DNA of 64,000 nt, from NCBI GenBank assembly GCA_015075405.1, contig JABTUK010000005.1, forward strand, positions 1-64,000, given 5' to 3'. The position numbers and the translations under genes are program-made. Origin of the DNA: Anaerolineales bacterium. Lineage in GTDB: Bacteria > Chloroflexota > Anaerolineae > 4572-78 > J111. Positions 1-64,000 of this stretch are shown here, piece by piece. Under the pieces are notes generated by a model. That model saw nothing but the letters and a program-made list of their open reading frames with translations, had not been told where the DNA came from and did not search any database. Position 1 is the stretch's first letter. Each line of letters opens with the position of its first letter.

Positions 1-41
1 TGTCCTCGCCTCTTCGCCTCACGCCCACCGCCCCTCTCCCC

Positions 42-2498
42 TTGAGCGCCTTTCCCCGCCCCAAAGACGACAACGGGCTGGGCATCCATTGGAGCACTCA
101 CCTCTACGCCCAATCCGACGAGGCCACCGGCTATTTTGTTTCAGAATTAGCCCGGATGAACATCAAATGGGTCAAGCTGCTGGTAGACGGCCTGAATAAC
201 CGCGACTACGATGAAACCATTGATGAATTGGTCAAACGCGACATCATGCCGGTCATCCGCATTTACCGGCAGTGCAACACCCCCTATGACGCCGAGGATT
301 TGGCCGCCCTAGTGCGCCATTATGTAACCAGGGGCGTCTATTACTACGACCTGTACAATGAACCCAACCAGCCCGGCGAAAGCGGCGGCTGGTGCGAGGG
401 CGACGGCAAACCGCAGCCGGAATATCTGGCCGAAATCTGGGCCGATGCAGCCCGGACCATCTACCTGGCCGGCGGCTACCCCGGTCTGCCTTCCTTTTTT
501 GCCCCTGGTCAGAAGCAGCCGGAGTGGCGCGACGATTTCTTTTATCGCTTTTTCGACGCTTTGCGGGAGCAGGGCAACGAAGAGGTGCTCTATTTTTCTT
601 GGGCCTCGATTCATAACTACACCATCAATCACCCGCCGACCTACCCCTATGATGAAGTCAACCAAACCGGCCGCCTGCTGACCGAAGCCGAAATCGAACG
701 ATACGGCTTGACCCAGGCCCAGGCCGCGGAAATCAATTTGAACCGCCGCGTGGCCGGGATTTTGCGAAAACGGTTGCTGACCCCGGAGGATGGCAGGGAA
801 TTGGGGTTGGATGAAGTCACCGTTGACGAAATCAACCGCCGCTTTAGTAAGGGCGAGTTGATGGGCTTCAACATTTACGACGACAACACCAGCTTTTTCC
901 AATTTATCGCCTTTCGCAACCAGTTTTACGATTTGTTTGGCTTTGAAATTCCCATGATTTCAACCGAAGGCGGAGCGACCAGAGAGTCGGGTGAAGACCC
1001 GCGCTACCCGGTGGTGGACGGTCAAACGGTAGCCGAGTGGACGCTCTGGACGGCGGATTACATGCTCGACGATGCGCCGGACTATTACTTTGCCAGCATG
1101 ACCTGGCTGTTGGCCCAACGCGCTTTGGATTACGAGGAGCCGGTCTGGGAGAAAAACGCCTGGTATCACGACCGCCAGGGCGACCAGGAGCCGGTGGTGG
1201 AGGCGTTGAAGCAGCGGCCTCGGCTGGAGGAAGCCCGGCGATTGTGTTTTGAGGCTGAGGCTAAGGCTGAGGCAGGTTATCGAGAGTTGGTTAAGGCGCA
1301 AGTGGAGGTTGAAAAATGTCTGGAAGCGGGGGTGAAACCGCAGCCGGGGCGCAATCTGCTGGCCCGGTACCCTCGCCCGGAAGGGGATAATGGGCGCGGG
1401 CTGCACGGCTCGCCGACTAACCAGGCTTTGCCCAAAGAGGTGGTGGATTATTTTACGCCGGAACTACGGGCTATGAACATCAAATGGTTCAAATTTTTGC
1501 AAGATGACGCGCCGGAAGTGACCGATCCCTATCTGATCGAACAGTTGATCGCCAACGGCATCGAGCCGGTGATGCGGGTCTATAAGCCGTTTAACGAGCC
1601 TTATGAGCATTTGCCGAAGCTAGTTCCCCAGGCCGCCGAGTTGGGCGTCCATTACTTTGAGCTTTACAACGAACCCAACGTGGCCGGTCCTGCCGGCGGC
1701 TGGCCGGAGGGCGAGCCGATCAACGTCGAGCGCATGGTTGATTTGTGGCTGGCGGCGGCGCAGGAGGTGCAGGCCGCCGGAGGACGTCCCAGTTTGCCGC
1801 CTTTGGCCGGCGGCGGAACCATGGATGACTTGCTTTTTCTGCGCCAGTTTTTGGCCGGGGTGCGGGCCAGGGGCCAGGCTCACCTCTTACCGGGCGCGTG
1901 GCTGGCCTTGCACAATTATTTCCTCAACCACCCCCTCGATTACCCAACCGACCCGGTCAATGTGGACGATGTTCCCTTGACCGAGGCCGAAATTGCCGAG
2001 CGCGGCTTGACGCCGGAGCAGGTTGAAGCCATCAACCACGCCCGCCGCATCGCCAAGCTGCCCCGTGACCAGGGTGGTTTTTGGGTCGGCAACACTGTGG
2101 ACGAAGATTCTAATGCTTTCCGTAAATTTGATGCTTATGCGAAGGTATTTTACCGACGTTTTGGCTATTACCTGCCGGTGATTGGCACCGAGGGGGGCGC
2201 TATCATCGGCGCGGCGGAGGACCCCCGCTACCCGCCGGTGCGGGAGGAAGATTTGACCGCATTAACCCTGGCCGCCTATCACGCCCTGCTGGACGACGCC
2301 CCACCCTACTTCTTTGCCCAGACCCCCTGGCTCATGGCCAATCGGGCCGGGGAGCATGAGGATGAACGGTTTGAACAGGCGGCCTGGTATAAAGATCGAG
2401 CCGGGACGGTTTTGCCGGTGGTCGAGGCGTTAAAAAAAGATCTGCGCAAAGAGGAAGTACGGGCGTGGGAAGAGCTGGAGTTGCCCCAAAATAATTAG
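42..2498 (+). CDS. tandem-duplicated clan GH-A glycosidase-like protein
   Basis: The 818-residue product is two copies of one ~400-residue TIM-barrel-like domain, joined by a Glu/Ala-rich linker near residues 400-440. Each half carries a NEPN motif (Glu107 in the first half; ELYNEPNVAG in the second) and a later TEGG motif (Glu309; GTEGGA in the second), placed as the acid/base and nucleophile glutamates of clan GH-A hydrolases. Both halves therefore look potentially active. The substrate cannot be told. No signal peptide is visible, but the start is uncertain: the only early start is TTG at 42 and the frame stays open to the left window edge, so the true N-terminus may lie outside. The linker is encoded partly by a GAGGCT/AAGGCT hexamer repeat. 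Confidence 0.6.
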   Translation: MSAFPRPKDDNGLGIHWSTHLYAQSDEATGYFVSELARMNIKWVKLLVDGLNNRDYDETIDELVKRDIMPVIRIYRQCNTPYDAEDLAALVRHYVTRGVYYYDLYNEPNQPGESGGWCEGDGKPQPEYLAEIWADAARTIYLAGGYPGLPSFFAPGQKQPEWRDDFFYRFFDALREQGNEEVLYFSWASIHNYTINHPPTYPYDEVNQTGRLLTEAEIERYGLTQAQAAEINLNRRVAGILRKRLLTPEDGRELGLDEVTVDEINRRFSKGELMGFNIYDDNTSFFQFIAFRNQFYDLFGFEIPMISTEGGATRESGEDPRYPVVDGQTVAEWTLWTADYMLDDAPDYYFASMTWLLAQRALDYEEPVWEKNAWYHDRQGDQEPVVEALKQRPRLEEARRLCFEAEAKAEAGYRELVKAQVEVEKCLEAGVKPQPGRNLLARYPRPEGDNGRGLHGSPTNQALPKEVVDYFTPELRAMNIKWFKFLQDDAPEVTDPYLIEQLIANGIEPVMRVYKPFNEPYEHLPKLVPQAAELGVHYFELYNEPNVAGPAGGWPEGEPINVERMVDLWLAAAQEVQAAGGRPSLPPLAGGGTMDDLLFLRQFLAGVRARGQAHLLPGAWLALHNYFLNHPLDYPTDPVNVDDVPLTEAEIAERGLTPEQVEAINHARRIAKLPRDQGGFWVGNTVDEDSNAFRKFDAYAKVFYRRFGYYLPVIGTEGGAIIGAAEDPRYPPVREEDLTALTLAAYHALLDDAPPYFFAQTPWLMANRAGEHEDERFEQAAWYKDRAGTVLPVVEALKKDLRKEEVRAWEELELPQNN
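1245..1278. repeat. coding hexamer repeat (gaggct/aaggct)
   Basis: Several consecutive 6-nt units of the type gaggct or aaggct fall in the linker between the two glycosidase-like domains. The same word recurs at 14984-15048, 31482-31506, 37947-37976 and 38837-38900. Confidence 0.6.
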
Positions 2499-2500
2499 AT

Positions 2501-2836
2501 TCATAAATATTCAATCCGTCCAGCCATGGCTTCAGGAGTCAGGGCTTCGTAAATAAGGATTAGACTACGGATAATTTCCCCTATCGAATGGGCTGTTTTG
2601 TGACAATAGGCAATACCTGGATGTTCACGACTGCGGTTGGCAAAGCGTAAAAAGTCGGCATCATGAGTAACCATCACCCGCTGTTCCTGATTGATGAAGG
2701 TCCATTGTGCCTCGTCGGGTTGAGTGCGTAGGCCGGATTCAACAGTTGTGGTTACATCAATACCATAACGGCGTAGAGCACGAGCGATATCAGGGTCAAC
2801 ATGCTCGTCCAGATGAAAACGAATATGTTCAGTCAC
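2501..2836 (-). CDS. DUF5615 PIN-like toxin candidate
   Basis: The 111-residue product matches the DUF5615 / Mut7-C-like PIN-fold family. It starts RFHLDEHVDPDIARALR, has the conserved VTHDADFL segment, and contains spaced acidic residues (D9, E10, then the HDAD pair) where metal-binding residues of PIN-fold nucleases sit. It is the downstream member of a two-gene unit and overlaps the DUF433 gene by 8 nt (2829-2836), as expected for translational coupling. DUF433/DUF5615 pairs are widely predicted toxin-antitoxin modules. RNase activity is inferred from family and context. Confidence 0.8.
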   Translation of the reverse strand: MTEHIRFHLDEHVDPDIARALRRYGIDVTTTVESGLRTQPDEAQWTFINQEQRVMVTHDADFLRFANRSREHPGIAYCHKTAHSIGEIIRSLILIYEALTPEAMAGRIEYL

Positions 2837-3140
2837 CGCGCAATGCTTTTAACTTCTCTTGCAGGGGTGAAGGATTGTTTTGCCGAAAAGCCTCGGCAAA
2901 GATTATATCGTCTTCAATACTGCGGTCTATCTCTGCCCGATGGTCGTGATAATAAGCCATCGCCGTATAAACTGCTGCCAACGGCAGGTCATACTTTCCC
3001 GCAATTTCCTCTAAAGACTGACCCAGACGCAAATTCATGAGGGCAATATCAGCTACCGTGATACGAGTACCGGCAAGACGCGGCTTACCTCCACGTGTGT
3101 CAGGTGTAATTTCGATGTATCGGTCCAAAATCGCTTCCAT
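2829..3140 (-). CDS. DUF433 antitoxin candidate
   Basis: The 103-residue protein has the DUF433 signature: RYIEITPDTRGGKPRLAGTR followed by a helix-turn-helix-like segment (LEEIAGKYDLPLAAVYTAMAYY). Family members pair with DUF5615 toxins and are thought to bind DNA and neutralise the partner. It is the first gene of the pair and overlaps the toxin start. An AT-rich stretch upstream at 3180-3200 may hold the promoter, but no clear hexamers were assigned. Confidence 0.8.
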   Translation of the reverse strand: MEAILDRYIEITPDTRGGKPRLAGTRITVADIALMNLRLGQSLEEIAGKYDLPLAAVYTAMAYYHDHRAEIDRSIEDDIIFAEAFRQNNPSPLQEKLKALRGD

Positions 3141-3250
3141 TAGCTTGTCTCACTTTCTTTCAACTTCGAACCCATCTTTTGCTTGGTTTAATTATAGCAC
3201 AGAATTACGTCCCTGTCTGGAGTCAGCACGTTTGCTCTAACCGACAAAGT

Positions 3251-5833
3251 TTATAAATTCAACTGCTGTAACAGGCTGTCTGCTTCCTCCACTCGATCCA
3301 GCCGCCCAAGCTGCTCATAGATCGCGCGAGCCTGTTCGGCGTAATTTTGAGCCAGGGGGATATTGTGACGCGCCTGATGCAGGCTGGCCAAACGCAAAAA
3401 GGCTTTGGCAATTTGGCGCACCCAGTTATGCTCGGTGGCTACGGCCTGGGCGCGCAGGATGGCTTTTTCGGCCAAGTCCAACTCATTCATTTGCAAATAA
3501 TTTTCCCCCAGCCGCAGCAAGGCTTGAGTTTCATCAAAGTGAAAGTCTTCGGCTGAAGCCATTTCGACCACCAATTCCAAAGCTCCGTTGGCCTGGTCCC
3601 ACTCCCGGCGCTGTGAATAATAGTAAGCCCTGATCCGGTGGGCGCGAATTTTGGTCCGGGGCGTGATCGCCTGGGCCAGAGCTTTTTCAAAGTGTTGTTG
3701 GGCTGCCGGGTGGTCCTGGCGTTCCAGGGCCCAGCGCGCTAACAGGGTTTCCGCCGCCGCCAGGCAGTCGGATAAATCAGCCTCCTGGGCGATGAGTTGT
3801 CCGGTTCTCAAATGATTCAGCGCCGCCTCCTGGTCGCCGACGGCGCTCAGGGCGTAGCCCAGCGCGTCAATATGCAGCCAGGCCCGCATTTCCTGATCGC
3901 CCAACTTTTCAGCAGCCACCAACGCTTTTTCGGCCAGTTCAATCCGTTTGGATAAAGTGACCGGCGACAGGGCCAGGGGATGCACAATGCCCACAAAAAT
4001 AGTTTGCACCGCCGGCCAATTGGACTTGGCATAAGCCTGTTCCAGGGCCAGGTACAAATTTTCAAGTTCCGGCCCAATCAGTTGGTTATCATAGTTTGAA
4101 CCGGCCCAGTAGTGCGGGCCGATTTGCTCCTGGCAAAAGTTGGCAAAGTACTCGACGTAACGCTGCCATAACTCCGGGTTTTCGGCCCCGGCGGCAAAGG
4201 TTTTGGTCAGCGGTAACAGCCAGAAGCGATTGCCCTGCTTGTTGACCAGCGACAGTTTCTCCAGCGCCACCAGCCCTTCATCCCGGTCCAACTCCGGTGT
4301 ATTTGCCACAAAACCCAAAGCCTCGCGGCTGCCATCCTTGGCAAAAAGGGAGAGCGCCAGCAGCAGGGTGTGAGCCGGTTTGCCCTGGATACGCTCGACG
4401 GCGCCCTCAAAGCAGAAACGGGCAATGTCACTGGTAGGCTGGCTCAAGCGGGTCAGCACTGCCTCGACTTGATAACCCAGCCCCATCTGGGCGATACTCC
4501 AGGCCAGGGCCAGGGGCACGCCGCCGGTGCGGTCGTACAGGCGGCGGGCTTCCTCGGCGGTCAGGGTGACGCCCTTTTTTGCGCATTCGTGGGCAATCAA
4601 TTTTTGGGCGTCTTCCCAGATCATGCCAACCAGCCGCACCGGATAAGCCACGTCCAGACGGTGACGGGTGGTGACAATGGCTTTGGTCGGCGCGGGCAGT
4701 TCGCGCAAAAAAGCCAGCACCGCTTCGTCGTCTACGGTTTCCAGGTTGTCCACCAGCAGCAGGGTGCGCTGGCGGGTCAGAGCGCGACGGACGATTTCGG
4801 CCTGCTCTTCCGGGCGAGCCTCGGTAATCTCCTCATGGTGCAAGGCGACGGCAATCGCCGTATAAATGTCATCCAGGGTGCGTAGGACCTGGGGACGGGT
4901 GGCAATACCCTCGGCGGTCAGCACGGTCTGCTTGGCGCTGGCCCAGATGATGGCTTCAAAGCGATCTTCGGGCGGAATCCGGTCGAAGTTGCGCAGGTAG
5001 CGATGGGCGACCTCCAGGGCCAACGCGCTTTTGCCAATGCCGCCAATGCCGTCAATGGTGACCAGGGCGTGCTGCGAGTGGGGATAGGGCCGCAAAATGC
5101 GGACTACCTGGGCCATCTCGGCCTCACGGCCCACAAAGCGGCCATAATCCGGCTGGGGTAAATTATGAAAAACTTTGGGTGGGGACGGCAGGGCCAGGGC
5201 TGCCCCGCCGGGGAGTAATTTCTGCTCGGCTACGGCCTCGGTCAGTTGCAGCAGCGCCTCGCGCAGACCGGTATTTAATCCAGTCAGCGCTTGCAGTTGG
5301 GCTTTTTGAATGGCGACCTGTTCGCGGGCCGCCTCGGCGGTAAGCCGCTGGAAAAGCAGGCTGTAAATGGGTTGAAGTTCGGGCAGGCTCATCAACTCTT
5401 CAGCCAGGCATTTCAGCAGGTACGTTACAGCCTGGTCCACCCGCTCGCGGTTGCGGCGTTGGGGCAGCACGGTGGCAAAAGAGTGAGCAATCACTTCCCG
5501 GTCGTCGCTTTCAAAGACGCCGGGCCGCCGGACGACCGCCAGCAGCGCCGCCTGAATCTCCTGATTGTTGAAAAACTCCTTATCGGCGGCAATTGCCGCG
5601 ACCAGGTCTTCATCCTGGGCTTCGTACTCGGCCACAAAACGCCCAGCGGCGCGTTTCAGGCTGTCCTCAAAAGCCTGGTTGAAGGCGGCGTTGGAGCGCA
5701 GCTTCTTGATCCTGGCCGCCGCCTCATCGCTCAGGAACTTTTTGGCCTGGTCAGAGACAAAATCAACCAGCGCGTCACCGACCGCCTGCTTGAGGTTAGC
5801 CGGGATTAGTTGCAACAGGTCGAGTTGGAGCAT
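3251..5833 (-). CDS. STAND ATPase: helical N-domain, NB-ARC, TPR repeats
   Basis: The 860-residue protein has an all-helical N-terminal region (1-220) of unrecognised function and an NB-ARC/STAND NTPase core. The core has the P-loop GIGGIGKS (262-269), Walker B TLLLVDN (357-363), a TTRHR sensor segment and the GGVPLALAW motif (437-445). The C-terminal third is helical with TPR-like repeats. STAND proteins are ligand-activated switches; bacterial members include transcription regulators and NLR-like antiphage effectors. No nuclease, TIR or protease domain is recognisable at either end, so defence is only one option. It stands alone, with a heptad hairpin between it and the ABC ATPase gene. Confidence 0.75.
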   Translation of the reverse strand: MLQLDLLQLIPANLKQAVGDALVDFVSDQAKKFLSDEAAARIKKLRSNAAFNQAFEDSLKRAAGRFVAEYEAQDEDLVAAIAADKEFFNNQEIQAALLAVVRRPGVFESDDREVIAHSFATVLPQRRNRERVDQAVTYLLKCLAEELMSLPELQPIYSLLFQRLTAEAAREQVAIQKAQLQALTGLNTGLREALLQLTEAVAEQKLLPGGAALALPSPPKVFHNLPQPDYGRFVGREAEMAQVVRILRPYPHSQHALVTIDGIGGIGKSALALEVAHRYLRNFDRIPPEDRFEAIIWASAKQTVLTAEGIATRPQVLRTLDDIYTAIAVALHHEEITEARPEEQAEIVRRALTRQRTLLLVDNLETVDDEAVLAFLRELPAPTKAIVTTRHRLDVAYPVRLVGMIWEDAQKLIAHECAKKGVTLTAEEARRLYDRTGGVPLALAWSIAQMGLGYQVEAVLTRLSQPTSDIARFCFEGAVERIQGKPAHTLLLALSLFAKDGSREALGFVANTPELDRDEGLVALEKLSLVNKQGNRFWLLPLTKTFAAGAENPELWQRYVEYFANFCQEQIGPHYWAGSNYDNQLIGPELENLYLALEQAYAKSNWPAVQTIFVGIVHPLALSPVTLSKRIELAEKALVAAEKLGDQEMRAWLHIDALGYALSAVGDQEAALNHLRTGQLIAQEADLSDCLAAAETLLARWALERQDHPAAQQHFEKALAQAITPRTKIRAHRIRAYYYSQRREWDQANGALELVVEMASAEDFHFDETQALLRLGENYLQMNELDLAEKAILRAQAVATEHNWVRQIAKAFLRLASLHQARHNIPLAQNYAEQARAIYEQLGRLDRVEEADSLLQQLNL

Positions 5834-5858
5834 GGGGGCATTCTCAGAAATAATGATG

Positions 5859-5906
5859 CGTCTTGCGTCTTGCGTGTTCCGTTAGTCTCACGCAAGACGC
5901 AAGACG
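5859..5906. repeat. heptad-armed hairpin (cgtcttg units)
   Basis: Two perfect 18-nt inverted arms (5859-5876 and 5889-5906) surround a 12-nt loop, and each arm is itself built from the 7-nt unit cgtcttg. A T-run follows on the + side. Flanking sequence after 5906 resembles the outer arm seen at 19128-19140 (ends gggaactgcc). Confidence 0.85.
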
Positions 5907-5932
5907 TTTTTTAATTGTGGGAACTGCCAGTT

Positions 5933-6700
5933 TCACCGTTCCGCCCTGGAAATCACCCTTTGCAAGAACATTTTGGTTTGGGGGTTTTGGGGATTTTCAA
6001 AAAGCTGCTGCGGCGGCCCTTCTTCGGCAATCACGCCGCCTTCCATAAAAACAATGCGGTGGGCCACATCGTGGGCAAAAGACATTTCGTGGGTGACGCA
6101 GAGCATGGTCATACCTTCATCGGCCAGTTGGCGCATCACTTCCAGAACCTCGCCAATCAGTTCCGGGTCGAGGGCGCTGGTCGGCTCATCAAAAAGCATC
6201 ACTTTGGGCTGCATGGTCAGGGCGCGGGCAATGGCCACCCGCTGCTTTTGCCCGCCGGAGAGCCGGTTGGGATACTCGTCACGTTTGGCGCTGAGGCCCA
6301 CTTTGGCTAAGAATTTCTCGCCGATAGCGATGGCCTCGTCCTTTTTCATCTTCTTGACCGTGACCGGCGCCTCGATCAAATTTTCCATCACCGACAAATG
6401 GGGAAAAAGATTGAACTCCTGAAAAACCATGCCAGTGCGCAGACGAATATCATGAATGGTTTGCTTTTGTTCGTTGGTAAGTTTGTGCTGCTCCACATTA
6501 ACCGACAGGCCATCCACCTCGATCCGGCCGTGGGTGGGCTGCTCCAGAAAATTGACGCAGCGCAGCAAGGTTGATTTGCCGGAGCCGGAGCGGCCAATGA
6601 TGGTGACTACTTCGCCCTGCTGGACCTGCAAGGAGACGCCTTTGAGCACTTCCAACGGGCCAAAATTTTTGTGCAAATCCTCAATTTGGACGATAGCCAT
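5933..6700 (-). CDS. polar amino-acid ABC transporter ATP-binding protein
   Basis: This is a 255-residue ABC ATPase of the GlnQ/HisP type. It has Walker [10 protein letters not shown], signature LSGGQKQR, Walker B VMLFDEP and the switch histidine in CVTHE. The length and the '[20 protein letters not shown]' region fit polar amino-acid importers. The permease gene lies immediately upstream, one base apart, in the same operon. No solute-binding protein gene is nearby, so the binding protein is presumably encoded elsewhere. Confidence 0.9.
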
Positions 6701-6701
6701 T

Positions 6702-7532
6702 TTAGCGATCCCCCCGTGACATATTCTTTTCGATGTTGGCCTGGATGAAGGAGAAAATGATGGTCATGAGCCAGTACCACAGCGCGGCCACCAGCAAGGC
6801 TTCCAACCCCTTGAAGTTGGCCCGCCCGACCTTGTTGGCCCGCCACATAATTTCCTGGACAAAGCCGGTTGCCGAAACCAGGGCCGAATCTTTGAGCATG
6901 GCGATAAACTCGTTGCCGGTAGGCGGCACCACTAACCGCAGCGCCTGGGGCAGAACCACCCGGCGCATCATCTGGCCCGACGTCATGCCCAGGGCAATCG
7001 CCGCTTCACGCTGGCCGCGGCTCACGCTCGAAATGCCGGCCCGAAAAATCTCGCTCATATACGCGCCATAATTCAGCGACAGGGCCAGCACGCCCGCCAT
7101 CGCCGGCGGCAATTTGATCCCAATTTGGGGTAAGGCCAGGAAAAAGAAGAAGATTTGGAGATAGAGCGGGGTGCCGCGAATGAGGGAGACATAAAAGCTG
7201 GACAAAGCCACCAGCGGTGGAACGCCGGAGAGCCGGCCCAGGGCCGATAACAAAGCCAGGATGCTGGCGCAAATGATAGACACCGCCGAAATCCACAGCG
7301 TTTGGACCACCCCGCCGCTGATAAAGCCAAACCAGGTGGTAATAAACTCCATATCCAGCTTGATCGCTTTGAATGAAATGGGGCCGAGGTTAAGGCTGAT
7401 CCCGCTGAACATCAAGATCAGCAACCCCAAAATAATCACCCACCAGATAACCACCTGAATACTGGACCAATATCTGGCCCGCTGCTGCTGCTGCAAAACA
7501 AGTTGGGTCTGGGTTAATACTCTTTCAGCCAC
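6702..7532 (-). CDS. polar amino-acid ABC transporter permease
   Basis: The 276-residue membrane protein has several hydrophobic segments and the EAA loop typical of HisM/GlnP permeases ([27 protein letters not shown]). Start is a GTG at 7532 preceded by a strong ggaggagg ribosome site. It forms an operon with the ATPase gene downstream. The N-terminus (~1-30) is polar and Gln-rich ([12 protein letters not shown]), and is probably cytoplasmic. Confidence 0.88.
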
Positions 7533-7622
7533 GATGCCTCCTCCTTAAAAAATAGTAGACGTAGACGGTAGCCGGTAGACAGGGATTAATGCCCCCTGCG
7601 ACCTTGCTACTCTGCGACCTTT

Positions 7623-8174
7623 TTACGCTCCCTCAAGCGTCACCGGAACCCGCACCAGTTCGCCCTTTTCATCTTCACGCACCCGGTACAGGTCGTTGAT
7701 ACTGGCAACCCGGTCAATAAACAAAACGCCGTCCAGGTGATCAATTTCGTGATGAACCAGCACGGCGTCGAAGCCTTCAAAAACGCGGGTAAAGGGTTTG
7801 CCCCACTCATCCAGGCCCTTTACCTTGAGATAATGAGGACGCACAGTTTCGGCGTAGAGGCCGGGGAAACTGAGGCAGCCATCAAAATCTTTTTCGGGCC
7901 GCCGCTCCTCGATAATTTCGGGGTTAATCAAAACGAGAGGGGGTCCAATCTCATCCGAACCGTTCCCTCTACCCCCCAGGCGAACCACAATCACCCGGCT
8001 GTGGACGTTGATCTGCGGCGCAGCCAGGCCAATCCCCTCCGGCCGGTCGAGCAGGGTGTCCTTTAAATCCTTGATCAACAGTTTGATCCGCCGGTTGATA
8101 AACCGAACCGGTTCGCTTTTTTTACGCAGCGCGGCTTCATTATCCGCGTATTGAACAATATCTCTAATCGCCAT
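7623..8174 (-). CDS. def: peptide deformylase
   Basis: The 183-residue enzyme would remove the formyl group from nascent protein N-termini. The three family motifs are present: GIGLAAPQ, the metal-cysteine motif (here DGCLSFP, with Asp where Glu is usual) and HEIDH with two metal-binding histidines and the catalytic Glu. It precedes the amino-acid permease by about 90 bp and follows the beta-CASP gene; both neighbours are on the same strand but no overlap ties them together. Confidence 0.93.
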   Translation of the reverse strand: MAIRDIVQYADNEAALRKKSEPVRFINRRIKLLIKDLKDTLLDRPEGIGLAAPQINVHSRVIVVRLGGRGNGSDEIGPPLVLINPEIIEERRPEKDFDGCLSFPGLYAETVRPHYLKVKGLDEWGKPFTRVFEGFDAVLVHHEIDHLDGVLFIDRVASINDLYRVREDEKGELVRVPVTLEGA

Positions 8175-8206
8175 AATGTTTCCGTTGAAGGTTGAACGTT
8201 TGAACG

Positions 8207-9610
8207 TTACAAGGCAAAAGTTTGCCCTCGCGCCGGGATGTGAACTTCAGGGATACCCTGCTGGCGGGCTGCTTCGGCCAGGGTAGTAGCCCCTTCCATT
8301 TCCCCATGCACCAAAAAGAGTTGGCGCGGGTGGCCTCGCTCCTGGGCCATCTTTAGCCAGGCCAGCAGGCCGTTGTGGTCGGCGTGGGCCGAATAGCCGT
8401 TGATTTTGAAGACTTTGGCCCGCACCGCATACTCTTCGCCAAAAATAGAGACCACCGGCTGGCCGTCTAAAATTTTGCGGCCCAGGGTATTTTCGGCCTG
8501 GTAGCCGACAAACAGGATCATGTTGCGCGGGTCGCTGATGTTATGCTTGAGATGATGCAAAACCCGGCCCGATTCAGCCATGCCGGAGGCGCTAATAATG
8601 ATGGCCGGCTGGCTCAACTCATTGAGGGCTTTCGACTCCTCGACATCCCGAACGTAGGTAATCCCTTCAAAGCCAAAGGGGTTGTGGTTGTTGGTCGCCT
8701 TGATAAAGGCTTGCATCTCCTGATCGTAAGCTTCGGGGTGCAATTGAAAAATCTCGGTGGCGCTAACGGCCAGGGGGCTGTCTACATAGATACGGACGTC
8801 GGGGAGTTCGCCGGCATCCTTCATCACATGCAAGGCGTAAACCAACTCCTGGGTTCGCCCCAGCGCAAACGAGGGAATAATAATCTTACCATTATTTTGA
8901 TAAGCTTCAAGCACCATCTGCTTGAGTTCAGCCCGCGCTTCTTCCGGCGGCTCGTGATAACGGCCGCCGTAGGTGCTTTCCATAATAATAAAATCAGCTC
9001 CCTCTACCGGCTGTGGGTCGCGCAAAATGGGCAGGTTGGTCCGGCCAATATCGCCGCTAAAAACCAGGCGCTTCTGTTTACCGTGATCGTCCAAATCCAG
9101 CGTCACCGAAGCAGAGCCGAGCAGATGGCCGGCATCGCGGTAATGAACCTGGACGCCGGGGAGCGGGCTAAAGGTGCGACCATATTCGATGGATTGGAAC
9201 AGGGCCAGGGCTGCAATGGCGTTTGCCTGGGTGTAGAGCGGTTCAAACGGTTTTTGTCCCTGCTTTACCCGGCGCTTGTTGACATAGGCCACGTCGCTTT
9301 CCTGGATGTGGGCCGAATCGCGCAGCATGATCGCTGCCAGGTCGCGGGTGGCCGAGGTGGCCCAAATGGGGCCGCGATAGCCTTTTTTGACCAGGGTCGG
9401 AATATTGCCGATATGGTCAATGTGGGCGTGGGAGACAATCAGAGCGTCAATGTCGCTGGGGTCAAAGGGGAAATTGTTGTTGCGTTCAAAAGCCTCTTTG
9501 CGGCGGCCTTGATACATGCCGCAATCCAACAGAATATGATGACCGTTGACCTTTAACAGGTGCATCGAGCCGGTAACAGTCTGCGCCGCGCCCCAGAATT
9601 GCAGTTCCAT
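8207..9610 (-). CDS. beta-CASP metallo-beta-lactamase-fold RNase
   Basis: The protein is about 467 residues from ATG 9610, preceded by aaagga; a longer reading to 9634 exists. It has the metal site HAHIDH, a second metal-binding histidine in DAGHLLGSA, the STYGGR motif, a beta-CASP insert and a C-terminal SAHADH plus VHGEMEG region. This is the COG1236 (Ysh1/CPSF-like) group of RNA-processing enzymes, found in many bacteria as predicted exonucleases or endonucleases. Its RNA target is unknown. Confidence 0.88.
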   Translation of the reverse strand: MELQFWGAAQTVTGSMHLLKVNGHHILLDCGMYQGRRKEAFERNNNFPFDPSDIDALIVSHAHIDHIGNIPTLVKKGYRGPIWATSATRDLAAIMLRDSAHIQESDVAYVNKRRVKQGQKPFEPLYTQANAIAALALFQSIEYGRTFSPLPGVQVHYRDAGHLLGSASVTLDLDDHGKQKRLVFSGDIGRTNLPILRDPQPVEGADFIIMESTYGGRYHEPPEEARAELKQMVLEAYQNNGKIIIPSFALGRTQELVYALHVMKDAGELPDVRIYVDSPLAVSATEIFQLHPEAYDQEMQAFIKATNNHNPFGFEGITYVRDVEESKALNELSQPAIIISASGMAESGRVLHHLKHNISDPRNMILFVGYQAENTLGRKILDGQPVVSIFGEEYAVRAKVFKINGYSAHADHNGLLAWLKMAQERGHPRQLFLVHGEMEGATTLAEAARQQGIPEVHIPARGQTFAL

Positions 9611-9976
9611 CGTTTTTCCTTTATCTACAGACAACTCGGTGGGGCAGAATTATAATCCAGTCCGCTAAATATGACAATCAGCGGAGGGGAGAGGGGCAAT
9701 TATTTAATTGAGAGAGCATTCGGAAACCCAAGAGGCAATCTTGACGGCGGCGCTAGTCCGGCGATGAAGTCGCCGGACTATATGACAGCGCCCGATTAAT
9801 CGGGCTTAAGCCGGGTTGACCCGGCGTTGTTCCATAGCCCTGGCATTCATGCCGGGGCGGGCAAGTCAGACGAAATAGTTTCCGAACGCTTTCAATTGAC
9901 TCAAGCGTTGTTTGTGATAGCATGATATTGTAGTTTAAAGAGGATAGGGCTGAATGATGGAAATGTTGGTTCAATT
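9611..9976. other. intergenic region holding composite-hairpin repeat
   Basis: This gap of about 366 bp contains no credible gene. Nearly half of it is repeat copy 1 (9714-9894). The rest is AT-richer and contains no promoter I could assign with confidence. Confidence 0.6.
9714..9894 (+). repeat. 182-bp composite-hairpin element, copy 1
   Basis: Ends are inverted repeats: gagcattcggaaac at the left, gtttccgaacgctttca at the right. Inside lie at least four palindromes: tccggcgatgaagtcgccgga, gcccgattaatcgggc, ccgggttgacccgg and a ggcattcatgcc-type hairpin. Copy 2 at 19207-19389 is the same sequence in inverted orientation, about 80% identical by eye. No coding capacity, so this is a MITE-like or REP/BIME-like element. 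Confidence 0.85.
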
Positions 9977-10341
9977 GTGCCTCATTTATCGGCCTCTGAA
10001 CGATTGGCGCTGACTGAACTGTTGAACCGGCTGGAGCGTGAATACGATCACACCGTACTCCGGGTTATCCTTTACGGTTCCACCGTCCGAGGTGACCGCA
10101 GCCCCGACTCCGACGTAGATTTGCTCATCATCACCCACAGCGACGACTGGCGAACACAAGAGCCGATCCGCTTCCTGGTTGCTCGCCTGTCTAATCAGCA
10201 GATGCCTTTCTGTCGGCCTGGATTATCAGCCTGGAGCGCTTTGAACGCCTGCGCCAGAACCAGCCTTTGCTTTATGACCGCATTGGCCAGGAAGGTTTGG
10301 AGTTGCTGCGCCGGAGTCAGCAGCCGGCCGTAAGCCTCTAA
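9977..10341 (+). pseudogene. frameshifted MNT-type nucleotidyltransferase
   Basis: The N-terminal part (GTG 9977) carries the nucleotidyltransferase signature LYGSTVRGDRSPDSDVDLL, the GS..RG..D.D motif of minimal nucleotidyltransferases. After residue ~75 the frame turns to nonsense (MPFCRPGLSAWS). The proper ending is found in another frame (LSAWIISLERFERLRQNQ, PLLYDRIGQEGLEL) and stops at 10339-10341. Restoring one G after cagcag near 10200 would give QQDAFLSAW and a continuous ~121-residue protein. So this is a single-base deletion or sequencing error. No HEPN partner gene follows. Confidence 0.75.
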
Positions 10342-10469
10342 AAATAGCCTCAGTCACCCCCTCCCCGCCGACGTTCCGGCCCGGCTCGAGGGGTCGCTAT
10401 ATTTTGACACACCCTCTACCGCTAGTTAAAATTACGGCAATCAAATTGCCTGACATTAGGAGGCTATAA

Positions 10470-10712
10470 ATGGCAGTGCAACCATCTGTAACCTGCCTAG
10501 ATGTTTATCACAAATTGGTGGCGTTGGAAACACAACTCCAAGATTTTCGCCAATTAGTCTGGGCGCTCAAACCCACAGAGGTTAAGATTGAGTGTCGCTA
10601 TCCGGTAAAGTTAGAAGGCATCTGGGCCGGGGCGGAGATCACCGAAGATGACATCGCGGCAGCCAAACGCAGCGTGTTTGCCATTGAGAATGCAATTACC
10701 AAACCGGTCTAA
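10470..10712 (+). CDS. small hypothetical protein upstream of DUF6883
   Basis: An 80-residue acidic protein with no family I recognise (starts MAVQPSVTCLDVYHKLVALE). The start is secure, preceded by aggagg. It overlaps the DUF6883 gene by 23 nt, which suggests co-translation. With DUF6883 and DUF4926 it forms a three-gene unit of very small proteins, the usual look of a toxin-antitoxin or immunity cluster. Confidence 0.6.
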   Translation: MAVQPSVTCLDVYHKLVALETQLQDFRQLVWALKPTEVKIECRYPVKLEGIWAGAEITEDDIAAAKRSVFAIENAITKPV

Positions 10713-11022
10713 AGCTTACATCCCGCTTCCAAAGTTTACCGCCTACTTGCTTTCAGAATCCCATGCGGTTGGTAAATCTAAAGCTAAGTTTTTCCGTACC
10801 CTGGGATTTGATGAAACAAACATAGATTTACTCGAGCGGGGTCTGATAACAATTGCTCAAACAGAATCCGTAAACGAGACGGTTTCAACGCCCCATGGAG
10901 AAAAGTATGTTATTGAGGGTGAGCTACAATCACCCACTAACTTAACAGCAAAGGTGCGAACTGTCTGGATCATCGAAACGGGTGAAGATAGTCTACGTTT
11001 TGTAACGGCTTATCCTATTTGA
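10690..11022 (+). CDS. DUF6883 protein, putative toxin of a small module
   Basis: Reading from ATG 10690 gives 110 residues starting MQLPNRSKAYIPLPKFTAYL, followed by SHAVGKSKAKFFRTLGF. The 'L-x-x-G-K-x-K-A-x-F' pattern is that of DUF6883, a small domain often found as the C-terminal toxin of polymorphic proteins or next to DUF4926. The function of the family is not established. The upstream gene overlaps by 23 nt; DUF4926 follows 25 bp downstream. Confidence 0.7.
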   Translation: MQLPNRSKAYIPLPKFTAYLLSESHAVGKSKAKFFRTLGFDETNIDLLERGLITIAQTESVNETVSTPHGEKYVIEGELQSPTNLTAKVRTVWIIETGEDSLRFVTAYPI

Positions 11023-11047
11023 TAAAGGTCGGGTGAGGAGATAAGCA

Positions 11048-11278
11048 ATGATTCGTGAATTTGATACGGTTGTCCTTGTCAAGGACATTGCGGAATATAA
11101 CTTAAAACGGGGTGATGTTGGGGCAGTGGTTCACTGTTACCAGGATGGTCAAACCTTTGAGGTTGAATTTGTTACGGGCGAGGGTGAAACCCTGGCGGTC
11201 ATTACCTTAACCGGGGTAGATATTCGCCCTATGCAGCCTAAAGAGATACTGCACGTCCGAGAATTGTCCCTGGCTTAA
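11048..11278 (+). CDS. DUF4926 protein
   Basis: The 76-residue product matches DUF4926: a small beta-rich protein beginning FDTVVLVKDIAEYNLKRGDV, then VGAVVHCY and VEFVTGEGETLAVITL. Family members resemble SH3-like/KOW folds and repeatedly sit next to DUF6883 genes; an immunity or antitoxin role is a guess from context. It has a gaggag ribosome site and is followed by a strong hairpin at 11305-11344. Confidence 0.75.
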   Translation: MIREFDTVVLVKDIAEYNLKRGDVGAVVHCYQDGQTFEVEFVTGEGETLAVITLTGVDIRPMQPKEILHVRELSLA

Positions 11279-11304
11279 CGTTATTCAGATTTGAATTTGA
11301 TGAG

Positions 11305-11344
11305 GAGAACCCGGTTCACAGCTTTGATGTTGAGCCGGGTTCTC
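11305..11344. terminator. hairpin after DUF4926 unit
   Basis: Arms gagaacccgg and ccgggttctc form a perfect 10-bp stem, extended by imperfect pairs (ttca/ttga). No long T-run follows, so a role as terminator of the 10470-11278 unit is likely but not certain. Confidence 0.5.
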
Positions 11345-11460
11345 ATTTACCGTAAAAGAACTCTTTCTTTTACGCCCGCCGCTTGTATCTTACATTGCGC
11401 CATCAGTGATTATGAGCGCCCTCATAATCACATTCACCGCACGAGGTACAGTGCCAGTCC

Positions 11461-11829
11461 TCATGGCCGCCGCTGAATAGAAATGGATGGTGACTCAGAG
11501 CGATAGTCTCCTTGTGTACCATTAGAGGCGACAGAGACTCGTATGGTTTGATTCGTCTGGCGGTCGTGGACAAATACATCTGACCAATTGTTGGTATCAC
11601 CGTTTACCAGATTGCTGGCGTTAGAAAAAAATGCTATATAACGCCCGTCAGCGGATATAGATGGCCAGTAAGATGTTTGGTTTCCCTGCGAACCATCCGA
11701 GGCAACTGAAACGCGCTCGGTTGTGCCGTTGCCTTGCGCTGTCGCGGGTATGTTTTTTATTGGCAGAAGAAAGGACAGAAAAACCAGGCCTATCAACAAA
11801 CCAGATAGGGTGAGTCTTCGTCTTTTCAT
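11461..11829 (-). pseudogene. truncated PD40/TolB-like beta-propeller protein
   Basis: From ATG 11829 the product begins with a signal peptide (MKRRRLTLSGLLIGLVFLSF), then shows two PD40-like propeller repeats: RVSVASDGSQG, YWPSISADGRYIAFFS, DVFVHDRQTNQTIRVSVAS. It stops after only 122 residues in the middle of the next repeat (SPSISIQRRP, where ADGRY would be expected). Complete members have many repeats, so this is an N-terminal remnant cut by deletion or rearrangement. Confidence 0.65.
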
Positions 11830-12346
11830 TTGGCCTCTCCTATGGATATTCAGTTCATACCTTCCAAAACAAAACACGCCAACCACTTCCACCTCCCCGC
11901 AGGCGCAGAGAGGTCGAGATGTTGGCGCGGGCCGAAAATGGCTCATTAGAACGTCATCATTCCCAGGGGTCAACAGCGGCATGAGCTTCTCCCTGTCTGT
12001 ATCAACGATGACAAGGCAATTGGAGGGGGCGGGCAGGTTTGGGCTAAGGTTGGCAGGGTAATCCTGGAGGCCGGCTTGGAATCGTGGAGAATCAGGAAAA
12101 TTGTATCAAATAATGGGGGCAGGAAATAGTGACAAATGTCATACTTTATTAGAAATCGGTTAGAGTTGGGGGAAGTTTGGTTCAGCGGCTATGACACAAC
12201 GAAAATTGGAAGATTGGAATTTAGCTCATTGTCCAGTCTTCCGGCCAGGCTAAACCTGCCCCAAAAGTGAAATACACCTGGTTACGCCGGATCATTTGCC
12301 CATTCCTGGGCGTGTCGCTACAATGACGGTGGAGGTAAAAACAGCT
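11830..12346. other. intergenic region, no gene seen
   Basis: No convincing coding sequence in these ~515 bp. One imperfect hairpin (ggaagattgga / tccagtcttcc, about 12208-12242) lies near its right end. The ATG of the following antitoxin-like gene has a ggaggt site at about 12331-12336. Confidence 0.5.
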
Positions 12347-12637
12347 ATGGTCACGATTTTGCTTGAACTTCCCGACGACCTGGCCCAGCGGCTAACCCCG
12401 CTGCGGGATCGCCTGCCGGAGATTATCGAATTGGGCCTGCGCCAGTGGTCGGATGCTGAACCGGCGCTAACATCGCGCCAGCGGGTTGAGCAAATTTGGG
12501 CTGCAACTGGCTTAATTGTGCCGCTCGATCCGGCTATTGCCCGGCGCTATGCCAAATCTCGGCAGCGACGAACTCCTATTCAGGCCGGTGGCAAACCCGC
12601 CAGTGAGATTATTATTGAACAGCGGGGCAAGTTGTGA
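12347..12637 (+). CDS. VapB-like antitoxin candidate
   Basis: A 96-residue protein with a leading beta strand and helices (MVTILLELPDDLAQRL, EIIELGLRQWSD), like small antitoxins that precede PIN toxins. The start at ATG 12347 is chosen for its ggaggt site; longer readings exist. It overlaps the PIN gene by 4 nt. The C-terminus is basic (KSRQRRTPIQ), perhaps where the toxin is bound. The family is not firmly recognised. Confidence 0.6.
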   Translation: MVTILLELPDDLAQRLTPLRDRLPEIIELGLRQWSDAEPALTSRQRVEQIWAATGLIVPLDPAIARRYAKSRQRRTPIQAGGKPASEIIIEQRGKL

Positions 12638-13128
12638 CTATGCCTACGGTGGGTGCTGAACTATCTCTGACCTTCTATCTTGATGCCAGCGCCCTGGTCA
12701 AACGATACATGGTTGAGGCTGGCACAGCCTGGGTCGAGACCTTATGCGCTGACGAAGACAAGCATGCGGTTGCCATTGCCCAGATTGGACTAGTTGAAGT
12801 AGCGGCAGCTTTTGCCGCCAAGCAACGCGGACAATTCATTACGCCCGTCGAACACGATCACGCCCTGGCTAATCTTGTTCACGATGCCCTACAACGTTAC
12901 CAACTTGTCATCGTCAATCAGACCGTTGTGGATAGCGCCATCCAGCTTACCCGCCGCCAAAGACTGCGTGGCTATGATGCAGTTCATTTGGCTTGTGCTC
13001 TTGCGCTCAATACTCCGCTGGTAAACAACGGCCTCTTACCACTAACTTTTGTCTCTGCCGATAATGACCTATTAGCCGCTGCCACAGCCGAAGGACTCGC
13101 CACAGATAATCCCAATCATCACCCTTAA
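12634..13128 (+). CDS. VapC-like PIN-domain toxin
   Basis: The ~164-residue PIN-domain protein would be a metal-dependent RNase. Visible motifs are FYLDASALVKRY (first acidic residue), GLVEVAAAFA (Glu), YDAVHLACAL (Asp) and FVSADNDLLAAA (Asp). The GTG start at 12634 overlaps the antitoxin stop; ATG at 12640 is an alternative. It is a regular VapBC-type arrangement. Confidence 0.85.
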   Translation: MTMPTVGAELSLTFYLDASALVKRYMVEAGTAWVETLCADEDKHAVAIAQIGLVEVAAAFAAKQRGQFITPVEHDHALANLVHDALQRYQLVIVNQTVVDSAIQLTRRQRLRGYDAVHLACALALNTPLVNNGLLPLTFVSADNDLLAAATAEGLATDNPNHHP

Positions 13129-13216
13129 ATCAATCTCCCAATCCCGGTGCGGGGATAAGTTAGAGATTTAAGGAGCTTCCAAAACAATAGAGTTTATGCA
13201 CAATAAAAATTGAATA

Positions 13217-13708
13217 TCAGCTAACCATCTGCGCTTTAGCATGCTGCCAGCGCTGAGTTTGCCAGTTGACCAAGCCGCCCACGACTTGCATCACCAAGGT
13301 GTAAATTGAGTGGGCACAGCGAAAACGAGTCCCGATAATCTTCCAGTTCTTGACCCAGCCGATACAATGTTCAATGCGCACCCGAATTGAATTCAACTGG
13401 CGGTTAAATTCAACTTGGTCTTCGGTCAACTCGCCTCCTCTGGGCTTTTTCACCGGTGTTTCCAGGCTCAAGCGGGGCATTTGGTGGAGTTCACCGGTCT
13501 CAGGATTGAGCAAGGTGACCAGGGTGACTTGTTTATCCAGGCCTTGATAACCTTTGTCCGCTTTGCCCTGACAGCCATCAGGTAAACGCTCGACAGTTTT
13601 GGTCTCGTCACTCAGTTTCTTGTCGGCTTTGGCACCGGGTACAGCTTCACTAATGGCCTTGATGTCATGCTGCCCATCCGTCACGAATTCAGTTTTGAGG
13701 GCAAACAT
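13217..13708 (-). CDS. IS5-type transposase, second frame (DDE catalytic part)
   Basis: This frame carries FVTDGQHDIKAI, the second acidic motif in KADKGYQGLDKQ, and RVRIEHCIGWVKNWKI with the catalytic Glu of DDE_Tnp_4 transposases. It has no good start of its own. It is expected to be made by -1 frameshifting from the first frame at the A7 run near 13710, giving a fused product of about 330 residues (junction SGKKKMFALKTEF). Confidence 0.8.
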   Translation of the reverse strand: MFALKTEFVTDGQHDIKAISEAVPGAKADKKLSDETKTVERLPDGCQGKADKGYQGLDKQVTLVTLLNPETGELHQMPRLSLETPVKKPRGGELTEDQVEFNRQLNSIRVRIEHCIGWVKNWKIIGTRFRCAHSIYTLVMQVVGGLVNWQTQRWQHAKAQMVS

Positions 13709-14244
13709 CTTTTTTTACCCGAAAAATGGGCTTTGCGCGTGGCGCTATCTGTAGACCGATAGACTTGTTGCTCGGTCGCATCGATCAAGACCTGCCCATC
13801 GGCTAAAGCCGTTAGTTTCAGCATCTCTTCTTCCGTCAACGCTTGCTCGGCTTCCACTAACTTCCACACCTCCGGGCAGGGTAACACTTGTTTGAGTAAA
13901 GGCAACAAGCGCCGCAAATCCCGTGACACATCCGATTGGCTGGCCCCAAAAAATTTGGCCACCAACGCTTGGATGATATGTAAGCGCAGATAGGTCAGCA
14001 CCAACGCCACCCGGATGACCAGGGGTAAATCACATTTCCGTCCGCCGCCTACCCCTCGTTTTCGGTCGGGGCGCTCATGACGTTGCTGTTCATAACTCGG
14101 ATAAACTTTTTTGGCCGCTTCGACCAACTGCCAGAAACGGTCGGCAGGCAGTCCCATTAACAAGGGAATCCAGCTTGGATCTTCTCGCAGTGTTTCTTCG
14201 GTGATTATCATAGGTGCTCCTGTCTGACAATGACTGTGAAACAC
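13681..14244 (-). CDS. IS5-type transposase, first frame (HTH plus first Asp)
   Basis: The 187-residue frame contains a helix-turn-helix segment (FFGASQSDVSRDLRRLL) and ends with the first DDE aspartate (VLIDATEQQVYRS) and SGKK. It terminates shortly after the A7G run. In intact IS5 relatives the sequence continues SGKKK..LKTQ, which is what a -1 shift produces here. The last residues past the slip site are out of frame. A probable start is the ATG about 36 nt inside (MIITEETLREDPSW). Confidence 0.8.
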   Translation of the reverse strand: MFHSHCQTGAPMIITEETLREDPSWIPLLMGLPADRFWQLVEAAKKVYPSYEQQRHERPDRKRGVGGGRKCDLPLVIRVALVLTYLRLHIIQALVAKFFGASQSDVSRDLRRLLPLLKQVLPCPEVWKLVEAEQALTEEEMLKLTALADGQVLIDATEQQVYRSTDSATRKAHFSGKKRCLPSKLNS

Positions 14245-14304
14245 CTATTTTACCATATCTACCAGTCTTATTGTGAATTAACTCTAATAATTATTCAACA
14301 TTAG

Positions 14305-14348
14305 TGTTGCGTGTTGCGTGGAATAAACGGAACACGCAACACGCAACA
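14305..14348. repeat. heptad-armed hairpin (tgttgcg units)
   Basis: Arms tgttgcgtgttgcgtg (14305-14320) and its exact complement (14333-14348), 16 bp, 12-nt loop. The right flank holds the conserved outer arm tcttggaattgcc (14364-14376); the left outer arm is missing next to the IS end. Confidence 0.85.
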
Positions 14349-14388
14349 TGTTTCGACTTTAAATCTTGGAATTGCCCCAGAGGAGGTG

Positions 14389-14928
14389 TTACCCGGCTTC
14401 AAGCGCCGCCACACGAGCCTCAAGGCTGGCAATCCGGTCCATCAAAGGCGTCACACCGTTGCGGCGGAGTTGGAAAGTCAGGTGTAGGCCGGTGTGGTCG
14501 GCCAGCATGCCCAAGCCGGTCACGACATCGCTGGAATATTCCGGCTCAAAAAGATAAACGGTGATGCCGCCCGGCTGTCCTTGCTTGACGCCGCTGCCCT
14601 GAATCTGGTCAATTTGCCCGCTGCCGGCAGTTGGGACGATAAAGGCGCGGGGGGGCGACGGCGGAGTCCACAGAAAATCGGGGGTGAGCACGTATTGATC
14701 GGCGGTGCTGTAGGAGAACGCCACCGGGACATTGGGGATGGGGAAGCCGTTCTCGTCAACCACCAGCACAATCACCCGCTGTTCCTCAAAACTTTTGGGC
14801 TTGGTGCGGCGGATATTGACCAGATAAAAGTGACCTTGAGCCTGCTGGCTCACCTGTCGCTGTAATCCGGCCATCCAATCTTGCTGAATATCCGTTGGCA
14901 AAACATTCAGCGGTGCATAGTTCATCAT
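14389..14928 (-). CDS. hypothetical protein with Ig-like region and C-terminal coiled coil
   Basis: The 179-residue protein is not a family I can name. Residues ~45-110 look like a beta-sandwich (VIVLVVDENGFPIPNVPVAF resembles carboxypeptidase-regulatory/Ig-like folds). A second beta region around 120-165 includes ITVYLFEPEYSSDVVTGLGM. The last ~15 residues (IASLEARVAALEAG) form a short coiled coil likely to oligomerise it. No signal peptide. The segment DHTGLHLTFQL suggests a surface or carbohydrate-related role, but this is a guess. Confidence 0.6.
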   Translation of the reverse strand: MMNYAPLNVLPTDIQQDWMAGLQRQVSQQAQGHFYLVNIRRTKPKSFEEQRVIVLVVDENGFPIPNVPVAFSYSTADQYVLTPDFLWTPPSPPRAFIVPTAGSGQIDQIQGSGVKQGQPGGITVYLFEPEYSSDVVTGLGMLADHTGLHLTFQLRRNGVTPLMDRIASLEARVAALEAG

Positions 14929-14983
14929 GTTGGGTTTTCCTTTCTCTGTTATAAATAAAAGATTGGTAACTACTCATCTAGCT

Positions 14984-15048
14984 CAAGGCTAAGGCTGAGG
15001 CTAAGATAGATCTTACGCCCTTAGTCTCAGCCTTAGCCTTCGCCTTTG
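14984..15048. repeat. hexad-armed hairpin (aaggct units)
   Basis: Left arm (aaggct)(aaggct)(gaggct)aag pairs with the right arm cttagtctcagccttagcc. Period is 6 nt. Near-identical word use at 38837-38900. Confidence 0.8.
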
Positions 15049-15056
15049 ATACTACT

Positions 15057-15914
15057 TTAAGCCAGCTCTTTGGCCAGAGCATAAATAGCCCCGGCGTCAA
15101 AAACCTGATTGTTAGCTTCAAACAGGCGGGTAATGGCGGCCCGGTGAATCTTCATCTTGAGGCTGCCAATCCCCAGGCCGCCCAGGCATTTCTTGCCGTG
15201 GCGAACTTCGCCTTTATCCATCATCTCCAACCCGCCCACGCCCAGCGGCGGAACCGTGTTGATGTCGGCCAAAATTTCCAGGGTCGCACTGTCCTGCCAC
15301 ATGGCCTCGGGCAGCAGTTCGATTCCAGCCGCGCCGGCGGCAAGCACAATCTGCGCCCCATCGAGCGCCGCCTGGGTTGAGGCGGGATCGGACACTTGCA
15401 TGGGGGTCAGGGAGACGCCAAAGCGCTGGCCCATGGCCTGGCAGGCTGCTTCGGCGCGATCCAGCTTGCGCGAGGTCAGGATGACTTCCGCCCCTTCCTG
15501 AGCCAGCAAAACCGCTCCCCGCTGGCCGACCGGGCCGGTCCCGGCATAGACTACCGCCTTTTTACCGGCAATGCTGCCCAGACTGGTAATCTTGGCTACA
15601 GCAGCGGCAGCGGTGGTGTTGCAGCCATTACTATCCAACATCACCGAAACCCGAAAGTTGGAAAAGAAAATCTTTTGGATGGCATCAAAAAGAGCTTCGC
15701 CCTGGGCCAGATTGCTGCCCCCTACAAAAATGGCCGTGTTCTGCTTGTCTTTACCGCCCCGGGTAAAGATAGCGCCATGCGCAATGCCTTCGACGTTGTC
15801 GGGGTTCATGTTGGGAAAGGTGAGGAGATGGTCAGCCCCGCCATCATAAGCGACAACGCCATCAAACGAACTGGGAATGGAGTCGGTATCCAATTGAAAC
15901 AATAATTTCTTCAT
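15057..15914 (-). CDS. MtdB-like NAD(P)-dependent methylene-tetrahydropterin dehydrogenase
   Basis: From ATG 15914 the product is 285 residues starting MKKLLFQLDTDSIPSSFDGV, then VAYDGGADHLL, which is the N-terminal signature of MtdB-family methylene-tetrahydromethanopterin dehydrogenases. A Rossmann motif (VVYAGTGPVGQRGA) and the DSNGCNTTAAAAV segment are also present. The family interconverts methylene- and methenyl-tetrahydropterin in C1 metabolism. No other H4MPT genes are in the window. It sits next to a serine-pathway fusion gene, so a link with serine-derived C1 units is possible. Substrate pterin is uncertain. Confidence 0.8.
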   Translation of the reverse strand: MKKLLFQLDTDSIPSSFDGVVAYDGGADHLLTFPNMNPDNVEGIAHGAIFTRGGKDKQNTAIFVGGSNLAQGEALFDAIQKIFFSNFRVSVMLDSNGCNTTAAAAVAKITSLGSIAGKKAVVYAGTGPVGQRGAVLLAQEGAEVILTSRKLDRAEAACQAMGQRFGVSLTPMQVSDPASTQAALDGAQIVLAAGAAGIELLPEAMWQDSATLEILADINTVPPLGVGGLEMMDKGEVRHGKKCLGGLGIGSLKMKIHRAAITRLFEANNQVFDAGAIYALAKELA

Positions 15915-16057
15915 GCCGGTCTTTTCTCCTGAGATTGATTCCATTTTAACATTAGATAGAGGCAAATGCAACAGGTTTTCATAAAAATGACCGGCGCTCG
16001 CAAGGCCGGTCATTTATATTTTTCCTAACTCAGACAAGCCGGAACCAAAAGAGGTTT

Positions 16058-16120
16058 TTGCCACGAATTACACGAATTTTCACTAAATTTTTTGGTGTTA
16101 ATTCGTGCAATTCGTGGCAA
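16058..16120. repeat. nonamer-armed hairpin (cacgaatta units)
   Basis: Arms of 21 nt match at 20 positions (16058-16078 against 16100-16120), each with two cacgaatt units. It lies between the MtdB-like and SerA-fusion genes and could form a stable hairpin in the transcript. Confidence 0.8.
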
Positions 16121-16163
16121 AGTTCTTGCTCGATGTACAAGGATTTCATTGTTTGGGGCCTAA

Positions 16164-17912
16164 CTATTCATCCAGCAGATAGACCGGCTCCTGGTAATAG
16201 CGAATCTTATTTTTATCCAATTTATCCAGCAGCAGTTGGTGCAGCCATTCGTTCTTTTCGCTCAAGGATTGGTCAGATTTTAAGTGACGCAGCTCGGCGT
16301 TGAGGCGGAGCACCCGGCCCGGAATGATGAAGCGGGTAATGCCGGCGGGCAGCACATGACCCATCTGGGCAATTTGCAAAACCTGATCCACCGTAAATTC
16401 CGGGAACACCACCAGCGCGGTTAAATCGGGATATTCATGGTGCAGACTCAGCACATCGCCGTTGAGGGTGCGTGTCACCTGGAAAGCCTTGATGTAAGCT
16501 TCGGTCAATTGATTCAAAGCGTCGAGGCGATTAACCCCCTGCTTTTGTTGGATGAGAAACAGTTTGCCTTCGACGGTTTGCAGGTGGCATAAACCGCCAA
16601 ATTCGACCATCTCATCCAGCACCTTATCTTTGCTGGTTTCCACCAACGAGATGGTGGACAGGGTCTTGAGCAGCTCGATCAGGTCGGCCGGCTTGGCCTG
16701 GCGAATGGCGTGCAGCCAGGTTCGCAGGCCCAACTGCTCTTTGGCGGCGGCTACTTGGACCACAATGTGCGGATAATCCAACGCTTTGAGGGCCGCCGCG
16801 CGGGTTGCCCCGTCGAGCACCACATAACGATCCCCGGCCTGAGCCACGACCGGCGGGTTCGACAAGCGGCCCTCGACCTCGAAGCGGCGCACCAATTTTT
16901 CTACCCGGCGCTGGTCCACCTGCTCGTGCGGAAAAACTTTGTCCAGCGGGACCACCTGTAAACCGAGTAAACTCTCGCTGCGGACCTCGCGGATCAACTC
17001 GATAATTTTTTCGGCGATGGTAATGGAGGCCGCTCGCTGAGCGTCTTCAGTGCTGGCGGCAATGTGGGGGGTGGCAATGACCCGTTCGTGCTGGGCCAGG
17101 GCGTTATTGATGGCCGGTTCTTCGGCAAATACATCCAGGGCCGCCCCGGCCAGCCGGTCTTCATTCAAAGCCGCCAACAGCGCCGCCTCGTCCACCACTG
17201 TGCCGCGGGCGGTGTTGATGAGATAAGCCGTCGGCTTCATCACCGCCAACTGCTCGGCCCCGATGAGATTTTTGGTTTCAGCTTTGGAAGGCACGTGCAG
17301 GGTGACAAAATCGGCCTTTTTTAAGAGTTCCAGCAGGTCCATGGATTCAACCCCGGCCTCCAGATTCAACTCCGGGGTGGGCCGGCGCTGGTTGACGATA
17401 ACTTTCATGCCAAAAGCCTGGGCGCGGGTAGCCACCTCGCGCCCAATCCGGCCAAAGCCAATAATGCCCAGGGTTTTGCCCGATAGTCCGGTACCCATAA
17501 ATTTACTCTTTTCCCACTGACCTTTTTTCAGGCTCAAATCGGCGCGGGGCAAACCGCGCGCCAGGGCCAGGAGCAGGGCCATGGTGTGTTCGGCGACGGC
17601 CAGGGTATTGGCGTCGGGGCAGTTGACCACTTTGATTTCGCGGTTTTGGGCAGCGACCACATCTATGTTATCCAGCCCCGCCCCCGCCCGGCCGATCACC
17701 TTCAGCCGCAGCCCGTGCTCGATCACCTCCGCCGTAATTCGGGTGGCGCTGCGCGTCACTACGGCCTCGTAGTCGCCAATTACGGCCAGCAACTCGTTTA
17801 ATTTTAGACCCGTTTTTACCTCAACATCAGCATGCTCGCGCAGCATCTCGATGCCCACCTCGGCAATCGAATCACAAATCAAGACCCGGGGACGCCGGCT
17901 TTCAGACTTCAT
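16164..17912 (-). CDS. serA: phosphoglycerate dehydrogenase fused to ParB/Srx-fold domain
   Basis: Residues 1-315 form a D-3-phosphoglycerate dehydrogenase: Rossmann loop GIIGFGRIGRE (149-159) and catalytic Arg236 (NTARGTVVDE), Glu265 (AEEPA) and His283 (TPHIA). Instead of the usual ACT-type regulatory tail, residues ~320-400 form a ParB/sulfiredoxin-fold domain with VPLDKVFPHEQVDQRRVEKL and YVVLDGATRAAAL. A further ~180 residues of unrecognised helical/beta sequence follow. The closest functional analogues of this domain acting on small molecules are the free-serine kinases SerK and SbnI, which make O-phosphoserine. A fused enzyme of the phosphoserine route is thus an inference. Start ATG 17912. 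Confidence 0.85.
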   Translation of the reverse strand: MKSESRRPRVLICDSIAEVGIEMLREHADVEVKTGLKLNELLAVIGDYEAVVTRSATRITAEVIEHGLRLKVIGRAGAGLDNIDVVAAQNREIKVVNCPDANTLAVAEHTMALLLALARGLPRADLSLKKGQWEKSKFMGTGLSGKTLGIIGFGRIGREVATRAQAFGMKVIVNQRRPTPELNLEAGVESMDLLELLKKADFVTLHVPSKAETKNLIGAEQLAVMKPTAYLINTARGTVVDEAALLAALNEDRLAGAALDVFAEEPAINNALAQHERVIATPHIAASTEDAQRAASITIAEKIIELIREVRSESLLGLQVVPLDKVFPHEQVDQRRVEKLVRRFEVEGRLSNPPVVAQAGDRYVVLDGATRAAALKALDYPHIVVQVAAAKEQLGLRTWLHAIRQAKPADLIELLKTLSTISLVETSKDKVLDEMVEFGGLCHLQTVEGKLFLIQQKQGVNRLDALNQLTEAYIKAFQVTRTLNGDVLSLHHEYPDLTALVVFPEFTVDQVLQIAQMGHVLPAGITRFIIPGRVLRLNAELRHLKSDQSLSEKNEWLHQLLLDKLDKNKIRYYQEPVYLLDE

Positions 17913-17937
17913 GGGCTAAAAACCCTCCTTAGAATAG

Positions 17938-18084
17938 AGATTGGAGATTAGAGATTGGAGATTCAGTGGGTCCAAATTTGAGGAGCCAGCACGCCCACGT
18001 GCGGCGGTGTTCGGCGCGTGGGCGTGCCCGCTTCGCGTCCTCGAAAATTGGATCTACTGAGATTGGATTAATCTCCAATCTCCT
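17938..18084. repeat. large nested palindrome with heptad arms (agattgg units)
   Basis: Outer arms are heptads of the type agattgg/agattag (17938-17966) facing aatctccaatctcc (18070-18084). Next inward, tccaaatttgagga faces tcctcgaaaattgga. The centre is a cacgcccacg / cgtgggcgtg hairpin. The whole can fold into one long branched stem. Confidence 0.7.
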
Positions 18085-18175
18085 GATTATACTCTATTTG
18101 ACTCTGTTTTGCATCTGAAACGTGTTGTGTGGGTACGTTTCAAATTTTTGATGAGTTTATTTACAGCCCGTGTTC

Positions 18176-18238
18176 AGAGCAGGATTGATTCGCGGAATTT
18201 AAGGATAATTTATCCTTAAATTCCATCAATCCTGCTCT
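18176..18238. repeat. 28-bp hairpin with 4-nt bulge
   Basis: agagcaggattgat + tcgc bulge + ggaatttaaggata pairs with tatccttaaattcc + atcaatcctgctct around a 3-nt loop. Pairing is perfect apart from the bulge. No T-run follows. It lies downstream of the selenoprotein candidate's stop. Confidence 0.8.
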
Positions 18239-18372
18239 AAATTGGGTCTCAACTGCAAGATTTCCTTAGTGTTTTATGTCTACCAAAAAATTGGAACGCA
18301 CTCGTCTTGCGTCTTCCATTTATATCACGCAAGACACAACACGGATTGAAGCACTATTTTCCCGGAACGACC

Positions 18373-18978
18373 TTAAGAGGTGGATAACAGAATCGCCTCC
18401 AGCAACTGTTCCTCACTCACACGCCCCTGCGCAGCGTGGGTTCCGTTCAACACAATATGAGGCGTGCTCATGACCTTATAGTGTTGAGCCAGGTCGGTCA
18501 GCACGACGGCGGAAACAGCCTCGGCCTTGATTTGAGGAGTTTCAAAGGCAAACTTGTGGACCAGGCTGACCGCCTGGGCGCAGTGGGGTCAGGTGGGCGT
18601 GGTAAAGATTTCCAGCTTTAGCGGGGTATGTAACTGGGCCAGGGCTTGCCGGGTTTGAGGCAGCAGCCCTGAGTCGCCCCGGCCGCTGACGATGATGGCC
18701 GAGACCAGGGCGGCTAATTCCAGGCCCAGCGGCGCGCCGACAAAGACCAGTTCCCGCCCGCTGTGGCTACGGACTACCAGCCGGTCGGCGGGCACATTCG
18801 CTGCGGCGGCCTGGGTGGTCACAGAGAGGTATCCGGTCAAGGCCATCAGTTCAGACAGGGCGGCCAGGGTATCCGGCTCCGGCTGCTCCAGGGCGAAATA
18901 GATCACCTCCACCGGCGATTTGATTTCTTTTAATGCCTGTCGCAGCGCCTGTCCCCGGTAGATTTTTAGAATTGACAT
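18373..18978 (-). CDS. candidate selenoprotein: PDO/thioredoxin-like with UxxC site
   Basis: Reading through one in-frame TGA (18591-18589) gives 201 residues ending at TAA 18375-18373. Both sides belong to one protein: a first thioredoxin-fold domain without CxxC (1-115, including FVGAPLGLELAALVSAII) and a second whose active site reads EIFTTPT-U130-PHC133, followed by AQAVSLVHKFAFETPQI and a VMSTPHIV cis-proline strand. Archaeal/bacterial PDO and glutaredoxin-like proteins have TPTCPxC here, so the TGA replaces exactly the attacking cysteine. A SECIS-like hairpin follows the TGA at once (18561-18577). Likely a disulfide or peroxide-linked redox enzyme. Start ATG 18978; 19011 is an alternative. 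Sec genes are not in the window. Confidence 0.8.
18561..18577 (-). promoter_or_regulatory. SECIS-like hairpin downstream of UGA
   Basis: In the mRNA, ccaggc-ggtca-gcctgg forms a perfect 6-bp stem with a GGUCA loop starting 18 nt after the UGA. This is the spacing and loop content (GGUC) of bacterial SECIS elements such as E. coli fdhF. Pairing below this stem is weak. Confidence 0.7.
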
Positions 18979-19000
18979 TGTTTTGGATGCCGAGCTAAAA

Positions 19001-19140
19001 GGCAACCCCAAGAAAATAATTGGTCAAAATCAATGATGCGTAATGCGTGATACGTGATGATCTCAGGTGGGAAAGCCTTACGCATCACGTATCACGCATC
19101 AGTCCTAGCATAATTGGGTAATTTAAATCTTGGAACTGCC
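19001..19140. repeat. 140-bp element: conserved outer arms plus heptad hairpin
   Basis: Outer arms ggcaaccccaaga (19001-19013) and tcttggaactgcc (19128-19140). Inner hairpin of gcgtgat/acgtgat heptads (19034-19102) with a perfect 17-bp core: atgcgtgatacgtgatg against catcacgtatcacgcat. Same architecture and outer arms as 40984-41120. Confidence 0.8.
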
Positions 19141-19206
19141 CAAAGTAAAATGCCCGGCCCCAAAGGTGTTGCCGCAGAGGGATCGGGCAGGATAATCAGT
19201 CAGGCA

Positions 19207-19389
19207 TGAAAGCGTTCGAAACTATTTTGTCTAACTTGCCCGCCCCGGTATGAATGCCAGGACCGCAAGCGAAACAGCACCGGGTCAACCCGGCTTTAGC
19301 CCGATTCATCGGGCGCTATGATATAGTCCGGCGACTTCATCGCCGGACGAGCACCGCTGGTGGACTGTCCCTGGGGTTTCCGAATGCTC
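19207..19389 (-). repeat. 182-bp composite-hairpin element, copy 2 (inverted)
   Basis: Reverse complement of the element at 9714-9894, with the same terminal inverted repeats (tgaaagcgttcg and gtttccgaatgctc) and the same internal palindromes. Differences are concentrated between the palindromes (for example cagggacagtccacc against aagaggcaatcttgac), while the stems are preserved. Confidence 0.85.
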
Positions 19390-19458
19390 TTGAATTATAA
19401 ATTTTGAGAGATGGGACGCTTTGCGTAGAGATTCAATCTCTAATCTCTAATCTCCCCG

Positions 19459-20403
19459 TTAGCGACGATTCAGGCGCGGGTTCAGCGCATCCTGGAGGCC
19501 ATCGCCCAGCAAATTAAAGCCTAGCACCACCAGGGCAATGGCCACCCCGGGAATAAAAACCAGGTGCGGCGCGGTAAAAATCTGGTTGCGTTCGGCGCTG
19601 ACCATCAGGCCCCATTCGGGGGTGGGCGGCTGAGCGCCCAAGCCCAAGAAGGAGAGGGCGGCCACTTCGACAATGGCCGTGCCAATACCCAGCGTCCCCT
19701 GGACAATCAACGGGGTGATCGAGTTGGGCAAGATATCCCGGAACAAAATTCGGGGCGGCGGCACGCCCAGGGCACGGTCGGCCAGGATAAAATCCTGCTC
19801 TTTGACCGACAGCACGCTGGAACGAATCACCCGCGCATAGGCCGGAATGGTGACAATGCCAATGGCAATCAGGGCATTAATCAGGCCCGGCCCCAGCACC
19901 GTCACAATGGCAATGGCCAGAATCAAAGCTGGAAAGGCCAGCAGCACATCCATCAGCCGCATAATCACGTTATCCAGCCAGCCGCCAACAAAGCCGGCCA
20001 CCGCGCCCAGCAGCGTGCCGACGACAATGGCAAACGTCACCGAGGCAAAGCCGACTTGCAGCGACAGCCGCGATCCGTAAACCACCCGGCTGAAAAAATC
20101 TCGAAAGTTGGCGTCTACGCCAAAGATGTGTTGGGGTTTGTCGGTGGAACAACCCAGCATGTGAATACACGGGGCCGAGCGTTTTTTAATGCCTGGTTCA
20201 ATCCCAATCAACTGCTGTTCGGGACCATAGGGGGCAATCAGCGGGGCAAAGACAGCAATAAGGGTCAGGGCCAGCAAAATGAGCATCCCCACAACCGCAG
20301 AACGTTTTTGCAGTAGATGGCGAATAGCATCTCGATAGAGACTGCTGGGTTCTTTGGTTTTAGCAACCGGCGGGACGGTCAAAGGGATTGGCTCGGCGGC
20401 CAT
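19459..20403 (-). CDS. oligopeptide-type ABC permease (DppC/OppC-like)
   Basis: A 314-residue membrane protein with a cytoplasmic N-terminus, six hydrophobic segments and the EAA loop (VKEQDFILADRALGVPPPRILFRDILP) typical of DppC-type permeases. The residues ending the protein (GDGLQDALNPRLNRR) are the family's conserved C-terminus. It follows the DppB-like gene on the same strand. No ATPase or binding-protein genes are adjacent, so the rest of the importer is encoded elsewhere. Confidence 0.9.
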   Translation of the reverse strand: MAAEPIPLTVPPVAKTKEPSSLYRDAIRHLLQKRSAVVGMLILLALTLIAVFAPLIAPYGPEQQLIGIEPGIKKRSAPCIHMLGCSTDKPQHIFGVDANFRDFFSRVVYGSRLSLQVGFASVTFAIVVGTLLGAVAGFVGGWLDNVIMRLMDVLLAFPALILAIAIVTVLGPGLINALIAIGIVTIPAYARVIRSSVLSVKEQDFILADRALGVPPPRILFRDILPNSITPLIVQGTLGIGTAIVEVAALSFLGLGAQPPTPEWGLMVSAERNQIFTAPHLVFIPGVAIALVVLGFNLLGDGLQDALNPRLNRR

Positions 20404-20445
20404 GATAATTATTCCTCTCTTTTGTAGGGACGTTCTACCGACGGC

Positions 20446-21528
20446 TCAACTCAAGCGAATACGCGGGTCAAGAAAAGCGTAAGAAATATCCACAATCAAA
20501 TTGATAACCACAAAACCCACCGCCACAATCAAGGTAACGCCTTGCACAATAATATAATCACGGGCGGTAATGGCCTCAAAGAGGGTGCGGCCCAGACCGG
20601 CCAGGTTAAAAATGGTCTCGGTCAGCACCGCGCCACTGAGCAAAGAGCCTAATTGCAGGCCCAAAATTGTGACCACCGGCAGCATGGCATTGCTCAAGCC
20701 ATGCCCAAAAACCACGCCCATTTCAGCCAGCCCCTTGGCCCGGGCGGTACGGATGTAGTCGAGACTCAAAACTTCGAGTAAACTGGAACGGGTGATGCGG
20801 GCCACAATTGCCAGGGGAATGGTGCCGACGGCGATAGCCGGCAACAACATGTGTTTGAAGGCGTCGCTAAAAGCGGTCCAGTTGCCGGTCAACAGGGCAT
20901 TGATAAAGTTAAGATTAGCCATTAAGCTAAAAAAGGTAAACCCGGCTGAGTCGGGCGACAGGTTCCAGCCCCACACCTCGAAAAAGGGAGGATTGACAAC
21001 ACCGGAGGTTAACCGGCCCGAAGGCGGCAATTGCAAAAAAGAGTCTTTTAAAAGAAGGGCAAAGACATATTGCAGCAACAAGCCCAATACAAAAATGGGC
21101 AGCGAAACGCCAATATTAGCCCCCACCATAACCAGCACGTCAATGGTTGAATTGTGCCAGTAAGCGGAAATAACGCCGAATAAAATCCCCAGAATCGTGG
21201 CAAAAATCATGGCCGTCAAAGCCAGTTCAATGGTTACCGGTAAACGCTCGACGATAATTTCGCTCACGGGGCGGCCAAAGCGGAAAGACACGCCCAAATC
21301 ACGCTCGATGACAACTTGTTTGAAATAAATCCAAAATTGCCAGAGGATGGGTTGGTCCAGGCCGTTTCGTTTTATAAAGGCGTCACAAATTATATCGGTC
21401 GCTCGTTCGCCCAGCACCGCCCGGCAGGGGTCGCCGGGAAGCTTCCGGGCCAGGGCAAAGGTGGCAAGTAAAATTCCAACCAGCACCGGGATAGCCAGCG
21501 TCACCCGGCGAGCAATGTATTGAAACAT
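20446..21528 (-). CDS. oligopeptide-type ABC permease (DppB/OppB-like)
   Basis: From ATG 21528 the product is 360 residues starting MFQYIARRVTLAIPVLVGIL, the usual N-terminus of DppB permeases. It has an EAA loop (LDYIRTARAKGLAEMGVVFGH) and a C-terminus YAFLDPRIRLS. A periplasmic-side insertion near 145-210 (PPSGRLTSGVVNPPFFEVWGW) includes a short extra segment also seen in long DppB members. It forms an operon with the DppC-like gene. Confidence 0.9.
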   Translation of the reverse strand: MFQYIARRVTLAIPVLVGILLATFALARKLPGDPCRAVLGERATDIICDAFIKRNGLDQPILWQFWIYFKQVVIERDLGVSFRFGRPVSEIIVERLPVTIELALTAMIFATILGILFGVISAYWHNSTIDVLVMVGANIGVSLPIFVLGLLLQYVFALLLKDSFLQLPPSGRLTSGVVNPPFFEVWGWNLSPDSAGFTFFSLMANLNFINALLTGNWTAFSDAFKHMLLPAIAVGTIPLAIVARITRSSLLEVLSLDYIRTARAKGLAEMGVVFGHGLSNAMLPVVTILGLQLGSLLSGAVLTETIFNLAGLGRTLFEAITARDYIIVQGVTLIVAVGFVVINLIVDISYAFLDPRIRLS

Positions 21529-21994
21529 CCAAATCCTCCCCACAGCCCATTTTAGCCTCAGATGATAACCCAAACTAACCGAAATGGCAAAAGGCTGGCG
21601 TTCAAGGTCGGTTTTATCAGCCGGAAATGGTTAAATAAGATTTACCGAAGATTAACCGGCCCTTAACCCAACCTTAAATGCCTCTTAACCTCCACCCTTT
21701 AGACTCCATATAAACCTTAAAATAACCGCTCATGAACTTAGCGTAACTCACCGGCCTCATTCCCATTCATTTTGAAACTGACAATATCGCTGTGATCAAC
21801 AAAAGACACAAAATTATCAAAGGTACGATTTATCTCCAGGGCCACCAGAGCAGTTTTCACAATTCGATTACGCAAGCCCTCGATGTGAGGCCGGACGAAG
21901 ATCAATTGACCTACGAGATCAGCGCAGACTTAATCCGGTCTATGAGAAACAAGGCCCTGGTCTTTCGAGTGGATTATTGCTTTTGGAGACCCGG
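21529..21994. other. divergent intergenic region with Pho boxes
   Basis: About 466 bp between the permease operon and btaA. It is AT-rich. Its main signal is the TTAAC array at 21641-21689. A 68-codon open frame from GTG 21792 overlapping the btaA start has no recognisable family and is not called. Confidence 0.6.
21641..21689 (+). promoter_or_regulatory. Pho-box array (five TTAAC-type repeats, 11-bp period)
   Basis: Units start at 21641 (tttac), 21652 (ttaac), 21663 (ttaac), 21674 (ttaaa) and 21685 (ttaac), exactly 11 bp apart, each preceded by C or pyrimidine in the later copies. Direct TTAAC-type repeats with 11-bp spacing are the binding sites of PhoB/PhoP/SphR response regulators. It lies upstream of btaA, whose products replace phospholipids. 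Confidence 0.75.
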
Positions 21995-23170
21995 ATGAAA
22001 AATTTAGGTTCATTGAACTTGGTCCAGAGCGCTCACAATCAAATCTTCAAGAGCATTCATGGCAACCATTTGATCTACAACACCTGTTGGGAAGACCCCC
22101 GCATTGACCGGCAACTGCTCAAGCTGAATAGTGACAGCCATGTGGTCATGATTACCAGCGCCGGTTGCAATGCCCTGGATTATCTGCTGGACTCGCCGGC
22201 GGAAATTCATGCGGTGGATGTCAATCCGCGCCAAAATGCCTTGTTCCAGCTCAAACTAAAACTCATCGAGCAGGGCAGCTTTGCCGATTTATTTGCCGTG
22301 TTCGGCGCCGGCGCTCATCAGAACTTTAAAGTGTTATACCACACCTTACTCAAAAGGCATCTGCCAGCTTATGCCAGGGAATTTTGGGAGGCCAACCTTC
22401 ACTACTTTAGCCCCTCCGGTTTGAAAAAGTCATTTTATTATTATGGGACTTCCGGCAATGTGGCCTGGATTATTAGCCAATATTTTCGCTCCAACAAGAA
22501 ACTCAAAACGTATGTGTACCGTCTTCTCGAAGCGGAGAGCCTGGCCGAGCAAAAAGAAATTTATGCCAAAATCGAGCCTGAACTGTGGAATGGCTTCAGC
22601 CAGTGGCTGTTGAAACACCCGGTGGTGATGGCGATGTTGGGTGTCCCCCGGTCGCAAATGCAGCTTATTGATAAACAACACCCTGGCGGTCTGGGCAGCT
22701 ATATTCGAGATAATTTGCGCCGGGTCACCACCGAGGTCCTTATCCACGATAATTATTTTTGGCGCGTCTATTTAACCGGTTCCTACACCCCAACCTGCTG
22801 CCCCAATTATCTCAAGCCAGAACATTTTGAGTTACTCAAAGCCAATACCGACAAAATCCATACTTATACCAGCACCATCACCGCGTTTTTGCAGCAGCGC
22901 CCCGGCCCCTACACCCATTTTGTGTTGTTGGACCACCAGGATTGGATGGCTCGCCATAATCCGCAGGCTCTCTATGAAGAGTGGCAGCTTATTTTAAAGA
23001 ATAGCCGCCGGGGCAGTAAAGTTCTGCTGCGTTCCGCCGGGACAGAAATCAATTACTTTCCGCCGCAGGTCAAATCTGCTGTGCGTTTCTACCCCGAAAT
23101 TACGGCCAAGCTTCATCCAACCGACCGCGTTGGCACTTATGGCAGCCTTTATTGGGGCGAGATTTTGTAA
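21995..23170 (+). CDS. btaA: betaine-lipid synthase BtaA (DUF3419)
   Basis: From ATG 21995 the product is 391 residues and matches the BtaA family, which moves the 3-amino-3-carboxypropyl group of SAM to diacylglycerol to make diacylglyceryl-homoserine. Characteristic segments: LIYNTCWEDPRIDRQLL, VVMITSAGCNALDYLL (SAM-binding), IHAVDVNPRQNALFQLK and HDNYFWRVYLTGSY. btaB follows 30 bp downstream. With the glycosyltransferase this forms a lipid-remodelling operon, plausibly induced by phosphate starvation given the upstream Pho boxes. Confidence 0.92.
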   Translation: MKNLGSLNLVQSAHNQIFKSIHGNHLIYNTCWEDPRIDRQLLKLNSDSHVVMITSAGCNALDYLLDSPAEIHAVDVNPRQNALFQLKLKLIEQGSFADLFAVFGAGAHQNFKVLYHTLLKRHLPAYAREFWEANLHYFSPSGLKKSFYYYGTSGNVAWIISQYFRSNKKLKTYVYRLLEAESLAEQKEIYAKIEPELWNGFSQWLLKHPVVMAMLGVPRSQMQLIDKQHPGGLGSYIRDNLRRVTTEVLIHDNYFWRVYLTGSYTPTCCPNYLKPEHFELLKANTDKIHTYTSTITAFLQQRPGPYTHFVLLDHQDWMARHNPQALYEEWQLILKNSRRGSKVLLRSAGTEINYFPPQVKSAVRFYPEITAKLHPTDRVGTYGSLYWGEIL

Positions 23171-23200
23171 TGAAGGATTGGACGTTAAACTGAGGTTTTT

Positions 23201-23842
23201 ATGAAAGAGATAAGTTCGGTCGGAGTGGCCTTAGACCACTCAGCCCGCATGGAACGATATTATCGGCTCCACGCCAAAATTTACGATGCCACCCGCTGGA
23301 GCTTTCTCTTTGGACGAAAAACAATTATCCAACAAGTTGCGGCCATAACCCAACCGGTCACTATCCTTGAAATTGGCTGTGGGACCGGCAAAAACCTACT
23401 CACCCTGGCCCAAACATTTCCCCAGGCGCAACTGATCGGTCTCGACATCTCTGAGTCCATGCTCAGGATAGCTGCTAAAAACCTAGGGGCGCGGCTGGGT
23501 TCGGTTGAGTTGTTACACCGGGCCTATGATCGTCCGCTGTACCCAGAGCCGCGTTTTGACCTGATTTTATGCTCCTACAGTTTATCCATGATAAACCCCG
23601 ATTGGCAGAAGATCATCGAGTACGCCAAAGCTGACCTCAATCCAGGCGGCTTCATGGCCGTCGTTGATTTTCACGACTCGACTGTGCCGCTTTTCAAACA
23701 ATGGATGAGGGTCAATCACGTGCGCATGGAGGGACACCTTTTGCCGGCTCTAGCCAACACCTTTCAGCCTCAACACCTTGAGACTCCCCCGGCTTATGGC
23801 GGGTTGTGGAAATACTTTTTGTTTATTGGCGCAAATGGGTAA
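23201..23842 (+). CDS. btaB: BtaB-like diacylglyceryl-homoserine N-methyltransferase
   Basis: A 213-residue SAM methyltransferase. The N-terminal segment [20 protein letters not shown] is specific to the BtaB family, followed by the SAM motif [12 protein letters not shown] and [11 protein letters not shown]. It would trimethylate the homoserine lipid to DGTS. It lies between btaA and the glycosyltransferase with short gaps, all on the + strand. Confidence 0.9.
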
Positions 23843-23850
23843 CTCTTATA

Positions 23851-24999
23851 ATGCGCATTGCTTTTTTTACCGAAACTTTTTTGCCCAAGATTGATGGCAT
23901 CGTCAATACCCTCTGTTATCTTCTGCAACACCTGGCCGCTCGAGGCCATGCCAGCCTGTTATTTGCCCCGGAAGGAGGACCGGCCAAATATGCTCAGACC
24001 CCGGTCATCGGGTTGGGGGCAATTCCCTTTCCGCTCTATCCTGAACTAAAATTGGCGCCGCCCCATATAGATTTTAGCCGGCGGCTGGCGGCCTTCCAGC
24101 CCGACTTGATCCACGTGCTCAACCCTTGCTCTTTGGGTCTGACCGGACTGTATCAGGCCCGCGCGCTGCAAGTGCCGGTGGTGGCCTCCTATCACACCGA
24201 TATCCCCGGTTTCGCCGTCAGATGGGGTCTCGGCTTGTTCCGCGAGCCGCTCTGGGCTTATTTACGCTGGTTACATAATCAGGCTGACCTGAACCTGTGC
24301 CCTTCCAGAGCAACCCAGCTTGAGCTTGAGGCGCAAGGCATCCAACGGACCAGGATTTGGAGCCGAGGGATTGATACCAGCCGTTTCAATCCGGCCCAAC
24401 ACAGTCAAACCTGGCGGCTGCGCCTAAGTGGAGGACAGCCTGATGCGCCCTTGCTTTTGTACGTGGGCCGGCTGTCGCCTGAAAAACGGGTTGATTGGCT
24501 CCGTCCGGTGCTGGCGGCTCTGCCCCAGGTGCGTCTAGCCATTGTCGGCGATGGGCCAGCTCGCCCTGAGTTGGAACGTCTTTTTGCCGAGACTCCCACA
24601 GTTTTCACCGGCTACTTACAGGGGGATGAATTGGCGCGGGCTTATGCGGCGGCCGATATGTTTGTCTTTCCGGCGGCCAATGAAACGTTGGGCAATGTGG
24701 TCCTGGAGGCCATGGCGTCGGGGCTGCCGGTTGTGACGGCCCGCGCCGGCGGGGTGCTAGATCATGTTGTGGCGGGCGAAACGGGACTGCTGTTTGAGCC
24801 CGAGTCTCAGGAATCCCTCATTGCTGCCGTCAGCCGGCTGCTGGCTGACGAAAAGTATGCCCGCCAGCTAGGATCGAGCGGACGGGCGCGGGTGCAACCG
24901 CAAAGTTGGGCGGCTGTGCTGGATGGTCTGCTGGCTGATTACGCCGCTCTGATTGAGAGCCGTAGGTCAGCCTATCAGTCCATCAAGATGGCCGCCTGA
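23851..24999 (+). CDS. GT4 glycosyltransferase, probable glycolipid synthase
   Basis: From ATG 23851 the product is 382 residues of the GT-B fold GT4 family. The N-terminus ([20 protein letters not shown]) and the segments [13 protein letters not shown] and GIDTSRFNP resemble SqdX and related enzymes that glycosylate diacylglycerol. The donor-binding region has [16 protein letters not shown], and [19 protein letters not shown] holds the E-x7-E motif. In a bta operon it probably makes a non-phosphorus glycolipid. The sugar donor (UDP-sulfoquinovose, UDP-glucuronate, UDP-glucose) cannot be told. Confidence 0.85.
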
Positions 25000-25028
25000 T
25001 CTGGTTGAAGCGATTATATTGGATGGCT

Positions 25029-25083
25029 GGTGTCCAAACTGAGTTTGGACACCCAATGGCGTGGCGAAACTGAGTTTCGCCAC
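25029..25083. repeat. two tandem hairpins sharing an AAAC-TGA-GTTT core
   Basis: ggtgtccaaac-tga-gtttggacacc (25029-25053) and gtggcgaaac-tga-gtttcgccac (25061-25083). Both have the same TGA loop and closing AAAC/GTTT but different lower stems. Located downstream of the glycosyltransferase, it could be a double terminator or a REP-like unit. Confidence 0.75.
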
Positions 25084-25174
25084 GAGCGCCCACGCCAAGT
25101 GGGAAATACGCAATTTTTTACCTGCTACCCTGCTACTTGCTACCCTGATGTTGAGAAGAAATTTCTCCAGACAG

Positions 25175-25696
25175 CTATATCTCCAAATAAATCTTCCAGG
25201 TGGAAGGCGTTTCCCCCGAGGCTACCAGGTAATTGACGCGCGGTGTCTTGGGTTCCCACAACAGCTTCATATTGGCTTCGTGAGGAGTGCGGTTGCCCTT
25301 GCGTTGATTACAGGCGGCGCAGGCGCAAACCGTGTTACCCCAACTATTTTTACCGCCTCGGCTCGCGGGCAGAATATGGTCAATGGTAAAATTACGCCGA
25401 CTAAGCACCTCTCCCCGCTGCGAGTCGCCGGGCCGAAGCCCGCAATAGGCGCAGGTATATTTGTCCCGCTGCAACACAGCCCGTTTACTCCAGCGCGCCC
25501 GCCGGCGGGGGACATTGACATAGCGGCGCAAGCGAATGACCGTAGGAATATGCAGAGGGCTGGCGGCCCCCTGAATCTCTACCGCCTCAGTACAGGCCGC
25601 TTCGACCCGTCCCTTGAGCAGCAGCGTTACTGCCCGCCGCTGGGTGATTACTGCTAGTGGCTCGTAGCTGGCGTTTAACAACAACACTTCAGTCAT
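25175..25696 (-). CDS. HNH endonuclease family protein
   Basis: The 173-residue protein has a zinc-binding CxxC pair (YTCAYCGLRPGD), the HNH core NFTIDHILPASRGGKNSWGN (catalytic DH) and a second pair CACAACNQRKGN. The N-terminal half (VLLLNASYEPLAVITQRRAV) is characteristic of the widespread COG1403 stand-alone HNH family, found once or twice in many bacterial genomes. Its role is not established; no methylase or phage gene lies nearby. Confidence 0.88.
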   Translation of the reverse strand: MTEVLLLNASYEPLAVITQRRAVTLLLKGRVEAACTEAVEIQGAASPLHIPTVIRLRRYVNVPRRRARWSKRAVLQRDKYTCAYCGLRPGDSQRGEVLSRRNFTIDHILPASRGGKNSWGNTVCACAACNQRKGNRTPHEANMKLLWEPKTPRVNYLVASGETPSTWKIYLEI

Positions 25697-25998
25697 TGGA
25701 ACCCGTATCTGAATTTCCCCTGATTCGAGCAGCCTGGATTAAAGTTCAAACCGGCAAATTTGAGGCTTGTCCGGCAGATAGCGCATCTGCACCGCCTCGC
25801 CCGGTTGGAGTTTATCAAAATATACCCAACGCATTTCAAAATTCCCGTAGCTGACGCATGGGGATGCGTCAGCGGACGGCATAGGGATGCCGCCCTACGG
25901 AAATTTGGATTCACTGATTCTCTTTTTCGCCTCAATTCGGGCAATTCGTGGCCGAAAATCTGTCGCTTTTCAGTAGATGTCGGGTAGTGAGACAAAAA
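25697..25998. other. intergenic region with three-way-junction repeat
   Basis: About 300 bp with no credible gene. The notable structure is the nested palindrome at 25838-25906; a weak nnn-armed repeat is also seen at 25923-25955 (cgcctcaattcgggcaattcgtgg). Confidence 0.5.
25838..25906. repeat. nested palindrome, potential three-way junction
   Basis: Outer arms (tcccgtag / ctacgga, extended by aaatt) enclose two separate hairpins: ctgacgcat-gggg-atgcgtcag (25851-25872) and cggcat-aggg-atgccg (25877-25892). The pieces account for nearly every base. Confidence 0.8.
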
Positions 25999-26637
25999 TT
26001 ACCCTACCAGATAAAGCGTCGTTGCCAGAACAAGACTGCCCAATAAAGTTCCCGCTGCCGTTTGAGGCAAGTCATGGCGCTGGAGCCGCAAGCGCGACCA
26101 GGCAATAAGCGGGATGAGGAAAATGAAGGGGGCCGCCATTACCCCCAACAAAAACCAGGCCCACACCACAAAACTGGCCGCCGAAGCGCAGTGAGCGCTG
26201 ATTTTCCAATGTAAGGTGATCGCCAGCAGCAACGCAATCTGAACCCACCCCACCCCGGTCAGCAACACCAACTCAGAGGGCGCCTGTCCTCCATACAACA
26301 CCAGCCAGGCCATGAGGGCGCTGACCAAAGTGACCAGGAAGGGGGAGCGGCGCTGCTCTCGAATTTTCAAATCAAAATCTGTCACTTTACCCTGCCGAAC
26401 CAGCCACAACACATAAACAGCGGGTAAAACGATAGCAACTAAAATATAAAAGCCGGCCCAGCCCCAGGCAGTGCTTGTCCGAGCAGCCTGGGCGCTTAAG
26501 CTAATGCTGGCGATGGCTAACAGAGGCGGACTGCCCAGGCGGGAAACCCAATGGGCCAAAGACTCATCCCAGGCCGGTAAGAAAAGGGCTGAAGCAGAGG
26601 GGCTGCCGATGGCTTCGCTGTTTTGTTGAACGGTCAT
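25999..26637 (-). CDS. PAP2-like integral membrane phosphatase candidate
   Basis: From ATG 26637 the product is about 212 residues with five or six membrane segments. Traces of the PAP2 phosphatase motifs are present: KVTDFDLKIREQR, then SAHCASAASF (in place of PSGH), then RLRLQRHDLPQTAAGTLLG (R-x5-H-x3-x). The last His matches the catalytic position; the usual Asp after it is replaced. It is a diverged PAP2 member, perhaps acting on a lipid diphosphate. Function uncertain. Confidence 0.6.
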   Translation of the reverse strand: MTVQQNSEAIGSPSASALFLPAWDESLAHWVSRLGSPPLLAIASISLSAQAARTSTAWGWAGFYILVAIVLPAVYVLWLVRQGKVTDFDLKIREQRRSPFLVTLVSALMAWLVLYGGQAPSELVLLTGVGWVQIALLLAITLHWKISAHCASAASFVVWAWFLLGVMAAPFIFLIPLIAWSRLRLQRHDLPQTAAGTLLGSLVLATTLYLVG

Positions 26638-26826
26638 TATGGCTCCTTCTTTTCTGGCAAATAATCGGTAAACCTGCATCTTTATTTTGAATGATCAATG
26701 TTATGAGAGCTTAAAGATTTTGTTAAGCCTTTATTAAATCAACCGCCTGATCATTTATGTTCATGTTGACACCTGTTTGTCCTCCGCTTATAATCGTTAG
26801 CCTTAGCTCAAACATGGAACATTCCT

Positions 26827-27954
26827 ATGACCAAAGAAACCAACGACAGCTCCAAACCAACCATCGAACTGCTCAAGCGCCTCTCGCTGGCCGTCGGCGT
26901 GTCTGGCTATGGCCGGGAAAACAACATTCACGCGGTTGTCAGCGCCGAACTGACCCCCTATGCTGATCGGGTAGAGCGTGACCGTATGGGCAGCGTTATC
27001 GGCATCAAATATGGCGAGCAGCGCCAATCTTCTCCTCAAAGCGACGACCAAATCGTAAATCGTCAATCGTCAATCGCAAATCGCAAAGTGATGCTGGCCG
27101 CCCATCTGGACGAAATCGGCGCGATTGTGACCAAGATTGACCAGGGTTTTTTGCGCTTTACCGAAATCGGCGGGCTGGACAGCCGGATTCTGATGGGCCA
27201 GGAGGTAGTTGTGCATGGTCAGCGCGATTTGCCGGGCATCATCGGCTCCATTCCACCCCACCTGCTGCCGCCCAATCAGGCTAACGATAAGGTGAACATG
27301 GCCGAAATGCACATTGATGTCGGCCTGCCGCCCCGCCAGGTCGAGCGGCTAGTGCAGGTGGGTGATCTGGTCTCCTTTGCTCGTACCCCCACCGAACTAT
27401 TGAACGGCCTGCTCAGCGCCAAAGCCATGGATAATCGTTCGTCGGTGGCGGCAATGGTGATTTGTTTGCAAGAGCTTAAAAAGCTGCGCCACCAGTGGGA
27501 TGTTTACGCCGTGGCCACCGCCGATGAAGAGTGGGGCAGCCATGTCGGCGCAACCACCCAGGCCTATGCGATCCATCCTGATGTAGCGATTGTGATTGAT
27601 GTCACCTTTGCCGACGTGGATGAGATCGAGGTCAAACTCAATGCCGGGCCGGTGATTGCCCTGGGGCCAAGCAACCATGCGGCGCTGCGGAAGCGGCTCA
27701 TCAAAATCTGCCAGGAGTTGGAGCTAAAATATCAGAGCGAAATGATGCCCAGCGGGGCCGGCACCGACGCCTACGCCATCGAGATCAGCCGGGAGGGTGT
27801 GCCCACCATCCTGCTCTCCATCCCCAGCCGCTACATGCATTCGCCGGTTGAAACGGTTCATCCAAAAGATGTCGAAAGAACAGGCCGGCTCATGGCCCAT
27901 TTTATCGCCAGCCTGGATGAAAGTTTTGTGGCCGAGTTGACCCCGAAGACGTGA
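26827..27954 (+). CDS. M42-family aminopeptidase/endoglucanase-like metallopeptidase
   Basis: A 375-residue M42 peptidase (co-catalytic zinc aminopeptidase family). Recognisable segments: MLAAHLDEIGAIVTKID (metal His and Asp), LLSAKAMDNRSSVAAM (bridging Asp), TADEEWGSHVGA (catalytic Glu-Glu), IDVTFADVDE and SIPSRYMHSPVETVHPKDVE (last metal His). Residues ~66-82 are an insertion (SSPQSDDQIVNRQSSIANRK region) encoded by five tandem 7-nt units, where relatives have a short turn. Confidence 0.9.
   Translation: MTKETNDSSKPTIELLKRLSLAVGVSGYGRENNIHAVVSAELTPYADRVERDRMGSVIGIKYGEQRQSSPQSDDQIVNRQSSIANRKVMLAAHLDEIGAIVTKIDQGFLRFTEIGGLDSRILMGQEVVVHGQRDLPGIIGSIPPHLLPPNQANDKVNMAEMHIDVGLPPRQVERLVQVGDLVSFARTPTELLNGLLSAKAMDNRSSVAAMVICLQELKKLRHQWDVYAVATADEEWGSHVGATTQAYAIHPDVAIVIDVTFADVDEIEVKLNAGPVIALGPSNHAALRKRLIKICQELELKYQSEMMPSGAGTDAYAIEISREGVPTILLSIPSRYMHSPVETVHPKDVERTGRLMAHFIASLDESFVAELTPKT
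27054..27088. repeat. coding heptad array, 5 x 7 nt (cgtcaat-type)
   Basis: cgtaaat-cgtcaat-cgtcaat-cgcaaat-cgcaaag: five contiguous 7-nt units inside the M42 peptidase gene, translated as IVNRQSSIANRK in a surface-loop position. No opposing inverted arm is present. Confidence 0.85.
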
Positions 27955-27960
27955 AGCCTG

Positions 27961-28091
27961 AGTTCGGGATAAGAGTTTAGCTCACGGATGAACAGGGATA
28001 AACACAGATAAAAGCAAATTTTTAATCAAAATCCGCGTGAATCTGTGTGAATCCGTGAGCTATTTCCTCCTCTCATTGTTTATCCCGAACT
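27961..28091. repeat. nested hairpin, decamer-type arms (atctgtgt)
   Basis: Outer arms agttcgggataa (27961-27972) and ttatcccgaact (28080-28091) are perfect complements. Inner arms tagctcacggat...aacacagat (27978-28008) face atctgtgtgaatccgtgagcta (28041-28062). It fills the gap between the M42 peptidase and mtnP genes. Confidence 0.8.
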
Positions 28092-28136
28092 GAGATGTGA
28101 ACTGTGTAAAAAATCCAAATAGGAGCATGAGTCAAA

Positions 28137-29006
28137 ATGACCAACATTAAAATCGGTGTTATTGGCGGCAGCGGCCTGTATAAGATGGAGGGCCTGACCG
28201 ATGTGGAAGAAGTGACCTTGTCTACGCCTTTTGGCCCGCCTTCGGACAATTACATCATCGGTACGCTGGAAGGGCAGCGTATCGCTTTTTTGCCCCGGCA
28301 CGGGCGGCAGCACTCCATCAGCCCCACCGAGTTGAACAGCCAGGCCAATATCTGGGGCTTCAAAAGCCTGGGGGTCAAATATATCATTGCCGCTAACGCC
28401 TGCGGCAGCCTGCGCGAAGAGTACGCCCCCCGCCACATCGTTATCCCCGACCAGCTTTTTGACCGCACCCGCGCCCGCGATTTGACCTTTTACAAAGGCG
28501 GGGTGGTGGTTCACATGAGCGTGGCCGAACCCTTTGCCCCGGAACTGGCGGCCCTGCTGTATGAAGGAGTACAGGAAACCGGGGCCACAGTCCACAAAGG
28601 CGGCGTCTTTGTCATCATCGAAGGGCCGCGCTTTAGCACCAAAGGCGAAAGCCGCATCTTCCGGCAGTGGGGCTGCGACATCATCGGCATGACCACCATC
28701 CCCGAAGCCTTTTTGGCCGCCGAAGCCGAAATTGCTTACGCCACGATGGCCCATGTGACCGACTACGATGTCTGGCACGAGTCGGAAGAGCCGGTCACGG
28801 TCGAGGCGGTGATTGCCAACCTCAATGCCAATGTCGAGGTGGCCAAACAGGCCATTCGCAACACCGTCCGCAAACTCAGCGGTGAACCGGATTGGCCCTG
28901 CCACCATGCCCTGGCCACTGCCATCATCAGCCACCGCGAACGCGCCGCCGTACCGGCGGAGACGTGGGAGAAGCTGGAGCTGTTTATTGACAAGTATTAT
29001 CAATGA
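28137..29006 (+). CDS. mtnP: S-methyl-5'-thioadenosine phosphorylase
   Basis: The 289-residue enzyme splits methylthioadenosine with phosphate in the methionine salvage route. Family segments: IGVIGGSGLYKMEGL, FLPRHGRQHSISPTELN (phosphate/substrate site), IIAANACGSLREEYAP, VIIEGPRFSTKGESRIFRQW and GMTTIPEAFLAAEAEIAYA, VTDYDVW (catalytic Asp). Length fits the family. The SEDS-PBP fusion gene appears to start inside its last codons. Confidence 0.95.
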   Translation: MTNIKIGVIGGSGLYKMEGLTDVEEVTLSTPFGPPSDNYIIGTLEGQRIAFLPRHGRQHSISPTELNSQANIWGFKSLGVKYIIAANACGSLREEYAPRHIVIPDQLFDRTRARDLTFYKGGVVVHMSVAEPFAPELAALLYEGVQETGATVHKGGVFVIIEGPRFSTKGESRIFRQWGCDIIGMTTIPEAFLAAEAEIAYATMAHVTDYDVWHESEEPVTVEAVIANLNANVEVAKQAIRNTVRKLSGEPDWPCHHALATAIISHRERAAVPAETWEKLELFIDKYYQ

Positions 29007-31671
29007 CCGAGGACGGGAGACCGGGGACCGGGTTGAACCCGGTCTTCGGTCTTCGGTCTCCGGCCGTTCGCTCCTCTGGCTGAGCTGGCTATTCACCGGC
29101 CTGGCCCTAACCCAACTGGCCCTGGTCAATAATGATCTGAGCCTGACCACCTTTTTACCGCTGGCGGTCCTGGTTTTATGCAGCGCCAGCGCCGTTTACC
29201 TGCTCCAGCGCCAGGGTAGGTGGGGCGATCCGCTGCTGTTAGCGCTGATCTTCTTTCTCAGCGGGCTGGGCCTGGTGCTAATTGCCCGCCTGGAGCCGGG
29301 GTTTGTCCGACCTCAGCTTGCCTGGCTGATCGCAGCCACCACGTCTCTGCTGGGGGTGGTGCTGCTGCCTCGCAATCTCTATTGGCTGCGCCGCTACAAA
29401 TACGCCTGGCTCACCGGCGGCCTGATTTTACTGGCAGCCACGCTTATCTTTGGGGTTAACCCCAGCGGCTTCGGTCCCCGCTTGTGGCTGCAAGTGGGGC
29501 CGGTTTACTTTCAACCCTCAGAACCGCTCAAATTACTGCTCATTATTTTCCTGGCTGCTTATCTGGCTGACCGCCGCCGCCAACTGGTCGAGGTTAAGGC
29601 TTATATCGGCCCGGTGGGGATGCCTCACCCTTCCTACTGGGGGCCAATGCTGCTCATGTGGGGGCTGAGTATTGTGTTACTGGTCTGGCAGCGCGATCTG
29701 GGGGCGGCTCTGCTCTTTTTCTGCACTTTTCTGGCCATGCTGTATGTCGCTATCGGCCAAAAACGGTATCTGTGGGCCGGAGCGCTCCTGTTAATGGGGG
29801 CCGGCAGTCTGGGCTATTATCTGTTTGATGTGGTCCGTTTGCGGATTGAAGCCTTCTGGAACCCCTGGCTCGATCCGGCGGGGCGCTCCTTTCAGATTGT
29901 CCAATCCCTGCTGGCCTTTGCCAGCGGCGGCATTTTTGGCCAGGGCCTGGGTCAGGGCTTGCCGACAGCCATTCCTGTGGTCCATACCGATTTTGTCTTT
30001 GCCGCCATTGGCGAAGAGTACGGTCTGCTGGGCGCTTTGGCGGTGCTGGTCTGCTTTGTCCTGCTGGCCAGCCGAGCTTTTTTTATTGCCCTGGCCGCCC
30101 AGACCGGCTTTGAACAGCTATTAGCCGCCGGAATTGGAATCATTTTGAGCCTGCAAACGCTTATCATTACCGCCGGTACGCTCAAGTTGATGCCGCTAAC
30201 CGGCGTCACCCTGCCTTTTGTGAGCTATGGCGGCAGCAGTCTGGTAACCAGTTTTGTGATGGTGGGGATGTTACTGTTCATTGCCGGGCAACGACGCGAA
30301 GCGGGCGAAGAGGCGAGGAGGCGAGGACGCGAGGAACAGTTTCGCCTCCTCGCCTCCTCGCCTCACACCCCACGCCCCTTTCATCACTTGCCTTTAGCCT
30401 GGGGACTCTTCACCGGCTTTATGATTGTGGCCGGGGGCTTGATTTTCTGGCAGGTGGCGCTGGCCCCTTTTTTGACCGGTCGTGATGACAACCCCCGGCC
30501 GGTGGTGGCCCAGCAGCAGATTCGGCGGGGACGTTTGCTGACCGCTGCCGGTGTGCCGGTGGCAGAAACCATCATCAACGAACAGGGCATTGCTGAGCGG
30601 CGCTATCCTTATGCCAGCCTGTCTTCAGTGACCGGCTACTATAATATCCGTTACGGCGTAGGGGGCACGGAAGCGGCCTTTGACCCGATTTTGCGTGGGG
30701 CGGCCGATAAAAGCGCCGAGGAACAATGGCTGGATGATTTGCTCCATCGTCCCCTGGTAGGCCGAGACGTTACCCTGACCATTGACCTGCCAGCCCAGGT
30801 GGCGGCCGATGTGGCTTTGGGCGATCAGGAAGGCGCTGTAGTGGTGATGGAGATCGAGAGCGGCGCGATCCTGGTTATGTCCAGCCATCCTACCTATGAT
30901 CCTAACTATCTGGAAGATAATTGGGACACGCTGCGCCGGGATCAGGGCGCTCCCTTGCTCAACCGGGCTACCCAGGGCCTTTTTCCAGTCGGCGATCTGG
31001 CCCGGCTGGTTGGCCTGATTGGGCTGCGCGAGGCCGGGGCCACCATCCCTGCCGATCCGCTGACCGCCCCATTAACGGATATGTTGGCCCCCTTGAGCCA
31101 GCCGGGGTATCTGGCCACAGCCCGCCAACTGGGGTTGATGCGCCCCCTGCCCGGTTTGCCCTCGCAGGTGGGTCGCCTGCCCAATTTTGACAACCGGGGC
31201 ACAGTGAGGGATTTGGCCGTCACCCCGCTGCACCTGGCTCGCGTCATCGCCGCGCTGGAGCTGGAGGGCCGTCTGCCCACACCGCTTTTGGCTAAAACTG
31301 AAGCGAGCGCGACGCCCTCATTGACCCAATCCTTTCGCCCCGATACCGCCGACTACGTGCGGGCCTTACTACCGCAAGTTGACCCGCAAATTGTGGGCTT
31401 TCAGGGTGTGGCGACCCCCCTGGAAACCGGCCAGCGCTCGCTGAGTTGGCTGGTGGGCTTAGCTCCGGCGCAAGCTGTTCAGGCTGAGGCTGAAACTGAG
31501 ACTGAACTTATCCTTGACCCGACCCAAATAGCCACCCCCACTCCTGCGCTATTACCCGAATGGCTCCCGGCTCGATATGTGGTGGTTGCGGTCGTAGTGA
31601 CCGACGCCCCCACAGATAACCCCGCCCTCGGCATCGCCAGAGCGCCGTTAAAGGTTCTGCTGCGGCAATAG
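28987..31671 (+). CDS. FtsW/RodA (SEDS) protein fused to degenerate PBP transpeptidase
   Basis: Read from TTG 28987 (ggag 8-11 nt upstream, overlapping mtnP) the product has about 894 residues; the start is uncertain because a heptad hairpin lies within codons 7-25. Residues ~30-440 are a SEDS glycosyltransferase with ~10 membrane segments and NPWLDPAGRSFQIVQSLLAF, then GLLGALAVLV and VSYGGSSLV. A linker encoded by another repeat (30310-30364) joins it to a PBP-like domain with one more membrane segment. There the SxxK active site is lost (RATQGLFPVGDLARL, where PGSTFK is expected) and KTG is replaced by ETGQ. Polymerase activity is likely; transpeptidase activity is not. Confidence 0.85.
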   Translation: MTSIINDRGRETGDRVEPGLRSSVSGRSLLWLSWLFTGLALTQLALVNNDLSLTTFLPLAVLVLCSASAVYLLQRQGRWGDPLLLALIFFLSGLGLVLIARLEPGFVRPQLAWLIAATTSLLGVVLLPRNLYWLRRYKYAWLTGGLILLAATLIFGVNPSGFGPRLWLQVGPVYFQPSEPLKLLLIIFLAAYLADRRRQLVEVKAYIGPVGMPHPSYWGPMLLMWGLSIVLLVWQRDLGAALLFFCTFLAMLYVAIGQKRYLWAGALLLMGAGSLGYYLFDVVRLRIEAFWNPWLDPAGRSFQIVQSLLAFASGGIFGQGLGQGLPTAIPVVHTDFVFAAIGEEYGLLGALAVLVCFVLLASRAFFIALAAQTGFEQLLAAGIGIILSLQTLIITAGTLKLMPLTGVTLPFVSYGGSSLVTSFVMVGMLLFIAGQRREAGEEARRRGREEQFRLLASSPHTPRPFHHLPLAWGLFTGFMIVAGGLIFWQVALAPFLTGRDDNPRPVVAQQQIRRGRLLTAAGVPVAETIINEQGIAERRYPYASLSSVTGYYNIRYGVGGTEAAFDPILRGAADKSAEEQWLDDLLHRPLVGRDVTLTIDLPAQVAADVALGDQEGAVVVMEIESGAILVMSSHPTYDPNYLEDNWDTLRRDQGAPLLNRATQGLFPVGDLARLVGLIGLREAGATIPADPLTAPLTDMLAPLSQPGYLATARQLGLMRPLPGLPSQVGRLPNFDNRGTVRDLAVTPLHLARVIAALELEGRLPTPLLAKTEASATPSLTQSFRPDTADYVRALLPQVDPQIVGFQGVATPLETGQRSLSWLVGLAPAQAVQAEAETETELILDPTQIATPTPALLPEWLPARYVVVAVVVTDAPTDNPALGIARAPLKVLLRQ
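29005..29062. repeat. heptad-armed hairpin (gaccggg units) at gene start
   Basis: gaccgag-gacggga-gaccggg-gaccggg (29005-29032) faces cccggtcttcggtcttcggtctccgg. Period 7. It straddles the end of mtnP and the first codons of the SEDS fusion. Same word at 34177-34235. Confidence 0.85.
30310..30364. repeat. octad-armed hairpin (gaggcgag units) within the SEDS fusion gene
   Basis: gaggcgag-gaggcgag-gacgcgag (30310-30333) faces ctcctcgcctcctcgcctc (to 30364). Translated as an Arg/Glu-rich linker exactly between the SEDS and PBP parts. Same word at 39329-39402 and 56313-56346, and at the left window edge (1-20). Confidence 0.85.
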
Positions 31672-31865
31672 GCTGATTTTCTGGCGCATGTCCTCCCCTC
31701 CGGTTCGTAAATATGCACCGATTTGGCGTGAACGACCAGCGCTAAGCCCCTGTGTTCATTAGCCAATCCATTGGGCTACTCGCAATTGGTTAAAGTCGTC
31801 TGACTTAATCAGACCTTATACTTTAACAACACTCAAAAGGGGGACTATCGAAATATGCGGGGCAT

Positions 31866-31893
31866 AAAAAACTCCACCCTCAATAGAGTGGAG
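31866..31893 (-). terminator. intrinsic terminator of the tRNA-Ala unit
   Basis: On the minus strand, ctccac ... gtggag forms a stem with a ~10-nt loop, followed directly by tttttt. It sits 10 bp past the tRNA-Ala(GGC) 3' end. Confidence 0.8.
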
Positions 31894-31902
31894 AAATTAC
31901 AG

Positions 31903-31975
<73 letters not shown>

Positions 31976-31988
31976 CGGATTTAGTTTT

Positions 31989-32141
<153 letters not shown>

Positions 32142-32231
32142 GCAGCAACGATGACAAGTATACTCGATTGGGTGGATTTGTCAAAAAGGAGAAGGGCGAG
32201 ATGGAGGGGCGGAAGAATGGAAGGCTGGCAG

Positions 32232-33212
32232 CTATCCCCCAATCTGGCTCATCGTCCGATTTTCGGCAAAGAGGCCGCTGCGTAAGCTGTGACCGACCGG
32301 CTTGGCCTGGATGGCTCGCTCGAACAGGGCCACCAAATCGCGGTGGTTTCCGCCACTGCGGAGGGTTTGGCGGAAGTCAAGCTCTCCCTCGGTCAGCAGG
32401 CACATGCGTAAGCGGCCATCGGCGGTCAGGCGCATACGGTTGCAATCATCACAGTAGGGGTTGCTGACCGGACTGATAAAACCAATCGTGCCCAGCGAAC
32501 CGGCCAGACGGTACACCCGCGCTTCGCCATCCAGCTTGCCCTCGTTGATGGGAAACAATGGGCCTAATTCGGCCTCGATCCAGCTTTTGACCTCGTCGCT
32601 GGAAACATAATTTTCCAGTTGAATTTCGGTCGGGCCGGCAAAGGGCATCAGCTCGATAAAGCGGATTTGCCACGATTTTTCCAGGGTCAGCCGGGCCAGC
32701 TCCACCGCTGCGCTATCATTGTAATCGCGAGTAATGACGGCATTGAGTTTAATAGGTGTCAGCCCAGCTTTTTCCGCCGCTTCGATGCCGGCCCAGGCTT
32801 TGTCGAACGAGCCGAGCCGCATGATTTTAGCAAGACCATCTTTATTGAGAGAATCCACATGAATGTTGACTCGTTTTAATCCCGCCGCCGCCAAATCCTG
32901 CGCGATGTAAGGCAAACGGTAACCATTGGTGGTCATCACCAATTGGTCTACCCCCTCAATCCGGGCCAGGCGGCGCACAATGTCCACCACATCCTGGCGC
33001 AGCGTCGGCTCGCCGCCGGTGAGCCGGACCTTGTTGAAGCCAACGTCTACGGCGGCGCAGACAACTTTTTCCAATTCCTCGGCTGTAAGCAGCTCCGCGC
33101 CAGGCACAAACGTTAGCCCCTGCATCGGCATACAGTAGACGCAGCGTAAATTGCAGCGGTCTGTCAGAGACAAACGCAAATAATTTATTTCACGGCCAAA
33201 ACCATCTTTCAC
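32232..33212 (-). CDS. moaA: GTP 3',8-cyclase MoaA
   Basis: The 326-residue radical-SAM enzyme starts the molybdenum cofactor pathway. The N-terminal [4Fe-4S] motif is CNLRCVYC within SLTDRCNLRCVYCMPMQGL. The second cluster motif CDDCNRMRLTADGRLRMC lies at the C-terminal end, as MoaA requires. The C-terminus lacks the usual closing GG; it ends TMSQIGG, which does supply Gly-Gly. No other moa genes are adjacent. Confidence 0.95.
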   Translation of the reverse strand: MKDGFGREINYLRLSLTDRCNLRCVYCMPMQGLTFVPGAELLTAEELEKVVCAAVDVGFNKVRLTGGEPTLRQDVVDIVRRLARIEGVDQLVMTTNGYRLPYIAQDLAAAGLKRVNIHVDSLNKDGLAKIMRLGSFDKAWAGIEAAEKAGLTPIKLNAVITRDYNDSAAVELARLTLEKSWQIRFIELMPFAGPTEIQLENYVSSDEVKSWIEAELGPLFPINEGKLDGEARVYRLAGSLGTIGFISPVSNPYCDDCNRMRLTADGRLRMCLLTEGELDFRQTLRSGGNHRDLVALFERAIQAKPVGHSLRSGLFAENRTMSQIGG

Positions 33213-33411
33213 AGGGTCGTTCTCCTCATCTGGCTAATGTTACCATCCGGCTTGGCAACTGGGCGAAGCAGATCTGATAACCTCAAAACTGGCTGACAGT
33301 ATAGTTGTACAATGTTTTTATCAATCGTGGTAGTGACAAAAAGCCCGGATTGCCAGGCGATTTGTCACCTAACTGCAAGCGATATGCTATTATAACATAA
33401 CCCTTTTGATT

Positions 33412-33441
33412 AAAAAAACCGGATAGGGCTGGCCGGTTTTT
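33412..33441 (-). terminator. intrinsic terminator downstream of the SufR-like gene
   Basis: On the minus strand aaaaaccgg ... ccggttttttt, a 9-bp stem with a ~10-nt loop ending in seven T. It lies between the SufR-like gene and moaA, and separates the two units. Confidence 0.75.
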
Positions 33442-33499
33442 GTTTAGATTCCTTGATGATATTTTTTCAATCAAGGCGGGTGTGCTACAATAGGCCCGC

Positions 33500-34141
33500 T
33501 CAGCACGGGTCCAAAATTAGCTCAATCGGCTTAGAAATACGGTAGGTACAGTGGTCGTCGTCGGTGGTCAGGCAGGCCACACGGGCCGGTGTGGTGGCGA
33601 GCATCGAGCTGATAATCTGTTTATCCAGCAGACAAACCTCGGCGTGGTTTTTGGCTACCTGGCGGTAAGGGCAAGAATAAGCGTGAATCATATAGTTGTT
33701 TTCGCTGCTCTCCCAATCCACCACAAAACCCTTGGCCGATAAAAACGTAATTACTTCGTCCAGCCGATCTTCAAAGGTTTGATTTTGACGCGGCAGGGGC
33801 GCTTCGCTGGCTAAGCGTTGAGCAATATTGCTAAAAATCTGGCGCAGACCGTCCTGACCCAACTGGTGGGTTAGCTCTGCCAGCAGGTAATCGGTCAAAC
33901 CATAGTAATCCACCGGGAAAAGCTCGTCGGCGGCCTGGGTAAGCTGATAAACCTGAGAAGGCCGGCCCGGCCCGCTCTGGCGGCGGATGGTTGACGACAA
34001 AATTAGATTTTCAGCTTGCAGGACGTTGAGATGGTGTCGCACGGCCATCGGCGTTAAATTGACGGCTGCCGCCAGTTCCTCAACCGTAGCCTGTCCCTTT
34101 TCTTTAAGAAACTCAATAATTTGTTGCCGCGTTGCTTGCAT
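33500..34141 (-). CDS. SufR-like Fe-S-sensing transcriptional regulator
   Basis: The 213-residue protein has an N-terminal winged helix (ATVEELAAAVNLTPMAVRHHLNVL) and a C-terminal region with four spaced cysteines: SCPYRQ, EVCLLDK, VACLTTD and DHCTYRI. This is the cluster-binding arrangement of SufR-family (COG2345) repressors. The gene is divergent from the nuoBCD fusion across ~355 bp, which suggests control of Fe-S-rich complex I genes or of itself in response to Fe-S status. That link is an inference. Confidence 0.8.
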   Translation of the reverse strand: MQATRQQIIEFLKEKGQATVEELAAAVNLTPMAVRHHLNVLQAENLILSSTIRRQSGPGRPSQVYQLTQAADELFPVDYYGLTDYLLAELTHQLGQDGLRQIFSNIAQRLASEAPLPRQNQTFEDRLDEVITFLSAKGFVVDWESSENNYMIHAYSCPYRQVAKNHAEVCLLDKQIISSMLATTPARVACLTTDDDHCTYRISKPIELILDPC

Positions 34142-34176
34142 GGGTATTTCTTAAGAGAGATGATCCAATAATGAAA

Positions 34177-34235
34177 GACCGAAGACCGGGGACGGAAGAC
34201 CGGGAATTAATAACCCCGGTCCCCGGTCTCCGGTC
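34177..34235. repeat. heptad-armed hairpin (gaccggg units), second site
   Basis: gaccgaa-gaccggg-gacggaa-gaccggg (34177-34204) faces ccccggtccccggtctccggtc (34214-34235). Same word as 29005-29062 but flanking sequence is unrelated. Confidence 0.85.
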
Positions 34236-34340
34236 AAATTGTGAGACAACTTACAATTTACGAACATCCACATTATACCATAGCCCAGCCGTGAAATCAA
34301 TTTTTATTATAATAGATATAATATTTATTATCAAAAATAA

Positions 34341-34368
34341 TTGACAAATTAGACCGCTGTGGTATAGT
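34341..34368 (+). promoter_or_regulatory. sigma70-type promoter for nuoBCD
   Basis: TTGACA (34341-34346) and TATAGT (34363-34368) with a 16-bp spacer. The transcript would begin about 120 nt before the nuoBCD start and include the heptad hairpin at 34394-34459 in its leader. Confidence 0.6.
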
Positions 34369-34393
34369 TAAGCCTGTGAAAAAAAGGACAAGA

Positions 34394-34459
34394 CCAGTCA
34401 TCAGTTATCAGACTGATTACTAACTACTGATTACTGATAACTGGTTACTGACCACTGAC
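34394..34459. repeat. heptad-armed hairpin in the nuo leader (cagttat units)
   Basis: ccagtcatcagttatcag faces ctgataactggttactgacc, with more actgatt units between. In the mRNA it would form a long hairpin ending 37 nt before the nuoBCD start codon. Confidence 0.8.
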
Positions 34460-34496
34460 CCTTTTCACTATTCTTTCAGGAGGATAAGCGTCGAAG

Positions 34497-36983
34497 ATGA
34501 CTGTAGAGTTGCTTCCCACCAACGGCCTCGAAGAAGAAGAGGACCTTGAAGAAATTCCCGCAGAGCTAAAACAAAACGTTTTTTTGGCTAAGCTGGACGG
34601 TTTATACAACTGGGGCCGGGCTTATTCCCTCTGGCCACTCACCTTTGGACTGGCCTGCTGTGCCATCGAGATGATTGCCACCGGCGCGGCCCGCTACGAC
34701 CAGGACCGTTTTGGAGCGGCGCTCTATCGCGCCAGCCCGCGCCAGGCCGATTTTATGATCGTTTCCGGCACGGTCACCAAGAAGATGGTGCCCCAGATTG
34801 TGCGCATCTACAACCAGATGCCGGAGCCAAAGTATGTGATTAGTATGGGCGCTTGCGCCACCGGCGGCGGCCCCTTCAAAGAGGGTTACAACGTCGTTTC
34901 CGGGATTGACAAATACGTTCCGGTGGATGTCTACGTGCCCGGCTGCCCGCCGACCCCGCAAGCTTTGCTGCAAGGCATCATCAAACTGCAAGAAAAAATC
35001 AAAGGCCAATCCATCAAAACCGTGCCCTGGTATCGTAAGGAAGAGGAAATGGCCGCCATTCCGGTGCCTATTCTTGGCCCGGATATTATTGACCCGCGCC
35101 AACTACCGCAGATTAAAGAGTATGTCAAAAAAGCCCGCCAGCAAGGCAATGTCCAGGTGGCTGATACCGGCCCCAAGCCGCGCCCCAAACGGGTGGTCAA
35201 GCCGCCCAAAGTGCCCACCTGGGATGTCACCCCTACGGAAAGCGCAGCCGCTTTGGCGAATAATATTAATGAGGGCTTGCAAGTTCAGGCCGTTACCGCC
35301 GAAGCGGACACGCTGGTTGTCGCCCGCGAGCATTTGCTGGCCTTTGGCGAGTATGTGCGTGACAAGTTAGCCTATGAATTGCTCAGCAACGTGACGGGCA
35401 TGGATTACATGGGCCGTGAGGGTGACCGCTTTGAGGTGGTTTACCACGCCTACAGCATCAGCCAGCCCGACAAGCCGGGTCTGGTTTTCAAAGCCCGCGC
35501 CCCCGAATCGAATCCTGAACTGCCGTCGCTGTATGGCCTGTGGAAAACATGTTATCTGCAAGAGCGCGAAATTTACGATTTGTACGGTATCAATTTCACC
35601 GGCCACCCCAATATGAAGCGCATTTTGCTGTGGGATGATTTTTACGGCCACCCCATGCGCAAGGATTACGAAGAAGCGTATTATGAGGAGCCGGTCAAAC
35701 CTTTCACCAGCCGCTGGCCCGGCGGCCACCACGAGCGGATTGAAAGCCAGAATCCTTTTGGTCATAACGTGATTTACCCCAAAGATTGGGACGTGGACAA
35801 GTGGGCTCCCGATACGTTTGAGGATTACCTGGAACACGTCATCGAAGCCCGCGATGTGAAGGATACGACCGATTTTGAGAGCGACCGGATTGTGATCAAC
35901 CTGGGGCCGCACCACCCCAGCACGCATGGTGTGTTCCGTATGGTTGTCACCCTGGAAGGGGAAACCATTGTGGATTTGGAGCCGGTGTTAGGCTACCTGC
36001 ACCGCAACCATGAAAAAATTGGCGAGCGCAACGGCTGGCTGATGAATATGCCCTTCACCGACCGGCTAGATTATTTCAACTCGATGCAGAACAACTGGGG
36101 CTACGCCCTGGTGGTGGAGAAACTGGCGCAAATCCAGGTGCCGGAGCGAGCCGAGTACATCCGGGTGATTATGGCCGAAATCAACCGCGTTTTCAGCCAC
36201 CTGTCGCTGGTCGGCTTTTTGATGAACGACCTGGGCGCGCTGGCGACGCCGCTGTTCTACGCCTTTGAGGCCCGTGAGCGGGTGCTTGACCTGTTTGAAG
36301 AAGCCAGCGGCTCGCGTATGATGTGCAATTATATGCGCTTCGGCGGGGTGGCTTATGATGTCAGCGATGACTGGCTCAAACGGGCCGAAGCCGCCGCCGA
36401 TATGCTGAAACACTCGTTGGAGGAAATGGACACCCTGGTCACGGGCAATGAGATTGTGCTGTCGCGAACCAAAGATGTCGGCTACCTGTCCGCCGAAGAT
36501 TTGATCAGTCACGGCGTGACCGGCCCCATGCTGCGCGCCGCCGGTGTCAAGTACGATATCCGCAAAGTTGAGCCGTACGGCATCTACGACCGCTTTGATT
36601 TCGACATTCCCATTCAAACCGACAGCGATGTCTTTGCCCGCTTCTACCAGCGTATTCTGGAAGCGCGGGAAAGCCTGCGGATTTTGGACCAGGCTTTCAA
36701 GGGCATCAAAGAAACCCAACCGGGCGACATCCTGGGCGGCAAGGCGTCGTACACCATCCGCGTGCCGGCCGGAGAAGCCTACGCCCGGATCGAGCACTCC
36801 AAAGGCGAACTGGGCTATTACATTGTCAGCAACGGCTCCGGCAACCCCTGGCGTTACCGGGTGCGCTCGCCTTCTTACATCAACCTCAATGCCCTGGCCG
36901 ACATGTGCAAGGGCGGCAAAGTAGCCGATACCATCGTGACGCTAGGCGCGATAGATATTGTTCTAGGGGAGGTAGACCGCTAA
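34497..36983 (+). CDS. nuoBCD: fused NuoB-NuoC-NuoD, complex I quinone module
   Basis: The 828-residue chain joins three peripheral-arm subunits of NADH:quinone oxidoreductase. NuoB (~25-180) keeps all N2-cluster cysteines: C54, C55, C120, C150. NuoC (~270-430) includes [19 protein letters not shown]. NuoD (~460-828) starts [17 protein letters not shown] and ends GEVDR. NuoC-D fusions are known; the B-C-D fusion is rarer. No A, E-H or J-N genes are in the window. The nuoI-like gene starts on the last base of the stop codon. Confidence 0.93.
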
Positions 36984-38269
36984 TGTTTGGACTGGGCGTG
37001 GTCAAAGGCTTGGGGATTACCCTCAAGCACTTCATTGAAACGTATGTGGACGACATCAAGTATTTCTATTTTCCCCGCAGCGCGACCAGCCAGGAAGCGT
37101 TTGCCCGGCGGCAGGGGCCGGCAGGACGCGGCATCTTCACTGTCGAGTACCCAGAAATGAAGCTGCAAACGCCGGAGAATTTTCGCTTTTTGCCCTTTTT
37201 GGTCACCGATTATGATGTGCCCAAAGACAGCCCCGATTTTGACCGGCAAAAATGGCTGGATCAAAACCGCTGCACCAGTTGCGGCATTTGCGCCAAAGTT
37301 TGCCCGCCCCAGTGCATCTGGATTGTCCGCACCGACGACCCCAAAACGGGCAAGCCGATTCCGCAGCCGGCCGAGTTTTACATTGACACCGACATCTGCA
37401 TGAACTGCGGCTACTGCGCCGAGTTCTGCCCCTTTGACGCCATCAAGATGGACCACGATTTTGAACTGGCCGATTACGAGCGCGAGGTCGGCCACATTCA
37501 CGATCTGGACCGGCTGCTCAAGCCAATCAGCTACTATGCGGCCATCCGGCCCACCTGGAACGCCAAAGAAGAGGCCGCTCGCCGGGCCGCCGAGGAAGAG
37601 AAAGAGCGCAAGGCCGCCGAAAAAGCCGCCGGAAGGGCGGCAACCGCAGCGCCGGCAGCCGTAGCCCCGGCTGCTGAGGCTGCGGCTTCAGCCGAAGTAA
37701 GCGCCCCGCCAGCCGCCCCGGTTGCCAAGAAAACGCCGGAGGAAATCAAGGCTCAACGCGAGGCCATGCTGGCCAGACGCCAGGGCAAAGCCGTAGGCGA
37801 GGACGCCCCCGCCACCCCGGCAGCCGTCCCAGTCGCAGCACCGGAACCGGTTCAACCCACCGCGCCTAAACGGTCGCCCGAAGAAATCAAGGCGCAGCGG
37901 GAAGCGATGATGGCAAAGCGGGCGCAGCGAGCGGCAGGGGGACCAGTTGAGGCTGAGGCTGAGGCTAAGGCTAAGATTGAAGCAGCCCCGCCGGTTCGGG
38001 CGCAGGCAGGGGCGGCGACGGATGACCTGAAAGTAATTGAGGGGATTGGCCCCAAAATAGCCGGTCTGCTCAACTCAGCCGGGATTACCACTTTTGCCCA
38101 ATTGGCCGAAACCGAGGTTAGCCGGTTGGAGCAGCTTTTGGTAGAGGCCAACCTGCGCCGCCTGGCCGACCCCGGCACCTGGCCGGAGCAGGCCAAGTTG
38201 GCCGCCGCCGGTGATTGGGAGGCTTTCAAGGCGTTGACCGATCAGCTCAAGGGAGGCCGGCGGGTGTAA
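36983..38269 (+). CDS. nuoI: NuoI-like ferredoxin subunit with Ala/Glu tail and HhH domain
   Basis: The 428-residue protein begins as NuoI: two 4Fe-4S motifs at C97/C100/C103/C107 and C139/C142/C145/C149 (followed by CP), within a ~200-residue NuoI region. A charged low-complexity stretch follows with two copies of SPEEIKAQREAM-type repeats (KTPEEIKAQREAMLARRQGK and a near copy). The last ~80 residues form a helix-hairpin-helix domain (LKVIEGIGPKIAGLLNSAGI...). Normal NuoI has ~160-200 residues. The tail adds a binding module of unknown target. Start ATG 36983 overlaps nuoBCD by 1 nt. Confidence 0.9.
   Translation: MFGLGVVKGLGITLKHFIETYVDDIKYFYFPRSATSQEAFARRQGPAGRGIFTVEYPEMKLQTPENFRFLPFLVTDYDVPKDSPDFDRQKWLDQNRCTSCGICAKVCPPQCIWIVRTDDPKTGKPIPQPAEFYIDTDICMNCGYCAEFCPFDAIKMDHDFELADYEREVGHIHDLDRLLKPISYYAAIRPTWNAKEEAARRAAEEEKERKAAEKAAGRAATAAPAAVAPAAEAAASAEVSAPPAAPVAKKTPEEIKAQREAMLARRQGKAVGEDAPATPAAVPVAAPEPVQPTAPKRSPEEIKAQREAMMAKRAQRAAGGPVEAEAEAKAKIEAAPPVRAQAGAATDDLKVIEGIGPKIAGLLNSAGITTFAQLAETEVSRLEQLLVEANLRRLADPGTWPEQAKLAAAGDWEAFKALTDQLKGGRRV
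37947..37976. repeat. coding hexamer repeat in the NuoI linker
   Basis: gaggct-gaggct-gaggct-aaggct-aag, translated as EAEAEAKAK. Same unit as the hairpins at 14984 and 38837, here without an opposing arm. Confidence 0.7.
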
Positions 38270-38271
38270 TT

Positions 38272-38312
38272 GTTGGAAGGTTGAAAATCTTTTCCATCCT
38301 TCCAGCCTTCCA
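38272..38312. repeat. short hairpin (ttggaagg arms)
   Basis: ttggaaggttgaaaa faces tttccatccttccagccttccaa, between the nuoI-like and DUF1858 genes. Probably a shorter relative of the tandem-armed hairpins. Confidence 0.6.
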
Positions 38313-38335
38313 ATTTACCAGATGGAGGAACTTTG

Positions 38336-38806
38336 ATGCTGACTTACATTGCTTTAACTATTGGATTAATGGGTCTTTTTATGGCCTGGCGCACCGGGCG
38401 CAAAAACAGCGAGTTGCAGGAACGAATCGCTCAGGTCAATAGCCGGGTCTACAACCTGAGGCGCGAAATGCAGGAGTCCCAGGAAAAGGCCGAGCAAGAA
38501 TTGATCGCCTTGAAGTTTCAACTGCTCAAGGCGCAGGGCGAGCTAAAAATTACACCGGAAATGAAGATGCAAGAAATTGTGGCGGTTCATCCCCAGGCGC
38601 AGCAGGTGCTGGCCGGATTTCATCTTGGCGGCTGCTCAAGTTGTTCGTTTGACCCGCGCCAATCGCTGGGCGAAGTGGCGGCGGTCAATGGCCGGGAACT
38701 GGAACCCATTTTGGTGGCGCTCAATAGCCTGATTGTGGAAAGCAACGGCAACGGGTTTGTTTCCCCTGAAAAGCTGAAAACTCCCAATATTCAACTCCAT
38801 TTCTAA
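38336..38806 (+). CDS. membrane-anchored coiled-coil protein with DUF1858 domain
   Basis: From ATG 38336 (ggagga site) the product is 156 residues: one membrane segment (~1-20, MLTYIALTIGLMGLFMAW), a coiled coil (~25-70) and a DUF1858 redox-associated domain with HPQAQQVLAGFHLGGCSSCSF (the CxxC site). DUF1858 proteins commonly accompany hybrid-cluster or Fe-S redox proteins. It is the third gene of the nuo unit and might hold or service the Fe-S subunits at the membrane. Function is inferred from context. Confidence 0.7.
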   Translation: MLTYIALTIGLMGLFMAWRTGRKNSELQERIAQVNSRVYNLRREMQESQEKAEQELIALKFQLLKAQGELKITPEMKMQEIVAVHPQAQQVLAGFHLGGCSSCSFDPRQSLGEVAAVNGRELEPILVALNSLIVESNGNGFVSPEKLKTPNIQLHF

Positions 38807-38836
38807 ACTTTTTGTAACGATTGACTGACCGCTATA

Positions 38837-38900
38837 TCAAAGGCTAAGGCTAAGATTGATTTGATTGATTTCATACCCTTAGCCTAAGACTCAGCCTTGA
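38837..38900. repeat. hexad-armed hairpin (aaggct units), second site
   Basis: tcaaaggctaaggctaag faces cttagcctaagactcagccttga. Near-copy in word use of 14984-15048. Confidence 0.8.
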
Positions 38901-38932
38901 GGTGGGTGGTTACATTTTTAAGGTTTGATCTA

Positions 38933-38986
38933 TTGACAAATCAGGTATATCGAGTTAATATATAGACATATTTATAATTGTCTATA
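38933..38986 (+). promoter_or_regulatory. ars promoter with ArsR operator
   Basis: TTGACA (38933-38938), 17-bp spacer, TAATAT (38956-38961), followed by the inverted repeat tatagaca-N10-tgtctata (38961-38986). The operator overlaps the -10 box and start region, as expected for autorepression by the adjacent ArsR. A related AT-rich sequence (atatagatatatttatatatt) lies at 39419-39439, before the methyltransferase gene. Confidence 0.75.
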
Positions 38987-38988
38987 TA

Positions 38989-39327
38989 ATGGCAGGATCC
39001 ATGAGCGGTTTTGATATGGTTGCCTTTTGCAAGGCGTTAGGCGACGAAACCCGGCAGCGAATTTTAGAAATATTGCAAACCGAAGGCGAAAAGTGTGTCG
39101 GTGATTTGGTGGATGCTTTTAACGTCTCTCAGCCGACCATCTCCCACCACCTCAATTTTCTCAAGCAGGCTAACCTGGTCACCAGCCACCGGGAAGGCAA
39201 GCAAATTTATTACAGCGCCAACCAAGAGAATATTGTTGAATGTTGCGGCATGCTCTTCACCAAGTTTGTCCCCACCCAGATCAATTTACAGGAGTATGTT
39301 GAGCCGGAGAAAGAGGTTGTGAGGTGA
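38989..39327 (+). CDS. arsR: ArsR-family metalloregulator
   Basis: The ~112-residue winged-helix repressor begins FDMVAFCKALGDETRQRILE, with recognition helix VSQPTISHHLNFLKQANLV and beta wing GKQIYYSA. Possible metalloid ligands are Cys15 in the first helix, Cys37 and a Cys pair (VECCGML) in the C-terminal helix. It is not the CVCDLC type. ATG 39001 is an alternative start. It heads an arsenic unit with two methyltransferases and is probably autoregulated. Confidence 0.85.
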   Translation: MAGSMSGFDMVAFCKALGDETRQRILEILQTEGEKCVGDLVDAFNVSQPTISHHLNFLKQANLVTSHREGKQIYYSANQENIVECCGMLFTKFVPTQINLQEYVEPEKEVVR

Positions 39328-39328
39328 T

Positions 39329-39402
39329 GAGGCGAGGAGTGGTGAGGCGAGGATGCGAGGAAAATCATCTTTTCGCCTCCTCGCGTCCCGCGTCCTCGCC
39401 TC
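39329..39402. repeat. octad-armed hairpin (gaggcgag units) after arsR
   Basis: gaggcgaggagtggtgaggcgagg... faces ttttcgcctcctcgcgtcc...cctcgcctc, followed by ttttttt. With that T-run it may act as a terminator between arsR and the methyltransferase genes. Confidence 0.75.
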
Positions 39403-39463
39403 TTTTTTTACCAAATCATATAGATATATTTATATATTTACATTTATGAAAGGAAATAAATGA

Positions 39464-40087
39464 ATGAGTAGTAAAGTTTATTTTGACCAGATTGCCCAGC
39501 AGTGGGACCAAATGCAGCAAAGCTTCTTCTCCGATACCGTGCGCGAGAAGGCTTTGGTTACAGCCGGAGTGCGGGCCGGCCAGGTGGCGGCGGACATTGG
39601 CGCGGGCAACGGCTTTATTACCGCCGGGCTGCTGGGTCGGGGGTTGAAAGTGATTGCGGTTGATCAATCTGAGGCCATGCTGGCGGAGATGGGCCGGAAG
39701 TTTGGCGAGACGGCCGAGGTTGATTATCGCCGGGGTGATGCCGAAGCTCTGCCTCTGGCCGATACGGAGGTAGATTACGCCTTTGCCAACATGTATCTCC
39801 ATCATGTTGAGTCGCCCGGAGAAGCAATAAAGGAGATGGTCCGAGCCTTGAAACCGGGAGGTAAGTTGGTTATTACCGACCTAGACGAGCATACCCACGA
39901 ATTTTTGCGCCAGGAACAGTACGACCGCTGGCTGGGATTTAAGAGATTAGAGATTAGAGATTGGTTTATTGCCGCCGGACTAAAAAACGTGGCGGTGGTT
40001 GATTCGGAAGAAAAATGCTGCGGTACGTCGTGCTGCGGCGGCGAAAAAGCAACTATTTCTATTTTTGTAGCCTCAGGAGAAAAATAA
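39464..40087 (+). CDS. SAM methyltransferase with Cys-rich tail, arsenic operon
   Basis: The 207-residue class I methyltransferase has the SAM motif AADIGAGNGFITAGL, acidic motif VIAVDQS and LKPGGKLVITDLDEH. Its last 25 residues carry four cysteines in two pairs (EKCCGTSCCGGEK), a metal- or metalloid-binding look not normal for such enzymes. It lies between arsR and arsM with a 1-nt overlap to arsM, so a role in metalloid methylation or trapping is likely. A triple 7-nt repeat (39942-39962) encodes RLEIRDW. Confidence 0.75.
   Translation: MSSKVYFDQIAQQWDQMQQSFFSDTVREKALVTAGVRAGQVAADIGAGNGFITAGLLGRGLKVIAVDQSEAMLAEMGRKFGETAEVDYRRGDAEALPLADTEVDYAFANMYLHHVESPGEAIKEMVRALKPGGKLVITDLDEHTHEFLRQEQYDRWLGFKRLEIRDWFIAAGLKNVAVVDSEEKCCGTSCCGGEKATISIFVASGEK
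39942..39962. repeat. coding heptad array, 3 x 7 nt (agagatt)
   Basis: agagatt-agagatt-agagatt inside the Cys-tailed methyltransferase gene; same word as the 17938-17966 arm. Translated as part of KRLEIRDW. Confidence 0.8.
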
Positions 40088-40983
40088 TGACCGCCCATAT
40101 TACCCTTAAAGAACAGGTGCAGGAACGCTACGGCGCGATTGCCGAGCAGCACCTTAGTCCGGCTGCCGCCGCTCCCATCGAATTGTTGGAGGCCCGTCCT
40201 CAAGCTGAAGTTAGCTGCTGTGGTCCCGCCGGCGGCTGTTGCAGCCCCGGCGATTCGGCTCAGGATGTCAGTTTGGCTCAGGCGCTTTATCAGGAGGCCG
40301 ATATTTCCGGCCTGCCCGACAGCGTGACCCTGGCTTCATTGGGCTGCGGCAACCCAACGGCCATTGCCAGCCTGCAGCCCGGCGAAACCGTGCTCGATCT
40401 CGGCTCCGGCGGCGGTATTGACTGCTTTATCTCAGCCAAATTTGTGGGTTCCACCGGCCGGGTGATTGGGGTGGATATGACCGACCGGATGCTGGCTTTG
40501 GCCAACCAGAATAAGGCCAAGTTGGGCCTGACCAACGTCGAGTTCCGCAAAGGCGAGATTGAAGATTTGCCGGTGGAGAGTAATACGGTAGATGTCATCA
40601 TCTCCAACTGCGTCATCAACCTTTCGCCGGATAAGGCCGCGGTTTTCCGCGAGGCGTTTCGGGTATTGAAGCCCGGCGGCCGCTTTGCCGTGTCGGATAT
40701 GGTGACGGAAGGGGAATGGCCGGAGCAGCTCAAAGCCAACGTCGGGGCCTGGGCCGGCTGCATCACCGGGGCGATTGACCAGCAGGATTATCTACAGCAG
40801 ATGCGCGAGGCCGGCTTTGTGGATGTCGCCGTTGAGTCGCGCAGTTCCTACGGCCTGGAAGACCTCGACTCGCTGGACAAGGCCAGCCAGGAGACCCTGC
40901 TGAAAGATTTGGAGCGGTCCGCCATTCCTGCTGATGTCCGGCTTTACAGCGCCCGGATTGTAGCCCGGAAGCCGACTGCTTAA
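40087..40983 (+). CDS. arsM: arsenite S-adenosylmethyltransferase ArsM
   Basis: From ATG 40087 the product is 298 residues and matches ArsM, which methylates As(III) with SAM. The three conserved arsenic-binding cysteines are present in LGCGNPTA, SNCVINL and GCITGAI; the SAM motif is VLDLGSGGGID. The N-terminus has extra Cys pairs (SCCGPAGGCCSP), common in ArsM. It overlaps the preceding methyltransferase by 1 nt. The end of the gene is followed at once by a repeat element. Confidence 0.95.
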   Translation: MTAHITLKEQVQERYGAIAEQHLSPAAAAPIELLEARPQAEVSCCGPAGGCCSPGDSAQDVSLAQALYQEADISGLPDSVTLASLGCGNPTAIASLQPGETVLDLGSGGGIDCFISAKFVGSTGRVIGVDMTDRMLALANQNKAKLGLTNVEFRKGEIEDLPVESNTVDVIISNCVINLSPDKAAVFREAFRVLKPGGRFAVSDMVTEGEWPEQLKANVGAWAGCITGAIDQQDYLQQMREAGFVDVAVESRSSYGLEDLDSLDKASQETLLKDLERSAIPADVRLYSARIVARKPTA

Positions 40984-41120
40984 GGCAATCCCAAGATTTA
41001 AATCATCCAATTATTCTCACCGGGGTGATGCGTGATGCGTAAGAAATCTTGCCTGGAAATCATCACGCATCACGCCTTACGTATCACAGATTTTGGATAA
41101 TTATTTTCTTGGGGTTGCCT
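40984..41120. repeat. 137-bp element: conserved outer arms plus heptad hairpin
   Basis: Outer arms ggcaatcccaaga (40984-40996) and tcttggggttgcc (41108-41120), 12 of 13 complementary. Inner heptads gtgatgc-gtgatgc face gcatcacgcatcac and cttacgtatcac (41025-41087). Same outer arms as 19001-19140. Confidence 0.8.
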
Positions 41121-41143
41121 AATTCTTCTCGATAACTCGATTG

Positions 41144-41198
41144 CGGCTCCCTTTTGCGCCCTGTGCTTCACCGCCAGCGTCGCCAAAGGGAGCCGCGT
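41144..41198. terminator. hairpin gcggctccctttt/..aaagggagccgc with T-run
   Basis: gcggctccctttt (about 41146) faces aaagggagccgc (about 41184-41196), followed by gttttttta. A likely terminator for the arsenic operon on the + strand. Confidence 0.7.
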
Positions 41199-41228
41199 TT
41201 TTTTAGTTACAAACCTAAACCCCTCAAT

Positions 41229-41280
41229 TTGACAGCAAAATCGTTTTATCGTATGATGGGGATGTGGAAACGTTCCCACA
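41229..41280 (+). promoter_or_regulatory. promoter and LacI-type operator, first sugar system
   Basis: TTGACA (41229-41234), 17-bp spacer, TATGAT (41252-41257). Directly downstream is the CG-centred palindrome tgtggaaacgttcccaca (41263-41280), 8 of 9 base pairs matching. Position and form fit autoregulation by the LacI protein at 41425. Confidence 0.75.
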
Positions 41281-41424
41281 CCTTCTCCTACTCGATGCTG
41301 CTTCCATCTGTAAATAAATCTCGATTTTTGTTTGATTTCCACTTACTTCCTTATAAACCTGTATCCAACAGAATAAAAATGAAGTTTTTGTGGCAACGTT
41401 TTTATATTATGTGGTCTAAAAATT

Positions 41425-42447
41425 ATGACTGTAACCATTAAAGATGTTGCCAGGCGGGCCGGCCTATCGCTTTCGACGGTCTCACGGGCGCTCAACAAAA
41501 GTGGTTATGTAAGCTCCGACACGCAACGCCGGGTGGATGAAGCGGTAGCAGAACTGGGCTATCAACCTAACTGGATGGCCAGAAGCTTAAAAGGCAAGCC
41601 CTCCCACCTGATTGGTTTGATTATGCCCGATGTGGTCAGTTCCTACGATAACACCATTATCCAACTGGTTTGTGACACCTTGCATGCCCATCATTACGAG
41701 CTCATCCTCTGCCTGAACAATGAAGACCCGGCCATTGATCTGGGGTATTTGAAGATACTCCAAGAAAAGCGGGCGGCCGGCCTTATTTATGTCCACCCTC
41801 TGGGGGGGAGTAATTCGGCCTTTATCCGCGAATTGGCCGGGCAGGGTATGCCCATTATTGAACTCAATCGCCGGCGCGAGGAAGACTTGCTGGATGCAGT
41901 GCTGGCCGATAATGTTCAAGGCGCTTATCAAATCACCCAGTATCTCATCGAGTTGGGCCATCGCCGGATAGGGCTGGTGCTGGGAGAAACAGAGCTAACC
42001 ACCGGCAAGAACCGGTACGCCGGCTACCGCCGCGCCCTTGAAGATTGTGGTCTTTCCCTTGACCCCCATCTGATTCGGATCGGTTCCTTTAGCCGTCAAC
42101 ACGGCGAAAAAGGCACGCGGGAATTGCTGCAATTGGCCGAGCCGCCCACGGCCATTCTGACCGGCAGCAATCGCATTTTGATGGGCGCTCTGTCTGTTTT
42201 GCGGGAAGCGGGTCTAGGTATACCCGACGATATTTCGATTGCAACTTTTAATGATACAGAGTGGTTGAGCTTCTGGAATCCGCCTATTACCGTCGTGGAT
42301 GTGGCGATTGATGAAATGGCTCAGTTGGCAGTGGACCTGCTCCTGCGCCGGCTTGTTTCGCCCGGCAAACCTTTCCGGCCCACCACTTATCTGTTGAGCA
42401 CTTCTTTGATCAAACGAAGTTCGTGCAAAAATTTGCTTAACAACTAA
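41425..42447 (+). CDS. LacI-family transcriptional regulator
   Basis: A 340-residue regulator with an N-terminal LacI helix-turn-helix (TIKDVARRAGLSLSTVSRAL) and hinge helix (NWMARSLKGK), followed by a periplasmic-binding-like sensor. It precedes a ribose-type ABC system (42649-46435), which it probably controls in response to a sugar. The long ~145-bp leader carries the palindromic operator. Confidence 0.92.
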   Translation: MTVTIKDVARRAGLSLSTVSRALNKSGYVSSDTQRRVDEAVAELGYQPNWMARSLKGKPSHLIGLIMPDVVSSYDNTIIQLVCDTLHAHHYELILCLNNEDPAIDLGYLKILQEKRAAGLIYVHPLGGSNSAFIRELAGQGMPIIELNRRREEDLLDAVLADNVQGAYQITQYLIELGHRRIGLVLGETELTTGKNRYAGYRRALEDCGLSLDPHLIRIGSFSRQHGEKGTRELLQLAEPPTAILTGSNRILMGALSVLREAGLGIPDDISIATFNDTEWLSFWNPPITVVDVAIDEMAQLAVDLLLRRLVSPGKPFRPTTYLLSTSLIKRSSCKNLLNN

Positions 42448-42479
42448 AAAGTGATTCATTTGGCTTCAGGAGGATAAGA

Positions 42480-42503
42480 TGATTATTCATACACCGCCGT
42501 AGC
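42480..42503 (+). other. seven-codon frame with strong ribosome site
   Basis: atg att att cat aca ccg ccg tag, preceded by aggaggataag. Either a leader peptide for the downstream transport operon or the remnant start of a lost gene. The sequence alone does not decide. Confidence 0.3.
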
Positions 42504-42648
42504 AGTTCTGTAGGTTTGCTCTATTTTTATAATAGCATTTCTACACTATAATAGGCGCACCATTTAGGGGCGCTTGCTTGACCGGGTGGGGGGAGAAAAA
42601 CTCCACAAGTATTGATTCAAAGTAGATCTATACTATTAAAGGAGATAA

Positions 42649-43731
42649 ATGATGAGCGATAATCAAAACCAAGGCGTGCAGTTTTCGGAGGTATGGGGGG
42701 CCATGACCCGGCGGGGATTCCTGCAAGGGGTCTTTGCTGCTACTGCCGGAGCGGGCCTGTTAGCCGGCTGTGATCTGGGCGGGCAGCAGCCCCAGACGCA
42801 AGAGCAAGCCGCGCCGGCGGCGCAAAGCAGTGGCGGGGGGGGGGGAGCTTTTGGTAAACCCTTAAGAGCCGCCTTTTCCAACGCCGGCCTGGGGGCCACC
42901 TGGTGCGCGCAAGGCAAAGAAGCTGCCGAAAAATGGGGCAAATGGCTGGGCGTCGAAGTGACCTGGTTTGACGGCGGCCTGAGCATTGACAAGCAGCGCA
43001 AGGCGATTGAGGATATGGCCGCCCAAGATTGGGATTTTGTGGCCATTCAAGCCTTTGGCATTGATACCCTGGTTGACCCGGTCAAGCGGATGATTGAAAA
43101 GGGCATCCCGGTTATCCAGATGGATACGACCATTTCCAAAGATGATATTGGCATTACCACTTTCTTGGAGCCGGACAATATCTTTATGGGCGAGGTGGTG
43201 AGCCAGGCCCTCTTCACTGCCATTGGCGGTGAGGGTAAGGTAATCATGACCCAGGGGGCGCTCGGCCATACCGGGGCGCAAAAACGGGCCCAGGGCTTCC
43301 AGCAGGCCATTGCCAAATACCCTAATATCGAAGTGCTGGCCGAAGACCCGGCCGATTGGGATGTGAACAAAGTAGCCAAACTATGGGAAGATTACCTGGT
43401 TAAATATCCCGATATTAAAGCCGGTTATTTCCACAACGATGATATGGCCCTGGCCGCCGCCAAAGTAATTAAAAATGCCGGCCGCGAGAAGGACATTGTC
43501 CTGGGCGGTATTGACGCCATGCCTCCGGCCATTACCGCGGTGAAGGATGGCACGCTCCTGACCTCGGTGCGCAACCCCTCTTGCCGCATCCACTGGGGAG
43601 CGGTGGTCATTGGGGCGATGGCGGCCACCGGCACCACCGGGATTCCCAAGTATATCCTGATGGATGGCCCGGTTGTCACCGCTCAGAACGCGGATGGCTT
43701 GTTCTTTATGGAAGAACAACTGCTGTTGTAA
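42649..43731 (+). CDS. sugar ABC transporter substrate-binding lipoprotein (Tat signal)
   Basis: A ~360-residue periplasmic-binding protein (type 1, ribose/xylose-like). It has a Tat-type signal (TRRGFLQGVF, residues 21-30) and a lipobox with Cys41 (LLAGC), so it is exported folded and lipid-anchored. A Gly/Gln-rich linker includes five Gly from an 11-G run (42835-42845), which is prone to slippage. The sensor domain has VQAFGIDTL, VIQMDTTISK and GGIDAMPPAI. First gene of a four-gene unit with ATPase, permease and an epimerase. Confidence 0.9.
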   Translation: MMSDNQNQGVQFSEVWGAMTRRGFLQGVFAATAGAGLLAGCDLGGQQPQTQEQAAPAAQSSGGGGGAFGKPLRAAFSNAGLGATWCAQGKEAAEKWGKWLGVEVTWFDGGLSIDKQRKAIEDMAAQDWDFVAIQAFGIDTLVDPVKRMIEKGIPVIQMDTTISKDDIGITTFLEPDNIFMGEVVSQALFTAIGGEGKVIMTQGALGHTGAQKRAQGFQQAIAKYPNIEVLAEDPADWDVNKVAKLWEDYLVKYPDIKAGYFHNDDMALAAAKVIKNAGREKDIVLGGIDAMPPAITAVKDGTLLTSVRNPSCRIHWGAVVIGAMAATGTTGIPKYILMDGPVVTAQNADGLFFMEEQLLL

Positions 43732-43742
43732 TTTTCCCCTAA

Positions 43743-43775
43743 CCATAGAGACGGGGCGGGGCCTCGTCTCTATGG
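43743..43775. terminator. hairpin between binding protein and ATPase genes
   Basis: ccatagagacg (43743-43753) and cgtctctatgg (43765-43775) form a perfect 11-bp stem with an 11-nt G+C-rich loop. No T-run. It may attenuate or protect the upstream mRNA so that the binding protein is made in excess. Confidence 0.6.
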
Positions 43776-43795
43776 CCCACTTTCCAATGGAAACG

Positions 43796-45304
43796 ATGAA
43801 TACAGAAGTAACAGCAAAGCCAATTCTGGAGCTGCATAGCGTTTCAAAGCGTTACGGCGGCGTTATCGCCCTGGATAATGTTGACTTTGATTTGCGTCCG
43901 GGCGAGGTGCATGGCCTGATTGGGGAAAATGGGGCCGGCAAAAGCACCATGATGAAGCTGCTTTCCGGCGTTTACAGCGACTATGGCGGCGAGATGCAGT
44001 TGAACGGCCAGACGGTTCGTTTTGCTTCGCCCGCCGACGCGCAGCGCCAGGGCATTGGCATGGTTTACCAGGAACTCAGCGCCTTTCAACATCTGACCGT
44101 GGCCGAAAACATCTTTGGCCGCAATCTGCCCCTACGCGGCGGCCTGGTGGATTGGCCGCGCATGAACCGGGTTGCTCAAACGCATCTGCGCGAATTGGGG
44201 CTGGCCATTGATGTGACCACCATGATGGGGCATTTGCCGGTGGGCACCCAACAATTGGTCGAGATTGCGCGGGTCATCTTCAGCGGAGCGCGGATTATCA
44301 TTCTCGATGAACCCACTTCGGCCCTCTCGCCGCCGGAGACGCAGCGCTTGTTTGAGTTTATTGCCACCTTAAAAGCCCAGGGCAAAAGCGTTATTTTTAT
44401 TTCTCATTTTTTGGAAGATGTTTTGCAGATTAGCGACCGCATCACCGTACTAAAAAATTCGCAAAAAGTGGCCGTTCTGGAGCGAAATCAAACAGACAAA
44501 CATCAATTGGTCGAGTTGATGATCGGCGCGGAGGCTAAATTGCTCCACCAGGTCTATGAGGAAGAAACGCGCCTGGTCGAAAAGCACAAGGTCGGTGAGG
44601 TGGCTTTGGTGGTGGAGGGGTTGACCAAACGGGGCGCGTTCCACGATATTTCTTTTAATTTACGCAAAGGTGAAATTGTTGGGCTGTTTGGCTTTATGGG
44701 CGCGGGGCAAATTGAGTTGGCCCGTTGCCTGTTTGGAGCCGAGCCGTTTGACGCGGGCGCTCTCACCCTGGAGAGTCAAAAATTAAAATTCAGGAACACC
44801 ACGCAGGCCAAAAAAGCGGGCATCGCTTATGTGCCGGAGAACCGCCGCCACAGTTTAATGCTGCAACAGGAGATTTTTAAGAATGTGACTTTGGCCCACC
44901 TGGGCCGCCTGATCCCCTGGCTGTTAAACCAGCGGGCCGAATTAGCCATTGCCCGCACCCAAATTGAGCATTTGGCCGTGAGACCGCCTCGGCCCCTGCT
45001 GCCGGTAGGCGCTTTGAGCGGCGGAAATCAACAAAAGATTGTCTTAGCCAAATGGTTAACCCAACAACCACGGCTGTTGATTTTAAATGAACCGACGCGG
45101 GGGATTGACATCGGGGCCAAAGAAGAGGTGATGAACATTGTGAAGAAACTGCGCGATGAGGGTGTCGCCATTTTGCTGATTACCACCGAGCCGGAAACCA
45201 TTTTGAGCATCGCCGACCGTGCTTTGGTGATGAGCAAGGGTCGCCTGACCGCCGAGATCAGTGGGCGAGAGTTAACCAAAGAAAATTTGATGAAACACGC
45301 TTAA
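43796..45304 (+). CDS. sugar ABC transporter ATP-binding protein (RbsA-like, two domains)
   Basis: From ATG 43796 the product is 502 residues with two ABC domains. The first has Walker A GENGAGKST, signature-like VGTQQ and Walker B IIILDEPTSAL. The second has a degenerate P-loop (GFMGAGQIELARCLF) and signature LSGGNQQK, LLILNEPTRGID. This is the RbsA/XylG/MglA arrangement for monosaccharide import. It follows the binding protein and precedes the permease. Confidence 0.92.
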   Translation: MNTEVTAKPILELHSVSKRYGGVIALDNVDFDLRPGEVHGLIGENGAGKSTMMKLLSGVYSDYGGEMQLNGQTVRFASPADAQRQGIGMVYQELSAFQHLTVAENIFGRNLPLRGGLVDWPRMNRVAQTHLRELGLAIDVTTMMGHLPVGTQQLVEIARVIFSGARIIILDEPTSALSPPETQRLFEFIATLKAQGKSVIFISHFLEDVLQISDRITVLKNSQKVAVLERNQTDKHQLVELMIGAEAKLLHQVYEEETRLVEKHKVGEVALVVEGLTKRGAFHDISFNLRKGEIVGLFGFMGAGQIELARCLFGAEPFDAGALTLESQKLKFRNTTQAKKAGIAYVPENRRHSLMLQQEIFKNVTLAHLGRLIPWLLNQRAELAIARTQIEHLAVRPPRPLLPVGALSGGNQQKIVLAKWLTQQPRLLILNEPTRGIDIGAKEEVMNIVKKLRDEGVAILLITTEPETILSIADRALVMSKGRLTAEISGRELTKENLMKHA

Positions 45305-45310
45305 TGAAAA

Positions 45311-45381
45311 TCCGCAGATTTCGCAGACACAAAGCGCACAGATTTTTAATTTTTATCTGCGAAATCTGTGTAATCTGTGGA
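45311..45381. repeat. tandem-armed hairpin (cagattt/aatctgt words)
   Basis: tccgcagatttcgcagacacaaagcgcacagat faces atctgcgaaatctgtgtaatctgtgga. The period is 9-10 nt. It lies between the ATPase and permease genes and resembles 27978-28062 in words. Confidence 0.75.
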
Positions 45382-45403
45382 TTACTTACGAAGGAGAAGG
45401 TAG

Positions 45404-46435
45404 ATGGGGAGTGAGGCCAGCTCGATCAACCAGAGACGGACAGCGGATCGCACCGGAGCATTAATTAGTTGGGCCAGACGCCGGGCGCGTGATTTGGCCC
45501 CCTTTATCACCCTGGTCATCTTGATTGTTTTTTTCAGCGTCGCCACCGACAGTTTTTTCAATTACATCAATTTTCGCAATATTCTGGGCCAGGTGGCTAC
45601 ATTGGCCATTGTCTCCACCGGCATCACCTTTGTCATTTTGTGCGGTGAAATTGATTTGAGTATTGCCGCCGTAGCCACCATGACCGGGGTGATTGCCGCC
45701 CAATTATATGGCGAAACAGGCGCCTCTCAATTTGTGGCCATCCTGGCCGGAGTTCTGGCCGCAACGGGGCTGGGTTTACTCAATGGCTGGAGCACCACTC
45801 GCATCGGCTTACCCTCTTTTATCGCCACCCTGGCCACCATGCAAATTGCTTCTGGCCTGGGCCAATATATCACCAAAGGCACGATTCTTTACACCCTAGC
45901 CCCGATCTTGTCCTATTTAGGCGGTGACTACCTGGGTGAAAGCGAACCCTTTCGCCTGCCGGTGGTCATTTTGACCGGCATCGCTGCTCTGATTGTCGGC
46001 CACTTTGTGCTGACCTACACCAAATTTGGCCGCTATGTTTATATGACCGGCAGCAACCGCGAAGCCGCCCGGCTGAGCGGGATTAATACCAAGAATATTG
46101 TCACGGCCTGCCTGACCATTTCTGCCTTCAGCGCCGGCCTGGCGGGGATGTTGAACACGGGCCGGCTGGGCAGCGCCCAGGGCTACGGCCTGGACGACAT
46201 GCTGCTCGACAGCATTTCGGCGGTGGTTTTGGGTGGAACCTCACTATTTGGCGGCGAGGGTGGGGTTAAGAATACCCTGATCGGGTTGTTGATTTTTGGC
46301 GTCCTTAACAATGGGCTGAACCAACTTCAACTCGATATTTTTGTGCGCCTGTGGGTGCGCGGGGTGATTTTGCTGATCGCCTTGATTATTAATATTTACG
46401 CCCTGCGTCTACGCAACGTTCAGGCGGCTGAATAA
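45404..46435 (+). CDS. sugar ABC transporter permease (RbsC-like)
   Basis: A 343-residue RbsC-family permease with ~8-10 membrane segments. It has VILCGEIDLSIAAVATMTGV near the first third and TGSNREAARLSGINTKNIV and VVLGGTSLFGGEGGV in the second half, all typical of the family. RBS is aaggagaagg. Third gene of the transport unit. Confidence 0.92.
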   Translation: MGSEASSINQRRTADRTGALISWARRRARDLAPFITLVILIVFFSVATDSFFNYINFRNILGQVATLAIVSTGITFVILCGEIDLSIAAVATMTGVIAAQLYGETGASQFVAILAGVLAATGLGLLNGWSTTRIGLPSFIATLATMQIASGLGQYITKGTILYTLAPILSYLGGDYLGESEPFRLPVVILTGIAALIVGHFVLTYTKFGRYVYMTGSNREAARLSGINTKNIVTACLTISAFSAGLAGMLNTGRLGSAQGYGLDDMLLDSISAVVLGGTSLFGGEGGVKNTLIGLLIFGVLNNGLNQLQLDIFVRLWVRGVILLIALIINIYALRLRNVQAAE

Positions 46436-46472
46436 CTTACCTCAAAAAAATCAAAGGGGGTTAGAGGTATTC

Positions 46473-47465
46473 ATGGCTGAAACAAAACGCATTCTTGTTA
46501 CCGGCGCAACCGGCAAAGTGGGTCAAGCCTTTATCCGCCGTTTTTTAGCCGACCCGCACTTTGACGCTTTTACGGTGCGCGCCTTGTGCCACAACCGTAA
46601 ATTGGAAACCGGCCCCCGCCTGGAAGTCATCAGCGGCTCCATCGAGCATCTCCAGGTGGTGACGGAAGCACTGGAGGGCGTCAGCCACGTTTTGCACCTG
46701 GCGACCAGCAAAGAAACGCCCGAAACGATTATAGATGTCGCCATCAAGGGCATGTTCTGGCTGTTGGAAACCTGCCGCACCAGCCCCACCTTCCGGCAGT
46801 TTATTCTCATCGGCGGTGATGCCGGGGTGGGGCATTTCGTTTATCCCCATCCTATTCCCGTGACCGAAACGCAAAAGCATACAGCCTATCCCGGCTGCTA
46901 TGCCCTGTCGAAAGTGCTGGAAGAAGTGATGCTGGAGCAGTATTACATCCAGTATGATTTGAACGGCTGCTGTTTGCGCGCCCCCTGGATTATGGAGAAA
47001 GATGATTTTAAGTACCAGCTTTCTTTTGGCGAAGATGTCTTTGGCGGCCCGCGCTGGCGCGATTTGGTTGGGCCGGAAAAGGCCGAAATGTATATCAAAA
47101 CCCAAACTATCCCGGTGATGCTCGACCCGCACGGCAAGCCGGTCAAACGCAATTTTGTGCATGTTGAGGATTTGGTCAGCGCGATTTTGAAAGCAATTGA
47201 CCACCCCAGAGCCAGACAGCAAACCTTCAACATTTGCATGAATGAGCCGGTGGATTACGGAGAGTTGGCCGCGTATCTGGCCGAGTCTCGCCACCTGCCT
47301 ACGGTTGAAATTGGCACTAACTTTTATTCAACCTGGCTTGATAACAGCAAAGCCAAATTCCTTTTGGATTGGCGGCCCGAATATGACCTCAAGAAGATGA
47401 CCGATGCCGCCTGGGACTATCGCCGGGCTGAAAACGACCCCCGTATCATCTGGTATCCCGGATAA
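46473..47465 (+). CDS. extended SDR: NAD-dependent epimerase/dehydratase
   Basis: A 330-residue extended short-chain dehydrogenase with the NAD(P) motif ILVTGATGKVGQAF and YALSKVLEE (catalytic Tyr-x3-Lys), plus NFVHVEDLVSAI. Typical of nucleotide-sugar or sugar epimerases/dehydratases. As the last gene of the transport unit it probably acts on the imported sugar. The substrate is unknown. Confidence 0.88.
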   Translation: MAETKRILVTGATGKVGQAFIRRFLADPHFDAFTVRALCHNRKLETGPRLEVISGSIEHLQVVTEALEGVSHVLHLATSKETPETIIDVAIKGMFWLLETCRTSPTFRQFILIGGDAGVGHFVYPHPIPVTETQKHTAYPGCYALSKVLEEVMLEQYYIQYDLNGCCLRAPWIMEKDDFKYQLSFGEDVFGGPRWRDLVGPEKAEMYIKTQTIPVMLDPHGKPVKRNFVHVEDLVSAILKAIDHPRARQQTFNICMNEPVDYGELAAYLAESRHLPTVEIGTNFYSTWLDNSKAKFLLDWRPEYDLKKMTDAAWDYRRAENDPRIIWYPG

Positions 47466-47511
47466 ACAAGAACCTGTAAAATTAATAAAGAACCAATACA
47501 CTTTTTGAATT

Positions 47512-47577
47512 TTGACAAAGAAATTAAGTTGTGATATAAGGATGAACGTTCATATGAACGTTCATATGAACGTTCAT
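47512..47577 (+). promoter_or_regulatory. promoter with triple 12-bp palindrome operator
   Basis: TTGACA (47512-47517), 17-bp spacer, TATAAG (47535-47540). Starting two bases later, atgaacgttcat repeats three times without gaps (47542-47553, 47554-47565, 47566-47577). Each unit is a perfect CG-centred palindrome, the form of LacI-family operators. The gene directly downstream encodes a LacI regulator. Confidence 0.85.
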
Positions 47578-47617
47578 CCTTACCCTTTCTCTTCCACCTG
47601 ACGTGTGTTGGTCAAAT

Positions 47618-48643
47618 ATGTTACCAAAGCAGAGTCGTAAATCACCAACAATGAAAGATGTAGCTCAGATAGCGGGTGTTTCTATCCAAACGGTGTCGGC
47701 GGTAATCAACAATAAACCGGAGATTACTGCTGAAACCCGCGCCCGCGTTCTGGCGGCGGTCGAACAGCTTCATTACCAGCCCTACTCGGTGGCGCGCAGC
47801 TTACGCACCCGGCAAACTCGAACCATTGCCCTGGTCCTGTCCAACGTGGCCAGCGTGGCCATTGCCAGCATGGCCAGCGCCGCCGAAGCCCACGCCCACA
47901 CCTTTGGCTACAGTCTTATTCTCTACAACACCCACAACAATACCGAGCGGGAAACAAGTTATTTTAATGCCGTTGTGCAGCAATGGTTAGATGGGGTGAT
48001 TTTTATTCCGGCCCAGGGGCGATTGGGCCGGTTGGATATTTTAGAGGCCGCCGGTATTCCTTCGGTTGCCATTGACCGGGTGCCTGACAATTATGAAGGG
48101 CCGGCAGTGATGCTTGACAACCTCAAGGCCGGTTATCTGGCCGGCGAGCATCTTTTGGATTTAGGACACCAACACATGGGGCATATTGGTGGGCCAAAGG
48201 AAATTCGGCTGGCGCGGGAACGCTTCGCCGGGTTTCAGCAGGCGCTTGAAGCCAGGGGCGCGGTTGACAGTTCTCGCGTGGTGGTGGAAGAGAGCTTTTC
48301 CTGTCAGGCGGGCTATTTGGCCATGCAGCGGTTGTTAACTTACCAGCCGCGTCCAACGGCTATTTTTGCCGCCAATGACTTGATGGCCATTGGGGCCATG
48401 CGGGCTGTACTTGAGGCCGGTTTGCGCGTGCCCCAGGACATTTCGGTAGTGGGTATGGATGATATTGAAGTAGCCGCTTTTCAATCGCCGCCCCTGACCA
48501 CCATTCGCCAGCCATTTGCGCAGTTGGCTACCGCCGGCGTCCAACTGTTATTAGATATTTTAGCGGGGAAAGAATTAACCAGGCCACAAGTGGTGATTGA
48601 ACCAACTTTGATTATCCGACAATCAACCACCACCACAACATAA
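47618..48643 (+). CDS. LacI-family transcriptional regulator, second system
   Basis: From ATG 47618 (GTG 47603 also possible) the product is 341 residues with the LacI helix-turn-helix ([20 protein letters not shown]), hinge ([12 protein letters not shown]) and sugar-sensing C-domain ([36 protein letters not shown]). Very likely autoregulated through the triple palindrome. It probably also controls the second ribose-type importer. Confidence 0.92.
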
Positions 48644-48685
48644 TCTCAATAATTACCACAGCTTAATTCAAGGAGACAGAATAAT

Positions 48686-48925
48686 ATGGCTCAGAAATTA
48701 GCCGGAAAAGTGGTTCTGATTACAGGCGCCAGTGCGGGTATAGGTAGAGCCAGCGCCTTAGCCTTGGCCCAAGAAGGCGCAAATATGGTTCTTACGGCGC
48801 GACGACAAGAACGACTGGCAGAATTGGAAGCAGCCATACAACGAGTTGTACTGGCCTGTACGCAGTCATCCAACTCACGGATTATTCAAGTGCAGATGCG
48901 TACAATGGCTGAAGCCCTCACCTGA
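48686..48925 (+). pseudogene. truncated SDR oxidoreductase
   Basis: The 79-residue frame begins as a normal short-chain dehydrogenase with the coenzyme motif ([19 protein letters not shown]) and [15 protein letters not shown]. After residue ~57 it loses family resemblance and ends. The catalytic Ser-Tyr-Lys part is absent, so it is a remnant whose 3' part was lost. Confidence 0.75.
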
Positions 48926-49000
48926 AAGCAGATAACGAGCAAATGAGCAGCAGAAAGGGGGTGGTATTATAAAATTTCAGCTTTTTATGCGGCAAAAGCA

Positions 49001-49037
49001 AGAGGCTCGCCCCATCCGCCAAGAGTGACGAGCCTCT
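49001..49037. terminator. hairpin agaggctcg/cgagcctct
   Basis: Perfect 9-bp stem with a ~19-nt loop downstream of the SDR remnant. No T-run. Confidence 0.5.
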
Positions 49038-49094
49038 GCCACAATGCTGACCTAACCCAAGCTGGTCTCACAGGGTTTGGCTTTAGTGTAACCC

Positions 49095-49120
49095 AGGAGG
49101 CTTTGATTAATCAGCCTCCT
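49095..49120. terminator. hairpin aggaggct/agcctcct
   Basis: Perfect 8-bp stem with a 10-nt AT-rich loop. The left arm contains aggagg. No T-run follows. Confidence 0.4.
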
Positions 49121-49327
49121 GAATATATCACTTTTGCCCCAACCTTACAAACAGCAGCGGGAAATTAAGCGGATTGTACCCTAAGAAAGGAGGTCTACGG
49201 GGAAAAATGTAAAGGGGCACTGACCGAAGCCAGTCAAGCGGGGTAAACCAGAGCTGGCTAAGCTGTCAACAAGGTTGTTTTTATCAATGAAGAGCCAATC
49301 AAAGTAGATATAAAAGGAGGAACTTCC

Positions 49328-50629
49328 ATGTCGCGCAGTATGCTAAAAATAATCAGTTTATTAGTTGTCGTTGCCGTTTTGGTGGGGATAGCAACCGCCT
49401 GTGGAGCGGCGGCTACACCCCAAACGGTAATTCAAACCGTTGAAGTCGAAAAAGTGGTCACGGTTGAAGTCGAAAAGCAGGTCGAAGTTGAAAAGGTCGT
49501 CACGGTTGAGGTTGAGGTTGAAAAGCAGGTTGAAGTTGAAAAAGTGGTCACGGTCGAGGTGATGGTGACTCAGGAAGCCGAAGCCGGCAGCGAGGAACCT
49601 GAAGCCGCTGCTGCCGCGCCTGAGGACAATCCCTATCGCCCCAGCAACCTGTTCGAGGCAGCCGAGGCGCTCAAGGCGGCCACCGAAGGCCAAAGCCCGC
49701 CGGCCGGCGCCAAATTTGCCTTTTTGACCAACAACATGTCGCCTTTCTGGACGGCGGCCCAAATTGGGGTGGCCCGCGCCTCATCAGAACTGAACGTGCC
49801 GATTGCCTTCCAGGCCCCCACCGCCTCTGACTTGCTCAGCCAACAACTTTCGATGCTGGAAACCTTTGTCAATGATGGCTACACCGGCGTCACTTTTTCA
49901 GCTATTGACCGGCAAGCGCCCGCCCCCATTATCGAAAAAGCGGTGGAGCAAGGAACAATCATGCTGGCCATGGACTCCGATGCCACCGGCAGCAAGCGAG
50001 CCATGTATATCGGCATGTCCGACTACGACGCCGGCCGCGCCGCCGCCGAAGCCGCGCTGGAAATTATTGGTAAAGGCAAGGTGGTGGGGTTGGTTGGGTT
50101 TGCCACCGCTCAAAATGCCCAGGATCGGATTCAGGGGGTTAATGACGTGTTCGAAGGCACCGAGATGGAATTAGTTGAGGTGCTCATAGACGACGTTAAG
50201 CCCGAAGTGGCTTTGAGCAATGCCCAAACCGCCATCCAGAAGTATGGCGACGAACTGGCCGGATTTATCACCTTCTACTCCTACGATGGCCCGGCGGCCT
50301 GCCAGGCCATCAAGCAGGCCGACAAAATCGGGACCCTCAAGTTGGTGGCTTTTGACGCCGAACCCGAAACCCAGGCTTGTATGGAAGAAGGCGTGGTGCA
50401 GGCCATGATTGGACAGCGCGTTTACTTCTACGGGTATCTGAGCGGATACTCAATGTATGCCATGTCCATCCTGGGCCAGAAAGAAACCATGAAAATCCTG
50501 GACCCGTACCTGGATGAATTTGGCGAGGATGGTAAAATTCGACTGAATACCGGCATTGACGTTATCAAGGCCGATACCTTTGACCAATATAAAGCCTATC
50601 TCGAATCCATCGGTATTGCTTCGCAGTGA
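49328..50629 (+). CDS. sugar ABC transporter substrate-binding lipoprotein with Val/Glu stalk
   Basis: A 433-residue protein with a lipoprotein signal (lipobox ending ATAC, Cys25). A ~50-residue stalk of repeated VEVEKVVT-type units follows, then the type 1 periplasmic-binding domain (FAFLTNNMSPFWTAAQIGV, GTIMLAMDSDATGS). The stalk is highly regular and encoded by a repetitive gaagtcgaaaaa-type DNA. Such stalks are common in Chloroflexota binding proteins, and may carry the domain across a thick envelope. The ATPase and permease genes follow. Confidence 0.9.
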   Translation: MSRSMLKIISLLVVVAVLVGIATACGAAATPQTVIQTVEVEKVVTVEVEKQVEVEKVVTVEVEVEKQVEVEKVVTVEVMVTQEAEAGSEEPEAAAAAPEDNPYRPSNLFEAAEALKAATEGQSPPAGAKFAFLTNNMSPFWTAAQIGVARASSELNVPIAFQAPTASDLLSQQLSMLETFVNDGYTGVTFSAIDRQAPAPIIEKAVEQGTIMLAMDSDATGSKRAMYIGMSDYDAGRAAAEAALEIIGKGKVVGLVGFATAQNAQDRIQGVNDVFEGTEMELVEVLIDDVKPEVALSNAQTAIQKYGDELAGFITFYSYDGPAACQAIKQADKIGTLKLVAFDAEPETQACMEEGVVQAMIGQRVYFYGYLSGYSMYAMSILGQKETMKILDPYLDEFGEDGKIRLNTGIDVIKADTFDQYKAYLESIGIASQ

Positions 50630-50630
50630 C

Positions 50631-50730
50631 AAGGTAACAGGGTAGCAGGGTAGCAAAGTCGCAGAGTCGCAAGGTAGCAGCGTTGCAGAAAATTGCACCT
50701 GCTACCTGCTACCTGCTACCCTGCGCTGTC
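50631..50730. repeat. octad/heptad-armed hairpin (aaggtagc / ctgctac)
   Basis: Left arm seven 8-nt units (aaggtaac, agggtagc, agggtagc, aaagtcgc, agagtcgc, aaggtagc, agcgttgc); right arm heptads (acctgct) x3 plus accctgc. Unequal periods in the two arms. Located between the binding protein and ATPase genes. Confidence 0.8.
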
Positions 50731-50749
50731 TGGAAAGGAACAGAGGTCT

Positions 50750-52300
50750 ATGGAGCCACAACCCTTGCTGCGGGTGGACCATCTCTCCAAAAGTTTCCCC
50801 GGCGTGCGAGCGCTGGATGAGGTGGACTTTGAGGTTTATCCGGGTGAGATTTTGGGTTTTCTGGGTGAAAACGGGGCCGGAAAGTCAACCCTCATCAAAA
50901 TTCTGTCGGGGATTCATAGTAAAGACCGGGGCACGATCTGGTTTAATGGCCAGTCGATCAACCCCCACACGCCGCACGAGGCCCAGGCGTTGGGCATCAG
51001 CACCATTCACCAGGAATTGGCCCTGGTGCCCTACTTGAGCGTGGCCGAAAATATCTTTCTTAATAATGAACCCCGGCGGGCGTTGGGCCTGGTTGATTTC
51101 CCGCGTATGAACCGTGAGGCTGAGGAACTGCTGCGGGGTCTGGGGGCCGAGATACGCGGCAGCCAACTCATCCGGGAATTGAATGTGGCGGCGCAGCAGA
51201 TGGTTGAAATTGCCAAAGCCATTTCGCACAAGGCCAGCTTGATTTTGATGGATGAGCCGACCTCAGCCTTATCCAGCCGTGAGGTAGATGCTTTGTTTGC
51301 CTTGATGCGGCGGTTGAAGGAAAGGGGGGTGGCGGTTGTTTTTGTCAGCCACCGGCTGGACGAAGTTCGCCAGATTGTGGACCGGGTGATTATCATGCGC
51401 GACAGCCGCCGGGTGGGGTCGCTGCCCATTGCTGAGGCCAGCGAAGAAAAAATTATCCGTATGATGGTCGGGCGCGATGTGGGACTGTTTCCCAAAGAAG
51501 CAGCGCCGGTGGGCGAGCCGGTGCTGGAAGTGCGCCGGTTGTCGGGCCAAAACGGCGTCAAAAATATCAGCCTGACCGTGCGCAAAGGGGAAATTGTCGG
51601 TCTGGCCGGGCTGGTGGGAGCCGGTCGCACCGAGTTGGCCCGGCTCATCTGTGGGGTGGACAGCTTGAGCAGCGGCGAGGTGTTGATGGAAGGCCAGCCG
51701 GTCAGGATAAAATCACCGGCGGATGCCGTCAGGCATGGCATTGGCTGGGTGCCGGAAGACCGCAAATTGCACGGTCTAGTGCTGGGCATGGATGTTCAAG
51801 AAAACACGACGATGGCTATTTTGCAGCGCATTTCAAACTTATGGGGGGCGGTGCGGCAAACGGAAGCCAAAAGAATCACAAACCACTATATCGAGGCGCT
51901 CTCTATTGCCACGCCCGGTTTAAACCAGACGGTGCGAAATCTGAGCGGCGGCAACCAGCAAAAAGTGGTTTTAGCCAAGTGGCTCAGCACCGAACCCAAA
52001 TTATTGATTATGGACGAACCGACGCGGGGTATTGATATCGGCGCGAAGGCCGAGGTGCATGCCTTGATGAGCCAACTGGCGCAACAAGGCATCGGCATCC
52101 TCATGATTTCTTCCGAAATGCCCGAAATCATCGGCATGAGCGACCGGGTCATTGTCATGTGCCAGGGCCGGGTCACGGGTGAATTTGTGCGGGGCCAGTT
52201 GGACCAGGAAGCCATTATGACCTGCGCCACCCAATTTCTTAGCGTCGAGGGCGATATTGCTGAAAAGGTTGAAGCTGTAGCAGAAGGGATAAATAAATGA
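50750..52300 (+). CDS. sugar ABC transporter ATP-binding protein (RbsA-like), second system
   Basis: From ATG 50750 the product is 516 residues with two ABC domains: Walker A GENGAGKST, LVGAGRTELARLI in the second, LSGGNQQK signature, LLIMDEPTRGID. Overlaps the permease gene by 4 nt (ATGA). Similar in layout to the ATPase at 43796 but clearly diverged, so a paralogous importer and not a recent duplicate. Confidence 0.92.
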   Translation: MEPQPLLRVDHLSKSFPGVRALDEVDFEVYPGEILGFLGENGAGKSTLIKILSGIHSKDRGTIWFNGQSINPHTPHEAQALGISTIHQELALVPYLSVAENIFLNNEPRRALGLVDFPRMNREAEELLRGLGAEIRGSQLIRELNVAAQQMVEIAKAISHKASLILMDEPTSALSSREVDALFALMRRLKERGVAVVFVSHRLDEVRQIVDRVIIMRDSRRVGSLPIAEASEEKIIRMMVGRDVGLFPKEAAPVGEPVLEVRRLSGQNGVKNISLTVRKGEIVGLAGLVGAGRTELARLICGVDSLSSGEVLMEGQPVRIKSPADAVRHGIGWVPEDRKLHGLVLGMDVQENTTMAILQRISNLWGAVRQTEAKRITNHYIEALSIATPGLNQTVRNLSGGNQQKVVLAKWLSTEPKLLIMDEPTRGIDIGAKAEVHALMSQLAQQGIGILMISSEMPEIIGMSDRVIVMCQGRVTGEFVRGQLDQEAIMTCATQFLSVEGDIAEKVEAVAEGINK

Positions 52301-53301
52301 ACAAAGTTGTCACCGGCTCAGGGCGGGATGTGGCTCAGTCTGCTACCGGACTGGTTGAGACGATCAAGCGACTGTTTAGGGTGTCCGAATTTCTCATCTT
52401 TCTGGTCGTCATCGCCTTATTTATCATTGGCGCTATTGTTAACCCCCGTTTTTTGGGGCTGGAAAATCAAAAAGTGATGACGCGGGATGCGGCTATTTTA
52501 GCCATTGCCGCCATCGGCGTCGGCTTTCCGATTATCACCGGCGGGATTGATTTGTCCATCGGTTCAATTGTTGGCCTGGGCGGTGTTTTATCGGCCTACT
52601 TTGTGGTCAAAATGGGCCTGCCCATTTGGGTCGGGATTACCCTGGCCCTGCTGGTGGGGGTGGTCATTGGCGCTATCCACGGCCTGTTTGTCACCAAACT
52701 CAAGATGCACGGGTTTCTGATTACCCTGGTAACGCTGGGGGTGGCGCGCGGCTCGATTTTGGTGTTGACCAACGGCACGCCCATTACCGGCGTGCCCGAC
52801 GAATACACGGTGCTGGGGCAGGGCTACCTGTTTAATTTGATTCCCCTGCCGGTTTTGATCTGCCTGCTGGTGGCCGGGCTGGCTTATTATTTGCTGCGTT
52901 ACACCTTTATTGGCCGCCAAATTTATGCCGTGGGCGGCAACATCGAAGCGACGCGTTTATCCGGCGTCAATGTAGACGCCCGGATTATTCTGTGTTACAT
53001 CATCTCCGTAGTCTGCGCCAGTTTGGTCGGGATTATTCAGGCCGGACGGCTCAGCCTGGGGCATCCCGGCGCGGGCGAGGGCTTTGAGCTTTTGGCCATC
53101 ACCGCCTGCATTTTGGGGGGGTTAAGCCTGATGGGCGGCCAGGGCAGCGTGGTAGGGATTTTGGTGGGGGCGTTATTGATTGGGGTGCTCCAAAATGAAA
53201 TGGTTATGCTCAATATCAACCCCTTCTGGCACAAAATTGTGATTGGCCTGGTTTTGCTGGTCGCTATTACCTTCGACTATGCCCGGCGGTGGAAGCGGTA
53301 A
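52297..53301 (+). CDS. sugar ABC transporter permease (RbsC-like), second system
   Basis: A 334-residue RbsC-family permease. It has FPIITGGIDLSIGSIVGLGG, AVGGNIEATRLSGVNV and CILGGLSLMGGQGSV, with ~9-10 membrane segments. It is translationally coupled to the ATPase gene. Together with the 49328 binding protein it forms a complete importer, probably for a monosaccharide. Confidence 0.92.
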   Translation: MNKVVTGSGRDVAQSATGLVETIKRLFRVSEFLIFLVVIALFIIGAIVNPRFLGLENQKVMTRDAAILAIAAIGVGFPIITGGIDLSIGSIVGLGGVLSAYFVVKMGLPIWVGITLALLVGVVIGAIHGLFVTKLKMHGFLITLVTLGVARGSILVLTNGTPITGVPDEYTVLGQGYLFNLIPLPVLICLLVAGLAYYLLRYTFIGRQIYAVGGNIEATRLSGVNVDARIILCYIISVVCASLVGIIQAGRLSLGHPGAGEGFELLAITACILGGLSLMGGQGSVVGILVGALLIGVLQNEMVMLNINPFWHKIVIGLVLLVAITFDYARRWKR

Positions 53302-53374
53302 TCAAGCGGAAAGAGTTGACGGAAAGCCAGTTTATGATACTATACCATTAAACCACCGTCCGAGGTGTTTAGAA

Positions 53375-53629
53375 ATGTCAAGTGTCGTACTCACTAAACA
53401 ATATATTCGAGATATTACCGGCAAACCTATTGGCGTCATCTTGCCGATTGAAGAGTATCAAGCGTTGGCACAATTACAGGCTGAATCTACATCGCAAAGA
53501 CAGGAACCAACAGGAGCATCGCTTTATGGGGTGCTCCGTCATTTGGGCGGCGTCGTTGCGCCAACGGAAACCCTGGACGAAACCCGGCGTGAGTTGTGGT
53601 CAACCTGGAATCATACTGACATGCTATGA
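53375..53629 (+). CDS. Phd/antitoxin-like protein of VapBC-type pair
   Basis: From ATG 53375 the product is 84 residues. It starts MSSVVLTKQYIRDITGKPIG then VILPIEEYQALAQLQ, the pattern of small antitoxins that pair with PIN toxins. It overlaps the PIN gene by 4 nt. Confidence 0.7.
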   Translation: MSSVVLTKQYIRDITGKPIGVILPIEEYQALAQLQAESTSQRQEPTGASLYGVLRHLGGVVAPTETLDETRRELWSTWNHTDML

Positions 53630-54027
53630 TCTCCCTGGTACTCGACACCCACACAATTATCTGGTTAACGCATGGCGATGCTCGTCTGTCACTCACAGCA
53701 CGCCAGGCGATTGATGCAGTGACGGAGCAAGCCTCACAGGTAGCCATTTCCTCTATCTCTTTGGTTGAGACTGCCTATTTGGAAGAGAAGGATCGAATTC
53801 CGGCAGGTACATTGGTTGGGGTTTTATCGCTCCTTGACGCCCCCCACCCCTTACTGGTCGAAGTGCCTGTAACTCGACAAATCATTGCCGCCCTATTGAA
53901 CATTTCGCGTGTTACGGTACCAGATATGCCGGATCGAGTTATTGCGGCTACGGCACTGAGTTTGTCTGTGCCTTTAGTGAGCCGTGATCGAAAAATTCAA
54001 GACAGCCAGATACAGACTATCTGGTAG
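53626..54027 (+). CDS. VapC-like PIN-domain toxin
   Basis: A 133-residue PIN protein: VLDTHTIIWLTHGDARLS (first Asp), ISLVETAYLEE (Glu), TVPDMPDRVIAATAL (Asp) and PLVSRDRKIQDS (Asp). The 'DTHTIIW' start is that of the PIN subgroup often paired with Phd-like antitoxins. A strong terminator follows. Confidence 0.88.
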   Translation: MISLVLDTHTIIWLTHGDARLSLTARQAIDAVTEQASQVAISSISLVETAYLEEKDRIPAGTLVGVLSLLDAPHPLLVEVPVTRQIIAALLNISRVTVPDMPDRVIAATALSLSVPLVSRDRKIQDSQIQTIW

Positions 54028-54070
54028 ATTAGGGTCTTAATAGATTTCTAAAAGTGTCAGCTTTAATGTT

Positions 54071-54114
54071 GTAACAGACCGGGAGGAGATAAGCCTTCCG
54101 GTCTGTTACTTTTG
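54071..54114 (+). terminator. intrinsic terminator after VapC-like gene
   Basis: gtaacagaccgg (54071-54082) and ccggtctgttac (54098-54109), a perfect 12-bp stem, followed by tttt. Confidence 0.75.
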
Positions 54115-54216
54115 GCAACAATTATTTTATGCGAGGAGGAGATAAATTTGCTATTGTACAGGGCCGATTTGTCATTGGCAACGCCCCTTACTCTATGCTA
54201 AAATACCCCCACTCTG

Positions 54217-56850
54217 ATGAAATCTCACGAATTACCCAAAGACAGCATAGATTCCTTCAAACCCTCCTCCCGGCTCAAATTCTGGACGCTTGCCCTCAGT
54301 TCCCTCAAGTTTCCTCGGTTCCCTGACCTCCTCGCCTGGGGACTTATCCTGCTCTACATCGTCACCTTCACCTGGCTGGCCATCCTGCGCCACGCCAGCT
54401 TTGATTCCAGCGGCTTTGACCTGGGCATCTACGATCAGGTGGTCTGGAATACCCTGCACGGACGGCCTTTTTTTTACACCACCACCGGCCAGCCGCTGCT
54501 GCACCTATCAAACCACGCCTCGCTGATTTTGCTGCTGGTCGCGCCGTTTTATCTCATCCACAGCGGCCCGGAAACGCTGCTGTTTTTGCAAACATCAGCG
54601 ATTGGCCTCGGCGGGTTGCCTTTGTTCTGGCTGGCGCGGGAAAAACTGGGGAACGCAGATTTTGTTAATAAATCAGCGAAAATCAGCGAAAATCAGCGTC
54701 ATCAGCGTTCCCTTTTTAGTTTCCAAAACGGCGACTTTGCCGCTCTAAGCCTGCTGGCGGCCTACCTACTTTTCCCCACCCTGCAAATTGTCAACCTGTG
54801 GGATTTCCACCCGCCGGTGTTGGCGGTCGGGTTTTTTATGGCTGCTTTTTACTGTCTGGTCAAGCACAAGTCGGGCTGGTTTTTGTTTTGGGCGGTGCTG
54901 GCCATGCTCTGCAAGGAGCAGCTTCCGCTGCAAGTTGCCTTTCTGGGCCTGGCTGCTATCGTCATGCACCGGGATTGGCGTTTGGGGCTGACCACCATTG
55001 CCGTCGCGCTGACCTATTTCTTCATTATTATGTATTGGGTCATCCCCGCCAACAGCGTCACCGGCGACCATCTCTTCATCGGCTTCTATGCCGAACTGGG
55101 CGACTCGCCCGCCGAAATTATCATGACCACCCTCACCCGGCCCGATTTGGTGCTGAAAATCCTACTCCAACCCACCCGGTTGCAATATCTTTTCGACATC
55201 CTGACCCCCTTTGCCTACCTGCCGCTGCTCGGCCTGCCCATTCTGGCGATTGGCGCGCCCTCGTTTGCCATCAACCTGCTCAGCGGCAACACCGCTATGC
55301 ACGACGCCACCGGCGCGCAGTACGGCGCTGATGTCGCTCCCTGGCTGGCCTGGGCGGCGCTGTACGGTATGGTTTATTTACGGCAAATCATGCATCGGGT
55401 GTCGGGTGTCGGGTGTCGGGTGTCATGTATCACGCATCACGTATCACGCATCACGCTTTCTCATGTGCCCTCTGTTTTGCTTTTGGCTGTGGCTCTGGTC
55501 TGGCAGCTTTTTCACGGCTTCTCGCCCCTGGCGCTTGACCCGCCCCGGTGGGAAATCACCGTCCATGACCGGCTGGCCCAACGCTTCATCGCCCAGATTC
55601 CGCCCGATGCCTCCATTGCCGCGCAAGGCAAACTTTACCCCCACCTCAGCAACCGGCTGATTGCCTACCAACTGCCGGATGTCAACGAGGCCGAATATGT
55701 TTTTTTTGACGCCACCACCGGCACATGGCCCGTCCACCCCAACGACATCTGGGCGCTGGCCAGGGAACTGCTCAGTTCAGGCCAATACGGGGTGCTCGAC
55801 GCCGCCGACGGCTATTTGCTGCTCAAGCGCGGCCTGACCACGACCGACATCCCCAACGCTTTTTACGATTTCGCTCGTGTGGCCGACCCCCAGCCTCAAT
55901 ACTCTTTGAATGTTGAATTTGGCGACGAGCTGCGGCTGCTCGGCTTTGACGTGCTAGATGACCCGCGCCGGGAGGAAACGTCAGTTCGGCTGTACTGGCA
56001 AGCCCTGCGCCCGCTCGACCGGGAGCTTCGCCTCTATCCCTTTTTTGTCAATACCGAGGGGCAGATGATCGAAAACACCGAGCAGCGCCCCCTGCTGACC
56101 CAACTCTGGTTTCCCCCTCACCTGTGGCAGCCCGGCGAAACCATCATAGCCGAAACCATGCCCTGGGCTGTGGGCAACCGCTGGAGTCTGGCCGTTGGCG
56201 TTCTGGCTGACAACGATTGGTCGGATTGGAGCCAGCGGCTCTCCGTAACGACCGCCGACCGCCAACCCATTCGTCAAGCTCAGGACGAGCCGCCGACCGC
56301 CGAAGCGGAAAGCCTCGCCTCCTCGCCTCCTCGCCTCCTCGCCTCCCTCCGCCGCTTCGAGGCCAACACCTGGGTCCGCCTGGCCACCTTCGAGCGGCAG
56401 GGCCGGGAACTGGTCGAAATTGCCCCTACCGAACCAACGCTCCAACCCTCGAACCCGCTCCAGATCAACTTTGACGGCAAGATGGAACTGCGCGGCTACG
56501 ACGCCAAAAGGGAAGGCGCTACGCTGGCGGTCACGCTTTACTGGCAGGCTCTAAGCGCCATGCCGGAGGATTACACCATTTTTGTCCACCTGATCGGCCC
56601 CGATGGGCAGAAAGTAGCCCAGCACGACGGCCAGCCCACCTGGGAAGTCCCGCTGCCCACCAGTACCTGGCAGCCAGGTGAAGTGTTACAAGACAAGCAT
56701 ATCCTCGCTCTGCCCGCCAATTTGCCGCCCAGTGATTATGGTTTGAATATTGGCGTCTACTACTGGCAAACCTTGGAACGATTACCGGTAGTAGAGAATA
56801 ATTTACCTATAAAAGATTTTGTGGCAATAAACGGAATTAGGTTAGAATAA
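54217..56850 (+). CDS. DUF2079 membrane protein carrying three in-frame repeat insertions
   Basis: The 877-residue protein has ~10 membrane segments in its first half and begins like DUF2079 proteins, a putative glycosyltransferase-C-fold family (FDSSGFDLGIYDQVVWNTLHG, LHLSNHASLILLLVAPFY). The second half is extracytoplasmic with two beta-rich segments (VRLYWQALRPLDRELRLYPF and VTLYWQALSAMPEDYTIFVH). Three repeat blocks are translated: 54649-54711, 55396-55456 and 56313-56346, giving odd inserts such as HRVSGVGCRVSCITHHVS. The protein remains open throughout. Start is uncertain. Confidence 0.75.
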   Translation: MKSHELPKDSIDSFKPSSRLKFWTLALSSLKFPRFPDLLAWGLILLYIVTFTWLAILRHASFDSSGFDLGIYDQVVWNTLHGRPFFYTTTGQPLLHLSNHASLILLLVAPFYLIHSGPETLLFLQTSAIGLGGLPLFWLAREKLGNADFVNKSAKISENQRHQRSLFSFQNGDFAALSLLAAYLLFPTLQIVNLWDFHPPVLAVGFFMAAFYCLVKHKSGWFLFWAVLAMLCKEQLPLQVAFLGLAAIVMHRDWRLGLTTIAVALTYFFIIMYWVIPANSVTGDHLFIGFYAELGDSPAEIIMTTLTRPDLVLKILLQPTRLQYLFDILTPFAYLPLLGLPILAIGAPSFAINLLSGNTAMHDATGAQYGADVAPWLAWAALYGMVYLRQIMHRVSGVGCRVSCITHHVSRITLSHVPSVLLLAVALVWQLFHGFSPLALDPPRWEITVHDRLAQRFIAQIPPDASIAAQGKLYPHLSNRLIAYQLPDVNEAEYVFFDATTGTWPVHPNDIWALARELLSSGQYGVLDAADGYLLLKRGLTTTDIPNAFYDFARVADPQPQYSLNVEFGDELRLLGFDVLDDPRREETSVRLYWQALRPLDRELRLYPFFVNTEGQMIENTEQRPLLTQLWFPPHLWQPGETIIAETMPWAVGNRWSLAVGVLADNDWSDWSQRLSVTTADRQPIRQAQDEPPTAEAESLASSPPRLLASLRRFEANTWVRLATFERQGRELVEIAPTEPTLQPSNPLQINFDGKMELRGYDAKREGATLAVTLYWQALSAMPEDYTIFVHLIGPDGQKVAQHDGQPTWEVPLPTSTWQPGEVLQDKHILALPANLPPSDYGLNIGVYYWQTLERLPVVENNLPIKDFVAINGIRLE
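54649..54711. repeat. coding decamer-armed hairpin (aaatcagcga)
   Basis: gggaacgcagat faces atcagcgttccc, with aaatcagcga repeated between. Translated in a cytosolic or extracytosolic loop of the DUF2079 protein. Confidence 0.75.
55396..55456. repeat. coding heptad array, more than 8 x 7 nt
   Basis: cgggtgt x4 (55396-55423), then catgtat-cacgcat-cacgtat-cacgcat (55424-55451). Translated as VSGVGCRVSCITHHVSRIT. No inverted partner arm is present; two different heptads are joined end to end. Confidence 0.85.
56313..56346. repeat. coding octad array (ctcgcctc)
   Basis: Four or so ctcgcctc units in the DUF2079 gene, translated as SLASSPPRLLASL. Same word as the hairpins at 30310 and 39329. Confidence 0.75.
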
Positions 56851-56887
56851 TAACAGTATTGATTTGAAGTTAATGGGAGATTGCTTC

Positions 56888-57994
56888 ATGCGAGTCCGTG
56901 AGATTTTTTTTCATAATTTTCGCTCTTTCCGGGGAGAACGGCATATTTCCTTTGTTGACTCATTGACTAATGAAGTTCGTTCAGTAAGTGTACTAGCTGG
57001 CTCTAATGGTAGTGGCAAAACTACTATCTTAGAGGCCATAGAGGCGCTACTAGAATTCGTGTTAAATCCAGAGGTCCCTAAAAATCTGATTACCGAAGCT
57101 TGGGAGAATGGATTAGTTTGTCTAGAAATAGAGTTATTTCCAGAAGACTTTTCCCATTTCTCTTTGAATGGTGAAACTTCTAAGATAATGCATATTGCTG
57201 TAGGCCAACGAGACTTGGTCCCTGTCGCGGTCGAAGAAACATGGCCCAATTTATTTTGTCATCTTATTCAACAAAATGGTAATAAGAAACCATTCATTCG
57301 TAAATCAAATCTAGCTGAAAAATTGCGTAATGAGGTTAAACAGGCACGACAGCGAAAAGACGACTTACGGGGTGGCTTCCTTTACTTTCCTCATGATCGC
57401 CAACTTAACGTGACAAAAGGCGGAGCTGTAGAGCCACCCTCAGAAGAAACATCTTGGGTATTTCGCTTTTCAAGGTCAGATCGCTGGAAAGGCAGCTTGG
57501 AACAACTCTGGGTTTGGCAGAATTATCTGGATTTGGAACAAGGTAATCAAGAGCGTAACAACTTAAAACCCTTTGTTGCCTTAGTTGAAAATGTACTTGG
57601 AGAAAATCGTCCTATCACTGTTAGTGGTGGACGAGCGATGGTTCCGGCTGCATGGTCTAATAGTAATGGTGAGAGTACCAAAGTGCATTTGGATCAACTT
57701 CCCTCAGGTGAGCAACAATGCCTCCTCTTGTTCGGAGAATTGGCTCGCCGTAAGCGTAAAAGTGCAATTATTGCTATTGATGAAATCGAAAATAGCCTGC
57801 ATCCTACGCTACAACGCTTGGTCATGTGGAACTTACGCAAAATAGCGCGAGAATGGGATGCTCAAGTAATTGTAACGACCCATTCTCTGGAAATTATCAA
57901 TACAGTGCGTGGCAGTGCTTTTATCAATCTGGATTATCCTGAAGACCATTTCAATTTGCCAATTCTCGACGAAAATGAGGGGAATGCAGCGTAG
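56888..57994 (+). CDS. PARIS-type AriA-like AAA/ABC ATPase
   Basis: From ATG 56888 the product is 368 residues: P-loop AGSNGSGKTT (37-46), a coiled/helical middle, Walker B-like IIAIDEIENSLHP with catalytic Glu, and TTHSLEI. It resembles the OLD/RecF-type ATPase of two-gene defence systems. Its partner, starting on the last base of its stop codon, is a DUF4435 TOPRIM-like protein. The gene is AT-rich by eye, in contrast to its G+C-rich neighbours, suggesting acquisition by transfer. Confidence 0.85.
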   Translation: MRVREIFFHNFRSFRGERHISFVDSLTNEVRSVSVLAGSNGSGKTTILEAIEALLEFVLNPEVPKNLITEAWENGLVCLEIELFPEDFSHFSLNGETSKIMHIAVGQRDLVPVAVEETWPNLFCHLIQQNGNKKPFIRKSNLAEKLRNEVKQARQRKDDLRGGFLYFPHDRQLNVTKGGAVEPPSEETSWVFRFSRSDRWKGSLEQLWVWQNYLDLEQGNQERNNLKPFVALVENVLGENRPITVSGGRAMVPAAWSNSNGESTKVHLDQLPSGEQQCLLLFGELARRKRKSAIIAIDEIENSLHPTLQRLVMWNLRKIAREWDAQVIVTTHSLEIINTVRGSAFINLDYPEDHFNLPILDENEGNAA

Positions 57995-58863
57995 TGCTAG
58001 GATATCCAACTCCTACAGATATTGAGATAAGATGGCGCAAATCGGGCGTAGGGGTGTGCGTGATTGTTGAGGGCGAAACTGAGCAAGATGATGCCTGGTT
58101 TTACAATCAATGGTTTGGAGATCGGGCCAGAGAAGTAACCTTTTTCCCGCAGAACGGTTGGACAGCGGTTGTTAATGCTGTAACTACTTTGCGAGCCACT
58201 ATAGGTCCAAAATCGGTCTACGGGATCATTGATCGAGATTTTGCCCCTAATATTGCCTATCCACCCTTACCCCCTGATGGAATTTTACGCACTCCAAAAT
58301 ATACTTTGGAGAACTACCTTCTTGACCCAGATTGTTGGTTTCAATTTATGCACCCCTACACCCTTCGTGTCCCAAAGCCGGGATGGAATACAGTTGAAGA
58401 GGTAGCTATGACTATTGAACGTCTTTATAGGGAATGTATTCCACTGGCAGCTTACAATATAGTTTTACGGCAAGCTCGTGACATTTATGATGAAGAGTTC
58501 AACAATTTGCCAGAGAGTGAAAAGAAGTATAAAGAACACCCCAAAGCCCTGGCTGCTATCGGTGATGTGCCAACTTATCTAGGGCAACTTACAACCAAGA
58601 TGGGGCTGAGTGAACCTGACGATTTTTTTGCTAAACTATACAAGATGGGGCTAAAGGAAATGAGAGATGATCCGGTTTCTAACTTGGAACAAGTTGTTTC
58701 TGGCAAATATGTCCTAAACTTGCTCAAAGAGCGTTTCCCTCTTCGATTATCTGGACAACAAGCTTGGGACGACGTATTGGGAGCTTATGTTGACATCTGC
58801 CCTGCTCCCCCAGAAGATTTGAGAATTCTGGTTGACCTTATTTTACAGGATGCTCACTCCTGA
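57994..58863 (+). CDS. DUF4435 TOPRIM-like nuclease candidate (AriB-like)
   Basis: The 289-residue protein starts at GTG 57994. TOPRIM-type features: VIVEGETEQDDAWFY (Glu26, Glu28/30), GIIDRDF (Asp80, Asp82), LENYLLDPDC. DUF4435 proteins pair with AAA ATPases as AriB in PARIS, where the TOPRIM protein is a nuclease set free by the ATPase on phage challenge. The match of order, overlap and both domains makes this PARIS-like. The exact trigger is unknown. Confidence 0.85.
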   Translation: MLGYPTPTDIEIRWRKSGVGVCVIVEGETEQDDAWFYNQWFGDRAREVTFFPQNGWTAVVNAVTTLRATIGPKSVYGIIDRDFAPNIAYPPLPPDGILRTPKYTLENYLLDPDCWFQFMHPYTLRVPKPGWNTVEEVAMTIERLYRECIPLAAYNIVLRQARDIYDEEFNNLPESEKKYKEHPKALAAIGDVPTYLGQLTTKMGLSEPDDFFAKLYKMGLKEMRDDPVSNLEQVVSGKYVLNLLKERFPLRLSGQQAWDDVLGAYVDICPAPPEDLRILVDLILQDAHS

Positions 58864-58898
58864 TTTGTAACATGCTAAGTAACTGTTAGGATAACTCC

Positions 58899-59684
58899 AT
58901 GAGCAGTCCCGCCTGGCTGGAAACCGAAACGGCTCGCCGCTACCATAACTTTGCCCAACAGACAACGATGTATCAGGAGTTGAGCCACTTAATGGTCCAA
59001 CTGGCAGAAATCGAACCGGGGATGCAGGTGTTGGATTTGGGCTGTGGCACGGGCGTGACCACCCAGGCGGTGTTGGAAACGCTGGGCGAAAGTGGACAGG
59101 TTTTTGCGGTAGATGTTTCTGAACCGATGCTGGCCGTAGCCCGCGGGCAAATTAACTCAGCGCAGGTGACGTTTATCCAGGCCGACGCCGCGACTATCCC
59201 CCATCTGGCCGCGCAGTCGGTGGATCGAATTGTGTGTAACTCGGTCTTCTGGCAGTTTCGCCACAAACCGGAAGTCATGGCCGAAATACGCCGGGTACTC
59301 AGGCCGGAAGGCCGCTTTGTCTTCAACGCGCCGGAGCCGTACTTTATCTTTGAAGCCATCCCACGCAGCAAAAAGGTGAGCGTCCTGTTCGAACAACTGG
59401 CCGCCGAACGCTATGGCGTGGGCCGCCAGGATTTGCGCTCGATTGCGGTTTTTTTGCAAAACTGCGGCTTTGAAATCATCGGCAAACAGATGCTGGAGCG
59501 GACTCGCTCCGCCGCCGAAAGCTACCTGTTTATGCAGATTCCGGTCGCCACGGCCTGGATGGAGCCGCCGCTGGAGTATGAAACCCGCCTGGTCCTGCTG
59601 GAGGAAGCTCAGCAGTTGGCCGAGGGAAATCAAGCCACTAAGCAACGCTGGATGTATTTTGTGGCGCGGTCAATCAGTCTTTAA
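58899..59684 (+). CDS. class I SAM methyltransferase
   Basis: The 261-residue protein has VLDLGCGTGVTTQAVLE, VFAVDVSEPML and IVCNSVFWQF, the usual core of UbiE/COQ5-like methyltransferases. Substrate unknown. It is G+C-rich like the chromosomal genes and lies between two AT-rich ATPase-TOPRIM modules, so it is probably not part of either. Confidence 0.85.
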   Translation: MSSPAWLETETARRYHNFAQQTTMYQELSHLMVQLAEIEPGMQVLDLGCGTGVTTQAVLETLGESGQVFAVDVSEPMLAVARGQINSAQVTFIQADAATIPHLAAQSVDRIVCNSVFWQFRHKPEVMAEIRRVLRPEGRFVFNAPEPYFIFEAIPRSKKVSVLFEQLAAERYGVGRQDLRSIAVFLQNCGFEIIGKQMLERTRSAAESYLFMQIPVATAWMEPPLEYETRLVLLEEAQQLAEGNQATKQRWMYFVARSISL

Positions 59685-59806
59685 ATTAACGCCATATAAG
59701 GATAGCTTACACCTTGCTTTCCTGGCATTGAATAAAGCAATTTTTTGACCTATAATTGAAGAAGTGGTCCAAAGAAAACAGTAAATGAGAAAGTAAAGGT
59801 AAATAA

Positions 59807-60877
59807 ATGTTTCGATCTTTTACCATAAAAAATTTTCGTTGTTTTCACAATTTTTCAATGGAACCCTTAGAACGGGTGAATTTAATCGCAGGGAAGAACA
59901 ATACAGGCAAAACTTCTCTGTTGGAGGCACTTTTTTTACACATAGGTTCAAATAACCCGGCGTTGCCATTACGTATTAATGCCTTTCGAGGTATTGAACA
60001 GATGGCTATAGAAGCTGATGAGATGTGGGGATGGTTATTTTTTAGCAAGCGTATAGAAGAAACTATTGAGTTAACAAGTTTAAGTGAAGATAATATACGT
60101 CGGGTCTTACGGATTTTTTTGACAGAGCCAGAAAAGGCTCAGTTAGCAGCTTCCGGCAATGGTAGCGCTACCTCCTCCAAAACTATCGAGTCGATAACTA
60201 CAGCAGTTGGTCCACATGATTTAACGCTACAATATGAGGACACGGGTGGACAAAGTGGTACCTCACGCGCATTTATTGTTTCTGATGGTGTAAAAACAGA
60301 GCGTGCTCCTCTTACTCCCTCCCCAGTAGGCGTATTTCTAAGTACCCGTGTCCGTTTTCCCACAGAAGATGCTGAACGTTTTAGCAAACTCGATGCCATA
60401 GGTCGCCAGAATGAAGTTTTAACAACACTAAGTTTTTTAGAACCGCGTTTGAAGCGTCTGGCCGTCCTAGTTCGGGGTGGCGCACCAATGATTAATGGTG
60501 ATATTGGAGTAGGTGAGCTTGTCCCACTTCCTTTGATGGGTGAAGGTGTCGTGCGTTTAGCTTCCATTGTATTAGCTATTGCTAATGCGCAAAATGGAAC
60601 TGTTCTGATTGATGAAGTAGAGAATGGTTTGCACTATTCAGTCATGGTCAACGTCTGGAAGGCTATTGCGTTTGCTGCGCGTCAATCGAATACACAAATC
60701 TTTGCGACGACACATAGTTGGGAATGTATCCGGGCGGCTCACGAAGCCTTTTCGGAAAGTGACATCTATGATTTTCGACTCCACCGATTGGATCGGGCTG
60801 ACAGTGAAATTCGGGCAGTAACTTACGATCAGGATATGCTTGCTGCCGCAGATGTGAGCGATCTCGAGGTACGTTAA
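59807..60877 (+). CDS. OLD/RecF-type ATPase, second two-gene module
   Basis: A 356-residue ATPase with P-loop AGKNNTGKTS (28-37), a long helical middle, Walker B VLIDEVENGLHYS and FATTHSWECI. The gene overlaps its partner by 1 nt. The body is AT-rich. Compared with the first module's ATPase the sequences are only distantly related, so the two modules are not duplicates. Confidence 0.85.
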   Translation: MFRSFTIKNFRCFHNFSMEPLERVNLIAGKNNTGKTSLLEALFLHIGSNNPALPLRINAFRGIEQMAIEADEMWGWLFFSKRIEETIELTSLSEDNIRRVLRIFLTEPEKAQLAASGNGSATSSKTIESITTAVGPHDLTLQYEDTGGQSGTSRAFIVSDGVKTERAPLTPSPVGVFLSTRVRFPTEDAERFSKLDAIGRQNEVLTTLSFLEPRLKRLAVLVRGGAPMINGDIGVGELVPLPLMGEGVVRLASIVLAIANAQNGTVLIDEVENGLHYSVMVNVWKAIAFAARQSNTQIFATTHSWECIRAAHEAFSESDIYDFRLHRLDRADSEIRAVTYDQDMLAAADVSDLEVR

Positions 60878-61509
60878 TGCTTCCTAATGGACTTCAAAAT
60901 CCAGGCGCAAAATCTCCTATCTCTTACTCGAAAGTACTTGTTGTTGAAGGGGAAAGTGCTTTCCAATTCTTCAAGGCTTTACTTCGTCATTTGCGCTTGT
61001 TGGACGAAATTGAGATCAGAAATTCAGGCGGTGTTAATGAGTTCTCCATATATTTGAGATTACTTCTTAGTACCCCTGGATTTGATAAAGTGATTTCTCT
61101 GGGAATTGTCCGAGATGGAGAAAACGATGCACATGCTCAATTTCAATCAATTTGCCAAAATTTGCAGCAGGTAGGTCTAAGTGTGCCTCGACAGCCAGCA
61201 ACTCTCGTGAGTGGTACACCTAATGTCTCGATTTTTATTCTACCCGATTGCGCCAACCCTGGAATGTTGGAAACGCTTTGTTTGCAATCCGTCGAGCAAA
61301 ACCCGGCCATGTTATGCGTCGAGGAATATATCCAGTGTTTGCAGCAAAGCGATATTGTGCCAGGTAATTTACCCAAAGCGCGACTTCGTGCCTTATTGGC
61401 TTCCAGTCCCCGACCTGAATTATTGTTAGGTCAGGCAGCACACGCGGGTTTTTGGCCTTGGGATAGTCCCGTATTTGATGCCCTCAAACAATTTTTGCTT
61501 GCCCTGTAA
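60877..61509 (+). CDS. DUF3226-like TOPRIM protein, second module
   Basis: The 210-residue protein begins with LVVEGESAFQFFKALL (Glu24, Glu26) and has GIVRDGENDA (Asp80) and IFILPDCANPGMLETLCL. These are the acidic TOPRIM positions of DUF3226, which often follows AAA ATPases. A split OLD-like nuclease system is the natural reading. Function is untested. Confidence 0.8.
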   Translation: MLPNGLQNPGAKSPISYSKVLVVEGESAFQFFKALLRHLRLLDEIEIRNSGGVNEFSIYLRLLLSTPGFDKVISLGIVRDGENDAHAQFQSICQNLQQVGLSVPRQPATLVSGTPNVSIFILPDCANPGMLETLCLQSVEQNPAMLCVEEYIQCLQQSDIVPGNLPKARLRALLASSPRPELLLGQAAHAGFWPWDSPVFDALKQFLLAL

Positions 61510-61533
61510 ACATAAACGAATCTGGAGATAACT

Positions 61534-63267
61534 ATGCCCCGTTTAACCAACCAACAAACGGCTAAACTCTTTGCCGATATCGGCGATTTGCTGGAAATCA
61601 AAGGCGAAAACCGCTTCAAAGTGCTGGCCTATCGCAACGCCGCCGATCACATCGAGAATCTGAGTTTTGATCTTTATGATTACTGGGAGTCCGGCGGCGA
61701 TTTACGGAAGATCGAAGGGATTGGCCAGGCCATCTCGGAAAAGATTGACGAAAAATTCAAAACCGGCAAACTGGGCTTTTGGGACAAATTAGCCGCCGAA
61801 ATCCCCCCGGCCCTAGTTGAAGTTTTGGCTATTCCCGATGTTGGCCCCAAAATGGCCAAGGCCATGTGGGAGGAATTGGGCCTGACCACCCTCGCCGAAG
61901 TCAAAGCCGCCGCGCAAGAGGGCAAGTTACAAAAGCTGCCGCGTATGGGCGCTAAAAGCGAAGCCCGCATCCTGGCCAGCATCGAAGCGGTGGAGCGGCG
62001 CGAAACGGGCCGGGTCCATTTGGGGGTGGCCTGGCCGCTGGCGATGCGGGTTCTGGCTGCGTTAAAGGACCTGCCCCAAGTGATCCAGATCGAACCGGCC
62101 GGCAGTTTGCGCCGTATGCGCGAAACCGTCGGCGATCTGGATTTTGTGACCTCCACCGAGCAGCCGCAACCCATCATGGCCGTGTTCAAAACTCTGCCCG
62201 AAGTCGAGGAAGTGATTGCCGCCGGCGAAACCAAAACCTCGGTTCGTTTTCGCAACGGCATGCAGGCCGACCTGCGCTGCGTTAGCCCCTCGCAGTGGGG
62301 CCCGGCGCTGAATTATTTCACCGGCAATAAAAATCACAACGTCAAAATTCGGGAATTGGCCCAAAAAAAGGGCTACAGCCTGAACGAGTATGCCCTCACC
62401 CGCACCAGCGACGGCGAGCCGCTGTTTTTTGCCGATGAAGTGGAGCTGTACAAATTTTTTGGACTGCCCTATATCCCGCCCTACTTGCGGGAAGACCGGG
62501 GCGAGATCGAGGCGGCCTTTCAAGGCAAGCTGCCGGCGGGGCTGGAAGTGGGCGACATCAAAGGCGAGGTTCACTGCCACTCCACCTGGAGCGACGGCCA
62601 ACACAGCATCGAAGAGATGGCTCGGGCAGCCCTGGCCAAAGGCTATCAATACCTGGCGATTACCGACCACTCCCAGAGTCTAGGTGTTGCCGGCGGCCTC
62701 AACGCCGACCGTCTGGCCCAGCAGCGCCGGGAAATTGACGAAGTCCAGACGCGTGTTCCCAATATTCGGCTGTGGCAGGGGTCGGAGGTGGAGGTGCGAG
62801 CCGATGGCACGCTCGATTTCCCCGATGAAGTGTTGGCTCAATTGGATTATGTGGTCGCTTCAGTCCACACCGGCCTGCGCCAGGATCGGGACACGTTGAC
62901 CCGGCGGGCGCTGGCGGCGATTAGAAATCCCTATGTCAAACAGTTGGCCCACCCGACCGGGCGTTTATTACCCCGGCGCGAGGGCGGCGATTTCGATATG
63001 GAGGCGCTGATTCAGGCCGCTGCGGAAACCGGCGCCTTTCTGGAAATCAACGCCGCGCCGGAGCGGCTTGATTTGCCCGATACTTATGTTCGCCGGGCCA
63101 TCGAGCTGGGGGTCAAGCTGATTATCAACTGCGATGCCCATCACGTGGAGGATTTCAATAATTTGCGCTTTGGCGTCGCTACGGCCTGCCGAGGGTGGGC
63201 CTCCGCGGAAAATGTGGTCAATACTCGGCCTCTGGATGAGTTTGTAGCCGCATGGAAAAAGGCTTAA
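61534..63267 (+). CDS. polX: PolX-type DNA polymerase with PHP exonuclease domain
   Basis: A 577-residue PolX. The N-terminal 8-kDa and helix-hairpin-helix region includes KIEGIGQAISEKI and IPDVGPKMAKAM. The polymerase region has SLRRMRETVGDLDFV with the catalytic Asp pair (here DLDF) and DLRCV. The PHP domain holds HCHSTWSDG, ITDHSQ, VASVHTG and NCDAHH, the metal-binding histidines of a 3'-5' exonuclease. It would act in base-excision or gap repair. Not linked to the preceding module except by strand. Confidence 0.93.
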   Translation: MPRLTNQQTAKLFADIGDLLEIKGENRFKVLAYRNAADHIENLSFDLYDYWESGGDLRKIEGIGQAISEKIDEKFKTGKLGFWDKLAAEIPPALVEVLAIPDVGPKMAKAMWEELGLTTLAEVKAAAQEGKLQKLPRMGAKSEARILASIEAVERRETGRVHLGVAWPLAMRVLAALKDLPQVIQIEPAGSLRRMRETVGDLDFVTSTEQPQPIMAVFKTLPEVEEVIAAGETKTSVRFRNGMQADLRCVSPSQWGPALNYFTGNKNHNVKIRELAQKKGYSLNEYALTRTSDGEPLFFADEVELYKFFGLPYIPPYLREDRGEIEAAFQGKLPAGLEVGDIKGEVHCHSTWSDGQHSIEEMARAALAKGYQYLAITDHSQSLGVAGGLNADRLAQQRREIDEVQTRVPNIRLWQGSEVEVRADGTLDFPDEVLAQLDYVVASVHTGLRQDRDTLTRRALAAIRNPYVKQLAHPTGRLLPRREGGDFDMEALIQAAAETGAFLEINAAPERLDLPDTYVRRAIELGVKLIINCDAHHVEDFNNLRFGVATACRGWASAENVVNTRPLDEFVAAWKKA

Positions 63268-63464
63268 AATACTTCCGCCTCCTTAGAAAATAGACCGCCG
63301 TAAAATAAATAATGCGACCTGCTACCCTGCAACCTTGCTACTTTTTCATCATTGGTGGCATGCCGTTGGTTTGTGAACACTCCTCAACAAATACATCCCT
63401 CGGTGGCCTTGACCTCATCCATTGGCTTGGGTATGATTAGAGCCATAGAAAGGAGTTTCGTCGA
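63268..63464. other. intergenic region with degenerate repeat
   Basis: No gene. A heptad-like array gcgacctgctaccctgcaaccttgctac at 63319-63342 is a single arm of the word seen at 50631-50730. Otherwise nothing clear. Confidence 0.5.
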
Positions 63465-63809
63465 ATGTCTGTAACTATTACCCTGCCTGATGAAATAGCT
63501 AACCCTTTGCAAGCCCAGGCGGAGGCTAAACAGGTATCGCTCGATAAGCTGGTCACAGATTTGCTAACCAATGTTCTAGCCACCGATCAGGAGGAGGATG
63601 AACTGGAAGCGTTGGTTGCCCGGATTAAGGCGACTCCACCCAACCCGGCTAACATTCACCCACCTACCGCATCACTGGCTGAATTATTACTCAATTCACC
63701 AGAAGATCCCGATTTTGACCTGGAAGCCTGGAACCGGGAATGGGCCAAAGTCGAAGCAGAAATAAAAGCCATTGAACGTGCCGACGATATAGCTGAAGGA
63801 CGTGGTTAA
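63465..63809 (+). CDS. antitoxin-like protein preceding a PIN toxin
   Basis: The 114-residue protein has a ribbon-helix-helix-like start (MSVTITLPDEIANPLQAQAE, VSLDKLVTDLLTNVL) and an acidic C-terminal half. It lies 4 bp before a PIN gene. RBS aaggag. Confidence 0.7.
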   Translation: MSVTITLPDEIANPLQAQAEAKQVSLDKLVTDLLTNVLATDQEEDELEALVARIKATPPNPANIHPPTASLAELLLNSPEDPDFDLEAWNREWAKVEAEIKAIERADDIAEGRG

Positions 63810-63813
63810 GAGG

Positions 63814-64000
63814 ATGGCCGATTACCTGCTTGATACCAATCATCTTTCCCCCCTGATCACACTCACCCATCCGCTGCGCCAACGAGTGTTACCACATATG
63901 CAAACAAACCATACTTTTGCCTTGACAATCCCAATTTTAACAGAATTGTTATTTGGGATTGCCTTGACACCTCGTGCCAAAGAAAATTTGGGTGAGTGGC
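63814..64000 (+). CDS. VapC-like PIN toxin, cut by the window edge
   Basis: From ATG 63814 the frame runs to the window end: ADYLLDTNHLSPLITLTHPL then FALTIPILTELLFGIALTPRA. LLDTNHL is the first PIN motif and ITELLFG type Glu motif is present. The rest of the gene lies outside the window. Confidence 0.8.
   Translation, partial: MADYLLDTNHLSPLITLTHPLRQRVLPHMQTNHTFALTIPILTELLFGIALTPRAKENLGEW

Follow-up and report, generated by a model that had tools for sequence, protein, structure and literature searches.

The described relatives of the protein reported here are two-domain thioredoxin-fold proteins of the PDO and AhpF type. In the N-terminal domain of AhpF two thioredoxin folds are combined, of which only the second carries a redox motif. 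Within the same superfamily a selenocysteine (Sec) protein with a UxxC motif has been described from Carboxydothermus hydrogenoformans (PMC1794560; ABB15282.1, PMC13188914), and Sec forms were reported in bacteria (PMC13188914, PMC9312934) as well as in Asgard archaea (PMC11227280). These published cases bear out the statement of an earlier note on the present DNA that UxxC thioredoxin-like selenoproteins exist.

The gene considered here lies in a window, i.e. the whole stretch of DNA that was analysed, comprising the first 64,000 nt of contig JABTUK010000005.1 of an uncultured, Anaerolineales-related bacterium of the Chloroflexota (GCA_015075405.1). In our judgement it very probably encodes a selenoprotein, in which UGA-130 is predicted to be read as selenocysteine at a UPHC active site. 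The relevant elements are:

18373..18978, minus strand: coding sequence of the proposed Sec-containing, PDO-like protein, 201 residues, TAA included, with a start common to four orthologues
18589..18591, minus strand: in-frame TGA at codon 130, the putative Sec of U-P-H-C; three orthologues likewise have TGA here, and among PDOs the column alternates between Cys and TGA
18580..18582, minus strand: TGC encoding Cys133, which is the resolving cysteine in UPHC and does not vary among 29 aligned proteins
18460..18462, minus strand: codon of Pro173 (MSTPH), likely the cis-proline facing the active site, invariant in the 29 aligned proteins

The frame extends from the ATG at 18978 to the TAA at 18375-18373 and contains one internal stop within its 201 codons, the TGA at 18591-18589, just as the earlier note had described it; in the program-made list of open reading frames the gene was represented by a 140-aa first part only. 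That one protein is encoded on both sides of the TGA, as had also been claimed, is corroborated by the match of NCBIfam TIGR02187 (PDO_seleno_TRX) to residues 10-197 (E=8.7e-41, 139.6 bits) and by the Pfam Thioredoxin_3 match to residues 121-197. The profile matches of the 201-aa protein were of the thioredoxin/glutaredoxin type only, and a fused flavoprotein (thioredoxin-reductase-like) domain was not among them. The profile match and the alignment with PDOs agree in indicating two tandem thioredoxin folds; the predicted structure was poor (AlphaFold run with the window protein plus one orthologue, mean pLDDT 37.8) and was not used. The role of Pro173 as cis-proline is presumably that of the thioredoxin fold in general. 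The best solved relatives were PDOs of archaeal and bacterial origin (2hls, 1a8l, 1j08, 2ywm), followed by the N-terminal domain of AhpF. The equivalog cut-off of TIGR02187 (185 bits) was not reached. According to the alignment, the N-terminal CxxC is lost via a 3-residue gap next to shortened loops, and the motif is missing in all four proteins of the window type, i.e. in the window protein and its three orthologues. The PDO/thioredoxin-like identity given in the earlier note holds for the superfamily, but the loss of the N-terminal CxxC makes the protein an atypical PDO.

Orthologues were sought in 12 genomes of the same family and were found in G001 (a sister species of the same genus, 76% identical), G009 (62%) and G004 (56%), whereby the window-type proteins cover four species and three genera. 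Each of the three orthologues contains a single internal stop, a TGA at the same codon, embedded in FTTPT-U-P[HTS]-C, and among the window-type proteins conservation 3' of the TGA equals that 5' of it. A Cys form was seen in none of the three, and a phylum-wide draw of 400 genomes returned no further window-type member at E<=1e-38. In the genomes sampled, the window-type protein thus appears restricted to one family, with Sec predicted in every member seen. Evidently, as far as can be judged from these orthologues, the TGA at codon 130 is under selection. A nonsense mutation, which under the standard code would truncate the frame at its single TGA and leave a fresh pseudogene ending at codon 130, is difficult to reconcile with the occurrence of the same TGA codon in four species (three genera) whose proteins are 56-76% identical, with a 3' part that stays in frame and conserved, and with the position of the TGA on the column that holds the catalytic Cys or Sec in this family. 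We regard this explanation as very improbable, and the orthologues already refute it. An assembly error with TGC or TGT as the true codon deserves consideration inasmuch as indels exist in the assembly (11 deletions and one insertion in selB; frameshifts in a tuf copy and in cysN pieces). The known errors, however, are indels and not substitutions, the PDO frame runs without any indel over 201 codons, and the TGA occupies the same codon in three separately assembled genomes. The sense codon in close homologues, which the earlier note had named as contrary evidence, was not found; because no close homologue carries one at the position of 18589-18591, the Sec reading cannot be refuted on these grounds, and the probability of an assembly error at this codon is practically negligible.

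Selenocysteine at codon 130 was further considered against the PDO family as a whole. Searches of the order and the class returned many PDOs with the full N-terminal CxxC. The codon for the C/U residue that opens the redox part of the C-terminal TPT[C/U]PxC motif was TGC or TGT in the 28 other PDO genes examined, and TGA in 30 or more additional PDO-like loci of the class Anaerolineae. The proposal that the TGA stands exactly at the first cysteine of CPxC is thereby substantiated, since dozens of PDOs have Cys or TGA at the aligned position, and the suggested look at residue 130 of the homologues retrieved both forms. In a tree of 60 proteins Sec and Cys forms interleave, with a minimum of 8 changes, or of 3 if only well supported branches are counted; the four window-type proteins group in a single Sec-only clade, which is fully supported and sits on a long branch. 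These data indicate that, throughout Anaerolineae, PDOs commonly have Sec at this one site and that it was swapped with Cys several times. The same genome encodes a typical Cys PDO (L027) with the motifs CQYC and CPYC; its identity to the window protein is 33%. In plasmids, tblastn detected distant relatives only, mostly AhpF.

Profile searches of the genome revealed one full-length SelA match (585 bits), a tRNA-Sec (69.7 bits vs. a gathering score of 47; tRNA-SeC with anticodon UCA according to ARAGORN) and a full-length selD (368 bits; L021 1402-2481, minus strand). The latter carries one in-frame TGA in LAKCAGUASK, which we take to be the well-known Sec form of SelD; selD is the second predicted selenoprotein gene of this genome. 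No formate dehydrogenase was added to the selenoproteins because the alpha homologues of this genome have no internal TGA. Pieces of selB were located on contig C4 (34.1-36.0 kb), where they jointly cover much of SelB in shifting frames; relative to the intact 636-aa SelB of G001 they lack a single base at 11 places and have one base inserted, with several of these differences in homopolymers. The adjoining cysN is likewise broken, and in G001 an intact elongation-factor-like (cysN-type) gene stands at the equivalent position beside selB. Frameshifts in cysN/cysD, selB and the tuf copy were observed in L015 (G000 contig C4, ~28-36 kb) and in L016 near 3171-4360. Judging from this pattern, the frameshifts in selB, cysN and tuf are probably local indel errors of the assembly and not a loss of selB. 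Among the 12 family genomes SelB scored above cut-off in 8, and tRNA-Sec did so in 13 of 20 related genomes. The Sec machinery expected by the earlier note is accordingly present as regards selA, tRNA-Sec (UCA) and selD, and with a reservation as regards selB, which is split by indels here and intact in G001; the joint absence of selB and selC, mentioned there as counter-evidence, was not observed, as the tRNA-Sec was found and selB is present though split.

The frame would also be open if TGA were a sense codon, i.e. if UGA were reassigned to an ordinary amino acid or were subject to low-level readthrough, both without selenium. Nothing specific speaks for this explanation, and 8 of the 33 long open reading frames of the window end in TGA. 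Since TGA is thus an ordinary stop in this genome, its recoding is local; furthermore, the recoded codon stands at the redox Cys position of a protein whose genome has tRNA-Sec, selA, selD and selB. We therefore give reassignment or readthrough a very small chance and retain selenocysteine as the reading of UGA-130.

Downstream of this codon the following structure was found:

18561..18577, minus strand: SECIS-like hairpin with a 6-bp stem, CCAGGC-GGUCA-GCCUGG, which begins 11 nt downstream of the UGA, with 17 nt from UGA to loop

The published bSECIS constraints (PMC13188914) comprise a loop of 3-9 nt, a stem of 4-16 bp, a G in the first two loop positions, a distance of 16-37 nt from the UGA and <= -7.5 kcal/mol; the hairpin fits them with a 5-nt loop, 6 bp, GG, 17 nt and -12.1 kcal/mol. 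This fit is only weakly discriminating because ~69% of synonymous recodings of the same stretch comply with the generic constraints too, and the generic model is easily met in such GC-rich coding DNA. The 61-nt fold was not better than that of shuffled sequences (z=0.10); an equally strong fold at the same place (nt 13-32) occurred in only 1.2% of synonymous recodings. The earlier note had placed the hairpin correctly, as it starts 11 nt downstream of the UGA and has its loop from nt 18 onwards, but had overstated its weight as evidence. Among the orthologues the hairpin is identical in G001 and weaker in G009 (G-U pairs, -5.6 kcal/mol), and G004 has a hairpin in another register, GUG-C-GGCC-AGUCU-GGCC-CAC, further downstream. 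Across the family, hairpins at the right distance were stronger for TGA loci than for Cys loci (Mann-Whitney p=0.0008; mean z vs. synonymous recoding -1.29 and -0.39, respectively), these being related sequences and not independent ones. The bSECIS model was fitted by 29 of 34 TGA loci vs. 14 of 28 Cys loci. As pair counts over 10 related hairpins contained no compensatory double changes, no covariation support is claimed for this set. Overall, the hairpin is compatible with a SECIS, and its strength exceeds the expectation for this place; it does not prove the case, because recodings and half of the Cys loci meet the generic model as well and compensatory changes are absent.

Hairpins of 6-7 bp with other sequences, at the same distance from the UGA, were observed in further Sec-PDOs of Anaerolineae (L110, L127, L131, L132, L133, L112, L117), exemplified by the stems CGCGAGC/GCUCGCG and CUGGCAC/GUGCUGG. 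In three Cys PDOs with TGT at the active site (L071, L074, L088) a strong CCAGGC-loop-GCCUGG hairpin persists where a SECIS would lie, possibly a fossil SECIS after a change from Sec to Cys.

The Sec gene is flanked by the following genes:

19459..20403, minus strand: oligopeptide ABC transporter permease of the OppC/DppC type, upstream of the Sec gene, syntenic in G001 and G004
20446..21573, minus strand: oligopeptide ABC transporter permease of the OppB/DppB type, situated one gene further upstream and likewise syntenic in G001 and G004
16164-17912, minus strand: 582-aa fusion protein in which a SerA-like D-2-hydroxyacid dehydrogenase is joined to a C-terminal SbnI/free-serine-kinase-like domain (PDB 5ujd E=1.2e-18, 5x0b 5.8e-5)

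The OppB/OppC-type permease pair precedes the Sec gene in the window genome, in G001 and in G004. As the gap between permease gene and Sec gene is only 7 nt in G004, co-transcription is suggested there, and the arrangement hints at a link of the Sec protein to peptide uptake. In G009 a 588-aa protein similar to the SerA fusion is encoded downstream of the Sec gene (L134 578-2344). The interval that separates the SerA fusion from the Sec gene contains a near-perfect palindrome of ~70 bp (18172-18242), whose arm sequence is single-copy in the window. The Rfam search around the Sec gene yielded weak, sub-threshold miRNA matches only, mostly at the palindrome outside the gene.

With respect to the mechanism, SelA would make Sec-tRNA using selenophosphate from SelD, and SelB would bring it to UGA-130 by binding the hairpin just downstream as a putative SECIS. 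The product would be a two-domain thioredoxin-fold protein of the PDO/AhpF N-terminal domain superfamily. Its N-terminal domain without CxxC is probably structural, and its C-terminal domain would hold one active site, Sec130-Pro-His-Cys133, together with the invariant Pro173. Most likely this site cycles between the selenol/thiol and the selenenylsulfide form, which would reduce disulfides or pass electrons on to a peroxidase or another thiol protein, with a thioredoxin-reductase-like flavoprotein as the donor. Tentatively, and with somewhat less than even confidence, we propose a Sec-obligatory, family-restricted PDO paralogue that has lost its N-terminal redox site and relies on a single selenenylsulfide site, and whose function is tied to the neighbouring oligopeptide ABC transporter.

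Since gene callers stop at UGA, genes of this kind are truncated in annotations. The Sec and Cys PDOs of Anaerolineae form a natural series in which the need of some lineages for selenium at this site can be studied; to it the window-type clade contributes a branch where a return to Cys has not been seen. In comparison with the Carboxydothermus hydrogenoformans protein/ABB15282.1, the window protein has the superfamily, the UxxC motif and the single Sec in common; it differs in its score below the TIGR02187 cut-off, in the lack of the N-terminal CxxC and in its own long-branched, Sec-only clade. With the thermophilic PDOs it shares the tandem thioredoxin folds, as predicted from profile and alignment, the C-terminal TPT[C/U]PxC-like motif and the trailing proline, whereas those proteins possess two CxxC motifs and the first is missing here, along with the shortening of the loops. 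Similarity to the N-terminal domain of AhpF (1zyn, 1hyu, 4o5q) is detectable and extends to the redox motif in the second fold only, but the window protein stands alone, without a flavoprotein domain, and Sec would replace Cys; by score it is closer to PDO than to AhpF (139.6 vs. 63.2 bits). The Sec/Cys PDOs of Anaerolineae (e.g. L069, L073, L077, L110, L132) have the TGA at the identical column and a hairpin after it; in contrast to the window protein, to which they are ~30% identical, they keep the N-terminal CxxC and a full-length domain. Sec members of this gene family were thus already known, and the window protein represents a divergent branch with seemingly fixed selenium.
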